Assembly (NCBI GenBank): GCA_029834535.1
Contig: JAQMWT010000687.1
Coordinates: 22,291-86,290 of the forward strand
DNA: 64,000 nucleotides
Direction of reading: 5' to 3'
From: Chrysophaeum taylorii
Taxonomy: Eukaryota; Sar; Pelagophyceae; Pelagomonadales; Pelagomonadaceae
A model generated the notes under the pieces. That model saw only the letters and a program-made list of their open reading frames with translations. It ran no database searches and was not told the DNA's origin. Positions 1-64,000 of the stretch are shown one piece after another (position 1 is the stretch's first letter; the number at the start of each line of letters is the position of its first letter). Both the position numbers and the translations under genes were made by a program.

Positions 1-2
1 AT

Positions 3-533
3 TCTGGTGCATGTATCTTCGTCTTTGGCAGTCTCGTATTTTGGTCTAGCAAACGCCAGACTCTCACTGCCAAGAGCACCATGGAAGCTGAGCTCCTCGT
101 CGCCAGCGCAGCCGCTGATGAATGTCACTGGTTCTACAAGCTTTTCTCATCCCACCCCTATCTGTTTTCGTGTGATCAAGCTCGCGCTATCCCATTGCTT
201 ATTGATAACGCTAGCGCACTACATGTCGCTAATCATCCTAAAGTCAGTGCTCCTTCTCGTCATATCAACTTACGAGAATTTCGCATTCGTGACTACCAAG
301 CTAATTCGATCATTCGACCTCTCTGGTGTCCTACTCTCTACCAGGTCGCTGATCATTTTTCGAAGCTCCTTCCACGCAACTTGTTTCACAACGTCAAAAA
401 TGCCTACGGCGTTCACTCCACTTCATCCTCCCCACCATCACATCAAGTTGCTCTTTCGGCTACTCTTCCACCGTACGACTCTGTCCAGAACACTCTCTAC
501 ATTCTTGTCGACGGTAAGACGCTTCCTGCTTAG
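3..533 (+). CDS. Copia RNase H, C-terminal part (partial)
   Basis: This is the C-terminal part of the RNase H domain that closes copia Pol polyproteins; it degrades the RNA strand during reverse transcription. The frame is open from the left edge. Visible landmarks are the block around STMEAELLVASAAADECHW, which carries the conserved Glu of copia RNase H, then DNASALHVANHPK with an active-site Asp, then HINLREFRIRDY and QVADHFSKLL, matching the usual copia ending (H-x-x-x-R-x-H-(I/L) and (V/A)-A-D-x-x-(T/S)-K). A long tail follows before the stop at 531-533. The first residues correspond to the K-R-Q-T-L-T-A-K-S-T-M-E-A-E motif. The start lies off the window. The homologous stretch in copia D is at 32,024-32,480. 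Confidence 0.88.
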   Translation, partial: SGACIFVFGSLVFWSSKRQTLTAKSTMEAELLVASAAADECHWFYKLFSSHPYLFSCDQARAIPLLIDNASALHVANHPKVSAPSRHINLREFRIRDYQANSIIRPLWCPTLYQVADHFSKLLPRNLFHNVKNAYGVHSTSSSPPSHQVALSATLPPYDSVQNTLYILVDGKTLPA

Positions 534-594
534 TTTGATCCAGATTTCGCTCCCCGCGTTCAATCTGTACAGATTGAACGCGTCTGTGAGGGCG

Positions 595-790
595 TAGAGA
601 TAGAAAATCAGAACTAGGGTTAGTACCCCCTATTCTAGGGTTAGTTCACTTAACTTTGCCACCTTTTGATTTAAGAAAACGCTGTGTTATTCACTCCGGC
701 TGTCCTCGATTAGGAGACAGATTCGAGGACAGACTACCACTGTTCTCACGCTCTGCTGAAGGGTAACACAGTTGTGATTACTGTTCTCTA
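595..790 (+). repeat. Copia LTR (family with TAGAGA...TCTCTA ends)
   Basis: A 196-bp LTR with 5' end TAGAGATAG and 3' end CTGTTCTCTA. The termini are a perfect 6-bp inverted repeat, TAGAGA/TCTCTA, instead of the usual TG...CA. The same sequence recurs at 31,775-31,983 (minus) and 19,855-21,079 (plus, interrupted). The 3' boundary was fixed by comparing the three copies. Confidence 0.85.
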
Positions 791-1660
791 AGTGTGGAGT
801 GGTAGTGGTGGGTTCGACATCGGTGGCGAGGAAAGCGAGCAGGGTGATGGTGATGGGGTGGTACCTGGAGAGGTAGAGGAAGGTGGGATTGTGGTGGGGG
901 TGACGACCGGGATTGTCGGTGGGACGATCGGAACGGTCGGTGTGGTGACCGGGGTGGTCGTGGCTTCGGGTGGTGTGACTGGAGTGGCCAGGGGTGGAGG
1001 TGGTGGTGCAGAAGCGGCGGCTAGAGCTGGAGGAGCTAGCGGGACGGTCGGTGCGGTGACCGGGGTCGTCGGGGCTTGTGGTGTTGTGGCCGGTGTGGTC
1101 GGGGCGTGTGGTGGTGAAGCGGGAGCGGCGGCAACATCGGGAGGAGCTGCGGCGGCTGGAGGGGGGGTGCTGCGGTCAAGAGCGGCGAGTTCGTGACGCA
1201 GTTGAGTGCTGCTCTGTTGAATCAGGGCGTTGCTGGTGGCGACGGCGGCGAGGCGCTGGTGCAAGGTCGGCAGCTGCGGGAGTTGCTGGTCAAACATAGC
1301 GCCATAGGCCGCGAGGGCAGCGTAGAACCGGTCATAACAGCCGTCCTTAGCAGCGCGAGCCGCGGCTAGCCGGGCACGGTGGGCGGCGGAGTCCGCGGCG
1401 AGTGCGTCGAGTTCATCGTCGTCGCTGGCATGGTCGGCGGCGAAATCGTCTTCGAGTGGTGCGATCGCTTGGTTCGGATCTTGGTCGTGGTTGCGCGACA
1501 TCTTGTGCTGCGACTCGCTGGACGTGGTTGGGGTCTGTGGGTCTTGACTTGAGTTGGGGGGGTGGCGTCGAAGTGAACTTCGATAGCCTGTCGAGGTCGG
1601 GACGTCGAGCGAGCGATTGTCTCCGAGTGACGCGAGGTGAAAGGACTCCGCGACTGTCAC
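791..1660 (-). pseudogene. Pro/Thr/Ala-rich ORF cut by copia A, possible gag N-terminus
   Basis: I do not recognise this gene. The frame opens at 1660 and runs into the copia A LTR. A more likely start is the Met at about 1502 (MSRNHDQDPNQ). The N-terminal part is acidic and Ala-rich with probable helices (AADSAAHRARLAAARAA, residues about 90-105). The second half is low-complexity Pro/Thr/Ala/Val. Its composition resembles the N-terminal gag regions of the gypsy elements here (acidic or charged, then a disordered linker), but I see no shared motif. It has no natural stop because the LTR of copia A interrupts it. It could equally be a GC-rich frame with no function. Confidence 0.35.
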
Positions 1661-2026
1661 AAGGGCCCAAACCTAGAGACAGAAAATTTGTTGTCACCTT
1701 GGCGGGTCCTTGTGGCAGTGGTAGAAGTGCTTGTCCTCTGTGCGTCCTGTCTCCTTCGACGCAGGGACAGCACTTGACAGTGTCAGGTGACGGGCTTCTT
1801 GAGCGTGTACGTAGTGTGTTTTAGCGAGAGATGGGGGTCATGGCGAACATGAAATTTTCTACCTCTAAAAGTGTTTGTTCGATCAAAATAAGCTCAGATA
1901 GATGTCCTGGCTGCGACTTTTTTGATTCAAATGTAACTTTGTTTGATTCAAATGCAATTTTGTTTGATACAAAACAAATTACTCTGATACAATAAGACTT
2001 CGTTTGATACAGTTACACTTCATGGC
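1661..2026. other. Non-coding flank with TTTGATTCAAATG repeats
   Basis: No convincing gene. An imperfect hairpin at about 1724-1775 pairs AAGTGCTTGTCC with GGGACAGCACTT. From about 1918 the sequence becomes AT-rich, with TTTGATTCAAATG repeated twice and two TTTGATACA variants. The same TTTGAATCAAACT-type words occur inverted near 5409-5443, on the other side of the MULE coding region, so they may be decayed MULE termini. The last 11 bases (CACTTCATGGC, 2016-2026) are the left target-site duplication of the SINE that follows. Confidence 0.4.
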
Positions 2027-2380
2027 CCTGATCGCCGACTGCGGTTGCGATGGAGGACGGTGCCTCATGAATCCTGAGCCTTGCGAGGGCGTCCGCCCTC
2101 CCGGCGTAGGTTGGCACCTATTCGCCTCCCGGGCGGGCCGGTTGGCAGCCGGAACGTTCGCAGTGGGACGGTGTATGGCCGGGGGGCGAAGACGGAAGGT
2201 TATCGACGAGTTGGTTGTCAGTCACATCGCGGTCTCCTCGTCGCATGGCGATTGATGGTCACTCTCCGCCGACCGGCCTTTCGGCGCTCCTCGTCTACAG
2301 GCCCGTGATTCCGGACTGGCTCCTGTCGGTCCGGCCTGGCTCCCATGCTCGGGAGAGGTCTGAAGTTAGTTAGTTAGTTA
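2027..2380 (+). repeat. SINE copy 1 (subfamily A)
   Basis: A 354-bp dispersed repeat ending in a (GTTA)n/(TTAG)n tail. It is flanked by a perfect duplication CACTTCATGGC at 2016-2026 and 2381-2391, extendable on the left by GTTA that also matches the tail. Other copies are at 8127-8496, 10727-10806, 22390-22788, 44249-44640 and 60427-60604, in both orientations. It codes for nothing convincing. Tail plus variable-length target duplications are the hallmark of target-primed reverse transcription. I see no clear Pol III A/B boxes. Confidence 0.85.
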
Positions 2381-2393
2381 CACTTCATGGCAT

Positions 2394-4326
2394 TTACGTC
2401 AGACGCATCGAGCTTTTCTTCGCCTCAGCCACGGCAGCGAGAGGTTGGTTGAATCGCTGGCTTGTTTCCTTGATGGCGACGAACAGCGACCTCGGCATGT
2501 TGGTCAGCCGGGCATTTATGTTCATGTTGTTGTGCGACTCGGCCATGTTTGTCGTCGTCTTGCTCATGAGGTTCTTCACCACGTTTAGAGCGCTGAAGGT
2601 GATCTTGGCTCGGTGCTTCGAGGCGGTGTCGTTGGCGGTTTTCAGGCGGTGTGCGAGCTGTAGAAGCGGAGTGTGCAGCACTCTGGTTGACACTTACCCA
2701 TTCCTTTGCCAGTCTTGACATCTGGCCACGAGCCCGATCCATCTCGTGGATTGTCGTTGCCGTCGCCCACTCGCGGTAGTTCTCGCCGTCACCCGGCTTG
2801 CCTGACTTGGAGCAGTTCTCTCCGCCGTGGTTACCTGCACAAGAGCACTGTCAAATGGCGCCGCCTTTCGGTCTAGGGCATACTGCAGCCAAGAAGCTCT
2901 GCCGCCGGCATGACCCCTACGGCGCGCGCGAAGCTGAGGATGCTGAAGGTTGTATTCCATCGTACCTTTACTTGCGCAGTGATGCCGCCCTTTGCAGCAT
3001 CGGCGACGGAGATGTGGCGACGGCTCTTGAGCTCGGGCATGACGCTTGCGCAGAACTTGTTGAACATTGTCGCCGTCGTGGCATTTTCAGTGTCGTTGAA
3101 CAGTGCCATTCCAAGCGTGACGATACGATCATTGGCGTCGGCGGTGACCCGGGAGAAGAGCGTGTCGTCAAGCAGGGTGTGCGCCGCGTCGACTTCCGTC
3201 CGCAGGCTCCAAAGGCCTGCTTTGGTGAATCGATCCGCGTGCGGCACAGTTATTAGCCAGCCTGACACAAACTTGACATCTTCGAACTCGGGGTCAATGC
3301 GCTGCTCGGGAAAGTCCACTTGCTTTTCGTCGAAGTTCGAAGCCTGGTTTTCCGCCTTCGCGAAGTCCTTCTTGCACCGATTAATGAAGCGGGCCTTGAG
3401 TTCCTGCTGTGTCGAGAGGAGGATCTTGACGCGGAAACCTTGATTCTCGGCCAGATCCTTGAGGACGAAGATCCGATCCTGCGTAAACACCACATGTACA
3501 TGCATGAATGGTACAGCATGGCGATGTTCCAACACAATATTCGATAAGTCGAAATTGACGTAATTTGACGGCTGAAACCGGCTAAACATGGCTGAAAAGA
3601 ATGAACACTGGATTGTTACGGCCCAGTAGTCCGCATCCCCGACCCAGTTCTTGTACACTAATTCTTTGATGTTATGAGCACGCTTCGGACATACTTCGCA
3701 GTACAAATATGGCTTGAGAATCGCGGCGAGTACCCTGTTCGTGACGTTGATCTCGGTCTTTTTCTCGTGGTTGCCGCCTTGCTGGCCGTCGATGGATGCT
3801 AGGACGGCGTCCTTGAGAATATTTTCAAGGTGCCTGGCCGAATAGTTGGACTTGGCCTGGGTGGCCATTGGCTTGAAATCCCCAGAAATGCAGGTGTGAG
3901 GTACGGCGGCCGTGCACGTGCCGGCAGGGGCGTCACACCTGCGTGGCACCTGGAAGACGCGTAAGAACTCGCAGTCTTTGGCCTTGCAGACAATGTCCAT
4001 CCGCCGCTTTGTGGACCTGGAATTCTCGAGAAGGTGGCCGTCTTTCTCGGCTTCCTCCAGGACGTGTAACTGAAAGTCCCACTTGATTTGAAGCCATTCC
4101 CCACGGTCACCTCGTGGTCGATCTCCCTCAGATGAGCCAATTTCCGCGGCTCGCGGCCTTCGTAAGTTTCAGTGCAGTCGCGAGACTTGCCTGTCCTCCT
4201 AACGGGCCTTTTCCTTCGGTCTTCATTCACAGCGTTCTCGAACGCCAACTGAATGTCATCTTCGTCGCTGTCCCCGAACTCCATCGTACACCCGAGGGAC
4301 TCCCGCCGTGCCTCCATGGCGCTCAC
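2394..4326 (-). pseudogene. Mutator-like (MULE) transposase, degraded
   Basis: A MULE-type DNA transposase, read right to left in at least three frames. The N-terminus (start about 4326) runs through an acidic segment, then shifts frame near 4095 into GEWLQIKWDF and a MuDR/FAR1-like zinc-binding segment with Cys and His around CKAKDCEF (about 3980). The catalytic region follows near 3260-2960: the DxxH motif is LRTEVDAAHTLL, the family Glu sits in LFNDTENATTA, and a second Asp is in ISVADAAKGG. The C-terminal segment in another frame (2394-2693) contains TNMAESHNNMNINARLTN, the usual MULE block ending in N-x-x-x-x-x-R. No intact ORF joins these pieces, so it is inactive. The termini are uncertain. 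Confidence 0.72.
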
Positions 4327-4439
4327 GCACCTCCCTGACCTGTCAGCCTCGCCAGCAGGCTATCGTTGTCGCGTGTCGACCTAGTAGGGGCGTTGGTTAT
4401 TCTTCCTTACATAATCATAATCCGAGAGTCGAAAGGGGA

Positions 4440-4935
4440 AAATCCCCGCCCCCGCACCTTGCCCGCGCCCCGCACTTTCTCTCCCCGCGCCTTCCTCGCT
4501 CCCCGCACCTTCCCCGTCCCCGCACCTTCCCCGTCCCCGCACCTTCCCTCCCCGCACCTTCCCCGTTCCCCGCACCTTCCCTCCCCGCACCTTCCCCGCT
4601 CCCCGCACCTTCCCCGTCCCCGCGACCTCCTCGTCCCCGCGACTTCCCCGCTCCCCGCACCTTCCTCTTCCCCGCGATCTCCCCGTCCTCGCACCTTCCC
4701 TTTTCCCCGCGACTTCCTCGCTCCCCGCACCTTCCCTTCCCCGCGCCTTCCTCGGTCCCCGCACCTTCCCCGTCCCCGCACCTTCCCCGCCCCCGCACTT
4801 TCCTCGTCCCCGCACCTTCCCCGTCCCCGCACCTTCCCTCCCCGCACCTTCCCCGCTCCCCGCGCTTTCCCCGTCCCCGCACCTTCCTCGCTCCCCGCAC
4901 CTTCTCTTCCCCGTCCCCGCGACTTTCCCCGTTCC
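4440..4935. repeat. C-rich minisatellite (CCCCGCACCTTCC type)
   Basis: About 500 bp of short tandem variants of CCCCGCACCTTCCCCGT, roughly 12-20 bp each, with nearly all C on the plus strand. Long frames are open on both strands, but they only translate the repeat (SPHLPRP on plus, GKVRGRG on minus) and are not genes. The array lies just upstream of the MULE coding region. Confidence 0.9.
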
Positions 4936-5559
4936 CCTTGAGACTCACGGCTTACATTACGCTTTGTACAAGTACTGGTACTAGTACTGGACCACTACTG
5001 GTTTTGTTTGAAGAAAGTGCGGTGCACAATCCAGGGTTAATGCGCGGTGCCGCTCATCGTCGCGTCCGAAGACTATGCGAAGAACACGACATTCTCGTCG
5101 TATCCCGCATGAATCGCGAGTCCATCGAATAAGCCCGCGCGCAGTACGGACATCTCTTGCACGGGCGCCTCAAAAAAACGTCGGAGATCCCCTCGGAACC
5201 GAACGGAGAGCCACCCGAAGACCTATAACAAGTGCGCGTGGGCGGCCTAGCGATTTTAGTACAGAACTTCTGTGACCGCGCCATGCAGCTTTCGGGGCGG
5301 CACGGTTTCACAATGCCGTGCGGATGTGACGGGTGGCACGGCACGGAAACTGGCGTGCGGGTTATTTTGGTGCACGTCCCAACGCTCCAGCTTAGTTTGA
5401 ACCACCTGGGCTTAGTTTGATATCATTTGAATCAAACTAAGCCATCGACGTTGCCCCAACTAAGTCATGATGAAGCTCTAATTAAACCACGGAATAGTTG
5501 GATCTAACTAATCCGCCCTTGCCCTAATTGCGATTTCCCCTTGAAAAATCGGCGTGGTG
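4936..5559. other. Region without a recognisable gene; 35-bp hairpin
   Basis: No gene seen. At 5409-5443, GGCTTAGTTTGAT is followed by 9 bases and then ATCAAACTAAGCC, a perfect 13-bp stem. A further CTTAGTTTGA lies upstream at about 5391. These words resemble the AT-rich repeats at 1918-2015 and may be remnants of transposon ends. Confidence 0.5.
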
Positions 5560-6962
5560 TTAAGGATTGCTCTTTTTGCTGCCCCTTGCAAGAGGCCCGC
5601 GTTCTTCCGGAATCCCGCTCGAAAAGTCTCGGCGAGATTCGAGAGCCTCGACTTGATTCTCCCACCAGTCAGCAAACTCGGAGTAATTGACAGCGTCGTG
5701 CACATTGGCACTTGAGGTATTGTTCATGAAACGCCGGTAGTTTGATTTGAACAGGTCTTTCTCCGCCGTTGTTGAAATCTGCGTAACCGGGATGACGTAT
5801 CCCTCGGCTGTGCCCCACCAGCGCAATGCCTCATGCAGCGTCGATCGCCACAAGACAACATCATCAGACTCGCAAATATCATCATCGTCATCACCGACAT
5901 TGACCTTCGCCTCGTCCTCATTCGCATCGTCGCAAGAGCTGACCACATAGAACTGCTCGTGTGTAGAAGCAAAATCCCGAGTTGAAACAAAGAATGGATG
6001 CGCCGGCTTGTCATACCACGAAGCTGTCGTGTCTTGAATTTCCTCGATCAACCAATGATTGTAGAAGCCGCGGTACATCGGCGGCAGGTGACCGTTGTCC
6101 ACAGCTATGTCGTTGTTCCAGCGGTAGTTCAATCCGCACGAGGTTGATGCAGAGACGCGGCGAGTGCGACGCGAGTGCCACCACATTTCGCAAGTGAAAA
6201 TGGTAACCTTCCAGCTGTGAAGTTCCATGAATAGCGCAGTAAACAGGACGCCCATCGCGAGTAATCTTGCAGACAGAATAGTAAGTGAGCTCTGGGTGAT
6301 CTGATAGACACCCACGTCGAACGTGTCCAATGATGGCGCGATATTTGCGCCACGTCTGATTGGTGAGGAGCTGCTTACCAGTCGCGGCGTCGACGCAGTT
6401 CGCGAAAAGTTCGACGACCTTTGCCAGCTCGGCCTCCAGTACATCCGGCGGTGGGACCGTGCGCCGTACCCTGTGCGCAAGTAGGAATAGCTTTCGCGAT
6501 ATCGACTCTCGACATACTCCTCCGCAAGACGCTCCAATTCAGCGTCGGACAAACACGTTGACTTTCGCCGCCGTCGAATGTAGCGGCCTTTCAAGATGCT
6601 TCGGAGATTTTGAACATCTTCGTCGTTGAAAACGAAGAACGCATCTCGAAGCCCGCTAAGGAAATGGTCGTGTGCACCGTGTGACTTTCGAGGCGTCCGC
6701 TGCAATCGCATCATAGCATGAAGGCAGTCGAGCTTTATGCGTACAAGGCGCCAGTTTTCTTTCGCAGCCGAGCCTCCAAGACCAGGATTGAGTTCCACTG
6801 CAGGGACTTCGACAGCACAACCACCATAATCGGTGTCATCTCCGTCCAAGTCTCCGTACTGAACGTTCGCAGCCGCGTCCGGTAGCCGAATCTCCTCCTA
6901 TCAGCCTCCATTTGCTGCTTCGTCCGTCGCATTCGTGGTTTCTTGTCCTTTGCCTTTCCCAT
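5560..6962 (-). pseudogene. Transposase-like protein, frameshifted
   Basis: A protein of about 470 residues encoded in two frames. The N-terminus starts at 6962 (MGKAKDKKPRMRRTKQQ, basic) and shifts frame near 6840 into a 429-codon frame ending at 5560. The segment LVRIKLDCLHAMMRLQRTP followed by KSHGAHDHFLSGLRDAFF resembles a block I recall from transposon-associated proteins of fungi, oomycetes and algae (pattern (D/K)-x-x-H-x-x-x-R, then HG, F, L-x-(D/E)-A-(I/F)-F), sometimes linked to a 3'-5' exonuclease domain. The rest is charged, including an acidic tract DEAKVNVGDDDDD. I cannot assign a superfamily with confidence. An intron instead of a frameshift near 6840 is possible. No close relative of this gene is in the window. 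Confidence 0.4.
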
Positions 6963-7162
6963 GGCGTCGTCGCCGATTCCGCCGCCCCCCCCGACTCAAA
7001 AAGATCGAACGGATTCCGCACGGCACGAGCGGTCGCACGTGTCTCGGCGGTGCGCGGCTCCGGTGGTCCTCCTCCCACGACGGCTGCCGCACACAAACCA
7101 CACACAAACAATACAATCCAGTACACAAAGAGAGACACATAAGAATGTACTTGGCGGACAGA

Positions 7163-7414
7163 CAGTCAGCTAACTCGACCGCTCATTGGCTGTGCGCCAC
7201 GCGCAGTCAGCTAACTCGTGCTCTCAGCCACTCGTGGCTGCACGGAGATACATCTATGCGCGACAACAACGGGGACATACTGCTTTCAATACAGTGGAGA
7301 GAGGCATGGCTGCTGACGTATAGTCAGCTAACTCGCGCTTTCAGCCACTCGTTTAATTGAAGCGCCACGTATAGTCAGATAACATGTGGCTGAGAACGCG
7401 AGTTAGCTGACTAT
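7163..7414. repeat. Cluster of AGTCAGCTAACTCG repeats with terminal inverted copy
   Basis: The motif AGTCAGCTAACTCG occurs three times on the plus strand (about 7163, 7204, 7321). At 7385-7414 it is inverted as GTGGCTGAGAACGCGAGTTAG followed by CTGACTATA. The outer pair 7319-7349 and 7385-7414 forms a near-perfect inverted repeat of about 30 bp around a 35-bp centre, with TATA at both ends. This looks like a MITE or stacked MITE ends. No coding sequence. Confidence 0.6.
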
Positions 7415-7529
7415 AGAGCCCGGGGCACAAAATCAGCGCAGGTCAGCGGAATCCGCTGAGTGCCTTGTTGAGACCCGGCACGTGAACTGTGGGGACTCGC
7501 GTGGATGTTTCGAGGCGCACCTTCATCGA

Positions 7530-7929
7530 CTAGAAATCCTCGGGGTGTTTCGGGTCGTGGCAGGCCTTGACGTTAGCGTCGGGATCTAACGGGGTGAGGT
7601 AGGTGAACCGATATATGGGCCGGCTGTTGTCGTCCGTGCCGAAGGGTTGGCGGTCAGGGTGCGTCCCCGAGCCCTTGACGCGGTAGATGCTGTGTAGCGC
7701 CGGCTCCTTCTTCCCATTGCCAAATCCCTCCTACGCCTCGTCGAAGTCCTCGGGGTCGAGCTGGAGGACCTCGTACCAGGTGCACTTAGGGTGGCCAGCC
7801 CAAAAAGGTGCGACCGGGCTTCACGCAGAAAGGAACTCCTTCGAGTGCGCCAGTGAGCTTGCCGTTGAAGTCCTTGAACGCATCCACCAGCATAGTTGGC
7901 TCGAGGTCCTGCGTCCAGGGCGCCGTCAC
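7530..7929 (-). pseudogene. Unidentified small pseudogene (one frameshift, one stop)
   Basis: On the minus strand a protein-like sequence of about 130 residues can be followed from 7929 to a stop at 7530-7532. It starts VTAPWTQDLEPTMLVDAF, shifts by one base near 7795, runs on as KCTWYEVLQLDPEDFDEA, meets a TAG stop near 7732, and continues in the same frame as EGFGNGKKEPALHSIYRV to its end HDPKHPEDF. The mixed, non-repetitive composition and the continuity across the lesions suggest a former coding sequence. I do not recognise the family. The N-terminus is not visible and the 29-bp palindrome lies immediately upstream. Confidence 0.4.
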
Positions 7930-7956
7930 GGCACGCGCGCGTGAATAAGATGCCAA

Positions 7957-8117
7957 CGCCGGCGAATTAATGCCCGGCTCCCATGCTCATGGGAGCCGGG
8001 CATTAATTCGCCGGCGCTGGGCCAGAAAAGCGCATCGCGCCCATAATTCAAACAGCCCCGAGCATGGGAGCCGGGCATTAATTCGCCGGCGCTGGGCCAG
8101 AAAAGCGCATCGACCAT
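7957..8117. repeat. 29-bp perfect palindrome followed by a direct repeat
   Basis: Left arm 7957-7985 and right arm 7988-8016 are exact reverse complements of 29 bp separated by CT. The right arm plus downstream bases (CATGGGAGCCGGGCATTAAT to AAAAGCGCATCG and CCATAATTCAAAC) is repeated directly at about 8064-8126. The arm contains GAGCATGGGAGCC, also found near the 3' end of the SINE family here. The second repeat is interrupted by SINE copy 2. Confidence 0.85.
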
Positions 8118-8126
8118 AATTCAAAC

Positions 8127-8496
8127 TAACTAACTAACTAACTAACTTCAGACATCTCCCGAGCATGGGAGCCAGGCCGGACCGACAGGTGCCAGTCCGG
8201 AATAACGGGCCTGTAGACGAGGGGCGCCGAAAGGTGGGTCGGCGGAGAGTGATCATCAAGCTTGTCGCCATGCGACGAGGAGACCACGATGTGACTGACA
8301 ACCAACTCGTCGATAACCTTCCGTCTGCGCCCCCCGGCCATACCCCGTCCCACTGCGAACGTTCCGGCTGCCAACCGGCCCGCCCGAGAGGCGAATAGGT
8401 GCCAACCTACGCCGGGAGGGCGGATGCCCTCGCAAGGCCCAGGATTCATGAGGCACCGTCCTCCATCGCAACCATGCGGTCGGCGATCAGGGTAAG
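8127..8496 (-). repeat. SINE copy 2 (subfamily A)
   Basis: A copy of the same family as 2027-2380 in inverse orientation: the (TAAC)n tail is at the left and the 5' end GCGATCAGGG at the right. It is flanked by TCAAAC at 8121-8126 and 8497-8502. The neighbouring direct repeat shows the uninterrupted target, since ATTCAAACAGCCCC occurs intact near 8045, so the insertion point is clear. Confidence 0.85.
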
Positions 8497-8502
8497 TCAA
8501 AC

Positions 8503-9511
8503 AGCCCCACAAACACCGCCGCTCACGCGACACATACAAATTCGCGCGCCGCGGCGCCGCTTACCATGACAAGGATATGTGTCAAGGAGGTCCCCCAGCG
8601 AGTTTGGTTACTCCTCCTCCACAAGCATCGACGGCCGGCGCCACGGCGTTCGGCCTCCGGATCTACTTCGTTTTGGAAAGTCGATTAGGGTTTTAAGAGA
8701 GAGCTGTCACTAAACCGCCGCAGCGAAACAGCCGTGCCATAAATTTGTACCGAATCAGTGATTTGCACGAGGACCAATTTTATGGAGATCATGATGCCGC
8801 AGGTGGCGACGACGACAACAGCGATGAAAGAATGAAGGCGAGGCTTGGCGATGACGAGGGCATCAGCCCCGATCCTGATGAACCACTGTTCTCGAGACCT
8901 GTGCACGACCTGGGAATCGCATTACAGTGCTGAGACGCAAGCGAAGTTGAAGCCAAATCCTTCCAGGGGCCATGGGGCCGGTAACACCGCGAACATGGAG
9001 CAGAGTGGGTACGTTATCACTTTCAGTTCCTTACAACAGCCGCAGGAGGACTGCGTTTCGGATTTCCAAAAAAACTTGAAGGTTGGGATGCAAGGAAGGG
9101 AGTTTGTTAACTGGGGTGTCTCATTTGTACAACGGAGGTCTCCTCGGTTGCATCAGGCGCAATAGGGTGGCTTCATTGCAGCACATCGGCAGAGGTCGTC
9201 AGGTGGGAGTTGGAGGTGGAAACCAAGTTCAGAGGATACTAGCGTGCAGTGTAGAGGAACGGAAGCGCGGTGAGGCGGCGTGGTTCTGCCGTCCCTTTAC
9301 CGCTGCACATCAGAATCCTCGGACCTTGGTACAGAGAAATCTGCTGTCTCTAGTCCTTGTGCCGTCCGTTGACAATTACATTTCTTCCTTACCATTCTTC
9401 TCCCCTTCTACACAATTTTTTAAGTCCTCTGAGTTGTGCTCACGCTCATCATCATGAATTAGCGCTCCCCGTAGATACGTTGTCTTACATGTGCAGAGAA
9501 TCACGCGAGGT
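8503..9511. other. Region without an assignable gene; inverted LTR fragment
   Basis: A short acidic frame at 8745-8933 on plus (DLHEDQFYGDHDAAGGDDDN) may be a decayed exon but matches nothing I know. At about 9357-9485 lies an inverted, imperfect copy of the left half of the repeat at 9640-9790 (for example GTTGTGCTCACGCTCATCAT against ATGATGATGAGCGTGAGCAC). It therefore looks like a fragment of the G1 LTR in opposite orientation. Confidence 0.45.
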
Positions 9512-9928
9512 AGTGGTATAAAGTCACTGAATAACCATCCCGTTTCACCGTGTGGGTCTGGCATTTTAAGTTCAGGGAACAGGTTAGTTCCCCTAGCCTC
9601 AGCGCACGACAGACGACACACAGAGCTACACCTAGTTTAACATGAAATCATACGTACATACGGGACACGCTAATTCATGATGATGAGCGTGAGCACAAAT
9701 CAGAGGACTATAGATTTGTTGGAAAAGGGAAGAAGAAGGGTAAGGAAGAGATCGCGTTCTCAACGGACGGAATAAGAGCAGGAGTCTGCAGATTTCCCTA
9801 CACCCCTCGAGAAATCAAGAGGACCAATACACAGGGAGGAGGGTAATTTTGATTTCTCAAGAGAAAGCAGCAGAGTGGTCTTAGGGAATATTGGGTTGTG
9901 TCAAAGAGGTTACGCCTCCTGTGATGAT

Positions 9929-11323
9929 CTATACCAGGGAACTCGACGTTCTAGGTATGAATGGAGACAGCAAAGAAGGTTTGGTTTCAAGTGGTTTTGC
10001 ATTGATCTCTTCGATCTCGCTGATGACTTGAACATCATCACCATCAACTTGTGAGTCATCTGTCAAACCTGTCCCCTTTGCAGAACAATGTTGAGGTACT
10101 AAGCGGCAGGAGAGCGCAAGAAGACGATCTAGTACATGGGGAAAAAGATCTCCAGGTTGTAACTCATCCAAGCGACCTTCAACAAAATGTGGGGAGATAA
10201 AAGGGTCGTGTAGAGTGTCGACTTCCAATTGAAGTGAAGGGTGCTGAGGAGTTCGATTCGACTCTTGACGGAGTTATACAAGGTGGTTATCAGTAACTCT
10301 GTGAGTGAAATCGTGTTGGTCGTACAAAGCTAAGGTCAGACAGTTCAGCAGCTCACATAAGCTAAAGAGAGTGACTAGGAGAATGTTAATGTTGGACGTA
10401 GGTGGGGAGAGTCGATCTTCCAGAGATTGACAACTGCAAGAACGTTAGCCAATTCTGAACGTAGCTTGCTGTTGTCTGTGGTTAAGGTTTGAATTTTGTG
10501 GGTCTGCAGTTCGGTTAACACCTTAAGATTGTCGAGCCTTTGCGAAAGGATCTCGAACTTGGAACACAGCACTCCAAGATCGTAGTTAGTTTTGGAGGAA
10601 ACAGTAGGTGGAAGAGAGGTGACAACAGTCGACGATGCTGTATTCTCATCTCGATAGTTTAACGACTTTTCGGTCGAAGCAGTGAGTTGAGCGTGTAGCC
10701 GAGGGTATGTAGAGGATTACAACTTTTTGCTCTGTGATACTGGACCGGCTCCTGCCGGCCCAGCCTGGCTCCCATGCCCGGGAGAGGTCCGAAGTTAGTT
10801 AGTTAGTTACAACTTTAAGAAGCCTCGTTGCTCGACATCCGATAATTTAGTGGACTGCATGTCCTCAAGGACAGACGGGGGCTTGTTGTCATCAGTTAGC
10901 ATATTGTACTCAGCAATTTGGCGAAAAGGAGTTTGAGACAATATACCCATTACTGTCGCATATGAACCTGGTTTGATCACAGAGTAACGCTTGGAGTTTG
11001 TGCGCGCTCACCAATAGAGACAGATGCTCCAAGTGCATTATAGTTACCTTCTTCAAGTTAAGCGCAAAAGTGGCTTGAGGGGGGTCATTGGAAGCTGGTG
11101 ATGGCAGGGCCATATCCTCGGGTAAATTAGCTTGTTGAGCATTTGCGTCCTGTAGTAGGGTGTAAACCTCAGGCGAAACGCAATATGTCCGGATGATATT
11201 TGCGCTAAGATGGCCAGCAGGACACGAGTCGCAGAGAGAAGTAAAGGTCTTTGCGTTGCGCGCGGGGATAGTAATGCACATCGAGGGATGGTCGGCGTTA
11301 AGACATGCATAGCGTTCGGTCAC
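9929..11323 (-). pseudogene. Gag-like protein of G1 (coiled coil), degraded
   Basis: The reading frame, right to left, starts MTERYACLNADHPSMCIT at 11323 and breaks after about 137 codons. It reappears around 10690-10375 with LTASTEKSLNY and the coiled-coil segment FEILSQRLDNLKVLTELQTH, and again at 10228-9929 with LVPQHCSAK. Equivalents of all three parts are found in G2 at 21.15-23.0 kb (CPAGHL / SPAGHL, then LTDATEASLNY, then IIPQHCSAK), so they belong to one gag-type protein. The copia E gag-protease (55.1-56.1 kb) shares the motif STEKSLNY. Several stops and frameshifts plus a SINE fragment at 10727-10806 make it non-functional. The gag identity is inferred from the shared motif and the protease fusion in copia E. 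Confidence 0.5.
10727..10806 (+). repeat. SINE copy 3, 5'-truncated
   Basis: Only the last 80 bp of the SINE are present (GGCTCCCATGCCCGGGAGAG, then the (GTTA)n tail). A perfect 10-bp duplication TTACAACTTT flanks it at 10717-10726 and 10807-10816. A short 3'-anchored copy with its own target duplication is the usual product of abortive reverse transcription. Confidence 0.85.
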
Positions 11324-11899
11324 GGTAGGCGCTGAAGTTGGAATGAAAGAGTTACTCAGCTGTTTTGAATCAGCCAGTGGTCAGTGACATCCGTGGGAGG
11401 CTCGGACGACATTTTCCTCTTGTATGTCTCCGTACAAATAATTCCGCTAGGCAGTGGTTAAGTCACTGAGAGACCATCCCGCCTCACCGTGTGAGTCTGG
11501 CAGGGCAGATTTCAGGGAACAAGGCTAGGTCCCCCTAGCCTCGGCACACGACAGACGATACATAGAAACACACCAGGTTAACATGTGATCCTACATACCT
11601 ACGGGACGCGCTAGTTCATGATGAGCGTGATGAGCACAAATCAGGGACTATAGATTAGGTGAAAAGGGAAGAAGAAGGGCAAGGAAGAGATCGCGCTCTC
11701 AACGGACGGAATAAGGGTAGGAGTTAGCAGATTTCTCTGCACCCCCTCTATATGTCTTGGTGCAATGTGACATCTCTTAAGAAATGTGATAAGGGCGATA
11801 TCAGGATGAACAAGTGGTGCACCTCAGAGGCCACATAAGGTGGCACAACGTGTTCATCATTGACACGAGGTGTCTGGACTTAGCAGACTTGGTCAAAGC

Positions 11900-12210
11900 T
11901 GTGGCGGTAACCCTTACACCGCCATCCTTACCCCTAGTTCTATCGAGCTCTCTACCCCAATTCCTGTTTACTGGACTCTACTTCAACCCCTGACGCACGT
12001 ATATGCTACGCCGCCAAGCTTCAACCTTTTCAAAATCGACTAATCTCAACCCCAAATCATTTCACGAGTCTTCGGTTTGAAGCTCGTGGGCAGTTTGAAG
12101 GTTGATCGACAGGAAGGAAGCGCTCCTCAACCCGCTCGGCACCCTCGAGACGTCGAGGGCACAGTCGAAGCAGGGTAAGAAGTCAGCGCGCATAATCCTT
12201 TCCTGCCGCA
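11900..12210 (+). repeat. Gypsy I 5' LTR
   Basis: 311 bp, starting TGTGGCGGTAACCC and ending CCTGCCGCA. The ends TGTGGCGG and CTGCCGCA are an imperfect inverted repeat in TG...CA form. The start TGTGGCGG is shared with the LTR of gypsy II. Immediately downstream comes GGTGGTGGAGG; gypsy II has GGTGGGCGAGC at the same place, so a primer-binding site probably starts two bases inside (TGG...). Confidence 0.88.
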
Positions 12211-12632
12211 GGTGGTGGAGGATATGAGATCTTGCTACATCGGCGAGATCTCCGAACCTGCAACCGCAAGCCAAGCGTTGGGAACAGCACAAGCACCGCC
12301 GGTAGTTGCCGCGGGGATTGATCACCCCCGAAGCTCTTCAGGGCGCTCGAGAGGAGATAGCACACGTAACGTGCTCCGCACGGTCGTCGACGAGATCGTA
12401 CGCCCGCGTGAAGACACGCACAACAACAAGAAGGGTACCCGGCCGAGACAACATCTCTCGGTATCACCACCAGTTTGGGAACTGAGTGGCAAAGAAGCTT
12501 CCCGACGTGGTCCTGAGCGGAGCGTCGAGCGCGGCATACGTGTGAAAGCGTATATTTGCGCGCAATCCGGAGACGAGCATCGACTCGCCCGAAGAACCCG
12601 ATGACAACAGAATAGCCGATCACCGGAAAAGA

Positions 12633-13898
12633 GTGAGCGAAGTCCAAGAAAATGGGCCACGCCAAACAGAGGCACTGAAAGAGACAGCGTCAGCAACAAT
12701 GCCGAAGCGACGCATCATACGAGATGAGGACGTCCCCCCCGACGCCGGGAGAGAAGGGGCGGAAGAAAAAGAGACCCCGCCGACGCAGCCACACGCGCCG
12801 GCGCCGGCCGCCGCACAGGAGCCAGGCCGAGAAACCGAAAGACCGGCAGAATAAGAGAGGGAAGATGAAGAGTCGACGGGCGAGCAGCCAAGCGCCCCGA
12901 CTACGACTCGAACCGAACCCGCCGACGAGCGCGCCGCCGAAAGCTCCCGAGCCGTTCGCGAGCTGCAGGAGATGGTATCGTTGCTCCAAGACCAGCTGCC
13001 GCAGCGCACCCAGCAAGATGAAGAAGTGCGAAACCTGCTGCAAGAGCGGATCCGAATACAAGACGAAGAGATACAGAAGCAGGCGCAAGAGCGCGGGGAA
13101 GAGCGCAGCTTGATTGCCCAAGAAATTGCGGCGCAGATCGAAGAGGCGGCGACGGCTCGACTCGAAACCGTCACCCGTGAGAAGAAGGAAGCCCTTCAGA
13201 ACGAGCTCCGACGCGCTCGCGAGGACGCGGAGCACGCTCGCGAAGCCGCAGCGACTGAGATCCAAGATCTCCGGGAGGAACTGCGCTCGCTCAAGGCGCG
13301 TCGAGAGCAGCGAGCGCGACCACCGCGACCCGAATCGCCTCGCGGATCGGATCGCGACGAATCCGACTCCGAGCCACCGAGCAGCGAGCCGCCGGTCCGA
13401 CGCACGGAGCAGGCGAATCGCCCGCGATCCCAAGCGGAAGAGAAGGAGCCCACGGAGGCCGACAAGTTCGTCGCCGCGCTGGTGAGGGCCGCAACGGGCC
13501 AAGGGCCATCGGCCGCCCTGGCTTCCCGAAGATACGACGACGCAGCCGCCCCGAGGCAACGGCGCCTCAAGTTGGAGATGATCAAGCTGGACATCGAGGG
13601 CAAGGACCAGCGGCAGTTCGATCACGAGGCCGCCCTCATCGTCGGGGAGTTGTTGAAGGACCACTATTCCATCAACCCGCTTTCGTTCGGCCTCGCAGAC
13701 GACGTCCGCCAGGCCGTACTACCGACGTTGGAGGAAGGGCGAATAGCGGCAGAGGCATTGTGCACTTCGCTCGGCCACCCCGAGTCGTTTTATCTGCAAT
13801 TCCACGCCGCGGAAGATGTGCGACTGCGGAAACTACAAGATCGACCATATGCGAAACGCGGATGGTTCCCTCCGATGCCCTCGCCCGAGCGCGTATAA
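12633..13898 (+). pseudogene. Gypsy I gag, N-terminal part, with in-frame stop
   Basis: Structural Gag protein of gypsy I. The frame from Met 12633 (MSEVQENGPRQTEALKET) is interrupted by a TAA at 12852-12854 and continues in frame to 13898. After an acidic, Pro-rich N-terminus there is a long coiled coil at about 12970-13310 (EEVRNLLQERIRIQDEEI, then TREKKEALQNELRRARED), a charged Ser/Pro linker, and a folded capsid-like segment (RLKLEMIKLDIEGKDQRQF). The order coiled coil, linker, capsid is the same as in gypsy II (54,731-53,649), where the capsid starts TSGLKTETFKLVLFGRDQD. The capsid is cut short compared with gypsy II: after SLGHPESFYLQFHAAEDV the sequence jumps towards the zinc-binding segment, which suggests a deletion near 13,820-13,850. 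Confidence 0.65.
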
Positions 13899-14610
13899 GC
13901 AGGCGATGAAAGCGCGACGACGGCAGGGACAAGAACCCATCCCCTGCGGAGTCTGGAAGAGAGAACAAAAAGCAGCACGAGCCAACGGTGACCGACGACC
14001 GCCGGCGAATGCGAACGCAACCGCCTCGTCGGATGCTGGCGCCGTGCAGGCCAACCAGGTTGAAGCGATCGTTAACCGCGTGCTCGCAGCTCGAAACTCC
14101 TCGAGCTCGAGTACGCAATCGTCGATGGATTACGCGGGGTCTTTCTTTGAACCTCAATCGAGCGACGGCGCATCCGGATGTTCCGTCTCCGACGCCACGC
14201 TCCTCGGATCGGCCAGCGGCACCGACGGCGAGTTTTTCGGGGCCTCGCGGCCGTCCTCAGTGCCCCCAGCGACACCATCGAGCGACCCGCCGCCGAAACC
14301 ATGCGCGCTGGTCGCCCCGGCTGACCCGACGTTCGACTCCACGACGGCTCTCGACGTGGTCCCTGAGGACGAGCTCGATAAAATGCAAGCGGAGATCGCT
14401 ATCGCACAGGCAAAGCTCGCCTTTCCAGGAGCCCCGCTCCGGAACGAAGAGAACGCCGGGCTCCCCGAGATCGACGTAGACCCCGAGCCGGTGGCCGACC
14501 CTCGATCACTCACCGCCCAGGCGCCTGATGACCGTCGGCCTGGTCAAGAGGAGAACGCGCTATCGTCCCTGGCTAAGCCAGGACGCCGAAACATCGAGGA
14601 CATCCAGTGA
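13816..14610 (+). pseudogene. Gypsy I gag C-terminus, zinc-binding segment and Ser-rich linker
   Basis: An overlapping frame that carries the nucleocapsid-like part of gag. It opens with CDCGNYKIDHMRNADG and RCPRP, a possible C-x-C-x7-H-x9-C zinc site, then a basic stretch (KARRRQGQEPIPC). The gypsy II counterpart is CKDCGFFLATHDKDEHGN at 53.5 kb. This is not the classical CCHC knuckle. The rest is Ser/Pro/Asp-rich and ends in an acidic segment with a stop at 14608-14610. It overlaps the preceding frame by 83 bases. Whether that reflects a mutation or frameshift expression cannot be told, though the apparent deletion just upstream favours damage. Confidence 0.5.
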
Positions 14611-14691
14611 GGACCGCACGAGTCGGACGCAACACCCTCGGACGTCAACGACGACGCCGAAGACTCGACTACGCGCGCTCAGGAGGAAGAT

Positions 14692-15423
14692 GTGGCCAGT
14701 CGCATCAGCGGCGCAACCGCGGAAGTCCCGTACGACTCGGACGCCGACGGCCCCGACCTCATCGAGGAAACGTCCGACGGTGATGACGACTCCGACTCGG
14801 GAACGGAAGCGACCGATGAGCACCCGTCAGACTCCGACAGCGATGATGACAGCGACGACGATTCCGACCCCGACGCTAACCGAACGGGATCACCGGAGGC
14901 AAATCCGCACGCCGCCGATGACGAACTCCCCGACCTCATCGACGATGACACCGATTCGGACAGCGGCAGTTCGGACGAACGGGAAAGTCAACCCGGAGAA
15001 TTGTTCCATGCCCTATTCAGTCATCCGCGCGGACCCGAAACCGCCACAGCAATAACAGACGCCCTCCTACACGCATTCGCGGACCCGCGCCGACAAAACC
15101 CCACGGATGCGGACGGCGACGCGCCCGACCGAAACGGCCATGACGCCGACGGCAGCACGCCCGAGAACGATATCGACTCCGATTCAACGTCGAGGGCGAC
15201 GCCGCACTCTAACCAAGTGGGTACCCACCGCGGACTCGGCCGCGATGTCGGCAGCGGAAACAGCGAGTCACCGCCAGTCGAGGAACCCGCCCAGGAACCG
15301 AACACGCCGGAACCGGGAGGATCGGAACAAAAAGCCGAAACCGACGGGAACCCCCGCGCGAAGCTCGGGAAGAGAGGAACCTCGAGGAAATTCACGGATC
15401 GAAAGCGTCCCGCACGCAGTTAA
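14692..15423 (+). pseudogene. Gypsy I acidic Asp/Ser-rich linker
   Basis: About 240 codons of strongly acidic, low-complexity sequence (runs of D and S such as DSDSDDDSDDDSDPDAN). The corresponding region of gypsy II is the acidic N-terminal part of the 1232-codon frame (SSDELEDSSEELEAPRYW). The composition suggests a disordered spacer between Gag and protease. It lies in its own frame, separated from its neighbours by frameshifts. No catalytic motif is seen. Confidence 0.45.
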
Positions 15424-15452
15424 GAAGCGCCAGATTAAGACCTCCGCGCCGA

Positions 15453-16497
15453 GTGTCGGGGATGTGGACGAGAGTCAAGCGGCTCTGGAACAAGAAGAGT
15501 CCAGAGCGAACCGACCCCCCGGCACGAAACCGAAACAAGACCCCAGACGGTGGCAGGGTCATCCCTCTCCAAAACGAAGAGAAGGCAATCGACAAGGAGC
15601 CCGAGCCACCCGAAGAACGACAAGAGCCTCGGAAAGACGAGGAACGACGATTTCCAGACTTCCCGGCTCGAGAGCGCGAAGAAAGATGCCGTCGGTTGCA
15701 GCGGAGAATCCAAGAGCTACCCGCCGATCCGCGAACGAGCCGACAGAGCTGGTGGTCGAGAGCCCGCCGACTCTTCGCGGGACGCGCGCACGTATCGATG
15801 CCGATGGCAGGGACGGAGGACGAAGCCATGTGCATGCACTCCTCTTTCGCCTCCATCAACGCCGAAACGATCGGCAGATACCTGCGCGTCCTTACCTGCT
15901 TGGAAGCCGGTAGCCTGACATTCATGCCCATCCACGTGTTCAATAAGCCGGGCGACTCATCGTATGCCACAGTGATCGTGTGGACGGAATGGCCGACGTC
16001 ACCTACATCTGTCGCGACCTCGCCCGCCTAATGCGAAGGCGAGGGATGTTGCTGGACAGCGGCAAACTGCCTTTCGAGCGAACGCTCTTCGATCGGGAAA
16101 GAACACGACCTCGATTTCAGAGTGGATCGCCCTGCGAGTATCCGTTTCGGACGAAATGGCCGTACCGGTAGTCGCAATCGTGGCAGACACCAACAAACAA
16201 TTTCTGCTGGGAGCCCGCGACATTCGAGCCTTGGGCGCTGTCGTGGATTATCCCCGAGACCGAATTTCCTTCTCGCGAACCCAAACAGTCTTCCAGATGA
16301 GGAAGCTCCCATACGCTGGGGAAATCGTTCGGTCGCCCGCCATTCTTTACCGGGCAGCATACGAAACACACCCCGTCGTAGCGCCGATTTACGCTTTTCG
16401 GGGGCAAGCGATGACGCAGAGTCGGAGTCAAGGTGGCAAGAGAGCTCTGCCACCACTGCTCACTGAAGAGGATCTCCTCTCGCCGCCTCCTCAGTGA
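15453..16497 (+). pseudogene. Gypsy I retropepsin-like region, frameshifted
   Basis: The protease segment, spread over three frames. A basic region (about 15453-15800) leads into the protease fold. The active-site loop is VDGMADVTYICRDL near 15980, in a frame different from the upstream part. The C-terminal hallmark FLLGARDIRALGAVVDY lies at about 16200-16250 in a third frame and matches the (I/L)-L-G-x-(D/R)-x-(L/I)-x-x-x-(G/A) block of retropepsins. The usual D-(S/T)-G-(A/S) is replaced by D-G-M-A. The same D-G-M-A occurs in gypsy II, so it is a family trait and not decay. The frameshifts mean this copy cannot make protease. Confidence 0.6.
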
Positions 16498-16515
16498 GCT
16501 TCGGCCGCCGTAACC

Positions 16516-18621
16516 TTGGCCGAGGACCCGTCTATGCCGAGCAACGATCCGAAAACGTCCGCGCCCGAGATCCGAGCGTTCGCAACCGGCTCCCAGCGCA
16601 TCGACCCCGGTCGAACCCACAACATCCCGGTCAAGCTGAGTCAAGCGCTGAAGCCCGGAGAAGCCTTCGTCGCCACGGCGCCAAGCGTGGAGCATCTCGG
16701 CATCGTAGCCGGAACCTGCTCGACGCGTGACCGCTCCGACCCGACCGCGGCCGCAGTGGCCGTGTCGGCGATGGGTGACACTCCAATGTCGATCATCCCA
16801 GGTCGAGAGCTCGCACGGGGGGAAATCGTCAACTGCCAAGAAGAAGTTCAGGTGACAACCCCACTGCCAAGCGCCAACCCTGGAAACGCGCACGAGAGCG
16901 AGCCCGAGGGCACGGCCTCCTTCACGGTCTCGGTCACCAGTTACCCAACTCCAGACCCCGGAGAACTAGACGGCCAAGCACTTCGAACGTCTTCAATCAA
17001 GCCGCGTCTGCAAGCCCCGAAGGCGCAGTCGCAAGAACCGCCGAAATCCCGGGCCGCCGAACAAGCGATCATCGACAAGCACCAGGCGCTCTCCTGGATG
17101 CCAGCGAATGTGACGCCAGTCGTGATGTTCTTCGGCGGGATTGGAGGTGGCACACAGGGTGTCTACCGGGGCAATGAATGGTTCGGAGCCGCGTATAAGG
17201 TCGTGCTCGTCATCGACGCATCCGACACCGCCAAAGAAGTCCATGAGAGAAACTTCCCAGGAGTACCTGTCGTCCAGCACACCCTCGGCGGTCGGTACGA
17301 CAGGGTCTTATCTCTGGTCAAAGGTTACCTGCATGAAGGCCTATGGCCCACAGCACTTTTTGTTGGCAAGCCACCATGCGGAGATTCCGCCTTGTGCAAC
17401 CTTACGGCCCACGACGCCGGGAAAGGGGTCTCCGCGACCATCTGGACTATCAAGCTTTTCCAGCTCTCCGGAGTCGGACGCTGGATCATCGAGCAGGAAC
17501 CTTCCATCCGCTCGAAAATCACGCTACGCCAAGATTTCATCACCGTCGTCGATTTATGGACGACGACGCCGGACCTCATGAGTACCCGTCGACGCATGAT
17601 CATCACGAGCTGGCCTCTTCAGCTCATCCGACGTCCCAAAACGTGCGGCACAGTGCCCAACCGCGACCTCCAGGACAAAGCGAAATGGCAACCGCCGGAT
17701 CTTCGTTTGACCACTCCGAAGCCCGCTGCATCAGGGACGATGCACTCATCTTCCCAAGGGGGTTCCCGCGCGAGCAAAAACGACGCAATCTCGAAAGGCG
17801 AACCGAGGTTCGACGAAAAACCAACCAAGGAACCAACAGGCGACAAGACCAAAGAGCCCGTCCGGTTCAAGTATGAGGAACGGTTTCACGTGCCATGGAA
17901 AAACGCACCAAGGGACAAAGACGGCGCGCCGCTACCGCAACAGCCCAACCATCTGAAAGAGAACGAGGCCATAATCGTCAAGAACCCCACGAAGGAAGAA
18001 GTGGACAAGGTAGTCGACGAGCTAGGCATCCCGAACAACTCACACTTGGACGAGGATGCCAAACTCATGTTGGCGCACTGCGTTCGATACTCTTGGGCCT
18101 TCTTCGGTCCCATCATGAAGCCCGGGGACCCTCGACCGGTGTCCCTCCGATTTAGAGACGCGGACCCAAAGCCCTTCAAGATGTCGCCGTACCGCCTCGC
18201 TCCAGCCAAGATCGAATACCTTCGCAAGCAGATTTCCGAATGGCGCCGAGATGGAGTCGTAAGACCCGCCAGCTCCCCTCGGGGGTTCCCGATCTTGATG
18301 CTTCCGAAGAAAGGGGCGGAGCTCGGGACATCTAACGCTCTACGCGCGGCCGTCGACTCACGTCCGCTCAACGACCAGGTGGTTGAAGACAGAAGGCCGA
18401 ACGCGCCGCAAGAGGACGCCATAGCGTTCCGGGCCGGCCGAAAGTACAGGACGCCGATACCGTACCACGCCCAAGCGAACCCCGCGGAGCAAGTCAATCG
18501 ACTCTTCAAAGCGTTCCTCCGGGCCTGCCTCGAGGGTCGCAGCATCACCGACTGGCCGGCCTTCGTCCGGTACGTCTCGTTTTGCTACAACCGAAAGTTC
18601 ATCCCCGGCACGCAAATCTAA
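16516..18621 (+). CDS. Gypsy I C5-methyltransferase-like domain fused to RT and integrase stumps
   Basis: An open frame of 701 codons. Residues about 1-190 are a linker. Residues about 198-385 resemble a cytosine-C5 methyltransferase: motif I is VVMFFGGIGGGTQG (SAM binding), the next acidic motif is VLVIDASDTA, then NFPGVPVVQHTLGGR; motif IV is GKPPCGDSALCNL with the catalytic Cys codon at 17377-17379 (residue 288); the motif VI counterpart is WIIEQEPS; motif VIII is PDLMSTRRRMIITS. The frame continues into the start of a gypsy reverse transcriptase (KMSPYRLAPAKIEYLRKQ, then RGFPILMLPKKGAE and LRAAVDSRPLNDQ). Near 18420-18450 it jumps to the second half of integrase (TPIPYHAQANPAEQVNRL) and stops at 18619-18621. 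No active-site Asp pair of RT remains. Start codon uncertain; upstream frames are shifted. A protein with the methyltransferase domain could still be made. Confidence 0.82.
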   Translation: MAEDPSMPSNDPKTSAPEIRAFATGSQRIDPGRTHNIPVKLSQALKPGEAFVATAPSVEHLGIVAGTCSTRDRSDPTAAAVAVSAMGDTPMSIIPGRELARGEIVNCQEEVQVTTPLPSANPGNAHESEPEGTASFTVSVTSYPTPDPGELDGQALRTSSIKPRLQAPKAQSQEPPKSRAAEQAIIDKHQALSWMPANVTPVVMFFGGIGGGTQGVYRGNEWFGAAYKVVLVIDASDTAKEVHERNFPGVPVVQHTLGGRYDRVLSLVKGYLHEGLWPTALFVGKPPCGDSALCNLTAHDAGKGVSATIWTIKLFQLSGVGRWIIEQEPSIRSKITLRQDFITVVDLWTTTPDLMSTRRRMIITSWPLQLIRRPKTCGTVPNRDLQDKAKWQPPDLRLTTPKPAASGTMHSSSQGGSRASKNDAISKGEPRFDEKPTKEPTGDKTKEPVRFKYEERFHVPWKNAPRDKDGAPLPQQPNHLKENEAIIVKNPTKEEVDKVVDELGIPNNSHLDEDAKLMLAHCVRYSWAFFGPIMKPGDPRPVSLRFRDADPKPFKMSPYRLAPAKIEYLRKQISEWRRDGVVRPASSPRGFPILMLPKKGAELGTSNALRAAVDSRPLNDQVVEDRRPNAPQEDAIAFRAGRKYRTPIPYHAQANPAEQVNRLFKAFLRACLEGRSITDWPAFVRYVSFCYNRKFIPGTQI

Positions 18622-18670
18622 CCGTTCATGTTGCGCCTGAACCGGCAGCCGATGTTGCCCACGGACTACC

Positions 18671-19576
18671 TTGTTGATTCAGCCCGACCCCGTTCTGCAG
18701 CGACCCCGATCCGACGCGCTGGAGATCAAGCAAAACTTCCAGTACTACTCGAAAGTCGTCGCGGAAGCACATGAGCATGCCAAGAAGACGCAGAAACTCA
18801 CTTACGACGCCGAGCACGTTGATGTCGAATACAATGTCAATTCGCACGTATTACTGTACGTTCCGCAGTCCCAAAACAAGTTACGACCGGAGTGGCGCGG
18901 CCCCTTCCTCATCGCCGAGCGTCTGTCGCCCGTCTCGTACAAGATCCGATCGGTTTACGGAGCCGCCGAAGAGCGAATCGTGTCCGTCCAACAGATCACC
19001 CCAGTGTCGATGCCTCCCAAGCTCGATGCCACGATCCGTCGTCCGAGCCCCGGATTCCGGGACGAGTACGAGCGCGGCAAGATCGTCATCTTCCGCATCC
19101 CGTCGGCCCGAGACCCCGATTGGCGCAAGAAGCTCTACGTCGCCGAGGTTTCCGAGGATTATGATGATGTTCAGGACCGAGTCGCCCTCCACTTTTACTC
19201 CGATCTGGGCCCGCGCGACGACCCATCGTATTTCGACCCGACCACGCCGCTTGAAGGTCGCACGCTGAGCCCGGAATTCAAGACGGCACTCGGTCGCAGC
19301 TTCACCCGCACCGAGAAATTAACACCTCAGTGCACCCCTTGCGTTACCGACTTCGCCCCGGACGAGATCGACGTCCTGGTTCCCCGGTTCAAGCTCCAGG
19401 GGAAATCAGTTCCTCCTCCGATCGTCCAGCGCGTCAAAGATATTCTCGCGCATCGCGCGCGCCAAGAACAAGAACAACTCCAAGCTCAACAACGCGCTCA
19501 TCAGACGCGCACTCAAGTCCCGTCCCCCGACGGTCCGCGCCGAAACTCTCGTCCGTCGCACCACCGCCGTCGCTGA
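18671..19576 (+). CDS. Gypsy I integrase C-terminal region
   Basis: The C-terminal third of integrase, in a different frame from the previous ORF and offset by a small frameshift near 18690. It contains LTYDAEHVDVEYNVNSHV, then the GPY/F module NKLRPEWRGPFLIAERL with VSYKI, typical of Ty3/gypsy integrases. An extra domain follows, DPDWRKKLYVAEVSEDYD and RVALHFYSDLG, also present in gypsy II, and then a basic tail. Separated from its catalytic core it cannot integrate DNA. The 3' LTR begins 29 bp after the stop, with the G-rich tract AGCATGGGAG as probable polypurine tract. Confidence 0.8.
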   Translation: MLIQPDPVLQRPRSDALEIKQNFQYYSKVVAEAHEHAKKTQKLTYDAEHVDVEYNVNSHVLLYVPQSQNKLRPEWRGPFLIAERLSPVSYKIRSVYGAAEERIVSVQQITPVSMPPKLDATIRRPSPGFRDEYERGKIVIFRIPSARDPDWRKKLYVAEVSEDYDDVQDRVALHFYSDLGPRDDPSYFDPTTPLEGRTLSPEFKTALGRSFTRTEKLTPQCTPCVTDFAPDEIDVLVPRFKLQGKSVPPPIVQRVKDILAHRARQEQEQLQAQQRAHQTRTQVPSPDGPRRNSRPSHHRRR

Positions 19577-19947
19577 GGATAGCTCCTATCAAAGCATGGG
19601 AGTCCTGTGGCGGTAACCCTTACACCGCCATCCTTACCCCTAGTTCTATCGAGTTTTCTACCCCAACTCCTGTTTACTGGACTTTACTTCAACCCCTGAC
19701 GCACGTATTTGTTACGCCGCCAAGCGTCTACTTTTTCTAAATCGACTAATCTCAACCATAAATCATTTCACGAGTCTTCGGTTTGAAGCTCGTGGGCAGT
19801 TTGAAGGTTGATCGACAGGAAGGAAGCGCTTCTCGACCCGCTCGGCACCCTCGATAGAGATAGAAATCTGAATTAGGGTTAGTACCCCCTATTCTAGGGT
19901 TAGTTTCCTTAACTTTACCACCTTTTGATTTAAGAAAGCAAGTGCAG

Positions 19948-20285
19948 GCCAGTAAGTTCACCTAGTCCCAATCTCTAACCCCAGTAAGTTCACCTGGTCC
20001 CGTTACGTTCGTCAGTAAGTTCACCTAGTCCCAATCTCTGACCCCAGTAAGTTCGGCGTAAACCCACTCGTGCTCACACCCACTCACCCCACTCTCCTTC
20101 GAGCTCGTCGCTCTCACCTCCGCCAATCTAAGCTGCTTTGATCCGTACACGCCGCTAGCCTTTGCGTTCACTCTAAAAACCCCAGTAAGTTCGCTTGGTC
20201 CCAGTAAGTTCACCTGGTCACTAAGTTCACCTAGTCCCAATCTCAAACCCCAGTAAGTTCACCTGGTCCCAGTAAGTTCACCTAC
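19948..20285. repeat. Minisatellite CCCAGTAAGTTCACCTGGT
   Basis: About nine to ten irregular copies of CCCAGTAAGTTCACCTAGT, some followed by CCCAATCTCTGA. On the minus strand the unit reads ACTAGGTGAACTTACTGGG. It lies downstream of the Helitron helicase fragment (in helicase orientation) and could be part of a Helitron 3' region, but no CTRR end with hairpin was identified. Confidence 0.75.
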
Positions 20286-20881
20286 AGTGTGCGTGTAGAC
20301 GCCGGGAGGGGGCTTATCGGTATTGCGCAGCACGTGTGGGGTTGGGTGGAGTCGTCGACTCAGAAGAGCATATCCTCGGGGTTGCCGATCGACAGAGAGC
20401 CACGTAGAGCTGGACGTGACAGAAGACGGACTTGGGCGAGAGGACGCCGACCTCGCGGGGCGTCTGGCCCTGGCTCTTGTTGATCGTTTGGCGTCGGCGG
20501 GCCTTAAGGGATACAGGTTGGAGGAGCCTCGGTGACACGACACGATCGATCATGTATCTGGTACCGTTGCAGTGGCCGTGCGACGGGTCGAGGTCGCGAA
20601 GACTATAAGCTCGCGATCAAAGTCAGCATGCCGTTGGTTGTCGGGGAGTTCAAAACTCGACTCTTGAGAGCGAGGCGTTGTCTTCCGACCCAACCTAGTC
20701 GGCCGAAAAAAGAACTCCGGCGTCTCCGGGAAAAAAAGGCCGCGGTCATGCGCGCGTTGTCAGCATCGACAACATCGTTTCGACGGGGCGTGAGAATGGC
20801 GCGCCGAAAGAGCCGCCGCGGGTCGTGGAAATAGTCTGCGAGGTCGCCGTAGACGGCTTGGAGGATCACTGTCTGGCTCAC
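20259..20881 (-). pseudogene. Helitron Rep/helicase C-terminal fragment
   Basis: PIF1-type helicase C-terminus as found at the end of Helitron Rep/helicase proteins, in two or more frames. From the right: GDLADYFHDPRRLFRRAILT with PRRNDVVDADNARMTAAFF (the Helitron block with ILTPRN-x-x-V-x-x-(I/L)-N), then VLNSPTTNGM, then a frameshift, and near 20490-20400 the terminal helicase motif RRQTINKSQGQT followed by VGVLSPKSVFCHVQLYVAL (family form K-S-Q-G-Q-T and V-F-x-H-G-Q-L-Y-V-A-x-S-R). Walker A and the Rep (HUH) domain are absent. The fragment is an insert within the copia solo LTR. Confidence 0.72.
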
Positions 20882-20904
20882 GGGCCAACCTGATCCTTAC
20901 CCTA

Positions 20905-20968
20905 AATCGAGGGACAAACAAACAAACAGACAGACAAACAGACAAACATCTGTCGATTAGTAGTTAGG
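20905..20968 (+). repeat. LINE 3' tail fragment
   Basis: (ACAA/ACAG)n followed by CTGTCGATTAGTAG. The same end in inverse orientation (CTACTAATCGACAG followed by (TCTG)n) terminates the LINE at 41,097. It abuts the Helitron fragment at its left and the resumed copia LTR at its right. Confidence 0.6.
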
Positions 20969-21146
20969 ACGCTGTGTTATTCACACCGGCGGTTCTCGTT
21001 GTAGAGACAGAAACGAGAACAGACTGCCACTGCTCTCGACTCTGCTGAAGGGTAACACAGTTGAAATTACTGTTCTCTACTCGAGACGTCGAGGGCACAG
21101 TCGAAGCAGGGTAAGAAGTCAGCGCGCATAATCCTTTCCTGCCGCA

Positions 21147-23300
21147 AATGCGGTAACACTTTGAATTACTTTTAGCAAGGGAGGTCTTGATAAAAGGTAT
21201 CGAGTGTTGGGTTGTTAACTGTAACGGTGAGGAGATGGCTTGATCCTCGGGTATTTCACGTATGGTAGAAACGTCATCATCCTCAGGTTCGGCAGAGGGA
21301 TTTATGCTCTTTGCCGAGCAGTGCTGAGGAATGATACGGTGAGTCAGCGCAAGTAATTGGTTTAAGGTCTGCGGAATGAGACTGCTCAATTGCAGTTCAT
21401 CGAGATGATCTTCGACAAATTGTGGTGTAGTAAAGGGGTCTTGGAGTTACTCCACCTGTTGTAGTGACGGGTGATGAGTCATGCGAATTAAATCGTGACG
21501 AAGTTGAAGAAGAGCGTCATCGGGCACACCATGTTTTAAATCGTGTTGGTCGTGGAGCGCAAGTGTAAGGCGATTGAGCAATTCGCACATTTCGAATAAG
21601 GTAACCAGCAGAATATTGGTGTTGGAAGTGGCAGGGAACAGGCGATTCTCCATGTCACTTATGTTTGTGACAGCATTGCGCAAGTCAGACCGTAGATCGG
21701 CATTTTCAGTTGTCAAGGCATGAACGCGTCGCGTGAGCTGGTCATGTGACATCTGGAGCGTCTCAACCTGCTGTGTAAGCTCGGTCACGTGAGTTGATAA
21801 GATTTCGAGATCGGAGGGAGCAGCAGTAGCTGGTGCCGGGGCAGTAGATGCCATTGGCGGGTAGTTTAACGACGCTTCGGTCGCATCGGTAAGTTCAGCG
21901 TAAAGCTGAGGATAACTGCAAGCCAAAATTTTTGCACAAAATTTTTGCAAAGTCCTTACATTCGGCCTCAGTGAACGTATTAGGAGATTGCATTGCGTCG
22001 AAAACAGACGGTGGCTTTTCTTCATCACCTAGTGCATTATAATCGGCGATATGTCGAATAAGAGAGCGAGACAGTGTTTGGACAAGAGGCTTGTAGGCAT
22101 TAGTCTTGATAGTCGACTGTTTCTTCGCATATGTGCGCACAACCGTCACGATAAACGACAAATGCTCCAAGTGTAGTCTGGAAATATGTTTTAAGTTGAA
22201 GGGCTAGGGAACTTGATGAGAGTCCGTGGTAAGCGTAGATGGTATAATGATATCGGCGGGCAAAGTGTGCTCTTTCGATATTTCTTGCAACAGAGCTTGG
22301 AGATCTGAAGGGAGAAAGTAGACGCGTAGAATGGTGGCCCTTAGATGACCAGCTGGAGATGATTCACATGGAAAAGCCGTGATGCGCGCTAACTAACTAA
22401 CTTCAGACCTCTCCCGAGCATGGGAGCCAGGCCGGACAGGCAGGAGCCGATCCGGAATCACAGAGGAAAATCACGCAGTTGGGGCAGAGGCGAGGGACGA
22501 GGACTCGTTGATGACGGACCGCCGCCGCGCGCGGTCTTTTACGAAGTCGTGCAAAAGCGTCGCAGGCCGCAAACGTGTTGGTCCACGAACAACCGACCTG
22601 TCCGTCGCGTTCTGCCCAACCGAGCGAACCCCATCCCAGCGCGGACTTTCCGGGTGCTAACCGGCCAGCCCGGGAGGCGAGCAGGCACCGTCTCACTCCG
22701 GGACGGCCGGGGCCGCCGCAGGGAGCAAGCGTGTTAGGCGCCGTCCTCCATCGCAACCAACGGTTAGCGATCGCAGGGTTAGGGGGTTGATACGCGCATT
22801 GCGTGGGAAGAAGAGGAAGGAAAGGATATTGTGGTCAGAGTTTAGGCAGGCGCAACACAATGACATGGTAGACACAGAAATAGGTATGAAGGCATTCCCG
22901 ATGTGGAGAGCACTAGCCAGATGTTTTAACACGCTGGTGGGTATTTCATCCATCTTCCTCTTGTAAGTAGTAACACGAATTTGCAGTGGTTTCCCATCTT
23001 TATCGAAGCACTAGAGACAGTGAAAGGGCATCTGTTGGTTTCCTTTTTAAGGCCACGATGGCATATAATAGCGTGAATAGCGCGTGCAGAGGGCAGCGGA
23101 AGGATGACCGGGGTGCGGAGCAAAACGAAAAAATGGATAGCTCCATGAAAACTTTGGTAATCCAGATGATCTTTTGACGCGTGAACTGTGTTAATAGCTT
23201 CCTGTATATCAATGCGCAAAAAGGAGGAAAGCATGTTGGTAAAGGGTGGTCTATACTATTCATCTGGAACAGGTAGTCCCTGTTCAAGCTGACTAACGTT
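21147..23300 (-). pseudogene. G2: gag-like protein, degraded
   Basis: The second copy of the gag-like protein seen in G1. From right to left: CACLNSDHNILS near 22.85 kb, then (after the SINE) SPAGHL near 22.35 kb, LHLEHLSFIVTVVRTYAK at 22.17 kb, a helical segment, then LTDATEASLNY at about 21.87 kb, the coiled coil LEILSTHVTELTQQVETL and ALTTENADLRSDLRNA, and finally IIPQHCSAK near 21.3 kb. A SINE splits it at 22,390-22,788, with pieces of one homologous protein on each side. Stops and frameshifts are frequent. The left end meets the gypsy I LTR at 21,146. Short frames at 22.9-23.5 kb are not assignable. Confidence 0.5.
22390..22788 (-). repeat. SINE copy 4 (subfamily B)
   Basis: About 399 bp with the (TAAC)n tail at the left and GATCGCAGGGTTAG at the right. 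Flanks GATGCGCGC (22381-22389) and GATACGCGC (22789-22797) match at eight of nine bases. It is inserted in the G2 gag remnant. Its central part (AAAAGCGTCGCAGGCCGC...) differs from subfamily A while both ends are shared. Confidence 0.82.
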
Positions 23301-23559
23301 AAAGTTCACGGCGTCGGCAAGAGTAGTTGGTGAGCTTGAGTCGGCACGTATCGCAGAGGCGAAAGTAGTAAGAAGTCGAGTAATGTCCTCGAGAGTCGGC
23401 TTCCTGCGGCTCGGGGGAGTGTCGACAGAGGGCTCCGCGGGAGCGAGTGTGCGAGGTAGTTCGCGACGAGTGGGCGTGACTCCTCGTGGAAAGCTTCGCC
23501 AGGGCTCTATCGGCGACGTACAAAAAAAAAAGGTAGTGGCAAAAGGTGAGGGCTAGTTT

Positions 23560-25119
23560 AACGACATTGCGGTCACCAGGGTCCGCGGTTAGTTCTCGCC
23601 TTGGTCTGATTCAGTAGCATGATGCATACCTAGAAGAGAGCGGAACGTAGCAAAGTCGGCTGCAAGAGACTTTGTTAAGCCATCAGCCACGTTTAATTAG
23701 CCTGGGATATGATGGACGCGAATCTTTTGCAATGCGACATACTCGCGAATTTTGAACCATCGTGTAGAAAGGGCTTTGCTGCGCGAAGAGCCGTCAGGGT
23801 TGTTACAAGTGTGGACGGCAGCCGCGTTGTCAGACAAAAGAGGCAGGCTTCTAATGAAGCGCATATCCTCTGCGATATGATTGTTGTCTGCATCAAAATC
23901 GGATGGAGGATCAGCTTGCGTGTTGAGGTGGGATGTTGGGTTAATTAACCACAAATAAGAGCTCGAGAAGTAGTTTGCGGAGCCATACTGCTTCGTCAGC
24001 GCAGATGCTTAGTGCAATAAGTTCAGCTTCGTGGGTAGAGCACGAGACGATCGGTTGTAATGTGCTTTTCCAAGTGATGAGACAGTTGAACAGGTAGAAG
24101 ACAAAGCCAGTAGTGGACTTCCTATCTTCCCGTTCCAGTGAAGGAGTATTGTCAGCATCCACCATAAAACCCAGGGGGTCGAACTTGCCAGTATCAATGT
24201 CTTTATCCTGATAGTCGACTATGGTCGACAGGTCAATTAGGTTCGAGGAGATAACGCGCAAGTGATTTTCGATAGCGTTCCCTTTAGGGTGAAACCAGAG
24301 ACGAAGAGCTCAGTTGGCTGGCTTACTGAGGTACCGTAGGAGGTGGCAGAGCATCTGAACATGCACGTAAGTAGGGGAGTGCATACCTCGGGAACAACGT
24401 CCTAGAGCTTGAGAGAAATCTGGGCGACAGGCGACTTGCATAAATACCAACTTGCCAAGTAACGTAGCGAAGTGGTTGTGAATATAGATTTCCACATTAG
24501 CGGAAGGGGAGCCTTCCTTGTAGGTGAAGGTTGGTGGCATAGGATACTTCAGCGGAGTGAGTGTCTTCAGTATAGGGTGCTCGTCGAACAGCGAGTCTAT
24601 ATTGGCTTGGACGTCTAAAGATATGGATCCATCCGAAGTCCGGAAGACGCGCATTCCCAGAAGACCGTGGACTGGCTCGAACTGTTCCACGGAGAAGCGC
24701 TTATGTAGTGATTCTTGGAGCTCAGTGCGTAGGGTATCATCATTCGCAACTGTAACGATATCATCCACAGATAAGCTGCAGATGAGGAATCGCGCGTGAG
24801 TAGATGTGCGGACACACAAACATGTGTCCGCATGGTGTCCTTTGTACCCAAGACTCCGAAAGAAACTGTCGATCTCCTTGTTCCAGAGAGAGGGAGATTG
24901 CCTGAGTCCGTAGAGAGACTTATGCAGCTTGGGTAAACGACGGCCACGGTATTTATCGTCTTGAGGATCGAGTAGCTTGATACCATCGGGAAGCTGTACG
25001 TAGACGTGCGCGTCTATGTCTGACTGGACGAAGGGGATGGGCACGTCGGTGTGGTACACGGGTAGGTTCTTGTGAGCAGCAATAGCTAAGATGACACGTA
25101 TAGCAGTCATCGTTGCCAT
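23560..25119 (-). pseudogene. Copia element B pol (reverse transcriptase and RNase H), degraded
   Basis: The C-terminal half of a copia Pol on the minus strand. The reverse transcriptase frame opens at 25119 near the conserved MTAIRVILAIAAH. It contains VYHTDVPIPFVQSDIDAH (the motif A region), SLYGLRQSPSLWNKEID, and the active-site loop LICSLSVDDIVTV (DD kept). It ends near 24310 at a frameshift. RNase H follows at 24261-23697: GFMVDADNTPSLEREDRK, STTGFVFYLFN, STHEAELIALSICADEAVW and later a block equivalent to the A-D-x-x-T-K ending (stop near 23580). The 5' half (gag to integrase) is missing; copia homology stops near 25,125. Shortly after the stop the 3' flank has CGTTAAACTAGCCCTC, also seen in copia C. 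Confidence 0.82.
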
Positions 25120-27138
25120 GGGACTGGAGAGATTTGACCCTCTCCGGGTACATGTCAGAGACCGCGCGCGGTCTTAGGCGTGTACAGACCATTCCGCATG
25201 TCACGTGTTACTACACAAGGCAGGAATTAGCTCCTAACTCCCACAGGGACATTAGGTCCCGTAGAAGCTTCCAAACTGACAACGAGGAACAGACCGAGTT
25301 TCTGCTAATTAAGCTGAAGACTCTGGTCCTTACGGCACGCACCTGGCGGATTTCTCCTTGTCAGAAGAGAAACTCCCGATGATATCTCATATCTAGAAAG
25401 AAACGAATGCGGAAGGGGGGGGGGAGGTGAGCATGAGGGAAAGCCGTATTAATTCGGAGAGAAAACCCTCATGATGATGGAGTGTAAGAAAAGGTGCAAA
25501 GAGCTCCAGAGCGTCGTACATATTATGAGTCCTGGACCCCCTTAACGTGTGGAAGATGCTTTATGCATTCCAGACGCTCGTGAGAGTGCGAAGATTGTGC
25601 ACTAGACGTGAAACGTCGAACAATTATGAACAGAACAGAACAAAACAAACAAACAGATAAGGGAAACAAGGTTCGTCACCAGCCGCTGAAAGAGTCGTAG
25701 ATGTGACACACACAATTATGAACGTATGGTCACATCCACGAGCGATTTGTAAGAGGGAAGCGGTTACAAATTTATCGAAGATAGAGCATCTACAGCTGTC
25801 AAGGATGTTGTTTGATATAGAGCTCTTGCATCTTTTTATTTTGAAATGCGAGAAAATACATCATTGACTATATTAGCGACTAGCTCTTGCGATAACTGCG
25901 TAGGCTCAATCGACATGATGCGTAGGGCTGGCAGTGTAAACAGCTTAGTGTGTTCAGATAACGTATGTAGGCCGTAGCTTGTTGCAGTTGCCTTTGTAAT
26001 AGATCATTATGAGCGATGGTGAAGGCGTAGTGAAATAGATTATGCATTCATTAAACTTTAAATTTCCTGAGTTGAAATGTAGCACGATGTTCTTCAGGAT
26101 TAGTAGAAAGACGAGTGCCACCAGGATGTCAGATGAAAGCACAATCCATCTCAAAGAAGTGCGATCAACCAAAAGCAGGTCTGATGATGAAGACAATGAT
26201 AGCTAGTTAAACTGTCATGACGACGTCGTCTCATAATCGTAATCGAGAAATGCTCAAATAGTAACTTCAGTGTAAAATTACTTCAAGTGCGTGCAGGGAT
26301 CAAATGAGATAGGTACGTCATTTATTGACATACGAGGTATCTGGACTGTAAATGGACGAAGCTTACATATTAGACTGAACTTCGAATCCCGTAATCGCAA
26401 AATTGAAGTTGCGATAATACCAGTGATGCATTGATCCATGATGAGCGAACATGAAGTAGTACAAGTACCACATTTAAATGCTTAAGGTCAAAAGATTAAG
26501 TTGACTGGAGCACATTTTGAAGTTTGATCTTGAAGAAAGACGACATCAAATGAGCGAGGAAGGAGGAAAGCGATTATATGCATAGAAACTAGATAGGCCA
26601 GACTTAATAACAGTCCAGGCAAATCAAATAAGATAAAAGTGGTTGAATGGGACCACTAGACTTTCATCCGGACGTGGTTTTGGAGAAGATGTCATAAGAA
26701 CGAACAACTGAGATGGTTGGATAACAGCAGAAGCTATAACTGATCCTGCTCGAAAGCTTCCACGCGTGTTATTATACGTCGATGACAACATAGGAGATTT
26801 AGTCACAAGAGACCGTAGCCAGTGTGATCAGAAGATTAACGAGCTTGCATAGTTGTCTGTATTTCCGGCTGACTGTCCATGCTAGTGAGGAAGCAACACA
26901 TCGAAGAGGTGAAAAGTTGCCATGGGCGCATTATGAATGACACTGACTTAAAAAGGGAACTGTGGCAAATAAGACCATAGGAGTGTCTGATGTGAGCAGT
27001 GCATATGTTCCTCAAGTAGTCCATAAGACCAAATAAGCCAGACGCAACTCCAGGTGTGAGTGACAAAAGATAGATAGATATCGTGTTTAATGATGACACT
27101 CAGGTATGCTCAAAAGCAAAGAACATAGCTGCGAGGGC
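25120..27138. other. AT-richer region, no gene recognised
   Basis: About 2 kb with lower GC than its surroundings. Only short frames are open on either strand and none resembles a known protein. Visible features are a G-run near 25411-25421 and scattered A-rich words such as GAACAGAACAAAACAAACAA. Since it lies downstream of copia C's 3' end (separated by the TIR element) it may include that element's LTR, but no second copy is available for comparison. Confidence 0.4.
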
Positions 27139-27141
27139 TAG

Positions 27142-28059
27142 GGCTTGGCGACAGCCGCATCCGAGGTGGGGGGGGGGGCGCGAGAACAGCGTTTTGCTGG
27201 GCGGGGAGGGCGCCACCCCCAGCGCAAAAGTTTTGTGTCCGGGGGGAAGTCTGCGACCTCCCAGCACGAAAGTTTCGTGCTAGGGGGGTGTCTGACTACC
27301 GCGCACGCACTCTAGAAGAGGCCTGGAATGCTTGCCGAGCGCCTTGCCGAGCGCCCAGGTGGTCAGCAGAACTATTGCCGAGCGCCTTGCCGAGCGCCCA
27401 GGTGGTCAGCAGAACTATAGAACTACAGACGGCCACGGACTGGGTGCCGGTGACTCGGCCGGGAGGGAGCGCCTCTGCTAGCCTCGCGCTCTTCGCGGGC
27501 ATGGGCGTTAAAAGAATCATACCAGAGGAGGCGCAGCTGCAGGAAAATCACAGTGCCTTAGCCATACACGCGACTCCGAGCCGCAAAACTTGTTGGGATA
27601 TTGTACGCGTCCTGTCCTCAAGACGACGATGATGACGACAACGAACCGCCCCCCGCGAACATGGCGAGGTCAACGAGCCAGACTCCGTCGACGAGCCCGC
27701 CCTCGATGAGGAGGAGGATGAGAGCCCAGCTCCCGAGGAGAACCTCCGCGACTACCTCATGGACCTCGGAGACGCCACATTCTACCATGAGGCCGCTACA
27801 TTCCTTGCGACCCACTCAGCGTCGCCAAACACCCCCCTCGAAACCCAATTTCCCTGCGAACCTGTAGCCTACATTGTAGAGCCACTCAGGTGCTGCGGTG
27901 CCCGTTGTCCTAGGGGGGGGGGGGCGGCGATCCCTCCGCGCTATAGGGGAGGCCTAGGGGAGGGGATACCGATCCCCCAGCGCTAAGCTTTCGTGCTGGG
28001 GGGGGGTTCTTTTCGTGTTCTCGCGCGCCACCCCCCTCGGATGCGGCTGTCGCCAAGCC
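27142..28059. mobile_element. 918-bp terminal-inverted-repeat element (MITE-like) with TAG target duplication
   Basis: Perfect terminal inverted repeats of 25 bp (start GGCTTGGCGACAGCCGCATC), extending imperfectly through a G-run to GGCGCGAGAACA, for about 50 bp in all. TAG flanks both ends (27139-27141, 28060-28062). The related copia B 3' region has the uninterrupted site GAGGGCTAGTTTAA at about 23548-23561, while here GAGGGCTAG precedes and TAGTTTAATG follows the element. Inside are a tandem duplication around GCCGAGCGCCTTGCCGAGCG (27332-27420) and an acidic coding-like stretch near 27660-27900 (EENLRDYLMDLGDATFYHEA). A 3-bp duplication would fit PIF/Harbinger or CACTA-type elements, but the ends do not begin CACTA. 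No transposase is present, so it is non-autonomous. Confidence 0.85.
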
Positions 28060-28101
28060 TAGTTTAATGTCAATGCGAACATAAAGATGAGGGTAATGCG
28101 C

Positions 28102-31100
28102 TTAATCGTCTTGCTGGACGATGGGCTGTTGCAAACCAAGTAACGTATGAAACGTAGAGAAGAGGGGAGCACCGAAGGGCTTAGTAAATCCGTCGGCAAC
28201 GTTTTGGGTACCAGAAATGTGGTATAGCCTGATGCGTTTCAACTGAACATAGTCGCGAATTCGGAACCAGCGCGTGCTGATGGCTTTAGCTTTAGTCGCA
28301 CTGTCGGGCTTATTCGACAAATGGATAGAAGAAGCCGAGTCTCCAAGAATTGGACAGTTGCGAATGAACGTCATATCCGATGGAAGAGGATTGCCGTGGA
28401 AATCATAGTCTAGCAGCAAATCTTTACCTGAAGGTTGGCGGAGATAATATCGCGGGTTTATTGCAAATGCCATTTCCGTCAGCAACTTACGTAGCCAAAC
28501 CACATAATCAGCGCAAGTATTAAGAGCGGTGAGCTCACTCTCATGAGTGGACGTGGTTGAAGCTTGGATTTCCATGTTATAAGAGAACCAAATGGGAAAA
28601 TATCATAACCAGTCGTACTTTTGCGGTCATGCTCATAAGAAGCCGCGTTGTCAGCATCTACAAATGCAACCAGTGGATCAAAATTACCGGAATCCACCTG
28701 TTCGGCAGTGTAGTCTAACATGGTTGCCATATCTGAGCGATTGCAAATAATAGAACGTAAGTGATCCATTAGCGCGGAAGACTTCGAGTAATACCATAGG
28801 CGGAGATTGCGATTTTCCGGCTTACGAAGATAGCGAAATACTCCAGCTAATATTCGGAAATGCAGGAATGATGGGTCATGTATTCCGCGGGAGCAGCGGC
28901 TGAGACTATGAGAAAGATCAGGTCGGCAAGCTAGCTGAACGAGTGTTAGCTTACCAAGAAGTGTCGAAAAAGTATTAAGAACTTACTCGTCTGTCTCAGT
29001 GGCCGGATCTCCAGTTTTATAGACAGCTGAAGGTGACATGGGAGTCGAGGAGGGTCGTAATTTTAACAAGATAGAGTGCTCCTCTATGCTGGCATCAATT
29101 ATAGCTTGACAATCCAGCGAAATGGAACCATCGGCAGTACACGTTACTCGCATACCCAAGAGAGTGCGAACTTCTTCGAACGATTCAACGGAGTATTCTT
29201 TTCTCCTAGCCTGTTGAAAAAAAAGACGGAGGATTTATGAAGTGCAGATGACGACAACATTATCCACAGATAGAGTGCACAACAAGAAAGTGGCATCATC
29301 TCGGACCTTAGCATGGATGCAGGTGTCTGTGCGAAAGCGATGGTAGCCTAGCGCGTCAAAGAAACCTTAATTGTCTGATTCCAGGGCGCAGGACTCTGCC
29401 GTGGTCCACAAAGCGACTTTAACAAGTTGGGAAGACGGCGGCCTTGATACTTAGCGTCTTCAGGATCCAGTAAGTATATGCTTAGCGGTAGCTTGACATG
29501 GACGTGAGAATCGATGGGGGCTTGGACGAACGCGTTGGGCACGTCTATATGATAGACAGGAAGCCGAAGGTGCGCAGCTAGAGCTAGAACACAACGGATG
29601 CCGGTGAGCTGCGCCATCGGGCTGAACGTGTTGAAGAGAAGTCGGCACCAAGGGAAGCGAGAAACCCCCTTAGCACCAACCTCGCCTTGTGCTTGAGATA
29701 CTCGCCGGCGGCGTTGGTCTTTATACGCAACACCAGCCGGGTATCAATGGGTTTGGAGTTGGCCATCGGCAACGATAACTTGAAACAGCCGAACTTAACA
29801 ATATCGAAGGTCTCCTTGGAAATCGCGGAGAAGTAGGCCTTGCGATTGGCATCTGAGAGACCTTTTAGACAGGTCAGCTCATCCTCATCGATCTTGACGT
29901 CTTTGGCTTTGGCTTGGATCTTATATTCATCAGGGCCGACCGTGCTGGGATCTTGATCTTGGGTCAAATAGGTGATCGCATAAGAATCGGCATCTGAATG
30001 AGCGGGAGCATGTTCGGGAATTTCGACTAGTTGAATTACAAGTGGAGGATCAGCTTGGAGGTGAGCCTCAATGTTGTGAGCCTGCACGGTGAGGTAGTCC
30101 TCGATGTCGGAGAGATGGGGTTCTGAAGCTCCGCAGGAGGATTCATTATGTGCCATTAAGGCGTGGGGCGATAGCAGTGCATACGCGTATTGAGCGGGAG
30201 GAACTTGAAATGCTTGAGCGTGCTCGGTAATTAGATGAACAAGAGCGCGAGGTAGATGGAAATCCGAGAGGCTGGAGGTGTCGAGAAGGTGAACTGGTGT
30301 GGCAGCCAATGGATGGATGTGACTGCCTTGACACACACCAGAAGATGAGCGTGAAGATGATTGCGATAGCGCTTGGTGAACGTGAAGTTGGGTCTGTGTA
30401 AATTCCCCCTCTGGAGGCATAGCCATCCAGTGGATGCCATTAGCAGCATGCAGAGAGTGGAGGGTGGGGTCGAAGAAAGTAATATATTTCTTGGACAAAT
30501 CATATTTGAAATCGGCGAGCGTACCACCAGCTTGCTTGTAAGCAGCGACCGTGGGCGAAGCGATGCGAGATTGTACAGCGTGGAGATTAGTTTTACGGCG
30601 AGGTTGAGGTTGATTAGGACCTCGGGTGAGACGAAGTGCATCTTGTGCGAATAAATCACGAAATGTTTGCAATATAGGCAAAGCATTTTGTGATAACTCA
30701 GATGTCGTAGGTGTTGTGACTGGAGCAGCTGGAGTGGGTGCGGGAACTGGAGCTGGAGTAGAGGTAGTCCCCCTCTTGTGTTCAGTGTCAGGTGACACAG
30801 CAATCCCCTCTGCAACGCATCACTGGGGGTGCTTTGAACAAAAAAGGGTACCTCGGGAGAAGGTGCAGGTGGTGGGGATTGTTCATAATCGGGAGGAGAA
30901 TTAGAAGTTAAGTGAGAAAATGTAAGTTTAGAAGAGACACGGACTTGACCGTTCTCGGGATTAAGCAACATCAGCTAAATGGTTAACATGAGGGGTAACC
31001 AGGCGATTTGTGACATTAGCGCCACATAGGTAAATGTAGGGACGACAGTGAGGTTCGTATTTATGGAACTCATTAGATTCCAAATGCAAATAACATACAG

Positions 31101-31416
31101 AGCCGAGTGGTTTTATGTAGTCCTGTTGGGGAACATTACATTGGTCCAACAACATTTGTTGGGGACATAACACTTTATTGTAAATGCGTTCGAGAGAGAC
31201 ACTAGGAAGGAGATTATACGACTGAACAGCGTGAATTACAGCCCACGGATAGTGTGGAGCAGGGTCAGTTATGTTCCTAAGTCTAGTGGATGCAGCGGTT
31301 GCTATTTGACCAACAGCAGCTTCTACTTCATGATTGAACACATGCAAGTAAGGTGGGAAAGCAGACATATTAATGCCATGCTCAACACGATCGGGAGTGG
31401 TGACATACTGGGACAA
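28102..31416 (-). pseudogene. Copia element C pol (integrase, RT, RNase H), degraded
   Basis: Minus-strand copia Pol. The integrase C-terminal part is at 31416-30961 (HYPWAVIHAVQSYNLLPS, LGSVCYLHLESNEFHKYE). A long frame, 30798-29584, carries the linker and the start of reverse transcriptase: TRLVLRIKTNAAGEYLKH followed by KARLVLRGFL. After a frameshift near 29640 comes the motif A region VYHIDVPNAFVQAPIDSH (29617-29348). The catalytic DD region, near 29.2 kb, is badly damaged. RNase H is split over 28769-28479 (AFVDADNAASYEHDRKST) and 28575-28102 (STTSTHESELTALNTCAD, ending VADGFTKPFGAPLF). Gag, protease and the integrase core are missing. The 3' flank carries the TIR element. Confidence 0.85.
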
Positions 31417-31514
31417 ATAGGGTTTAAAAAGTCGCAGTCAATTTGTTTTGATTGCACATGAACATAAGTAGGGTGGGTTAAGGAACCACAAATTTGATTC
31501 AGTCAATTGACTTT

Positions 31515-31770
31515 CCGACACTGAGCGCGAAACCCTCGCTAAAATCGAAATGCACCAGGCTCGATTCAAACTCGAGCCTTATGGCCGATTTTTGGCCGTT
31601 GGGACGACCCCGAGAACAAGGCCACCACCTTTTCGGACCCCCCTCGCTCTGTTCTCAAGTCCATGGACGGCGCGCAAGTCACCCCCCAAATGCCCTCTTA
31701 CCACGTCATGCAGTTGTTCGTCGAACACACATCTCATGCCCGAGACTGGCATTACTCCATACTGCCCTTT
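31515..31770 (+). pseudogene. Unidentified coding remnant next to copia D
   Basis: On the plus strand, LSDTERETLAKIEMHQARFK and EPYGRFLAVGTTP read in one frame. After a one-base shift near 31615 the frame continues ENKATTFSDPPRSVLKSMDG to FVEHTSHARDWHYSILPFN. The copia D LTR starts directly after it (31775). The composition looks like real protein and the two halves join naturally. I do not recognise the family; it could be host sequence or another gag. It is the best candidate for the target into which copia D inserted. Confidence 0.35.
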
Positions 31771-31774
31771 AACC

Positions 31775-31983
31775 TAGAGAACAGTAATTTATACTGTGCT
31801 ACCCTTCGGTAGAGTGAGAGCAGTGGTAGGCTGCCCTGGTATGCGGTAGTTGTCCTGTTCTTAACAACGAGGACAGCACTGTGTTGATAACACAGCGATG
31901 TTTTCTGATTATTAGTGTGAGATGAGAAGGTGCTAACCCTATGATAGGGGGGTACTAGCCCCAAATTGAATTTTGTGTCTCTA
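31775..31983 (-). repeat. Copia D 3' LTR
   Basis: 209 bp. In element orientation it starts TAGAGACACAAAATTC and ends TACTGTTCTCTA. A possible polypurine tract TAGGGCG precedes it. Length and sequence match the LTR at 595-790. Confidence 0.85.
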
Positions 31984-32023
31984 CGCCCTACCAGATTGAA
32001 CTCGGGATCGAGCAAAATCTGGA

Positions 32024-34524
32024 TCAAACTAAACAGGACGAGATCTCCGTTTCGTATGGTGGAAGAAAGTGGAAAGACGGACTTGGCGAGATGGAGGTGA
32101 AGAAGAGGTGGAATGAACACCATTGGCGTTCTTGAATTTGTGAAACAAAGTGCGATAAAGAAGTTCCGAAAAAATGATCGGCAATCTGGTACTGAGTAGG
32201 ACACCAAAAGGGACGAATCACCGAATTGGCTTGGTAGTCACGGATGCGAAATTCTCGTAAGTTAATATGACGAGAGGGAGCACTGACTTTAGGGTGATTA
32301 GCAACACGTAATGCGCTAGCATTGTCGATAAGCAGGGGGATAGCGTGAGCTTGATCACACGAAAATAAATAGGGATGGGAAGAAAAGATCTCATGAAACC
32401 ATTAACATTCATCCGCAGCTGCGCCAGCGGCGTTGAGTTCGGCTTCCATGGTGCACTTGGCAGTGAATGTCGGTCGTTTACTAGACCAAAATGCGGGGGT
32501 CAAAACTGTCAGCGAAACTGGCATCAGTGAAACAAATAATGGGCGAACTAAGATGATGCAATTCGGGATAGTTGCTGATCAAATGATGAATAAATGGCGT
32601 AATGGAAGGGCTGTCGGATGAATAATATAAAGAATCAGTCGGAGTACCCTTCAAGTAGCGAAGTAAAACAGACAAGTGCAGAAGATGAGTCTGCTCAGGA
32701 TTGTGCATCCTTTACAGCATTTGTTGCACAGAGTTGATATATCAGGGCGACATGTGACGGAGAGGTAGATACTAGTGCCACAATAATGAGGAGTGTGTTT
32801 GCGAAGAATGTCGAGGGTAGGAGCCAAATCGGAGAGAAGCTTAGCCGAAGGCTTCTGATTGAGCAATTCGGAGTGTGATACGTCCGAACCGCGAATGTTG
32901 AGCTTATGTTCGGCGAGCATTTTATTGATCTTTGCTGCGACATCCATAGTGAGATGACCAGCGGATACATTGTAATGCACGTCGATACCAAGAGAAGATC
33001 GAATATTGTCGTGCCAGGTGCCTTTGCCATATTCTTTCTCCAACGCAGTGCGAAGAGAGGTAATTCTGGCGGTGTTGGTACCAGCGATCAAAAGATCGTC
33101 GACAGAAACGGATAGGAGAACCCATCTGTTGATAGATCGATCCCAGCTTATATAGAGACAAGTGTCGACTCGCGAGCGTTCGAAATCGTGTTGTCAAAGG
33201 AACGAGTCAAGCTGGATGTTCCACAACAAAGCTGACTGTTTGACACCATAGAGTGCATTGACGAGTCGCAGTGCTAGCTTGGACTCTGGGTGGTTCTTCT
33301 GTATCTGCAGAATGAGGTTCTGCGAGACACGAATACCACGAGGCAAATCGATCCATACCGGACGATCAACGCCGATTGGATGAAGGCCTGTGGGATGTCC
33401 GCGTGCGCGACGGGGAGCTTGTGCTTCACGGCGATGGCGAGCAATAAACGGTTGGTGGCGAGCATCGCGGTCGGTGAAGAGGTGGCATAGAAATCGATGC
33501 CGACGCGTGCCAAGAAACCTCGGGCAACTAGGCGAGCCTTATAGCCTTATAGCGGTCCGGAGTGCCGTCAGCAAAATACTCGATCTTTAGCACGAGCTTC
33601 GTCGATATTGACGAACGATCCGGCGGCAATGGCTCCAGCTTGAAGACGCCATTAGAGCATAATCCCTCAATCTCCTTGCGAATTGAAGCGACGTGTCTGA
33701 GCTTATCTTCTTCGCTGAGGCCCTTGAGTTCGACAATTTTCTCAGGCTCATAGACAATGTCATCAGCAGTCAGCTGCAACACGACGTGGCCGATGTGCTG
33801 CAAGTCATAGTCCATGACTTCTCGAAGAGTGTCTTGTTTCGTGTCACTTCGACTTTAAAAAAAAAAGACGACCGAGTTCGCCGGAGTCGTGCATGAAAGC
33901 ATGTCTATGACGAGAAGCTATGTGTAAGTGCTGCTGCGCGGAGATGTCCCATAACAGGGAGGAGTTCATACAACCGAATTCTTGGTTCCATTGCCGCGCA
34001 TAGTACTCTGCCGGTGACAAATTGTCATGGCACACGTAGTTCTCGAGGGCAGAGTTATCGTTATCCAGATGGTCAACTAGAACAGACGAATGATGCGGTT
34101 TCCTTGGGAAGTCGACATGCAAGAGTTCGGCGTCTGCTTCTCTCTGCAGATCCAGCGCGTTGCCAACCAATATGCCGCAATCTTGAGTAGTGTGCGCGAG
34201 GAGGCATCCTATCGGTACATCGTCTGGTGGCTTAGCATGTCTCCTTATGTTCGATCCGGACGCGAGGCTGGCGGCATGGCCTTGGTGCAAAGCGCTGACA
34301 CTGACAAGGAACATCAATGTGCTAGACATGTTGGCTGTGGCGCGTGCCGTGGGCTGATCCTGTTGGTACTTCCAATTGCGATCATACTCTGAGGCGATAA
34401 TGCGCCTTGTGAACAACTGCCCATCGTCAACACGTTTCACGATGTAGAGTTGATCTTTAGGAATGCGGAAACCGCGGTCGTCCTTGAGATCTGCCTTGAG
34501 TTTGTCACTCTGGTTGCGATGCAC
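32024..34524 (-). pseudogene. Copia D reverse transcriptase and RNase H, degraded
   Basis: Reads right to left. A linker frame (34524-33844) is followed by the RT N-terminus at 33815-33528 (ISTKLVLKIEYFADGTPD, the standard copia block before K-A-R-L-V-A). Further RT pieces are LAIAVKHKLPVAHADIPQAF (33.45 kb) and, at 33091-32651, IRSSLGIDVHYNVSAGHL with LSVTCRPDIS. RNase H follows with LRYLKGTPTDSLYY (32.7 kb), IICFTDASFADS, the MEAELNAAGAAADEC block and DNASALRVANHPK (32.3 kb), ending at 32024. The pieces lie in at least five frames. The C-terminal part is closely similar to copia A (3-533). The catalytic YVDD loop is not clearly preserved; VSVDDLLIAGT near 33.1 kb is the best candidate. Confidence 0.8.
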
Positions 34525-35051
34525 AATGACTGGGGTTAAGCCTGAGTCGTCGAGAACAACCTATAATTGGTCGTGTCGCTTTGGCATCGGGATACTGCCG
34601 TCCGTTGGAGGAGGCCTGTTGAGGAACGAAAAGTCCTGTTCAGGTGGCTCGTCACTATCTCAGCTTGGACTGGTGGCAGAGTTTTGAGCTGGATCCGTGT
34701 CCTTATCGTTAGGTTTGTCGTCGTGGTCGTGATTGCGAGTCTCGCCCTCATTCGGTGATTCCTGTCTAAGTTCCGGCATCGGCTGGTTGCTGATGGCTGG
34801 GAGCGTGTTATCTTGCCGTGAGTTTGTTGGAGACTGTGCCTGTGCTTTATTGAGCTCAATTTCCTTGTTGCGATTAACAGGCATATCTGCGTCGACGTGG
34901 AAGTCGTTGACGTGACGATTTTCCCATACTTCCCTTGATGCACAAGCAGGATGGAGCTGTGGACATCGCGGATAAATCTGTCAGTGCCCGGGAGGTTAGG
35001 CAGATAATTGTTGCTGTGGAAGTAGGAGGCCGAGACGCTGGAGGGCTCCAT

Positions 35052-36173
35052 TTAATGGCTTTGCGGGTATACGAAAGCGACTGGTTCGCCAAATGGGAGG
35101 AGCTTCAAGAGTGGTGCCTTTGACGACATGATGCGCCTGGGGACGGTGCAAGACATGTGAGTGCGCGAAGGCAGTCCATGGGAGCGCTGGTTGTCGGCTT
35201 GGATCTTGTGCAGCAGAGCAAACGGATGGCAATACTCGGCGCTAATGGGCTTCTCTTCGATGCGAACGTGGCGCAGATTCAGAAGGCGAATGACGGTGCC
35301 CCGGGTGTTTTCTTTGATGATGTTTTCCGCAAAGTTCCGCTGGTGTAGGTGGCGACCAATGATTCGAAACTGGTGCCAAGTTGCACTTTGAGCGAGAGTG
35401 AAAGGCTTCGGGCGGAATGTCGAGAATGCGTCCGATGATATCATCTTAGCATGTACATCAAATTCGACCTTTACGACGTTGACCACGTAGAGGATTCCTG
35501 CAAGAACGTCTAGTGCGTCCAGTTTCCGCAGGAAGTATACCCATTTGTGGGCCGATATAACGCACACGAAGTGCATGATGTAACGAAATCCACCATAGCA
35601 TTTACTGATGCTCGGGTAGGACACATCCATGTGGAGATGTTGGCCAGGGGCATAGGCCAATTCGTCATGCGACCAAGAAGCGTTCTTATGGCTGAAACCG
35701 ACGTGTGACTGGCAGCGCTTGCAGTCGGTGCAGTCCTGCCGATACGGGTCATCACCAGTGCGGAGGTTAGTGACATTATCTGCGATCGTGCGGCGAAGAA
35801 TCTCGGGCTGCTGGTGGTGAATGCGGTGCCAGCGGGTGACCAGGAGCACTCTTTGGGCGTGCTGAATGGTGCCAGGCTTGTGAAAAGGGGGCAGCGCGGC
35901 AGTCTGAGTGCGAGGAGGGGTGGCTCGTTTGTCGACTCTGACTTTTGCAGCGGTGGCTTGAGCAAGGAGCGTTTCGAGGTTTGTTGAGTTTGGCGACTTT
36001 CGAATCGCAGCATGGTGAGCGTCGGCAACCGCACTGAAGAGGGAGGTGAGGTGGAGGTCTTCAACTGCTAGAAGGCGGCCAGAGATGTTGGAGAAGAATT
36101 CCGTGATCTGACAGATGTCTCCTGGGCTAGGAATGCCATTGCGTAGTGCGTCCCATTCGATGTGAAGGTTCAC
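35052..36173 (-). CDS. Copia D integrase
   Basis: An open frame of 373 codons for the integrase that inserts the cDNA into host DNA. Residues about 105-175 form the GAG-pre-integrase/zinc region (LLVTRWHRIHHQQPEILR, then CTDCKRCQSH: an HHCC arrangement). The catalytic core shows the first Asp in GQHLHMDVSY, the second in KMISSDAFSTF, and the Glu in RNFAENIIKE, with 34 residues between the second Asp and the Glu, i.e. the DD35E type. The usual domain after the core is short, and the frame ends in PFGEPVAFVYPQSH. The upstream end overlaps the methyltransferase C-terminus in sequence order (stop of that part at 36219). This is the best preserved Pol segment of copia D. Confidence 0.85.
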   Translation of the reverse strand: MNLHIEWDALRNGIPSPGDICQITEFFSNISGRLLAVEDLHLTSLFSAVADAHHAAIRKSPNSTNLETLLAQATAAKVRVDKRATPPRTQTAALPPFHKPGTIQHAQRVLLVTRWHRIHHQQPEILRRTIADNVTNLRTGDDPYRQDCTDCKRCQSHVGFSHKNASWSHDELAYAPGQHLHMDVSYPSISKCYGGFRYIMHFVCVISAHKWVYFLRKLDALDVLAGILYVVNVVKVEFDVHAKMISSDAFSTFRPKPFTLAQSATWHQFRIIGRHLHQRNFAENIIKENTRGTVIRLLNLRHVRIEEKPISAEYCHPFALLHKIQADNQRSHGLPSRTHMSCTVPRRIMSSKAPLLKLLPFGEPVAFVYPQSH

Positions 36174-36218
36174 GTGGTGATGCGAGGCGTGATGTGCCAG
36201 AACAGCGCTGTACTTGGC

Positions 36219-38007
36219 CTATAGCATGTTATGTGGGACAGCGTTGGCCAGTGCCTTGAATGCGAAGAATGGCGGGTGCTGGCGGAACAATCGGAGAAGC
36301 TCTGGGTCCGAATGGTGTCCAAATTTTGCGATTTCGTTGAGAGTCGCGTATCGGATGCGATCGGGGGAGACCAGCAGAAGTGCGTTGGAGTAGCTCGTGT
36401 TGGTGGGGTACGAGCCAGTGACCGAGTAGCACTTGGTGCTTTTCTGGAGCGTTTCGCCGATGTGGCCGACATAGTCCGCGTAAGTGGGACGTGCTTCGGA
36501 CATTATGAGTCCCGTGGGGTCATCGAGAGTGATTCGCCCTCGTGAATCGATCGCGGCAAATCCGGGGTGTGAGCCATTAATGTAGTGGGCCCACGTGGAG
36601 GGACGCGAGCAGCTGTGCGCGGCAGCCGAGGAGGTGGTGAAGGCCACGACCAGAAAAGCGGTGCCCATGGGGACAGACAGGGAGAAGGCGTGCTGCGGCG
36701 AGAAAGCGGCGGTTTGGTGGGAGCAGTCCAGGATCTGGGGGGGCACGAATGGAGCGTGAGCGAGGCGCGCGTGAAGTAGCCGCATGCAAGGGCGGTCGCA
36801 GCGGTGCCGGGGACGAGTCCATCCAGCTGGTAGGCGCATGTTGACTCGGAAGCGTGGAAGCAGCGAAGCGTATTCCAGGAGGCGAGAGTGGGGTGTTGCA
36901 GCAGCTGCAAGTGGTTGTGCAGTAGTGTAAATACCAGGAGGTGCGGGATAGAAGTCATGGAGGCATAGGGGTGCCGTCTGCGTCCTGTCCAAGATCCATG
37001 AAGGGCTGCTTGAGACGTGCGAGCATTTGGCAAATGTGTACATTCTCGGAAATCGAGAGTTGAGCTGCATTGGCGGGTGTGTACGAGAAGATAGCCTTGT
37101 GCTGATAGTAATCCAAGGTTGAGCGAGTCACAGTGCCGCGAAGGGCGGAGGCGGGTATCCAGAGGTCTTCTGGGATGGTGTGACTACGGTCCTAGAAGGG
37201 AACCATGCTCGGTGGGGATGTCAACCAGGAGGAGGCGGTTTTCTCGAGATTGTAGCCATCTAGCGGGTGCCGAGCGAAGACGGCGAGATAACGGTGCTTG
37301 CTTGTGGCGTTGCCGAAGGCTGGGGCGTTGTAGACACCGGAGTGTCGAAAGTAGCCCATACTTTGATAGTGTTTGGCGAGTTGCGTGTACTCGTGATGAC
37401 TTTTCGGGTTTGGCGGAACGTTCTCGACAATGGTGTATGTCGGGAGCGTGCAACGAACAAAGCAGACTTGTTCTTTGACAAAAAGATCGGCAGTCGCTGG
37501 AGTCGCATAGCCATCATATTCCTTCATTACGCTTAGGTGTTGACGGGGCAGGGTGAAGACAGTCATGTCATGTCGAGGTAGTCGTAGTTTGCCAGTTTGA
37601 AGGGCGGCAGTAAGTTGCCTGAGATCCCTGTAATGCTGAGCATCTGGGAACAATGGTTGCGCGCGGGCGTGCATGGTGGGGTTAGTTTCACATGTGACAA
37701 CGACAATAATGCGTTTGTCGAAGCGTTTGCGAAATGAAGTGAAGCCTTGTTAGTGGAGTCCACCTGCGATAATGGCAGTGTGCAGCGGAGGGGGTTGTGT
37801 GAACACAGTGAGGTCCGCGGTGCCAGTGAGCACATATTCTAAATAGGGGCTCGGCAGTTTGAAAGATTCCGTCAGAAAAGCAGAATGGGCTTGCAATTTG
37901 GCAAAATCGAGAAAATGGGACTGCGAGCGTGTTTTTGCGACTTTTTGCGTACTGTTTGCGATTTCATCCTTGAGGGACATCTCGGGACGAGTGTGGAAGC
38001 TGACCAC
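36219..38007 (-). pseudogene. Copia D cytosine-C5 DNA methyltransferase domain, catalytic Cys lost
   Basis: A C5-methyltransferase placed between protease and integrase. From right to left: motif I, LHTAIIAGGLH and QGFTSF, with a TAA stop at 37750-37752; the acidic motif VVVTCETN; a Phe-Pro/Asp block FPDAQHYRDLRQL; motif IV, VFTLPRQHLSVMKEYDG, where the expected P-C-Q is P-R-Q (Arg codon at 37543-37545); motif VI, YTIVENVPPNPK (ENV codons 37417-37425); motif VIII, FGNATSKHRYLAVFAR; a TAG stop at 37192-37194; then a probable target-recognition region. In another frame (36219-37070) come motif IX, RIRYATLNEIAKFG, and motif X, FKALANAVPHNML. The order and spacing are those of a full-length DNMT/Dcm-type enzyme. 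Two stops, a frameshift and the Cys-to-Arg change make this copy inactive. It is not a close relative of the gypsy methyltransferase domains. Confidence 0.83.
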
Positions 38008-38337
38008 ATTGGCAAATACATGCTTAGGATGAGATGGCAGTGACAGGAGGCCGTTAGTCTGTATATGAGCGATAACTACAGCAGTGGTTTTTAAAAGTGT
38101 TTTGTAGTCATGAGGGTCCGAATAGAATTTTGCAGAAGCTCATATAAATATGGCTTGTGCGGCAGCGGCGGGTCCGTTGCCTGAACATTTAGGGCGTTTA
38201 GCTGTGATGTCGCTAAAACCTGCAAACCTGGTCGGAAATGCGGGACGATCAGGAAAACCAAATATAATGCGTAGCCAGTAGTGTCTTGATGTCATGTGAT
38301 GAGAGACCTGCAGCTTGCAGATATAGTGGCTTTGTAC

Positions 38338-38981
38338 CTATGAAATTGTTGGTGAGAGTGCCACTTCCCATGCGGATGGTATGCTCGGGAATCCTGCGTA
38401 TGGATTCCTGAATAAAATCTGTTGTGGTGCGAGTAAAGCAAAAGAAGCACTGCCGTCAAGCAAAGAAAATTCGGTGCCGGGGCCGTTGCATCCGTGCAGG
38501 GAATGCGTCTTTTTGGAAGGTTTCCCTGCGGTGTCAGCTGCGCATAAGAAATCGGCGACTGTTTTGGAAATTGGCAATGATGTGGGGAAGTTTGTCATCG
38601 CTAGGCTGGGTGCCTGATTTAATGTTGTTTGGTTGGCGGCACAGGCGTCGTCGGCAACCGTTCGCGAAAAAGCCGGCACTGATGAAGTGCACGTACGTAG
38701 TCTAAGTGGCGTGGTACGTACTCTTCGATGGAGTCTTCTTGATCTTCGATTTCGGGAACTTGATCATCGTCGTATAAGCCGAGGTGACCATGGTCATCAT
38801 ATAAACCGAGTTGGCCTTGGTCATCGTACAACGAGCCGTCGTCGATTGCGCCCTCATCAGCGTGATCACCCGGCGGTTTGTCGGAGGAGAGGAGCAGAAG
38901 GAAGTCGGCGGCATCAGTATCAGCCTCAGATAGGAGACCCTCGTCAGAGATGGTGGTGATGAGGTGTATGAGCTTGGTCAT
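38338..38981 (-). pseudogene. Copia D protease region and gag-protease linker
   Basis: The aspartic protease that would process the Gag-Pol polyprotein. Right to left: an acidic linker (ISDEGLLSEADTDAADFLLL and DDGSLYDDQGQLGLYDDHG, with a short internal repeat YDDxGxLGLYDD), then a shifted frame at 38679 with ISKTVADFLCAADTAGKP and the active-site loop EFSLLDGSASFALLAP. The loop reads D-G-S-A where copia proteases normally have D-(S/T)-G-A. A frameshift separates it from the methyltransferase frame. The region from 38010 to 38340 has no clear frame but probably covers the end of the protease. Confidence 0.55.
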
Positions 38982-40503
38982 GCGGTCAGGGTTGGAGGTG
39001 TGTTCCCGACCAGCTTGACTGAGGTTGCGGATGGTCTGGCGCTTACGGCGAACATCGCGTAGTGGGACTTTGGAACGTTGGTCAGGAGTGGGTGACTTGG
39101 GAGGGTGCGTTTGTGTGGGAAATGTGACCTTGCGGAGGTGCGGGTGTTCGCGTTTGTCAGAGATGACAGGAGGAGAACGGGGATTCGGCTTGTGTTTGGT
39201 GGGTGTGACCGGGGTGGTCTTGGGCTTGGGACTGTCATTGATGTCGTAGTATGACGGTGAACGAGGATTCGGGGGCTTTTTGTTTTTCTTAGGGTGGCGG
39301 GTGGGTTGTTTCTTGCGATAAGCGTGGAGGTGTAGGATGAGTGCGCTGTCATCGTCTGAGTCGAGATTGGCTTCCGTGATATAAAGGCGTCGACAAGGTC
39401 GGCGTCGTCAGGAGGTGCGTCATTTGGATCAGGGGGGTTCTCGTCTTCGGGAGGAGAAGCGTCATCGTCATCTTCGGTGAGGTGGAAACCAAGACGGCGG
39501 GAACGGAGGCGTGGGTTGTCTTTGTCTTTGGTCGGCAGAGGACCGAAGTCGGTGACAAACCGTAGAGGCTTGAAGTTGAGAGAGTGGCGGGGCATGAGGT
39601 GAGCCCATAAGTTGCGTTCAAAAGTCGATATAACTGTGATGCGTGCAATGAGCTTGGGCAGATGGTGAATCGCAGCCTTGTCTTCGTCGAGGAGCTGAGA
39701 GTCGTTCGGAGTACGAAGACAATTAGCTAGACGGGCGAAGCCTTTGATGTGAGTTGGGGCGCGGGAGTCAAGTAAACTTGGAGGGTACTTGAAGCGACGT
39801 ATTCTATTAATTTCTTCTTTTATCGTGTCGTCGTCGAGTTGGAGAGAAGGATCGTCGGTGATTTGACGTAATCGCTGTTGGACGTGGCGCATGTGGTCTA
39901 TATAGTGCGCTGGTTCGTGGATCTCCGGGTCGAACGGTGTCTCCAGGAACGAATTGAACACATAGTGAGCATGATGGACATGGTTCTGGCCCGTGTGCTT
40001 GTCAAGAGCGATGCGAACTTGGTGTGCGAATTCGAGGCCTATGGGGTGAGAGGGTCGAGTTTGTCGATCTCGTCGTATGCGGGGTGCTTGACAGAGTCGC
40101 AACCGGCGTGCAGAAAACGGCGGAATAGAGGGTGTACGGTCTCGCGGAGGGTGACGATGAAATCAGCTTCTTTATCTTCGAGGTGAGGTTGCGTGATAGG
40201 ATGGAGCTTCCCTTTCGACGAATCGGTGGTATCTTTATCTTGTGCTTGGAGTTCTTGGAGTTTGGGCTCATAGACATTGCCAAGGAAGTCTTTGCCGAAC
40301 TTTCGGTAGACGCCCTGGTAATAGACTAAGCGTCCTTGGAAATCTTGGGTGTTGCCAGCTGTGGCATGGTGTTCGGGGCGTTTGTCGTATTCTTCGGTGG
40401 AGTGGCTGAGGAGAGCGTCTGCTAGATCGTTAGATCCGCGTATAACAGATTCCCACGTGTAGAAGCCTTGCAGGAAGTATTGAGTATCAAGCACTTCCTT
40501 CAT
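38978..40503 (-). pseudogene. Copia D gag
   Basis: Two overlapping frames on the minus strand. The first (40503-40039) starts MKEVLDTQYFLQGFYTWESV and runs 154 codons. It joins by frameshift near 40070 to the second (40102-38978), which has the helical region LEFAHQVRIALDKHTGQNHV and RIRRFKYPPSLLDSRAPTHI, then an acidic/Pro linker (DDDDASPPEDENPPDPNDAP) and a basic Ser/Pro tail. No standard CCHC knuckle is visible. Position at the 5' side of protease, and length, fit copia gag. The upstream LTR is missing. Confidence 0.6.
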
Positions 40504-40508
40504 GTCAG

Positions 40509-41096
40509 ATGTTCATGCTCGTGGTACCGCCATATACGGCAACCAATATCGACGTGGACTGCGTTCCACCATCCTATCTGAGCGTTACCCCCGACATGCT
40601 GCCTCCCGCACTGTTAGACAGCCCTATCACGTCCGATCCAGCTTCCAACGCCTCGTATGACGTCACACGTCATATTCCGATTACAGCCCAGACACCGCAC
40701 AGGCTCCTGGTCACCCGCTGGCACCGCATTCACCACCAGCAGCCCGAGATTTTTCGCCGCACGATCGCAGCTAATGCCACTAACCTCCGCCCTGGTGATG
40801 ACCCGTATCTGCAGGACTGCACCGACTGCAAGCGCTGCCAGTCACACGTCGGTTTCAGCCATAAAAACGCTTCTTGGTCGCATGACGAACTTGCCTATGC
40901 CCCTGGCCAACATCTCCACGTGGATGTGTCTTACCCGAGCATCAGTAAATGCTATGGTGGATTTCGTTACATCATGCATTTCGTGTGCGTTATATCGGCC
41001 CACAAATGGGTATACTTCCTGCGGAAACTGGACGCACTAGACGTTCTTGCAGGAATCCTCTACGTGGTCAACGTCGTAAAGGTCGAATTCGATGTC
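40509..41096 (+). pseudogene. Inverted copia integrase fragment
   Basis: Part of a second copia integrase in the opposite orientation to copia D. From about 40700 it matches the GAG-pre-integrase/core region (LLVTRWHRIHHQQPEIFRRT, CTDCKRCQSH, GQHLHVDVSYPSI) and stops at VVNVVKVEFDV, where the LINE 3' end begins (41,097). It is similar but not identical to 35.45-36.0 kb. The first 60 codons (MFMLVVPPYTATNIDVDC) match nothing in copia D. Confidence 0.8.
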
Positions 41097-41113
41097 CTTA
41101 CTACTAATCGACA

Positions 41114-41175
<62 letters not shown>

Positions 41176-41565
41176 TTGTCTTTAAATGTCGACTGCTAAG
41201 AGGGGGGTGTGTGGGGGGAGCATGAAGGATGTGGGTGGGTTTGTGGGGTAGGAGGGATGTGCCTGTTTGTTTGTTTGACTTTAAATGTCGACTGCTAAGA
41301 GGGGGGTGTGTGTGGGGAGCATGAAGGATGTGGGTGGGTTTGTGGGGTAGGAGGGATGTGCCTGACGGGCGGGGATAAGTACGCGGGACCTAGTCGGGGT
41401 CATCGCCGAGTCGTGGGGCAGTTTGTTTGTTTGTTTGTTGGTTTGTTTGTTTGTCTTTAAATGTCGACTGCTAAGAGGGGGTTGTGTGTGGGGAGCATTA
41501 AGGATGAGGGTGGGTTTGTGGGGTAGGAGGGATGTGCCTGACGGGCGGAGATAAGTGCGCGGGAC
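41097..41565 (-). repeat. LINE 3' untranslated region with tandem duplications and (CAGA)n tail
   Basis: The 3' end of the LINE in element orientation finishes with (CAGA)n, CTGTCGATTAGTAG. Upstream, the block around CTTTAAATGTCGACTGCTAA, a G-rich stretch and AGGAGGGATGTGCCTG is present three times (about 41180, 41280, 41457), each next to a TTTG run. The (TCTG)n tract on the plus strand covers about 41112-41175. Confidence 0.75.
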
Positions 41566-44500
41566 CTAGTCGGGGTCATCGCCGAGTCGTGGGGCAGGCG
41601 AAGAGAGGACGGGCCCCGCCCGTAGGTCGTACGCATGTTGCCGCCGGACGTATGTGCGACGAAAGGCGACGTCCTGCTGGTATCGGGCGGCCTGGGTGGG
41701 GTTCCCCGAGGCGGCGACATGGGCGAGGGCGGTGAGGGCACAGCGAGCCCGGCCTAATGCGTTGGCGATCCCCCACGCACGGTAGATGCGGCGAGTTTGG
41801 GCCGCCTTTGCCTCTGTGAAGTCGGCGCAGCCGCTTGCCACCCAGGTTCGCGCAGCGATGCGCTCTGCGCATGTTTGGGCGAGAGCGTGGCACGCCGCGC
41901 TGGCCTCACCGAAGGCACCAAAGACGAGGCCGGCGACGGTGCCGTAGCTACGTAGCCGCTGTTCGACAGGGCCCAAGAAGCCAGGCGGTGGTGCTGTACC
42001 CGGCTGGGGGATGATGGCGTCGATGCCGCGGGCGTGAGCGAGGTATTCGGAGTGGACTTGCGCTGCGCGCCGATCGACAGGCGACGGGTGGGAGGGATGG
42101 AGAGCGTGGGCGGTTTAGAACGAACCCCAAGCGAGGGTTTTGATGTCGTATAGTTGCTCCTTGTTGTCGAGCGTGGTGAGGATGTCTGGGACGACGTGGC
42201 GACGGGCGAGATTGCCTCGGTAACGGCCGTAGATGCGCGTGCGAACGGTAGGGGCGACGACGTCAGCAAAGATGCCGAAAACCTCGGACAGGGCTGGGAT
42301 GCCGGCCTCTTTGACGCTGCAGTGGACGCGCTCGAGCTGGCCGTCATGCCAGGTGGTCCGCGCTCCTCCGCGGTTGACAAGGTTGGCCTGCGTGAGAAGC
42401 ACCTTGCCGTGAGCGTCGAAAACGACGTCAGTGCCCATAATGCGAGTGCCCACGAGGCCCGAACAAGCTGGAGAGGGGTAGCCAAAGGACTGGGCACACA
42501 TCTCAGCCCAGCAGCGGTTGGGGATTTGAAGGGCGGAGCTGGGCCACGAGCTGATGAACGTGGTCGAGAAGCGATCCCATGAGGACGCCGCTACTCGAAG
42601 TGCATCGGTGATGGGAAGGGTGGCCGCAAGGCGCTGGAGTGCAGTGGCCCGAGCTGTCTCGCGCTGGGAGGTTAGAGCGCGCTGGAGTTGGGGTATGAGC
42701 ACGGGTGTCGAGATGGTGGGGTCGACGAGGACGCCCATGGAGACGAATTCGTGGGAGAGAGGACCGTCGACGAGATGAACGTTGGCGGGGTCGCCGGAAC
42801 CAGCGCCGCCGTGGGAAGCCAGCGTGGTACGGAGATCAGCCCGAAGTCCGTCCCACGCAGTCTCGAGTGCTCGCCCCAGGCGGCAACCGGATGCGAGGAG
42901 GTGGTGCCAACGGTGCAACTCGTTACCCGTGCGAAAAAAAAAAAAATAAGTGGCACCCAGGACCGAGGCGAGGCGGGGGAGGTAGCCAGGGACCTCCACG
43001 GCACCCGTAGGATCGCGAAGGTCGACGAGGTGTGGGATGGCCTGGGCCGCCGTGCCAACAAAGGCGGCGGGGCTGAGGTCGGCGCAGGAGCGAATGCCGC
43101 CACCCCCACTTCGAGCAGGAAGACGGAGGCGTTGGAGGACGATGCCGGTGGAGTCAAAAACCTGACTGGTCTGCGCCAAGTGCTGTGGCGACGAAGCTGA
43201 GGACGGCAACGTCGAAGCGGCGGAGCGCGCTCAAGGCATTGGTGGGGTAGCAGTGTTGTGCGATGTAGTCCATGCGCGGTGCGATGCAGTAGCGGCCCAA
43301 CGAGTACATGCAGTGGAGGGAGACGTTCTGGAGCTTGGTGCGAATACGGCTCATGTAGCTCACCTGAGCGTCAACCTCGCGTTGCAAGGTAGCTTCGACA
43401 TAGGCATCTCCGGCGTGTCCGGGGGAGCCGATGGGCACACCGTAGATTACGAGGCCGTCGGCGACAACGGGGATACCAGCAAGAGTACGCGTGCCGTCAG
43501 GCGCAACTTGGACGTGGTCGTGAACATCGGGGTGATCGAGAAGACCCATGCCAAGTGCCGGACAGAACGCCACGCACTTGTCGAGGCGGAGCTCCTCGCC
43601 GCTAGCTTGGATGTCGCGGGCGTACTGCAGGAGGGCGTCGACAACCTCACGAGGGGAACCAGAGATGACGCCGTCGTCCATGCCAAATCGGGCGTAGCCG
43701 GCACATGAACGTAAGCGGGTGTCAAGGGCCTGTGCGGCGTCATGCGTTGCCAGAAAGTACGCCGGTGGATAGGTGGGGTCGCCTTGCTGGCCGCCTTCTT
43801 GAGAGTCGAAGGGGGCGCGATCGAGGCCGGTGGGGCCGTGGAGGGCCACCCAGGATGCCGGCCGTAATTGCTTGAACATAAAGTGGCCAAAGGCTCGCAG
43901 CTTGGCGTTGGCGTGGTTTGCGAGTTTGTCCACGACGGCCCGGCGCTTGAGCTCGTTGAAGGCGCTGCGTTTGTCCAGCTTGATGATGACCTGGTCGGGG
44001 TACTGCTCCGCGTGGGTGCGGACGCCAAAGACGAGGCGCGAGGGGCCGCCCTTGACCCCGACGGCAACGTTGATCGGGTACAGTGCCTCAGAGAGCTCGG
44101 AGTGGAGGCTACGCACAAGGCACCGTCCAGTGGCACGGCGGCGGGCGGTGCCAATGCCGATAGGTCGAACGTCAAGTGCTTGGTTAGCGTCAGCGGCGCG
44201 TCGTTTCACCAACGGAATGAGGGTTACCGTGTTGGTGATGAAGTAATAATTAACTAACTTCAGACCTCTCCCGAGCATGGGAGCCAGGCCGGACAGGCAG
44301 GAGCCGATCCGGAATCACAGAGGAAAATCACGCGGTTGGGGCTGAGGCGAGGGACGAGGACTCGTTGATGACGGACCGCCACTGCGCGCGGTCTTGTGCG
44401 AAGTCGTGCAAAAGCGTCGCAGGCCGCAAACGTGTTGGTCCACGAACAATCGACCTGTCCGTCGCGTTCTGCCCAACCGAGCGAACCCCATCCCAGCGCG

Positions 44501-45301
44501 GACTTTCCGGGTGCTAACCGGCCAGCCCGGGAGGCGAGCAGGCACCGTCTCACTCCGGGACGGCCGGGGCCGCCGCAGGGAGCAAGCGTGTTAGGCGCCG
44601 TCCTCCATCGCAACCAACGGTTAGCAATCGCAGGGTTAGGGATGAAGTAATACCAGTCAGGAAGAGCTCCACGAACGAACAAGGTCTCAAGGTTGTCGAT
44701 TTTGTCCATCGCCGAGCGTGCCTTGACGTTGCTCGGGAAGGGCTGGGCGAAAACGGAGAGGAATTCATTACGGCACTGGTCGGGGCCCACACCAGCCTTC
44801 GGCCGGAGCGTGCGGTAAGTTTCACGCAGGGCGACCGAGAGTGTGGCGAGCCCTTGCGGGTGGTTGGGGAAAGTGTGAAGGTCCTCCTTGCGAGCAGGAT
44901 GTTTGGACACGAGTTGGCGCATGACGTCTGGGTGGCATGGGTCGGCGATGCCCAGGCTGGTGAGAATACGGCACGCCCGAGAGAGGTCGCCAGATTCAGC
45001 GAGTCGCAATGCACGAAGTGAGTCCGCGTCATCGTCGGGGGCAGCCCGTGAGCGTACATGGGAGCGCACGCGAGTCACGTCGTGGAGGTAGCCGTCAATG
45101 AGGAGGTCGTAACGCCCGGCGGCGAAGGCTGCAAAGCGGTCAGTGAGCACGTCGGGCCGACGGGCGCCGCCTCGTGGTGCTCGCCGAAGAAGTAGGCTGT
45201 GAAGGCTCATGTACCAAAGGAGGGCACGGTCACGAGCGTTATCGGAAGTGGCGTCTTCAAACCATGAACACACCTCAAACCATGAACACACCTCGGCCAT
45301 T
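41566..45301 (-). pseudogene. R2-like LINE: reverse transcriptase and restriction-like endonuclease
   Basis: A non-LTR retrotransposon ORF on the minus strand, truncated at its N-terminus by the gypsy II LTR (45,302). Residues before the RT resemble R2-clade linkers (SGDLSRACRILTSLGIADP). RT motifs: VGPDQCRNEFLSVF, VIIKLDKRSAFNELKRRA (motif A), DSQEGGQQGDPTYPPAYF (motif B), and the catalytic loop ARFGMDDGVISGS (F-G-M-D-D). A late domain, VPDILTTLDNK then LYDIKTLAWGSF, fits the PD-(D/E)xK restriction-like endonuclease of R2/R4/CRE-type elements. The frame then meets a TAA (42115-42117) and resumes in the same frame as TAHALHPSHPSPVDRR to AGPVLSSPAPRLGDDPD. Lesions: SINE insertion (44249-44640), a frameshift near 43160-43200, the TAA, and the missing N-terminus including any zinc fingers. 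A run of 13 A/T bases at about 42938-42950 adds Phe codons. Confidence 0.82.
44249..44640 (-). repeat. SINE copy 5 (subfamily B), inside the LINE ORF
   Basis: 392 bp with a perfect 12-bp target duplication GATGAAGTAATA (44237-44248 and 44641-44652). The tail (TAAC)n is at the left and GATCGCAGGG-type 5' end at the right. The LINE protein reads WYYFI on both sides because the duplication encodes it twice. Confidence 0.95.
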
Positions 45302-45639
45302 TGTGGCGCAAGGAGAATTTTAGGGGCTACCTGGCGTGCCTTCGAATCCTGGCTCGCCGATCGCGTCCGTGCCCTTGGTGGGGTCACTGGACGAGGATGG
45401 CCGTTCTCCTGCCACACGACCACAAACAACTCCCGCGCCTGGTCCTCTCAACTTGAGGACCGGCTGTTGCTTTATGATCAAGGATATATCGAAAATCAGA
45501 AATCAGGGTGACGCATGTCACGGAAGAGGAAGATGATGTCATAGAGAACACTGACATCATCAGAACGGAGTAGGGTGCCCCTGATAAGGGGGGGGGCTAG
45601 AAGAGGGGTAAGCCTTAGGAGGCGGGAGTTGCCGCCACA
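45302..45639 (-). repeat. Gypsy II 3' LTR
   Basis: 338 bp. In element orientation it starts TGTGGCGGCAACTCCC and ends GCGCCACA, with perfect terminal inverted repeat TGTGGCG/CGCCACA. The polypurine tract CCAGGGGAGTCC precedes it. Confidence 0.93.
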
Positions 45640-45679
45640 GGACTCCCCTGGTAAGAATTCGAGCTGCCCCAGCGAGGTG

Positions 45680-47344
45680 CTAGCGCGAGGAGCGCGGCTT
45701 CGCCTTACGAGCATCTCGTGAACGAATCTTCTGGTAAACGCGGGTGATGATCGGTTCAGGAACTCGACCACTGCGTAAAGTAAACTTGGGTATCAACACA
45801 TCAATCTCGTGCGGAGCGAAATCCGTGACACAAGGAGTTGTGTTGGAGGAAATTCGGGACTTGTCGGTGAAGCTTCGACCTTCAACGTCCTTGAACTCGG
45901 ACTTGAGCTCGCGGTGCGAAAGGTGAGAGGTCGGCTTGAAATAAGCGACATCATCGTTCGGACCCAAATCGGAATAGAAATGTAGAGCAACACGATCATT
46001 CTGATAATCGTAAGGCTCGTAAACTTCAGCAACATAAATCTTCTTGCGCCAATCAGAGCGCTTCCGGTCAGGAATCCGGAAAACAACAAACTTACCGTGC
46101 TGATAATCATCACGGAAGGTTTCTTCGGGTTTGTGGATGGTTTGATCAACGATCGGAGGTACCATCACAGGCGTGATCTGACTAATATGAACACGTCGTT
46201 TTTCGGGCGGAGAGTCGAGAGACTCAATCCTATAGGTGACCGGGGAGAGGCGTTCCTTGATAATAAACGGCCCTCGCCATTCCGGTCGAAGTTTGTTCTG
46301 AAGGAAAGGAATGTAGAGCAAAACGTGCGACCCCTCCTTGTATTCAACATCAACATGATCGGCATTGTAGGCCAATCTTTGTTGCTTCGAAGCTTTATCA
46401 CGAGCCTCGCGGACGATCTTCGTATAATATTTCAATCGCTCGCGAGTCTCGGCGACTGCATCAGAGCGAGTCTTCGGCAATAATCGTGTATCAAAATCCA
46501 TGAGCGTGTAGTCAGTCGGTAGCATCGGCTGACGGTTCAGGCGCAGCACAAAGGGAGAAATCAGCGTGCCTGGAATAAACTTGCGGTTGTAGCAAAATGC
46601 AATATAATGAGCAAAGTCAGGCCAATCCGTGATGTTCCGGCCCTCAAGGCAAGCACGGAGGAAGGCCTTGATAAATCCGTTGACACGCTCAGCCGGGCTC
46701 GACTGGGCATGATAAGGAATCGTAGTTTGGTATCGGGTGTTGAAGAGATGGCAAAACTCGCGCATTAACTTGTTCACGAACTCTTTACCGTTGTCGGTAC
46801 GAATCATCTGGGGCAAGTAGACCTTGAGAAGGATGTTAATGACAAAAGACTCGAGGACAGACTCAGCAGTCTTATCGTTCAAAACATCCAGAATCAAGAA
46901 ATGCGAGAACGGATCAAAAAATACTAGAAGATACGTCTCGGGACCAGCGCTGGGCAAGGGTCCAAATAAATCCATGCAAAGAACAGCACCATCACCGTCG
47001 TATACGGGCTGCTGCAAGAGCCCAGCTCGTTTCGGCTCAGGCGTACGAGCTTTCTGGCAAACTAAGCATTCAGCAATGAAGACTCCAACTTCGTTCGACA
47101 TGTGAGGCCACCAAAATCGTTCTTGGTTAGCCTGGACGGTACTGTGACGTCCCATATGACCACCGTTAACCGGAGTGTCATGGTAGAGTCGAATAATGCG
47201 CTTGCGCAATGTAGCAGGTGCAACAATCATCGGGTGCGAATCAGCAGAAATGCGGTAAATAACATCTTTAACGACTTCGAATCGTTCGTTCGCTAGAGGA
47301 ACGTCGCGGCGTCTGACCTTGGTCGGTAGCGAATATCCTCGCAA
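45680..47344 (-). CDS. Gypsy II integrase
   Basis: A 554-codon open frame; the true N-terminus is joined to the RT frame upstream by a frame change. Zinc domain: HDTPVNGGHMGRH, then CLVCQKA (HHCC). Catalytic core: first Asp in AVLCMDLFGPL, second in MIRTDNGKEF, Glu in SSPAERVNGFIK, the DD35E arrangement. Then NKLRPEWRGPFIIKERL with VTYRI, the GPY/F module. The C-terminal domain contains RKRSDWRKKIYVAEVYEPYD and RVALHFYSDLG, followed by a basic tail (RDARKAKPRSSR). This domain is not a classical chromodomain and is shared with gypsy I. It could direct target choice, as C-terminal domains do in other gypsy integrases. The stop (45680-45682) lies about 40 bp before the 3' LTR. All catalytic residues are present. 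Confidence 0.93.
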   Translation of the reverse strand: MRGYSLPTKVRRRDVPLANERFEVVKDVIYRISADSHPMIVAPATLRKRIIRLYHDTPVNGGHMGRHSTVQANQERFWWPHMSNEVGVFIAECLVCQKARTPEPKRAGLLQQPVYDGDGAVLCMDLFGPLPSAGPETYLLVFFDPFSHFLILDVLNDKTAESVLESFVINILLKVYLPQMIRTDNGKEFVNKLMREFCHLFNTRYQTTIPYHAQSSPAERVNGFIKAFLRACLEGRNITDWPDFAHYIAFCYNRKFIPGTLISPFVLRLNRQPMLPTDYTLMDFDTRLLPKTRSDAVAETRERLKYYTKIVREARDKASKQQRLAYNADHVDVEYKEGSHVLLYIPFLQNKLRPEWRGPFIIKERLSPVTYRIESLDSPPEKRRVHISQITPVMVPPIVDQTIHKPEETFRDDYQHGKFVVFRIPDRKRSDWRKKIYVAEVYEPYDYQNDRVALHFYSDLGPNDDVAYFKPTSHLSHRELKSEFKDVEGRSFTDKSRISSNTTPCVTDFAPHEIDVLIPKFTLRSGRVPEPIITRVYQKIRSRDARKAKPRSSR

Positions 47345-47384
47345 GTAGCATCAGATTCTTGCTCACGTGCGATTTCAGCGAGCG

Positions 47385-49286
47385 TCATATTATCGGGTAT
47401 CTTATCGATATAATCTTTGCGGCTGCGTCCTTGAAGATCGGTGGCTCATCGCGCGCACGGTTCTTCCGACGTTGTCTCGTAGCGTGATACATAGCTAATT
47501 TCATCGGATCCTTTTCAGGGTCTTCGTCTTCGTCTTCCGGCAGTTCGGTCGTAATAAACGACATTATGAAGTGGCAGCCGGAGACGGGATCTCCTCGGTC
47601 ATCAACAGGTCGGGGAAGCTCTTGGAACACTAAATACGCGTGGTTCAAAGGTTCTCCAAACTCGTCAGTCTCGATGACATGATCTATCGGGTTGCGGGAG
47701 AGACAGTCAGGGATACTCATTCCCGGTGACTTTCCCGGCTTGTAACCAAGTTCAGGGTCAAAATTGGCGAGGCGCATCGCCCAACGAGCAAGCTGCCCAG
47801 ACGAGTGCGTCGCCTTGCGTAAAAACGTCAAATTTCGGTGATCGGTCTCCAAAACAGTCCGGTGCCCTTCGATGTATGCTCGAAAGTGCTCTAGAGAAAG
47901 TATAACTGCCAGCAGCTCTAGCCGGCGGGGCTCATAATTCCGCATCTCCTTCGGCACAGCTCGGCTCCAATATTCAATCACTCGTTCTTCTCGAGTCACC
48001 CTTCCGGCATCGTCCTTGACTTCGACAATCTGGAAGAGATATGCTCCAAGTCCATCCTTGGAAGCATCGGATCGGATCTGAAAAGGCAGATCACAATCGG
48101 GGTGGTAGACTCCTCGGGAATCAACCAGAGCTTCAATAATCGTATCCCAAGCTTTCTGACACTCGGGCGTCCACTCGAACTTTACACCTTCGAGGCATAA
48201 TCGTCTCAACGGTTCCACAATCTTCGAGTAGCCCTTCACATATCGCCGGCAGTAATTACTCATGCCGATGAAAGAGCGTATCTGGGTCTTCGGGAAAGTA
48301 TTCGGCAAAGTACCTGGAATCGGCATCTTATGCAGTGCTTCCAGCGTCTTCGGATTCGGCTTCAAGCCTTCTGGGGTAGAAATGTGTCCCAGAAATTCTA
48401 TATCATCCTTGAGAAGGTGGAACTTCGCGGTTCGACCGCTGTACCCTCTCTGTGCCAAATGACACATCACTTCGATCAAAACTTGCAAATGTCGATGAAG
48501 ATCGTCGGATCCCATCATAATATCGTCAACAAACGCAACCAAGTCTTGATACATCCATTTCGAAAGGTCGCTCGCCATTTGTTTGCAGAAAAGAGCTCCG
48601 GCCGTCTTCACACCTAGAGGTAGTCGCAAGAAACTATGAGCGCCAAGTGGGCTAACCATCGTGACAGCGTCCTGCGCTGCCGGATCCAGACGAAGGTTGT
48701 GGTATCCCCATCTAATATCAATGCATGCCCGCCATCGTCTCATCGCGAGAAAGGCTAAAGCATCATCTTGTCGAATGTTTGGCCAACTGTCATTGACCAA
48801 TTGATCGTTGAGCTGACGTAAGTCAACTGCAGCACGGAACGCGTTTGACGTTCCAATCTCAGCTCCTTTCTTCGGAAGCATCAACACAGGAAAGCCCCAA
48901 GGTGAGTTGGCCGGACGAATGACTCCATCCCGGCACCACTCGCTGATCTGTTTGCGGAGACAATCGAGCTTCGCAGGCGTCAATCGGTAGGGCGTCATCT
49001 TTATCGGTCGCGGATTCGCGTCTTTGAATCGTAGAGACACAGGAGGCGAGTCCACAGGTCTCATAATCGGGTCGAAAAAGGCCCAAGAATATTGCACACA
49101 GTGTCGGAGCATCAATTTCGCCTCGTCATCTAAGTGCGGATTGTCAGGAATTCCCAGCTCCTGCACAACCTTGTCAACTTCTTTTGTAGGAATTTTAACT
49201 TTCATTGCTTCGTTGTCCTTGACATGCTCAGGAGTTTGCGGCAGTGGTGCACCCTCGGCATCGCGCGGCGCATCTTTCCATGGCAC
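47385..49286 (-). CDS. Gypsy II reverse transcriptase and RNase H
   Basis: A 633-codon open frame. RT motifs: FPVLMLPKKGAE, LRQLND, RWRACIDIRWGYHNLRLD (motif A Asp), LPLGVKTAGALF, and the catalytic loop LVAFVDDIMMGS (FVDD), then EFLGHISTPEGLKPNP and QIRSFIGMSNYCRRYVKGY (thumb). RNase H: FQIRSDASKDGLGAYL (Asp), RRLELLAVILSLEHF (Glu), VLETDHRNLTFL (Asp). After that comes a linker with PGMSIPDCLSRNPID. The frame start (MPWKDAPRDAEG) lies in the overlap with the upstream methyltransferase frame; gypsy I has the two in one continuous frame, so this Met is probably not a genuine start. The frame ends at 47385 by a small shift just before IDKIPDNMTLAEIA. Active-site residues are intact. Confidence 0.93.
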   Translation of the reverse strand: MPWKDAPRDAEGAPLPQTPEHVKDNEAMKVKIPTKEVDKVVQELGIPDNPHLDDEAKLMLRHCVQYSWAFFDPIMRPVDSPPVSLRFKDANPRPIKMTPYRLTPAKLDCLRKQISEWCRDGVIRPANSPWGFPVLMLPKKGAEIGTSNAFRAAVDLRQLNDQLVNDSWPNIRQDDALAFLAMRRWRACIDIRWGYHNLRLDPAAQDAVTMVSPLGAHSFLRLPLGVKTAGALFCKQMASDLSKWMYQDLVAFVDDIMMGSDDLHRHLQVLIEVMCHLAQRGYSGRTAKFHLLKDDIEFLGHISTPEGLKPNPKTLEALHKMPIPGTLPNTFPKTQIRSFIGMSNYCRRYVKGYSKIVEPLRRLCLEGVKFEWTPECQKAWDTIIEALVDSRGVYHPDCDLPFQIRSDASKDGLGAYLFQIVEVKDDAGRVTREERVIEYWSRAVPKEMRNYEPRRLELLAVILSLEHFRAYIEGHRTVLETDHRNLTFLRKATHSSGQLARWAMRLANFDPELGYKPGKSPGMSIPDCLSRNPIDHVIETDEFGEPLNHAYLVFQELPRPVDDRGDPVSGCHFIMSFITTELPEDEDEDPEKDPMKLAMYHATRQRRKNRARDEPPIFKDAAAKIISIRYPII

Positions 49287-52200
49287 ATCGAACTTTTCTC
49301 GTATTTTCGTTTCACTTCCGGGTGGCTTTTGTTGATCCTCTCGCCTTTGACACGAACACTCGGCTCGCTCTTAATCTTCGGTTCCCGATCTCGCTCAGGA
49401 TCTGGCGGAACGTCTAAATTTGGTTGTCGGGGGGGGCCAGCAGAAGAAGCATGAGACGTCCCCGGCTCATCTGTTGCAGGCGGAATCAACGGTACCTCTG
49501 GAGGTTTCCATTTGGTGAGATCTTGAAGATCATCAGTCGACACCCATCTTACGACACGTGTGCGCGTGTTTAACAGCGGAACTTGTACGTGACGAAGGGT
49601 GGTTTCATCAATTTGCAAATAATAATCAAACGGTCGGTCTGCAGGACTCAACGCTGACAGCAAAGCTTCGCCGCTCAGGTGAAATTCCCTGGTCACAGAG
49701 TTGTGCAGATCGAGCACTAATAAGCCTATCGTGTCAGGTGGCACGACGGACGCCAAGTGTTTCAACGAGGTCGTCCTGGAGAAGCCGGCCCAATCAAAAT
49801 AAGGGGGCATCGTCAGCAACTCCGAAGTCATTTTCAGATTCAGAGATCTGTAATCGGAACGGTGCGGTCCTACGCGAAGCGGGACACGCGTAACGGTGTA
49901 AGCTGCGTCTGTCGCGGCTCGTGATGATCCTAAATTGTTCATCTGAAGTAAATGTCGTTCGTCGGCGTAGCCAAGCGCGGCGGCGAACTCTTGCTGCATA
50001 TTCTTGCAAGTCTTTGGAACTGCGCGCAAATGGAGCGGATGGCTGGAAACCAACAATCGCACGCGACAGCTCATCAAACTGGGAGTTATGTCGTAAAAAT
50101 TGACGACGTACACGTACGGGTGCAAACGTGCAACGTAAGAAATAATCGAAGCCTCCTGCTCTATCAACCACATGAAGAAACCAGCCATCTTGCATAATTT
50201 CATCGTCCAGTGGGTAGCGGTAACTCCTTTCCCAACATCTCTGGAGGTCAAGTTGCACAGAGCGGAGTGTACGCAGGGTGGCGACGCGACACACATCGAC
50301 GACGACCATTCCGCGTAGGGTAAATAAGATTCGATCAACCGTAAGGTTGTAACATAGCGACCACACAGTGTGTGCTGCACCACAGGAATATTCGGAAAGT
50401 TCTTGTGGTGGATCTGGTTGGCGGTGTCCGACGCATCGAGTGCTAGCACGACTCGAAACGACGTCCCACACGTTTCGTTGGCTCGTTGGAGACCTAAAGT
50501 ACTGCCTCCGGCTCCACTGAACAGCATCACCACCTTGCGATAAGTGATTGGAAGCCATTGAACCTTTTCATATCGGCGGCGGATCTCCGCTTCGGTGATC
50601 TCGCGGCATTTCTTTTCATCTTCTTCCGACCTTCGAGCGAAATCGTCGCTGCCTTCAGGTCGTTTGAGGGTGGACTTGTCCGTCATAGCGGTCGTAGCGT
50701 CCTTCTGCACCGTGCTCAGCAGCATCGGCGGGGGAGATTCGTCGCATCGCGTCAAGTGACTAGCGACAGAAACGGTGAAAGAAAGGTTCCCCTTGTCGTA
50801 TCCTTCTTCGCATTCTTTCGTAAGTTCGTTGATCGTAGAGTCGTTCAACTCATCTTCGTACCTAACGATACCGCCAATCGCAAGGACTTCGCCTTGAGTG
50901 ACGACCGTCGGCACTTCTTCCGTGGCAGTAACCGCCACCCGAGCAGCGGACCGGTCGTGCTCTTCGCAAGAAGAACACATTCCTTCGACAACACCCAACT
51001 GCTCGTTCTCAGCAAACGTAGCGACGAAAACCTGTCCCTTTTCCATAGGTTTCGACAAAATAACCGGCAGATTGTAAGTTCGACCGGGCTCGATTTGAAG
51101 CGTGCGCGCAGCATAAGCTACTACTTCTCGCGCGTCTTCTCCCGGAGCTGGGGAGAATTTGGTCGTAGCATGTCCCCGCGTAGCCAAGGCTACCGTACGT
51201 TCCGGTGGCGGGCTTCGGAGATCTTTAATCGTGCTCAAACGAGCGTAAACTCGAGTGTTGACCAGGTCGAGACTCTGCCGAAAGGCATCGTGTTGATGAT
51301 TGTAAATCGGTACGGTTATCGGATTTCGATCGTAAATAGATCGAAAGGTCACGATTGGTGCATCGACTCGTATATCCTTAACTTTAATCTTCTTGCGCCC
51401 GTAGACGACTTGGGTTCGACAAAAACAGATCCGATCGTGGGGATAATCCAAGATGGCTCCTAAAACTCGTATATCGCGCCCTCCCAACAGGAACAGATAG
51501 TTCGTATCGGCTACAATAGCGACAATGGGGGCAGCGAAGTCGTCGGCGAAAGCGACCCGAATGGCGATCCAACGATAGATCGTCGTCGTATTTAACCCTG
51601 ATCCGTACAGCTTGCGCTTAATCGGAAGTTCGCCTTCATCGAAAATCAACTGATCTTTGGTCAACTTTGTGACCATTTCTCGGCAAATATAAGAAACATC
51701 TGCCATTCCATCGACACCAATGGTCGTCGAGAATTTCGGTCCGTCACGATTCCTGTAGATGTGACAGGCTATAAACGTTAGAGTACCCGTATTTAAACAA
51801 CTGAGGGTAATCAAATCATCTTCGATCGTCTTGCCGTCTCGCGGCGTCAACGAAGTGTGAGCACATCGGGCTCTGACTCGCTCATCTCCGGGGTTGGGCA
51901 TCGATACCGCGGCTTGAGGTTTCGTATTATCTGTTGTTGGCGTCTTCGCCATAACGCTCGCGGCAGCCTCTTTATCTGGCGGCTTCCGCTCTTCCTCCAA
52001 GACAATCTCCGAGGGAATAAACGCTGGTAGGGGATCCTGGTCTTCGTAATCCTTGGAAGCAAACAACCCCTCCCATAAATCATTCATTTCGTCATTCCAG
52101 AATGCATCTGTGAATTCATTCGTCGCCTGCTGATCCTCATCAGCATCGGCGATCGGTTCCGTGTCAGCTGCGGCTTTGAGTCTGTAGCTGCGCGGTTGTT

Positions 52201-52900
52201 CTGGTGGCTTCTTTAGCAAGAAATTCCGAGCTTTCGTCCACCAATCCTGCAGGTTCCACGTCGGCTCGTCTTCGTCCCACTTGAGAACGCTGCTAATCTT
52301 CTTCATAAATCTATCCTTTTCTTCCGGCGGCGTATCCGTGTCTCGATCCGTAGTAACCGAAACCGTTTCGGGGGGGTCCGCAGGAAAAGATGGCGTCGTC
52401 CCCGACGTCAACTCTATCGTAAAATCGTCGTCTGCAATACTCGCGCTGGTCATCGTCTCGTCAGTCGAATGCGCGCACGAGCTATCACTGCAGAAATTCA
52501 TGTCTGGCTCACAGCCAGTTCGGTCGCCGGCGGTCATCTCTGGAGGGTCCAAAGATAAGCCGATGGCATCGAGGGCTTCCTCATCAAAAATAAACGGTGG
52601 GTCGTCCGTGGACGACTCGTCAAATAACGTTAACGCGGACACTGGTTCACAAAGTGTAGCTTCTTCATCTTCCGAATCTGAATCGCCTTCCCAGTATCGT
52701 GGAGCTTCAAGTTCCTCGCTCGAATCTTCGAGCTCATCGCTCGACATCTGCTCATAAATCTGTGCCAAAGACCGACGATTGGTCAGCACGTCGTTGGGTG
52801 GCTCGTCCATCGGTGGGCGAGCAAGATCTTCGAATGCGGCCGCGGCAAGGGCGTCGGCTGCGTCGTCGGTGCGGGTGTCCGCGTTCGGGTGCACCGTCAC
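49202..52900 (-). CDS. Gypsy II protease and C5-methyltransferase-like domain
   Basis: A 1232-codon open frame; the first codon is GTG, so the real start is unknown and expression is probably as a fusion with gag. Residues about 1-330: acidic linker. About 380-510: retropepsin-like, with TTIGVDGMADVSYICREM as active-site loop (D-G-M-A) and FLLGGRDIRVLGAILDY as C-terminal hallmark. About 785-1010: C5-methyltransferase-like domain with motif I VVMLFSGAGGSTLGL, VLALDASDTA, NFPNIPVVQHTL, motif IV VASPPCVHSALCNL (catalytic Cys codon 50273-50275, residue 876), WLIEQEAS in place of motif VI, and motif VIII PSLMSCRVRLLVSS. Residues about 1010-1130 follow without a motif I know. No clear motif X was found. 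The frame leaves the pol frame near 49,295 (see findings). The same domain lies in gypsy I, with all listed motifs kept. Confidence 0.85.
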   Translation of the reverse strand: MTVHPNADTRTDDAADALAAAAFEDLARPPMDEPPNDVLTNRRSLAQIYEQMSSDELEDSSEELEAPRYWEGDSDSEDEEATLCEPVSALTLFDESSTDDPPFIFDEEALDAIGLSLDPPEMTAGDRTGCEPDMNFCSDSSCAHSTDETMTSASIADDDFTIELTSGTTPSFPADPPETVSVTTDRDTDTPPEEKDRFMKKISSVLKWDEDEPTWNLQDWWTKARNFLLKKPPEQPRSYRLKAAADTEPIADADEDQQATNEFTDAFWNDEMNDLWEGLFASKDYEDQDPLPAFIPSEIVLEEERKPPDKEAAASVMAKTPTTDNTKPQAAVSMPNPGDERVRARCAHTSLTPRDGKTIEDDLITLSCLNTGTLTFIACHIYRNRDGPKFSTTIGVDGMADVSYICREMVTKLTKDQLIFDEGELPIKRKLYGSGLNTTTIYRWIAIRVAFADDFAAPIVAIVADTNYLFLLGGRDIRVLGAILDYPHDRICFCRTQVVYGRKKIKVKDIRVDAPIVTFRSIYDRNPITVPIYNHQHDAFRQSLDLVNTRVYARLSTIKDLRSPPPERTVALATRGHATTKFSPAPGEDAREVVAYAARTLQIEPGRTYNLPVILSKPMEKGQVFVATFAENEQLGVVEGMCSSCEEHDRSAARVAVTATEEVPTVVTQGEVLAIGGIVRYEDELNDSTINELTKECEEGYDKGNLSFTVSVASHLTRCDESPPPMLLSTVQKDATTAMTDKSTLKRPEGSDDFARRSEEDEKKCREITEAEIRRRYEKVQWLPITYRKVVMLFSGAGGSTLGLQRANETCGTSFRVVLALDASDTANQIHHKNFPNIPVVQHTLCGRYVTTLRLIESYLPYAEWSSSMCVASPPCVHSALCNLTSRDVGKGVTATHWTMKLCKMAGFFMWLIEQEASIISYVARLHPYVYVVNFYDITPSLMSCRVRLLVSSHPLHLRAVPKTCKNMQQEFAAALGYADERHLLQMNNLGSSRAATDAAYTVTRVPLRVGPHRSDYRSLNLKMTSELLTMPPYFDWAGFSRTTSLKHLASVVPPDTIGLLVLDLHNSVTREFHLSGEALLSALSPADRPFDYYLQIDETTLRHVQVPLLNTRTRVVRWVSTDDLQDLTKWKPPEVPLIPPATDEPGTSHASSAGPPRQPNLDVPPDPERDREPKIKSEPSVRVKGERINKSHPEVKRKYEKSSMCHGKMRRAMPRVHHCRKLLSMSRTTKQ

Positions 52901-52902
52901 TC

Positions 52903-53712
52903 CTAATGGTAACTGTTGACCGCAAGGGGTCGTAAATGCGAACGTTGTAGACGCGAGTCCTCTCGGTAACGACCATCGTCCGAATCGCGATCGCGAGATC
53001 TTCGTCGCCGGCGGCGGCGTGAATGTCTGCTAGAGCTCCTGCTATCTTTCCGTCGGCGCTGGCACGAGCTGCTACGGCTCTTGTCGTGGCGTCGGGGGCT
53101 CCGGCTATCTCGACGGCCCGTTCGTGTCGAAGACGATCGGCCGTGTCCATCTGTTAAGTGCTGCACGGTATCCATAACCGTGGTTAGCTGCGTGCCCATA
53201 TCATTGAGTCTGCTCTGAATATCGTGAGCAGCGCTCGAACCGAGGGTGGCATTAGAACTGCCGTCGTCACGCGAGTGATTATCTTTCCTTTGTCGGCTCT
53301 CCCATCGTCCTCGCGAAATGGGCTTTCTGCCGTCTTTGATGTATTTGCACATCGCTACATAATAGTCGTCGGGCTCGCGGTTGCAAATGACGCGGTTCCC
53401 GTGTTCATCCTTGTCGTGGGTCGCTAAGAAAAACCCACAGTCCTTGCACGTCCTCTCGAACCACTTTTTCGGATTCTCTTCGAGGCGTAAGGCTTCATAT
53501 TTCGTCGTTTTATCTTTCGTTCCCGAGACGAGAGCTCGTCCTCCGCGTCCAGGCGGCGGCTTCTGCGGCTTCCCGCTCGAGGGGTTCATCGAGTTTCGGC
53601 TGTTCTTCTCCGCCATGGCTGTTGCGAAGTCGTTTTCGAGCCGCGTAATCAGCGACAACGTAGACGTAAACGTCTTATACGTCGTCGGGTGTCCGCTGCG
53701 CATCGTTCGCAC
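52903..53712 (-). CDS. Gypsy II gag C-terminus: zinc-binding and Arg/Ser-rich region
   Basis: A 269-codon frame. After a helical part (TLSLITRLENDFATAMAEKN), residues about 85-130 contain CKDCGFFLATHDKDEHGN, then CNRE and MCKYIKDG, a Cys/His cluster likely to bind zinc but not the CCHC knuckle. From about residue 175 the chain is rich in Arg/Ser (SRSPRRHDKSRSSSCQRRRK), resembling RS domains. Such a tail could bind RNA or be phosphorylated. It stops (TAG, 52903-52905) just before the protease frame, which is in another frame; fusion by frameshift or readthrough is possible. It overlaps the capsid frame at 53649-53712. Confidence 0.7.
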   Translation of the reverse strand: MRTMRSGHPTTYKTFTSTLSLITRLENDFATAMAEKNSRNSMNPSSGKPQKPPPGRGGRALVSGTKDKTTKYEALRLEENPKKWFERTCKDCGFFLATHDKDEHGNRVICNREPDDYYVAMCKYIKDGRKPISRGRWESRQRKDNHSRDDGSSNATLGSSAAHDIQSRLNDMGTQLTTVMDTVQHLTDGHGRSSSTRTGRRDSRSPRRHDKSRSSSCQRRRKDSRSSSRHSRRRRRRRSRDRDSDDGRYREDSRLQRSHLRPLAVNSYH

Positions 53713-54344
53713 GCGATTTTCAATTCGCTGGACTCCAGTCCACGTATCAAGTAAGAGATGATCTCCACGTCGTTGAGATCTCGGTTGGCCACGGAACAGT
53801 ATGCCATGGCTTCTTGCTGAAATTTAATGCAATACGTATGCACGTGACGTTCTCCAGAGCGTTTCGGAACGGTCGCTTGGGTCGTGCATTGTAACTTTCG
53901 TAATGATCCCTCTGCCGTCACCGGCAGCGGACAACTCTCTCGGAAATATTTCAAAATCTTGAGGCAATACTTCTCGTTCAATCGTCGTATCCGTCGTACT
54001 ACGGAACCGTACTCCTCATCGTCGATATCCCGACGTAAATAGAAAGACGCTGGGTGATCGAGGTCTTTACACAGGTCTTCGTATTTCTTTAAGTGTTCTC
54101 GAAAAATCGGTGCGACTGTGTCGCGTAGGGTCGCGGGAAGCAGATATCGGAGTTTCTCCAAGCTGAAATGGTCTTCGGCTGACGTACTCATCACCGCGCC
54201 CGCATCTAAATCGAACTGGTCCTGATCGCGTCCAAAGAGAACCAGTTTAAAAGTTTCGGTTTTTAATCCAGAGGTTGATCGCCGCTCCTTGTTGCGATCG
54301 TGTTTAGCTAACGCGCTCGCGAGTCGATCCGTAAAACCCATCAA
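53649..54344 (-). CDS. Gypsy II gag capsid region
   Basis: A 231-codon frame beginning MMGFTDRLASALAKHDRNKE. It contains TSGLKTETFKLVLFGRDQDQ, paralleled in gypsy I gag by QRRLKLEMIKLDIEGKDQRQ, and later HTYCIKFQQEAMAYCSVANR and EIISYLIRGLESSELKIACE, which matches the end of a Ty3-type capsid (Y-(I/L)-x-G-L). It therefore represents the capsid. The C-terminus turns into Arg-rich sequence in the overlap with the next frame, where the real frame changes to the zinc-binding part. Confidence 0.7.
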   Translation of the reverse strand: MMGFTDRLASALAKHDRNKERRSTSGLKTETFKLVLFGRDQDQFDLDAGAVMSTSAEDHFSLEKLRYLLPATLRDTVAPIFREHLKKYEDLCKDLDHPASFYLRRDIDDEEYGSVVRRIRRLNEKYCLKILKYFRESCPLPVTAEGSLRKLQCTTQATVPKRSGERHVHTYCIKFQQEAMAYCSVANRDLNDVEIISYLIRGLESSELKIACERCAADTRRRIRRLRLRCR

Positions 54345-54386
54345 GAACTCCTGGGTGTCGATCTTTCCGGCGCCACGCGTCTCCTC

Positions 54387-54731
54387 CTATTCTTCTTCAT
54401 CATCGTCTTCATAGCGCGGCTTCCTCGCTTTCGCGCGTGATCGTGTAGTCGGCGGCTCTTCCTCAGCTCGGGACTCCGGGCTGCTCGCTCGCCTTGATCG
54501 ACTCGGCGTACGCAACTCGTCTCTTTTACGGGTCAACGAGCTTACTTGTTCTTGGAAGGCGTCTGCTCGAGCGTTGGCCCGACGCAGTTGCTCTATTATT
54601 TCTTCTTTCTCCTTCCATTGTAGCCGTTCTTTTCGTTCGTCGTCTTCCCCTAATTGTTTTAAAAGTTGTTCTTGCGCGCGTTCGTTCTCTACGCGCAATT
54701 CCCGCAAGAGAGCCTCATATAACTCATTCAT
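54387..54731 (-). CDS. Gypsy II gag N-terminal coiled coil
   Basis: A 114-codon frame: MNELYEALLRELRVENERAQ, EQLLKQLGEDDERKERLQWK, EEIIEQLRRANARADAFQEQ, a continuous heptad-like coiled coil, then a basic Ser/Arg segment and an acidic end (YEDDDEEE, stop at 54387). Gypsy I gag has the same layout. Between this stop and the capsid frame (54344) is a gap of 42 bp, so a stop or frame change splits gag here. The 5' LTR lies about 160 bp upstream. Confidence 0.6.
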   Translation of the reverse strand: MNELYEALLRELRVENERAQEQLLKQLGEDDERKERLQWKEKEEIIEQLRRANARADAFQEQVSSLTRKRDELRTPSRSRRASSPESRAEEEPPTTRSRAKARKPRYEDDDEEE

Positions 54732-54893
54732 TATCGTTGGGTCCGGGGGTACTGCACGCGTTGACGGAGCTGTCGATCGTCCTCCCGTCGGTCTCTCCGT
54801 GGGCTTGCCGTCGTTGTAGTCTAGCTCTTCTTCCTCGTCAACTTCTGCCGACGCCCTTGCCGCGGCCGCATTCGAAGATCTTGCTCGCCCACC

Positions 54894-55232
54894 TGTGGCG
54901 TAAGGAGAATTTTAGGGGCTACCTGGCGTGCCTTCGAATCCTGGCTCGCCGCTCGCGTCCGTGCCCTTGGTGGGATCACTGGACGAGGATGGCCGTTCTC
55001 CCGCCACGCGACCACAAACAACCTCCGTGCCTGGTCCTCACAACTTGAGGACCGGCTGTTGCTTTATGATCAAGGATATATCGAAAATCGGAAATCAGTG
55101 TGACATGCGTCACGGAAAAGGAAGATGATGTCATAGAGAACACTGACATCATCGGAACGGAGTAAGGTGCCCCTGATAAGGGGGGCGGGCTATAAGAGGG
55201 GTAAGCCTTAGGAGGCGGGAGTTGCCGCCACA
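54894..55232 (-). repeat. Gypsy II 5' LTR
   Basis: 339 bp, with the same ends as the 3' LTR (TGTGGCGGCAACTCCC ... CTTACGCCACA). Differences between the two LTRs are scattered substitutions and small indels. After the LTR, in element orientation, comes GGTGGGCGAGCAAGATC: a possible primer-binding site from the third base. Confidence 0.93.
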
Positions 55233-56602
55233 ATAGCCAGCATGTGGATGATCTGGTAGGGGAATAACAATGTTACGTGTTAACATCATGTGTGATGCCC
55301 GTTGTTGTCCTGTAGCCGTCTGAATAACAATCGGCGCGTATTTGGAGTCCAATGGAATTATATGATTGGGTATTGCAAAGTCGTAAGTGGACATCAATGA
55401 GATGGTAGCACAAGAGTCAAAATATAGAAGAGAGCAATGTGGAGGGACACTGTTTACCTTCATGTAGTTGGTGAGGAAGGCGTTTTCCGAATGTGGGCAA
55501 GTAGTTGAGAGGCTGGCTGTGAAGAAGTTCTTCAGCAATAACAGATTCGTTGGAATAATGATCGGTTGAACAGGTGGTGATGGTTCGTCAGCCTCATCAG
55601 CCATGCCGTGCTTTTCATCAAATGACGATAGCGAAGTATGATCGGCATCCCTTTTGGTTTCGGCTTGTGATGGTAGGTTGAGGGCAGATTGGGCCTGTGA
55701 AGATAGCGAGGACAATAATGCTGGTGGTAAAGCCGAGATGGCGGAAGCGGTAAAGAGGTTAGACACAGTATTGAAAGGATTACCCTGTGTGTTTGTAGCA
55801 GGAGGAGTTGCCGTTGGGGTGGGAGCAGTAACAACAGTATGGTGTTGTGGCTCCACGTAGTTTAACGACTTTTCGGTCGAGGATAGATGAACGTCTACAT
55901 CATAAATGATGTCTTCTGCAAACATGAACTGTTCGTTTAGACGAAGTAAACTACTGTTGTCCTCAGTAGATGTCGTTGACAGAATGTCAGCTGATTGTAA
56001 TAGAGTCTCAAATAACTTGTTGATATTCTGTTGTAGCTGAGCCGTGGTATCATTATCTGTCACATGCTTCGTAAGTTCACTACACTGTTCTCGCAGGGTG
56101 TTTAAGGTGTGGTTTGTTCGATCTAATAATTTCATGTTAGACCGAGAGGACCTGTCAAAAGTGCGGGGTAAATTGGACGGTCATGGGACAGTCCGGCAGT
56201 TTTCTTGGTGACGTAAGAATCACCAGGACGATAATACGATAAATCGCTGCGAGAGAAAGGCCGGCGAGCATCATTAGAGTTACGCAAGCGCCTAGCATTA
56301 AACGTGGAAGATGTACCAGGTTGGGACGAAGTGATGAAGGCGAGTGTGTTCGCGGTTCGAGTCAGACTTTTGTCTGATGAGTCCAAAGTGTTTGTAAGTA
56401 GCAACTTTGGCTTTGGTTGAGATGATAAACCTTCGACATAGGGTTGCCAAGAAACAGGGCGTTCTAAGCGTCGTTTGTTCGACCCATTTGATACTACATT
56501 GTAAAGGTCTAATGAGTATTCTAAAATGTAGCTAGGGTCGGTAGGGTGACACAATCGTTCAGCTTCTGGCACAGGCCGAGATGAAGATCGGGTTTCGTAC
56601 AT
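55233..56602 (-). pseudogene. Copia E gag C-terminus and protease, truncated by gypsy II
   Basis: Two adjoining frames on the minus strand. The first (56602-56132) starts MYETRSSSRPVPEAERLCHP and is basic, gag-like. The second (56135-55233) has a coiled-coil region (LRLNEQFMFAEDIIYDVDVH), the motif LSSTEKSLNYVEPQHH shared with G1 and G2, a Pro/Ala/Thr linker, and the protease: CSLLYFDSCATISLMSTYDF (active site D-S-C-A) with HIIPLDSKYAPIVIQTATG. The sequence is cut at 55,232 by the gypsy II LTR; the frame runs on into the LTR only by chance. The rest of Pol is missing. The four-base overlap of the two frames (ATGA-like junction) may be a shifted single gag. Confidence 0.65.
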
Positions 56603-56898
56603 ATAACACCAATCTACCCAACCACGATCGTAACGGTTGTTGCTGGTATTATCGGCATAATGCCGATGTATCTCTTCATAGATTTTTATACAAAGAGTGC
56701 CAAGTCGAATTGAAGGTCAGTCTCTTCCTGGTTAAGTTGGTAAGAGATTTGCCTAAATGCTAGGACAGCTTCGATAAATACATGGACATATCCGATAGGA
56801 TTATAAACAACAGAGTTAAATTGCTGTTTCAAACAGGACACATCAGTAGTCGTAACAGACTCGTAGTGACTAAAGGCGATGAGCATAATAGCTCGAGC

Positions 56899-57588
56899 CT
56901 AGTTGGGTAAATAACTTTTGTTGTATACCTCACTGATGGCGGGCCAGGCCGCAAGTGTCGGTTTTCCAACACTTTCAAGATTGAAGTAAGTATGCAAGAA
57001 TGTAGCATACGTGTTCTGATAAGTGTGCCAGTCAGCAGCAGTTAACGAAAACATGGTAGCAGGGGCACGAACACGGGTGTCGAAAGCTAGTGCCTTCGGG
57101 TGCGCGCGATTTAAGATTCGTCCCTCTTCTAAGAAACGAGCATTGATTTCAGGACGTAATGCCTTGACTTCATAGTCGTAACAGACAGTAGCTAGCTGAG
57201 CTACTTCTGCATCAGGTAAGTGGGGGATAGCTTCGTTGGTGAAATGCCATTCCTGATACTCAGGGGGCAATTCATCAACAGCTAAACGGAGATCAGCAGC
57301 CCTATCGGTCTTCCATTCCAGGAAAACGCGATCGAGAATTTGATTCCGGAGGATCTCGTAGTCCTTGCATGACCGAGTATATGCTTCGTACGAGTCGTAC
57401 TCGAGGAAAGCATCGGCATGACTGGACCGTAGCAATTGCTTAATGTGTTTGATTTGCAAGGATACCTTGCGAGTCTGAAGCTGAAATCGATTTCCATCGC
57501 CAAGAAACTCAACTACAGGAGCTTCGAGCTTCAATATATCCGCACCTGTGATCGCCTTGGGTGCGGCTCGTGCTGCGTGTTCTGCCAT
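56899..57588 (-). CDS. Copia E gag N-terminal region
   Basis: An open frame with probable start at about 57588 (MAEHAARAAPKAITGADILK). The middle part VEFLGDGNRFQLQTRKVSLQ, IKHIKQLLRSSHADAFLEYD and YEILRNQILDRVFLEWKTDR is helical and typical of copia gag capsids. It ends AISEVYNKSYLPN with a stop at 56899-56901. It is followed, after about 300 bp without a frame, by the second gag part (56602). Upstream in-frame codons to 57678 exist but lack homology. Gag identity is inferred from position before the protease part and helical composition. Confidence 0.55.
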   Translation of the reverse strand: MAEHAARAAPKAITGADILKLEAPVVEFLGDGNRFQLQTRKVSLQIKHIKQLLRSSHADAFLEYDSYEAYTRSCKDYEILRNQILDRVFLEWKTDRAADLRLAVDELPPEYQEWHFTNEAIPHLPDAEVAQLATVCYDYEVKALRPEINARFLEEGRILNRAHPKALAFDTRVRAPATMFSLTAADWHTYQNTYATFLHTYFNLESVGKPTLAAWPAISEVYNKSYLPN

Positions 57589-57863
57589 AGCAGTTGACGG
57601 GGAACCTGTGGGTTCAGTCACGCAGTTGACACTGTCTAGACATTCTAAGGGGGTCTGTTTATCGGTGTCTATGTACACTCATCGTTTTCGATGGAAAGGT
57701 GTCTATTTGACGACTGTGCAAGCTGTGAGTCCAGAGTAGTGTCGCTAAGCGTAGTCACTCAGGCAGCTGGTTAGTTTTGTTGCTCTCAAGGAGCTTGTTA
57801 AGTGCATTGCCACGGAATGTACGAGTGGACGTACCCAAAATATTCAAATATTGAAAGTAATTC

Positions 57864-60420
57864 GAAGAAAAAAACCCTTACCCTTTTTCCTTTTTTTTTT
57901 GCTATTTGCTACACAAACCCTCGGCCGATCTTTTTTGAAGTAAGGTTGTCGCGTGCGACGGCGATGGAGCCTTCGCCCGGCAAACGGGACGACGCGCTCG
58001 AGCCAGGGACGCTACGCGAGCCTCGACGCCGGCATCGCATGCCGGCGTTTTACGTTCGGGGTTCTTTCGGGGTTCTGGCGCGCGCAAAAATGCGACGCGA
58101 TTTCGCCTTTATTCCGCGCGAACTCTTCGGTACGCGCGCGATGCTGCCCGGCGTCTTCGTCGCCGCTGCGACCGGCCACCGAAATCGACAACGGCTTGCC
58201 GCGCTCGCGTCTTTGGTCAAAGCCCGCTTCCACGGCCACGACTCGATCTTCCGACGGGCCGTCCTCGAGAACGCGCGCGACCGAACGAGACTCGACCGTC
58301 GACTCGGTGGATCGACCACCGTTTAACCTTCGATACGATGCGTGCCGGCGGCTTCGTCGCCGCGAGCGGCCACCGCCGTCGCGACCGCGGACTCGGACTC
58401 GCCCGCGGGTTGACGTCCAGTCGACCGACCCGAAAAAAAACTCCGCGGCTCGCTCGACGGGCGGCGCACCGCGCCGCCGGGCAGCGCTTCGATACGATGC
58501 GTGTCGGCGTCTTCGTCGCCGCCGCCGCGGGCCGTCGCGACCGCGGCCTCGGACTCTCCAGCGGGTTGACGTCCAGTCGACCAACCCGAAATAAAAACTC
58601 GACGGCGCGTCGAGCTCGACGCGTGCGCCAGCGCTTCGATACGATGCGTGCCGGCGTCTTCGTCGCCGCTGCGAGCGGCCACCGCCGTCGCGGACTCGGA
58701 CTCGGACTCGCCCGCGGACTCGGACTCGCCCGCGGACTCGGACTTCCCCGCGGTGTCCAGTCGACCAACCCGAATAAAAACTCCGCGGCGCGGCGCGCCG
58801 GCGCTCGACGCGTCTGCCAGCGCTTCGATACGATGCGTGCCGGCGTCTTCGTCGCCGCTGCGAGCGGCCACCGCCGTCGCGACCGCGGCCTCGGACTCTC
58901 CCCCGCCGGCGACAACGGCTCGCCGTAAAGTCGCGGCCTTCGTCGACGCGTCGTCGACCTCGACGCGTCTGCGACATCGATTTCGCTTTTGTCGACGGTG
59001 GTCACGCCACGTCCTGGGACTGGCCGCGCTCTGGCCATCGCAAGCCTCGCGTCCTACTGCTGGAACGCCTACGGATCCAAGACCAGGAACAACGCGGCGA
59101 CGAGCGCGCCGCGCGCGCCCGCGCCGACGACCGGCCGCGCGCCCGCGCGCCGACGACCGCTTCGATACGATGCGTGCCGGCGTTCGTCGCCGCTTCGATA
59201 CGATGCGTGCCGGCGTCTTCATCGCCGCTGCGAGCGGCCACCGCCTTCGCGACCGCGGCCTCGGACTCTACGAGCGCGCCGCGCGCCCGCGCGCCGACGA
59301 CCGGCCGCGCACGACCGCCCGTGGCCATCGGCCATCGCCCACGGAGACGAAGACCTCCCCGCTCGCGTCTACGGCGAAGCCCGCTTCCGCGGCCACGCCT
59401 CGCTCTTCCCGCTGCGGCCGTCCTCGCCGCGAGAACCTCTGGACCGTCGACCGCGACGGCGCGTCCGCTATCTATGGATTATGCGCGACGCCCTCCTTCT
59501 CACTACGCCCGCCGCCACCCCGGCGCCTATTGTCTATAATGAAATACTCCATTAAACAAAGCGGCCATCCGCCATCTCATAGTCCATCTCATAGTCCATC
59601 CGCAAAAAACGCAAAGCCGAAAATAAACAGGCATAAGGCTAACCCCCAGAACGCTTCGCGCAACGGAAAGGAAGGAAAACGGTACACACCCTAACCCAAG
59701 AACGAAAAACTTACCAAGAAATCTTCAAGAACCGAAAAGACAGAATTTCCAGGGCGTGCGACGGCGTTTTTGGTCGGCTCCCGAGACGCGGCGGCCGTCG
59801 AGGCGGTGGGGGGTCCGGGGGTGTCCCCCGGCGGGGGTTTGGGGGGCAGAGCCCCCCAATTCCCGGGGGGTTCGGGCCCCCCAATTCCCGGGGGGTTCGG
59901 GGGGCTTGCCCCCCGAGAAAAAGGCCGAAAAAAACCCGACTTGGCCTTACTAGTCCACAATAATTAATTGGGAAACGTGTGTCTGTCCGTCCCGACACAT
60001 TAACGGAACTCTACTTTCTGTTCGAACGAGCATGTATGCTCGAAACGGGCACACAAAATCTGCGTTTTGTAAAGCCGATTCATTTCAAAACGCTTCACTC
60101 GAGGCCTACTTTCTGTTCTTTGCTAAATGTATGAGCCAAAAGCATTAATGTTTATAAAATGTTTTGTACTTGCCATCTGCGGCGACCCTTGGAGTATCGA
60201 AGAGACCGTAGAAGTTTGAGCGAGAATCTGGGGTAGTTGCTGTACGTACGTCTCGAGTTCGGATCCTGGTAGTATTTCGAAGGAGAAAACCCTTAGTCGT
60301 GAGTATTTCGAAGAAGGAAACCCGTAGTATTCGTTGAAAAGAAAACCCTGTCGGATGGTCGATTTCTATGCTGGCTGTATGCTGGTGTAGTCGTAGATCG
60401 CGAGTATTTCGAGGAAGAAA
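57864..60420 (+). repeat. Macro-repeat unit 1
   Basis: The unit begins with an A/T-rich leader (AAAACCCTTACCCTTTTTCC, then a T-run), the block GCGACGGCGATGGAGCCTTC (57,957), then about 1.5 kb of GC-rich subrepeats built on CTTCGATACGATGCGTGCCG (about 58,329; 58,489; 58,635; 58,825; 59,161; 59,193). A 3' part contains CTATAATGAAATACTCCATT (59,535), GC-rich hairpins at 59,810-59,935 and an AT-rich end with ACTTTCTGTTC. Long Arg-rich frames are open on both strands but are low-complexity and differ between units, so I do not annotate genes. The spacing of a fixed word (ATGGAGCCTTCGCCC) to the next unit is 2692 bp. Confidence 0.85.
59810..59935. repeat. GC-rich hairpin cassette
   Basis: Several perfect GC hairpins in a row, for example GGGGGGCAGAGCCCCCC, CCCGGGGGGTTCGGGCCCCC and GGGGGGCTTGCCCCCC. 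The same cassette, slightly shorter, is at 62,328-62,405 in unit 2. Confidence 0.85.
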
Positions 60421-60426
60421 ACCCTA

Positions 60427-60604
60427 ACCTTCCGTCTTCGCACCCCGGCCATGCACCGTCCCACAGCGAACGTTCCGGCTGCCAACCGGCACGCCCGGGA
60501 GGCGAATAGGTGCCAACCTACGCCGGGAGGGCGGATGGCCCTCGCAAGGCTCAGGATTCGTGAGGCACCGTCCTCCATCGCCCGCACTCAGCGATCAGGG
60601 TAAG
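60427..60604 (-). repeat. SINE copy 6 (subfamily A), lacking the tail part
   Basis: Covers the 5' half of the SINE (CCTTCCGTCTTCGCACCCCG to GCGATCAGGGTAAG) in inverse orientation. The tail half is absent and no flanking duplication is clear. It sits at the junction between macro-repeat units 1 and 2. Confidence 0.75.
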
Positions 60605-62780
60605 GTTGTAGTCGTAAAAAATTTTTTTGAAGTAAGGTTGTCGCGTGCGACGGCGATGGAGCCTTCGCCCGGCAAACGGGACGACGCGCTCGAGCCAGGG
60701 ACGCTACGCGAGCCTCGACGCCGGCATCGCATGCCGGCGTTTTACGTTCGGGGTTCTTTCGGGGTTCTGGCGCGCGCAAAAATGCGACGCGATTTCGCCT
60801 TTTTTCCGCGCGAACTCTTCGGTACGCGCGCGATGCTGCCCGGCGACGAAGTCGCCGCTGCGAGCGGCCACCGCCGTCGCGACCGCGGCCTCGGACTCTC
60901 CCCCGCTACGGATCGAAGACCACGAAAAACGCGGCGACGACCGCGACGAGCGTGCCGCGCGCGCGCGCGCCGACGACCCGGCCGCGCGCCCGCGCGCGCC
61001 CACGACGACCGCCCGTGGCCGCGTTCTGGCCATCGCCGACGGAGAAGAAGAAGACGAAGACCGCCTCGACGCCGGCATGGCATGCCGCAATTTTTCGTTC
61101 GATGTTCTTTGCGGTCAAAGCCCGCTTCCACGGCTACGACTCGCTCTTCCGACGGGCCGTCCTCGAGAACGCGCGCGACCGAACGAGACTCGACCGTCGA
61201 CTCGGTGGATCGACCACCGTTTAACCTCCGTTACGATGCGTGCCGGCGGCTTCGTCGCCGCGAGCGGCCACCGCCGTCACGACCGCGGACTCGGACTCGC
61301 CCGCGGGTTGACGTCCAGTCGACCGACCCGAAAAAAAACTCCGCGGCTCGCTCGACGGGCGGCGCACCGCGCCGCCGGGCAGCGCTTCGATACGATGCGT
61401 GTCGGCGTCTTCGTCGCCGCCGTCGCGACCGCGGGTTGACGTCCAGTCGACCAATCCGAAATAAAAACTCGACGGCGCGTCGAGCTCGACGCGTGCGCCA
61501 GCGCTTCGATACGATGCGTGCCGGCGTCTTCGTCGCCGCTGCGAGCGGCCACCGCCGTCGCGGACTCGGACTCGGACTCGCCCGCGGACTCGGACTCGCC
61601 CGCGGACTCGGACTTCCCCGCGGTGTCCAGTCGACCAACCCGAATAAAAACTCCGCGGCGCGGCGCGCCGGCGCTCGACGCGTCTGCCAGCGCTTCGATA
61701 CGATGCGTGCCGGCGTTCGTCGCCGTCTCGATACGATGCGTGCCGGCGTCTTCATCGCCGCTGCGAGCGGCCACCGCCTTCGCGACCGCGGCCTCCGGTC
61801 GTCGGCGCGCGGGACGGCCGCGCACGACCGCCCGTGGCCATCGGCCATCGCCCACGGAGACGAGACCTCCCCGCTCGCGTCTACGGCGAAGCCCGCTTCC
61901 GCGGCCACGCCTCGCTCTTCCCGCTGCGGCCGTCCTCGCCGCGAGAACCTCTGGACCGTCGACCGCGACGGCGCGTCCGCTATCTATGGATTATGCGCGA
62001 CGCCCTCCTTCTCACTACGCCCGCCGCCACCCCGGCGCCTATTGTCTATAATGAAATACTCCATTAAACAAAGCGGCCATCCGCCATCTCATAGTCCATC
62101 TCATAGTCCATCCGCAAAAAACGCAAAGCCGAAAATAAACAGGCATAAGGCTAACCCCCAGAACGCTTCGCGCAACGGAAAGGAAGGAAAACGGTACACA
62201 CCCTAACCCAAGAACGAAAAACTTACCAAGAAATCTTCAAGAACCGAAAACACTCAATTTCCAGGGCATGCGACGGCGTTTTTGGTCGGCTCCCGAGACG
62301 CGGCGGCCGTCGAGGCGGTGGGGGGTCCGGGGGTGTCCCCCGGCGGGGGGTTTGGGGGGCAGAGCCCCCCAATTCCCCGGGGGGTTCGGGGGGCTTGCCC
62401 CCCGAGAAAAAGGCCGAAAAAAACCCGACTTGGCTTTACTAGTCCACAATAATTAATTGGGAAACGTGTGTCTGTGTGTCAGAGCACTCTAACGGCACTC
62501 TACTTTCTGTTCGAAGCCCTATGTATGCTCGAAACGGCCACACAAAATCTGCGTTTTGTAAAGCCGATTCATTTCAAAACGCTTCACTCGAGGCCTACTT
62601 TCTGTTCTTTGGTAATGTATGCGCAAAAGCAAAGCTCTTTATAAAATGTTTTCTTCTTGGAGTGCGGGAGAGTGTTGTGTGTTCCGGGAGAGACCGACGA
62701 ACTTTGAGCGAGAATCTTGGGAGGGTGCGCTACGTATCGTCCTGAGTTCGGACCTGTTGGTCGTAAAAATCGAAGTGCAC
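60605..62780 (+). repeat. Macro-repeat unit 2
   Basis: A second copy of the unit at 57,864 with the same order: start block (60,649), GCATCGCATGCCGGCG hairpin, subrepeats (about 61,220; 61,385; 61,505; 61,695; 61,727), the CTATAATGAAATACTCCATT region (62,047), hairpin cassette (62,328-62,405) and the ACTTTCTGTTC end. It differs from unit 1 by indels of whole subrepeats and by a segment rich in GCGCGCGCGC near 60,960. The distance to unit 3 by the same fixed word is 2221 bp. Confidence 0.85.
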
Positions 62781-64000
62781 CAGAAGAAAACCCTTACCCT
62801 TTTTCCTTTTTTTTTGGCTATTTGCTGCCACAAACTCGGCCGATCTTTTGAAGTAAGGTTGACGCGTGCGACGGCGATGGAGCCTTCGCCCGGCAAACGG
62901 GACGACGCGCTCGAGCCAGGGACGCGAGCCCTCGACGCCGGCATGGCATGCCGGGGGCTCCATCTTTCATTCGGGGTTCTTTTTCATTCTGGCGCGCGCA
63001 AAAATGCGACGCGATTTCGCCTTGTGCGCGAACCTTCTACGCGCGCGATGCTGCCGGCGTCTTCGTCGCCGCTGCGAGAGGCCACCGAAATCGACAAATT
63101 GCCGTGCGCTCGCGGTCTGCGGTCACAGCCCGCTTCCACGGCTACGACCTCGCTCTTCCGACGGGCCGTCCTCGAGAACGCGCGACCGAACGAGACTCGA
63201 CCGTCGACTCGGTGGATCGACCATCGTTTCACCTTCGTTACGATGCGTGCCGGCGGCTTCGTCGCCGCTGCGAGAGGCCACCGCCGTCGCGACCGCGGAC
63301 TGACTCGCCTGCGGACTCGGACTCGCCGCCCGGGTTGACGTCCAGTCGACAAACCCGAAAACTCGGCGGCGCGCTCGACGGGCGTGGCCCGCGCCGCCGG
63401 GCCCGGAGCTTCGATACGATGCGCCGGCGTCTTCGTCGCCGCTGCGAGCGGCCACCGCCGTCGCGACCGCGGCCCGGACTCTCCCCCGCCAGCCACAACA
63501 GCTCGCCGTAAAGTCGCGGCCTTCGTCGACGTCGTCGACCTCACGCGTCTGCGACATCGATTTCTGCTTGTCGACGGTGGTCGCGCCACGTCCTGGGACT
63601 GGCCGCGCTCTGGCCATCGCAAGCCTCGCGACCTACTACTGGAACGCCTACGGATCCAAGACCACAAAAAACGCGGCGACGTCCGCTATCTACGTCCAGA
63701 CCATCGGCCACCGTCGGCCACACGGATAAATTTCCGTCGTGCTCCTTCGAAACCCACGCCCTGTCAACTCCAACGGTGCGCGCTCCATTCTCCACCGCCT
63801 CATCCCTGTCTACCTCCTCCAACTCGCACCATGGATATTAATAAAAGACTACTACACCCTTTATTCCCAGGGCGAAACCCAATGGGGAGTCCGCCTCTTC
63901 CACCTGAGCCTGTTGTCTCCCCTCCCACAGGATCCCACGGCAAAGAAAGAGAATAAAACGGGCGTGTGGTCGGCGGCCACGTCCACCGCGTCGCGGCACG
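62781..64000 (+). repeat. Macro-repeat unit 3 (partial, runs off the window)
   Basis: The start of a third unit: leader with AAAACCCTTACCCTTTTTCC, the ATGGAGCCTTCGCCC block (62,877), and subrepeats at about 63,236 and 63,410. From about 63,690 it departs from the other units; CACCATGGATATTAATAAAA at 63,828 is unlike them. No gene is assigned. Confidence 0.75.

Follow-up and report, generated by a model that had tools for sequence, protein, structure and literature searches.

Does a copia retrotransposon of the pelagophyte Chrysophaeum taylorii (Pelagophyceae, Stramenopiles) carry a C5 DNA methyltransferase as part of its own Pol protein, and what would such an enzyme do there? The question is raised by one locus in a stretch of 64,000 nucleotides (JAQMWT010000687.1:22291-86290), the whole of which we call the window. 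On its minus strand lies a copia element in the order gag, protease, methyltransferase, integrase and reverse transcriptase (RT) remnants, running from about 40485 to a 3' LTR at about 31770-31983. Gag survives as remnants in several frames (38619-40512, about 45-84% identity in the best matches to gag of other copies), followed by a protease-bearing frame (38338-38763, motif LLDGSAS) that aligns to the protease part of a better-preserved copy, L010, with the Asp and Gly kept. Beyond the methyltransferase, an open frame bearing the integrase finger and core (35052-36218) showed 61-88% identity in its best matches to the integrase of other copies; a Pfam search with it gave no match. RT remnants in several frames (32651-33854) reached 64-88% identity in their best matches to other copies, with RVT_2 scores of 30.3 bits at 32651-33193 and 14.3 bits at 33194-33538, both under the curated cut-off. 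The 3' LTR, about 200-215 bp long, aligns to the start of the 5' LTR of other copies. At the opposite end the element breaks at 40485, where homology begins at base 2020 of the L010 locus; the element there starts at base 1159, and LTR and leader are missing beyond the break.

The surroundings hold several further repeats. Just past the 5' break lies an inverted 401-base copy of part of the integrase (40703-41103 versus 35447-35847, 96% matching), adjoined by a GACA-type simple repeat at about 41110-41170. Three direct copies of a 157-base unit occupy 41166-41597, two of them matching the reference copy at 71% and 96% identity, and related units occur at the loci L009 and L011. A candidate RNase H was seen, by eye only, downstream of the RT. 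Part of a second copia-type pol lies at 29584-30819 (RVT_2 19.8 bits, below cut-off), and two long minus-strand frames at 42115-44314 resemble a non-LTR-type reverse transcriptase by eye, with no Pfam match at E <= 0.01.

Between protease and integrase, an earlier note had read the motifs of a C5 methyltransferase, and all of its motif strings are present, in order, in minus-strand translations of the window. The range it gave (36219-38007) does encode the domain; the true start lies slightly upstream, at 38139. The domain is split into three pieces. The first (37750-38139) covers motif I and the sequence leading up to it, with AIIAGGLH at its stop-terminated end, and is 67% identical to L010 and up to 93% identical to another copy, L021. 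The second (37192-37749, 77% identical to L010) contains the acidic motif (VTCETN), motif III, motif IV (FTLPRQHLSV), motif VI (VENVPPNPK) and motif VIII (SKHRYLAVFAR). It was this piece that confirmed C5-methyltransferase identity within the window, matching PF00145 at E = 2.3e-7 and 31 bits (gathering score 22). The third (36219-37127), in a frame different from that of the other two, holds the target-recognition region with motifs IX (RYATLNEIAKFG) and X (ALANAVPHNML); over its residues 129-302 it shares 87% identity with L010. Searched singly against Pfam, the first and third pieces gave no match; both can be aligned with the methyltransferase of copies in better condition, and the proposal that motifs IX and X were captured along with the rest holds. 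Two stops, one in frame at 37750-37752 and another at 37192-37194, interrupt the reading frame, which also shifts at least once ahead of motif IX; motif IV reads PRQ, the catalytic Cys being replaced by Arg. With these stops, the frame change, the lost Cys and no 5' LTR, the window copy is a dead member of its family.

Better-preserved copies show what the element looks like when whole. In two of them, L010 and L011, a single open pol frame runs through protease, methyltransferase, integrase and RT and matches both PF00145 and RVT_2. L010 has a 578-aa gag frame overlapping a 1952-aa pol frame; the pol frame of L011 is 1868 aa long and ends inside RT. Along the L010 pol frame we located the protease motif LIDGGAS at 80, motif I at 310, motif IV at 385, ENV at 426, motif VIII at 468, motif IX at 783, motif X at 816, the integrase finger at 958-990 and RT at 1720. 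The copia gene order of protease, integrase and RT is thus present in this frame (80, 958-1088 and 1720), with the methyltransferase inserted after the protease, and the position between protease and integrase is borne out in the window and its relatives alike. RVT_2 matched L010 pol with 133.2 bits (cut-off 31.6); protease and integrase are named from their motifs, Pfam giving no protease match and the L010 integrase matching rve only below cut-off. In L010, L023 and L028 an ATG of the pol frame overlaps the gag stop; pol may be made either by frameshift or by re-initiation. LTR pairs, 89-98% identical, flank eight of the ten copies whose 3' side was examined (L011 and L017 lack them), and seven of these eight, all except L018, have a perfect 5-bp target duplication; L010 has both LTRs and a target duplication. 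The LTRs of the family end in TAGAGA...TCTCTA, not TG...CA. Just after the 5' LTR of L018 lies a candidate tRNA primer-binding site, a stretch resembling, as its complement, the sequence around the anticodon of a Met-tRNA; the other copies differ at this point, and a single genomic match to it (101 bases), when run through ARAGORN, yielded no tRNA gene.

We searched the genome (a 70.8-Mb assembly of 697 contigs) for other members; the published C. taylorii assembly is described in PMC10366177 as 71 Mb in 702 contigs with 81.5% of eukaryotic BUSCOs. A PF00145 search that ignored introns, and in which 123 of 474 candidates were scored, gave 57 matches, 55 of which were assigned to the copia family; the other two are one DNMT5 and one DNMT2-like gene. 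Thirty-five of the 55 either overlap a match to the L010 domain or lie in retrieved loci compared directly, eight are fragments 74-95% identical to the L010 domain (one with stops), and twelve were assigned by position only, from the coordinates of a same-strand family integrase match 0.9-1.8 kb downstream. Queries with the L010 methyltransferase domain and with the family integrase matched at least 82 stretches (70 of 797 candidates scored) and at least 146 stretches (140 of 801), respectively, both lower bounds because only part of the candidates was scored. Among 15 integrase copies without a scored methyltransferase match, picked to include divergent ones, 14 had methyltransferase remnants within about 3 kb upstream: in L042, L048 and L053 only the C-terminal part is left, in L050 the N-terminal part is missing, and L049 had no remnant within that distance. 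All 13 rows of an alignment of the domain (A1), selected for open frames, matched PF00145 at E <= 0.01 (best 5.1e-12). Other members of the family thus carry the domain, which is not limited to one copy, and the genomic copies compared show that the family is multi-copy and that the methyltransferase belongs to the element and is no chance neighbour. We also looked at other copia elements. Two of five initially chosen loci, L054 and L055, have an integrase about 25% and an RT 34% identical to this family and contain nothing that resembles the methyltransferase at E <= 1, and an RVT_2 search scoring 150 of 1670 candidates found no close sister family free of the domain.

To follow individual residues, we mapped codons piecewise over 34 loci (18 loci taken at 10 kb, 15 stretches flanking an integrase, and the window copy). 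The relatives with P-C-Q that the earlier note had suggested looking for are there: among the 28 copies covering the site, all but the window copy (27) retain the catalytic Cys, and PCQ is found in 13/13 A1 rows and in 8/8 further fragments. The Gln of motif IV is kept in 28/28 copies, Glu and Asn of motif VI each in 27/28, the last Arg of motif VIII in 29/29, Thr and Glu of motif IX in 30/30 and Asn of motif X in 29/32. Even so, the label canonical claims too much: motif I departs from the common pattern, motif IV has PCQ instead of the PCN of DNMT3, and the usual motif VIII pattern, QxRxR, is not found in the family, where the last Arg alone is retained.

Median dN/dS over pairs of copies was 0.17 in the N-part of the methyltransferase (385 pairs), 0.20 in the target-recognition part (420) and 0.17 in the C-part (428), as against 0.14 in protease (237), 0.13 in integrase (214) and 0.11 in RT (88). 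The pairs share copies and are not independent, and decayed copies are included; the same copies read in shifted frames, with fewer pairs passing the filters, gave 1.33-1.96. By these values constraint on the methyltransferase is slightly weaker than on RT and integrase and comes close to that on the enzymes that transposition depends on. Residue counts and dN/dS together show that selection has held the predicted catalytic residues almost as firmly as it has held the remaining Pol enzymes. Pairwise divergence of the methyltransferase parts is correlated with that of protease, integrase and RT (rho 0.61-0.89); the observed value was reached by 0 of 500 permutations for protease or integrase and by 0 to 2 of 500 for RT. 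The simplest reading is that the capture predated the spread of the family, and the high dS (medians over all pairs 0.57-0.81) suggests that the family is old.

What kind of methyltransferase was captured? Outside the family, the scored PF00145 matches comprise two host genes, with no DNMT1 or DNMT3 seen among the 57. The DNMT5 locus (L009, contig C621, 23,557 bases) combines PF00145 with SNF2, has TSC in motif IV and is 100% identical to CTAYLR_010750 over the searched region; the DNMT2-like gene (L016, contig C634) has DNMT2s as its best solved relatives and PCQ in motif IV. Both share the PF00145 superfamily and the genome with the copia domain. Identity with DNMT5 was rejected: unlike the host enzyme, the pol frames of L010 and L011 contain no SNF2, and hhalign against a 120-row DNMT5 alignment gave only a weak collinear alignment (17% identity, 7% probability, E 0.0049). 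Identity with DNMT2 was rejected as well, the comparison with the single host DNMT2-like protein yielding 10 columns in hhalign and E >= 1.3 in BLASTP, no real alignment or similarity in either case. DNMT3 has PCN in motif IV; because motif IV here is PCQ, a DNMT3 origin, as in the Gypsy and DIRS cases discussed below, is not indicated, though it is conceivable.

Broader searches placed the domain no more closely. Two PHROG methyltransferase families match it, and PHROGs and NCBIfam assign it only to the general C5-methyltransferase group, TIGR00675 scoring below cut-off against L010. The L010 frame and A1, each compared with 5.8 billion proteins (the 8000 candidates sharing most words being scored), returned nothing at E <= 1e-3. 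This empty result does not show that relatives are absent elsewhere: the database includes a C. taylorii protein from this assembly, yet the genome's own copies were not returned, so that gene sets probably leave out transposon frames. A phage search matched 37 of 50,697 records at E <= 1, with 3e-3 the best value among the 15 matches listed; a scan of viral contigs gave 79 pattern matches, 0 of them confirmed; and solved structures yielded one chain at E = 0.17. The fold predicted from one sequence for a 185-aa piece of the window had a mean pLDDT of 35.7, too low for use. On these comparisons the copia-borne domain, a member of the C5 superfamily far from all compared sequences and with identities too low for reliable positioning in a tree, is best called an orphan.

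Retrotransposons with DNA methyltransferases are described in PMC5890265 from LINE and DIRS elements of Symbiodinium and from Gypsy elements of Klebsormidium, the last of Dnmt3 type. The earlier note had taken the window element to belong to, or parallel, a copia type from dinoflagellates. That precedent was mistaken: a passage of the same paper places the Symbiodinium enzymes in LINE and DIRS elements and states that the Copia superfamily there "lacks any DNMT domain". The host here, moreover, is a pelagophyte and no dinoflagellate. A 2025 paper (PMC12344493) does speak of DNMT3 members in "LTR Copia and DIRS", citing for this the 2018 paper, which itself says Gypsy. We found no Copia-borne methyltransferase from a pelagophyte in the open-access literature.

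Each known case resembles ours in part. KnitGypsy-Dnmt3 of Klebsormidium nitens likewise has the methyltransferase in the Pol frame of an LTR retrotransposon and is under purifying selection, with Ka/Ks < 0.2 (PMC5890265); it is a Gypsy element of a streptophyte with a Dnmt3, whereas ours is a Copia element of a stramenopile whose PCQ enzyme has no demonstrated DNMT3 affinity. SymbioDIRS-Dnmt3 also joins methyltransferase and RT in one Pol frame, and two of its copies methylated CG de novo in yeast (PMC5890265), but it belongs to a DIRS element with a tyrosine recombinase and is of Dnmt3 type. SymbioLINE-Dnmt, like the domain described here, is an orphan outside the standard eukaryotic classes (PMC5890265), but there the methyltransferase lies in an ORF upstream of RT in a LINE, with another transposition chemistry. 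The SymbioLINE and KnitGypsy enzymes were inactive in yeast, a result that the authors call inconclusive (PMC5890265). With cases known in LINE, DIRS and Gypsy, and Copia elements of Symbiodinium stated to lack the domain, the present family adds another element superfamily, another host supergroup and, apparently, another enzyme type.

Taken together, we favour, with moderate confidence, the reading that the window holds a decayed copy of a copia family whose Pol consists of protease, C5 methyltransferase, integrase and RT, and whose methyltransferase would methylate the element's own cDNA. The capture was probably independent of the known ones, old and selectively kept, and the enzyme probably acts on the element's own nucleic acid. 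After proteolysis of Pol, the methyltransferase would travel with the other Pol enzymes and could methylate the cDNA ahead of integration. A new insertion would then arrive already marked; the host DNMT5 could maintain the mark, which might let the cDNA pass for "self" or spare the host some damage. The yeast activity of SymbioDIRS is the closest experimental support for such a role. Counter-points to self-marking are the departure of motifs I and VIII from the usual pattern and the inactivity of the SymbioLINE and KnitGypsy enzymes in yeast. CpG depletion was considered as a mark of self-methylation and rejected, the family not being singled out: the ratio of observed to expected CpG was 1.01-1.10 in eight copies of the family; two other copia loci had 0.81 and 0.88, and the host loci, DNMT5 and DNMT2, stood above all of these at 1.53 and 1.31. 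Since the family is not the lowest in CpG, its sequence carries no family-specific signature of methylation.

Possible, though we would not expect it, is an RNA methyltransferase that marks the genomic RNA or the tRNA primer and aids packaging, stability or priming. RNA methylation is raised for the LINE type in PMC5890265, and PCQ, found also in the host DNMT2-like protein, leaves the substrate undecided; the failure of hhalign and BLASTP to find real similarity to that protein speaks against an RNA substrate, as does the finding of no additional Pfam family in any of the 13 domain rows. It is rather unlikely that methylation has been lost and the domain retained for a structural or nucleic-acid-binding role within Pol: the atypical residues of motifs I and VIII would fit, but a purely structural role would not need the near-invariant catalytic Cys, ENV and motif IX Glu. 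Modification of host or viral DNA, as a defence against algal DNA viruses, is a hypothesis printed in PMC6338049 for retrotransposon methylases in general, and we consider it improbable for this family. That an unrelated gene, without a function in the element, was caught beside just one copia copy would fit the broken frames of the window alone, but we give this practically no credence because copies carry the domain in one frame with Pol (L010 and L011, the former with LTRs and target duplication), it lies upstream of integrase in many copies, and its divergence is correlated with that of the other Pol domains.

A bolder reading concerns who sets methylation in this host. DNMT5 is a maintenance enzyme, and only it and a DNMT2-like gene were seen outside the family; on this ground the copia-borne methyltransferases could be the only enzymes to methylate cytosine de novo in this genome, with marks written by the parasite and merely copied by the host. 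We regard this as unlikely, given that 123 of 474 candidates were scored ignoring introns and that DNMT6 is reported from Pelagophyceae (PMC9998398). The same source describes DNMT5 as accompanying DNA methylation in the pelagophyte Aureococcus, and loss of DNMT5 in a diatom as causing CG methylation to disappear globally.

More generally, a genomic parasite here carries an enzyme of the type with which hosts silence elements like itself. Capture of silencing enzymes by the elements that they silence is known from dinoflagellates and a charophyte, and a well-supported case in a Copia element of a stramenopile, where selection retains a diverged PCQ enzyme throughout a large family, would mean that such capture has happened repeatedly, in different supergroups and classes of element. 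C. taylorii, in which few DNMT genes have been seen to date, is a host in which the question of "who writes the methylation" can be tested.
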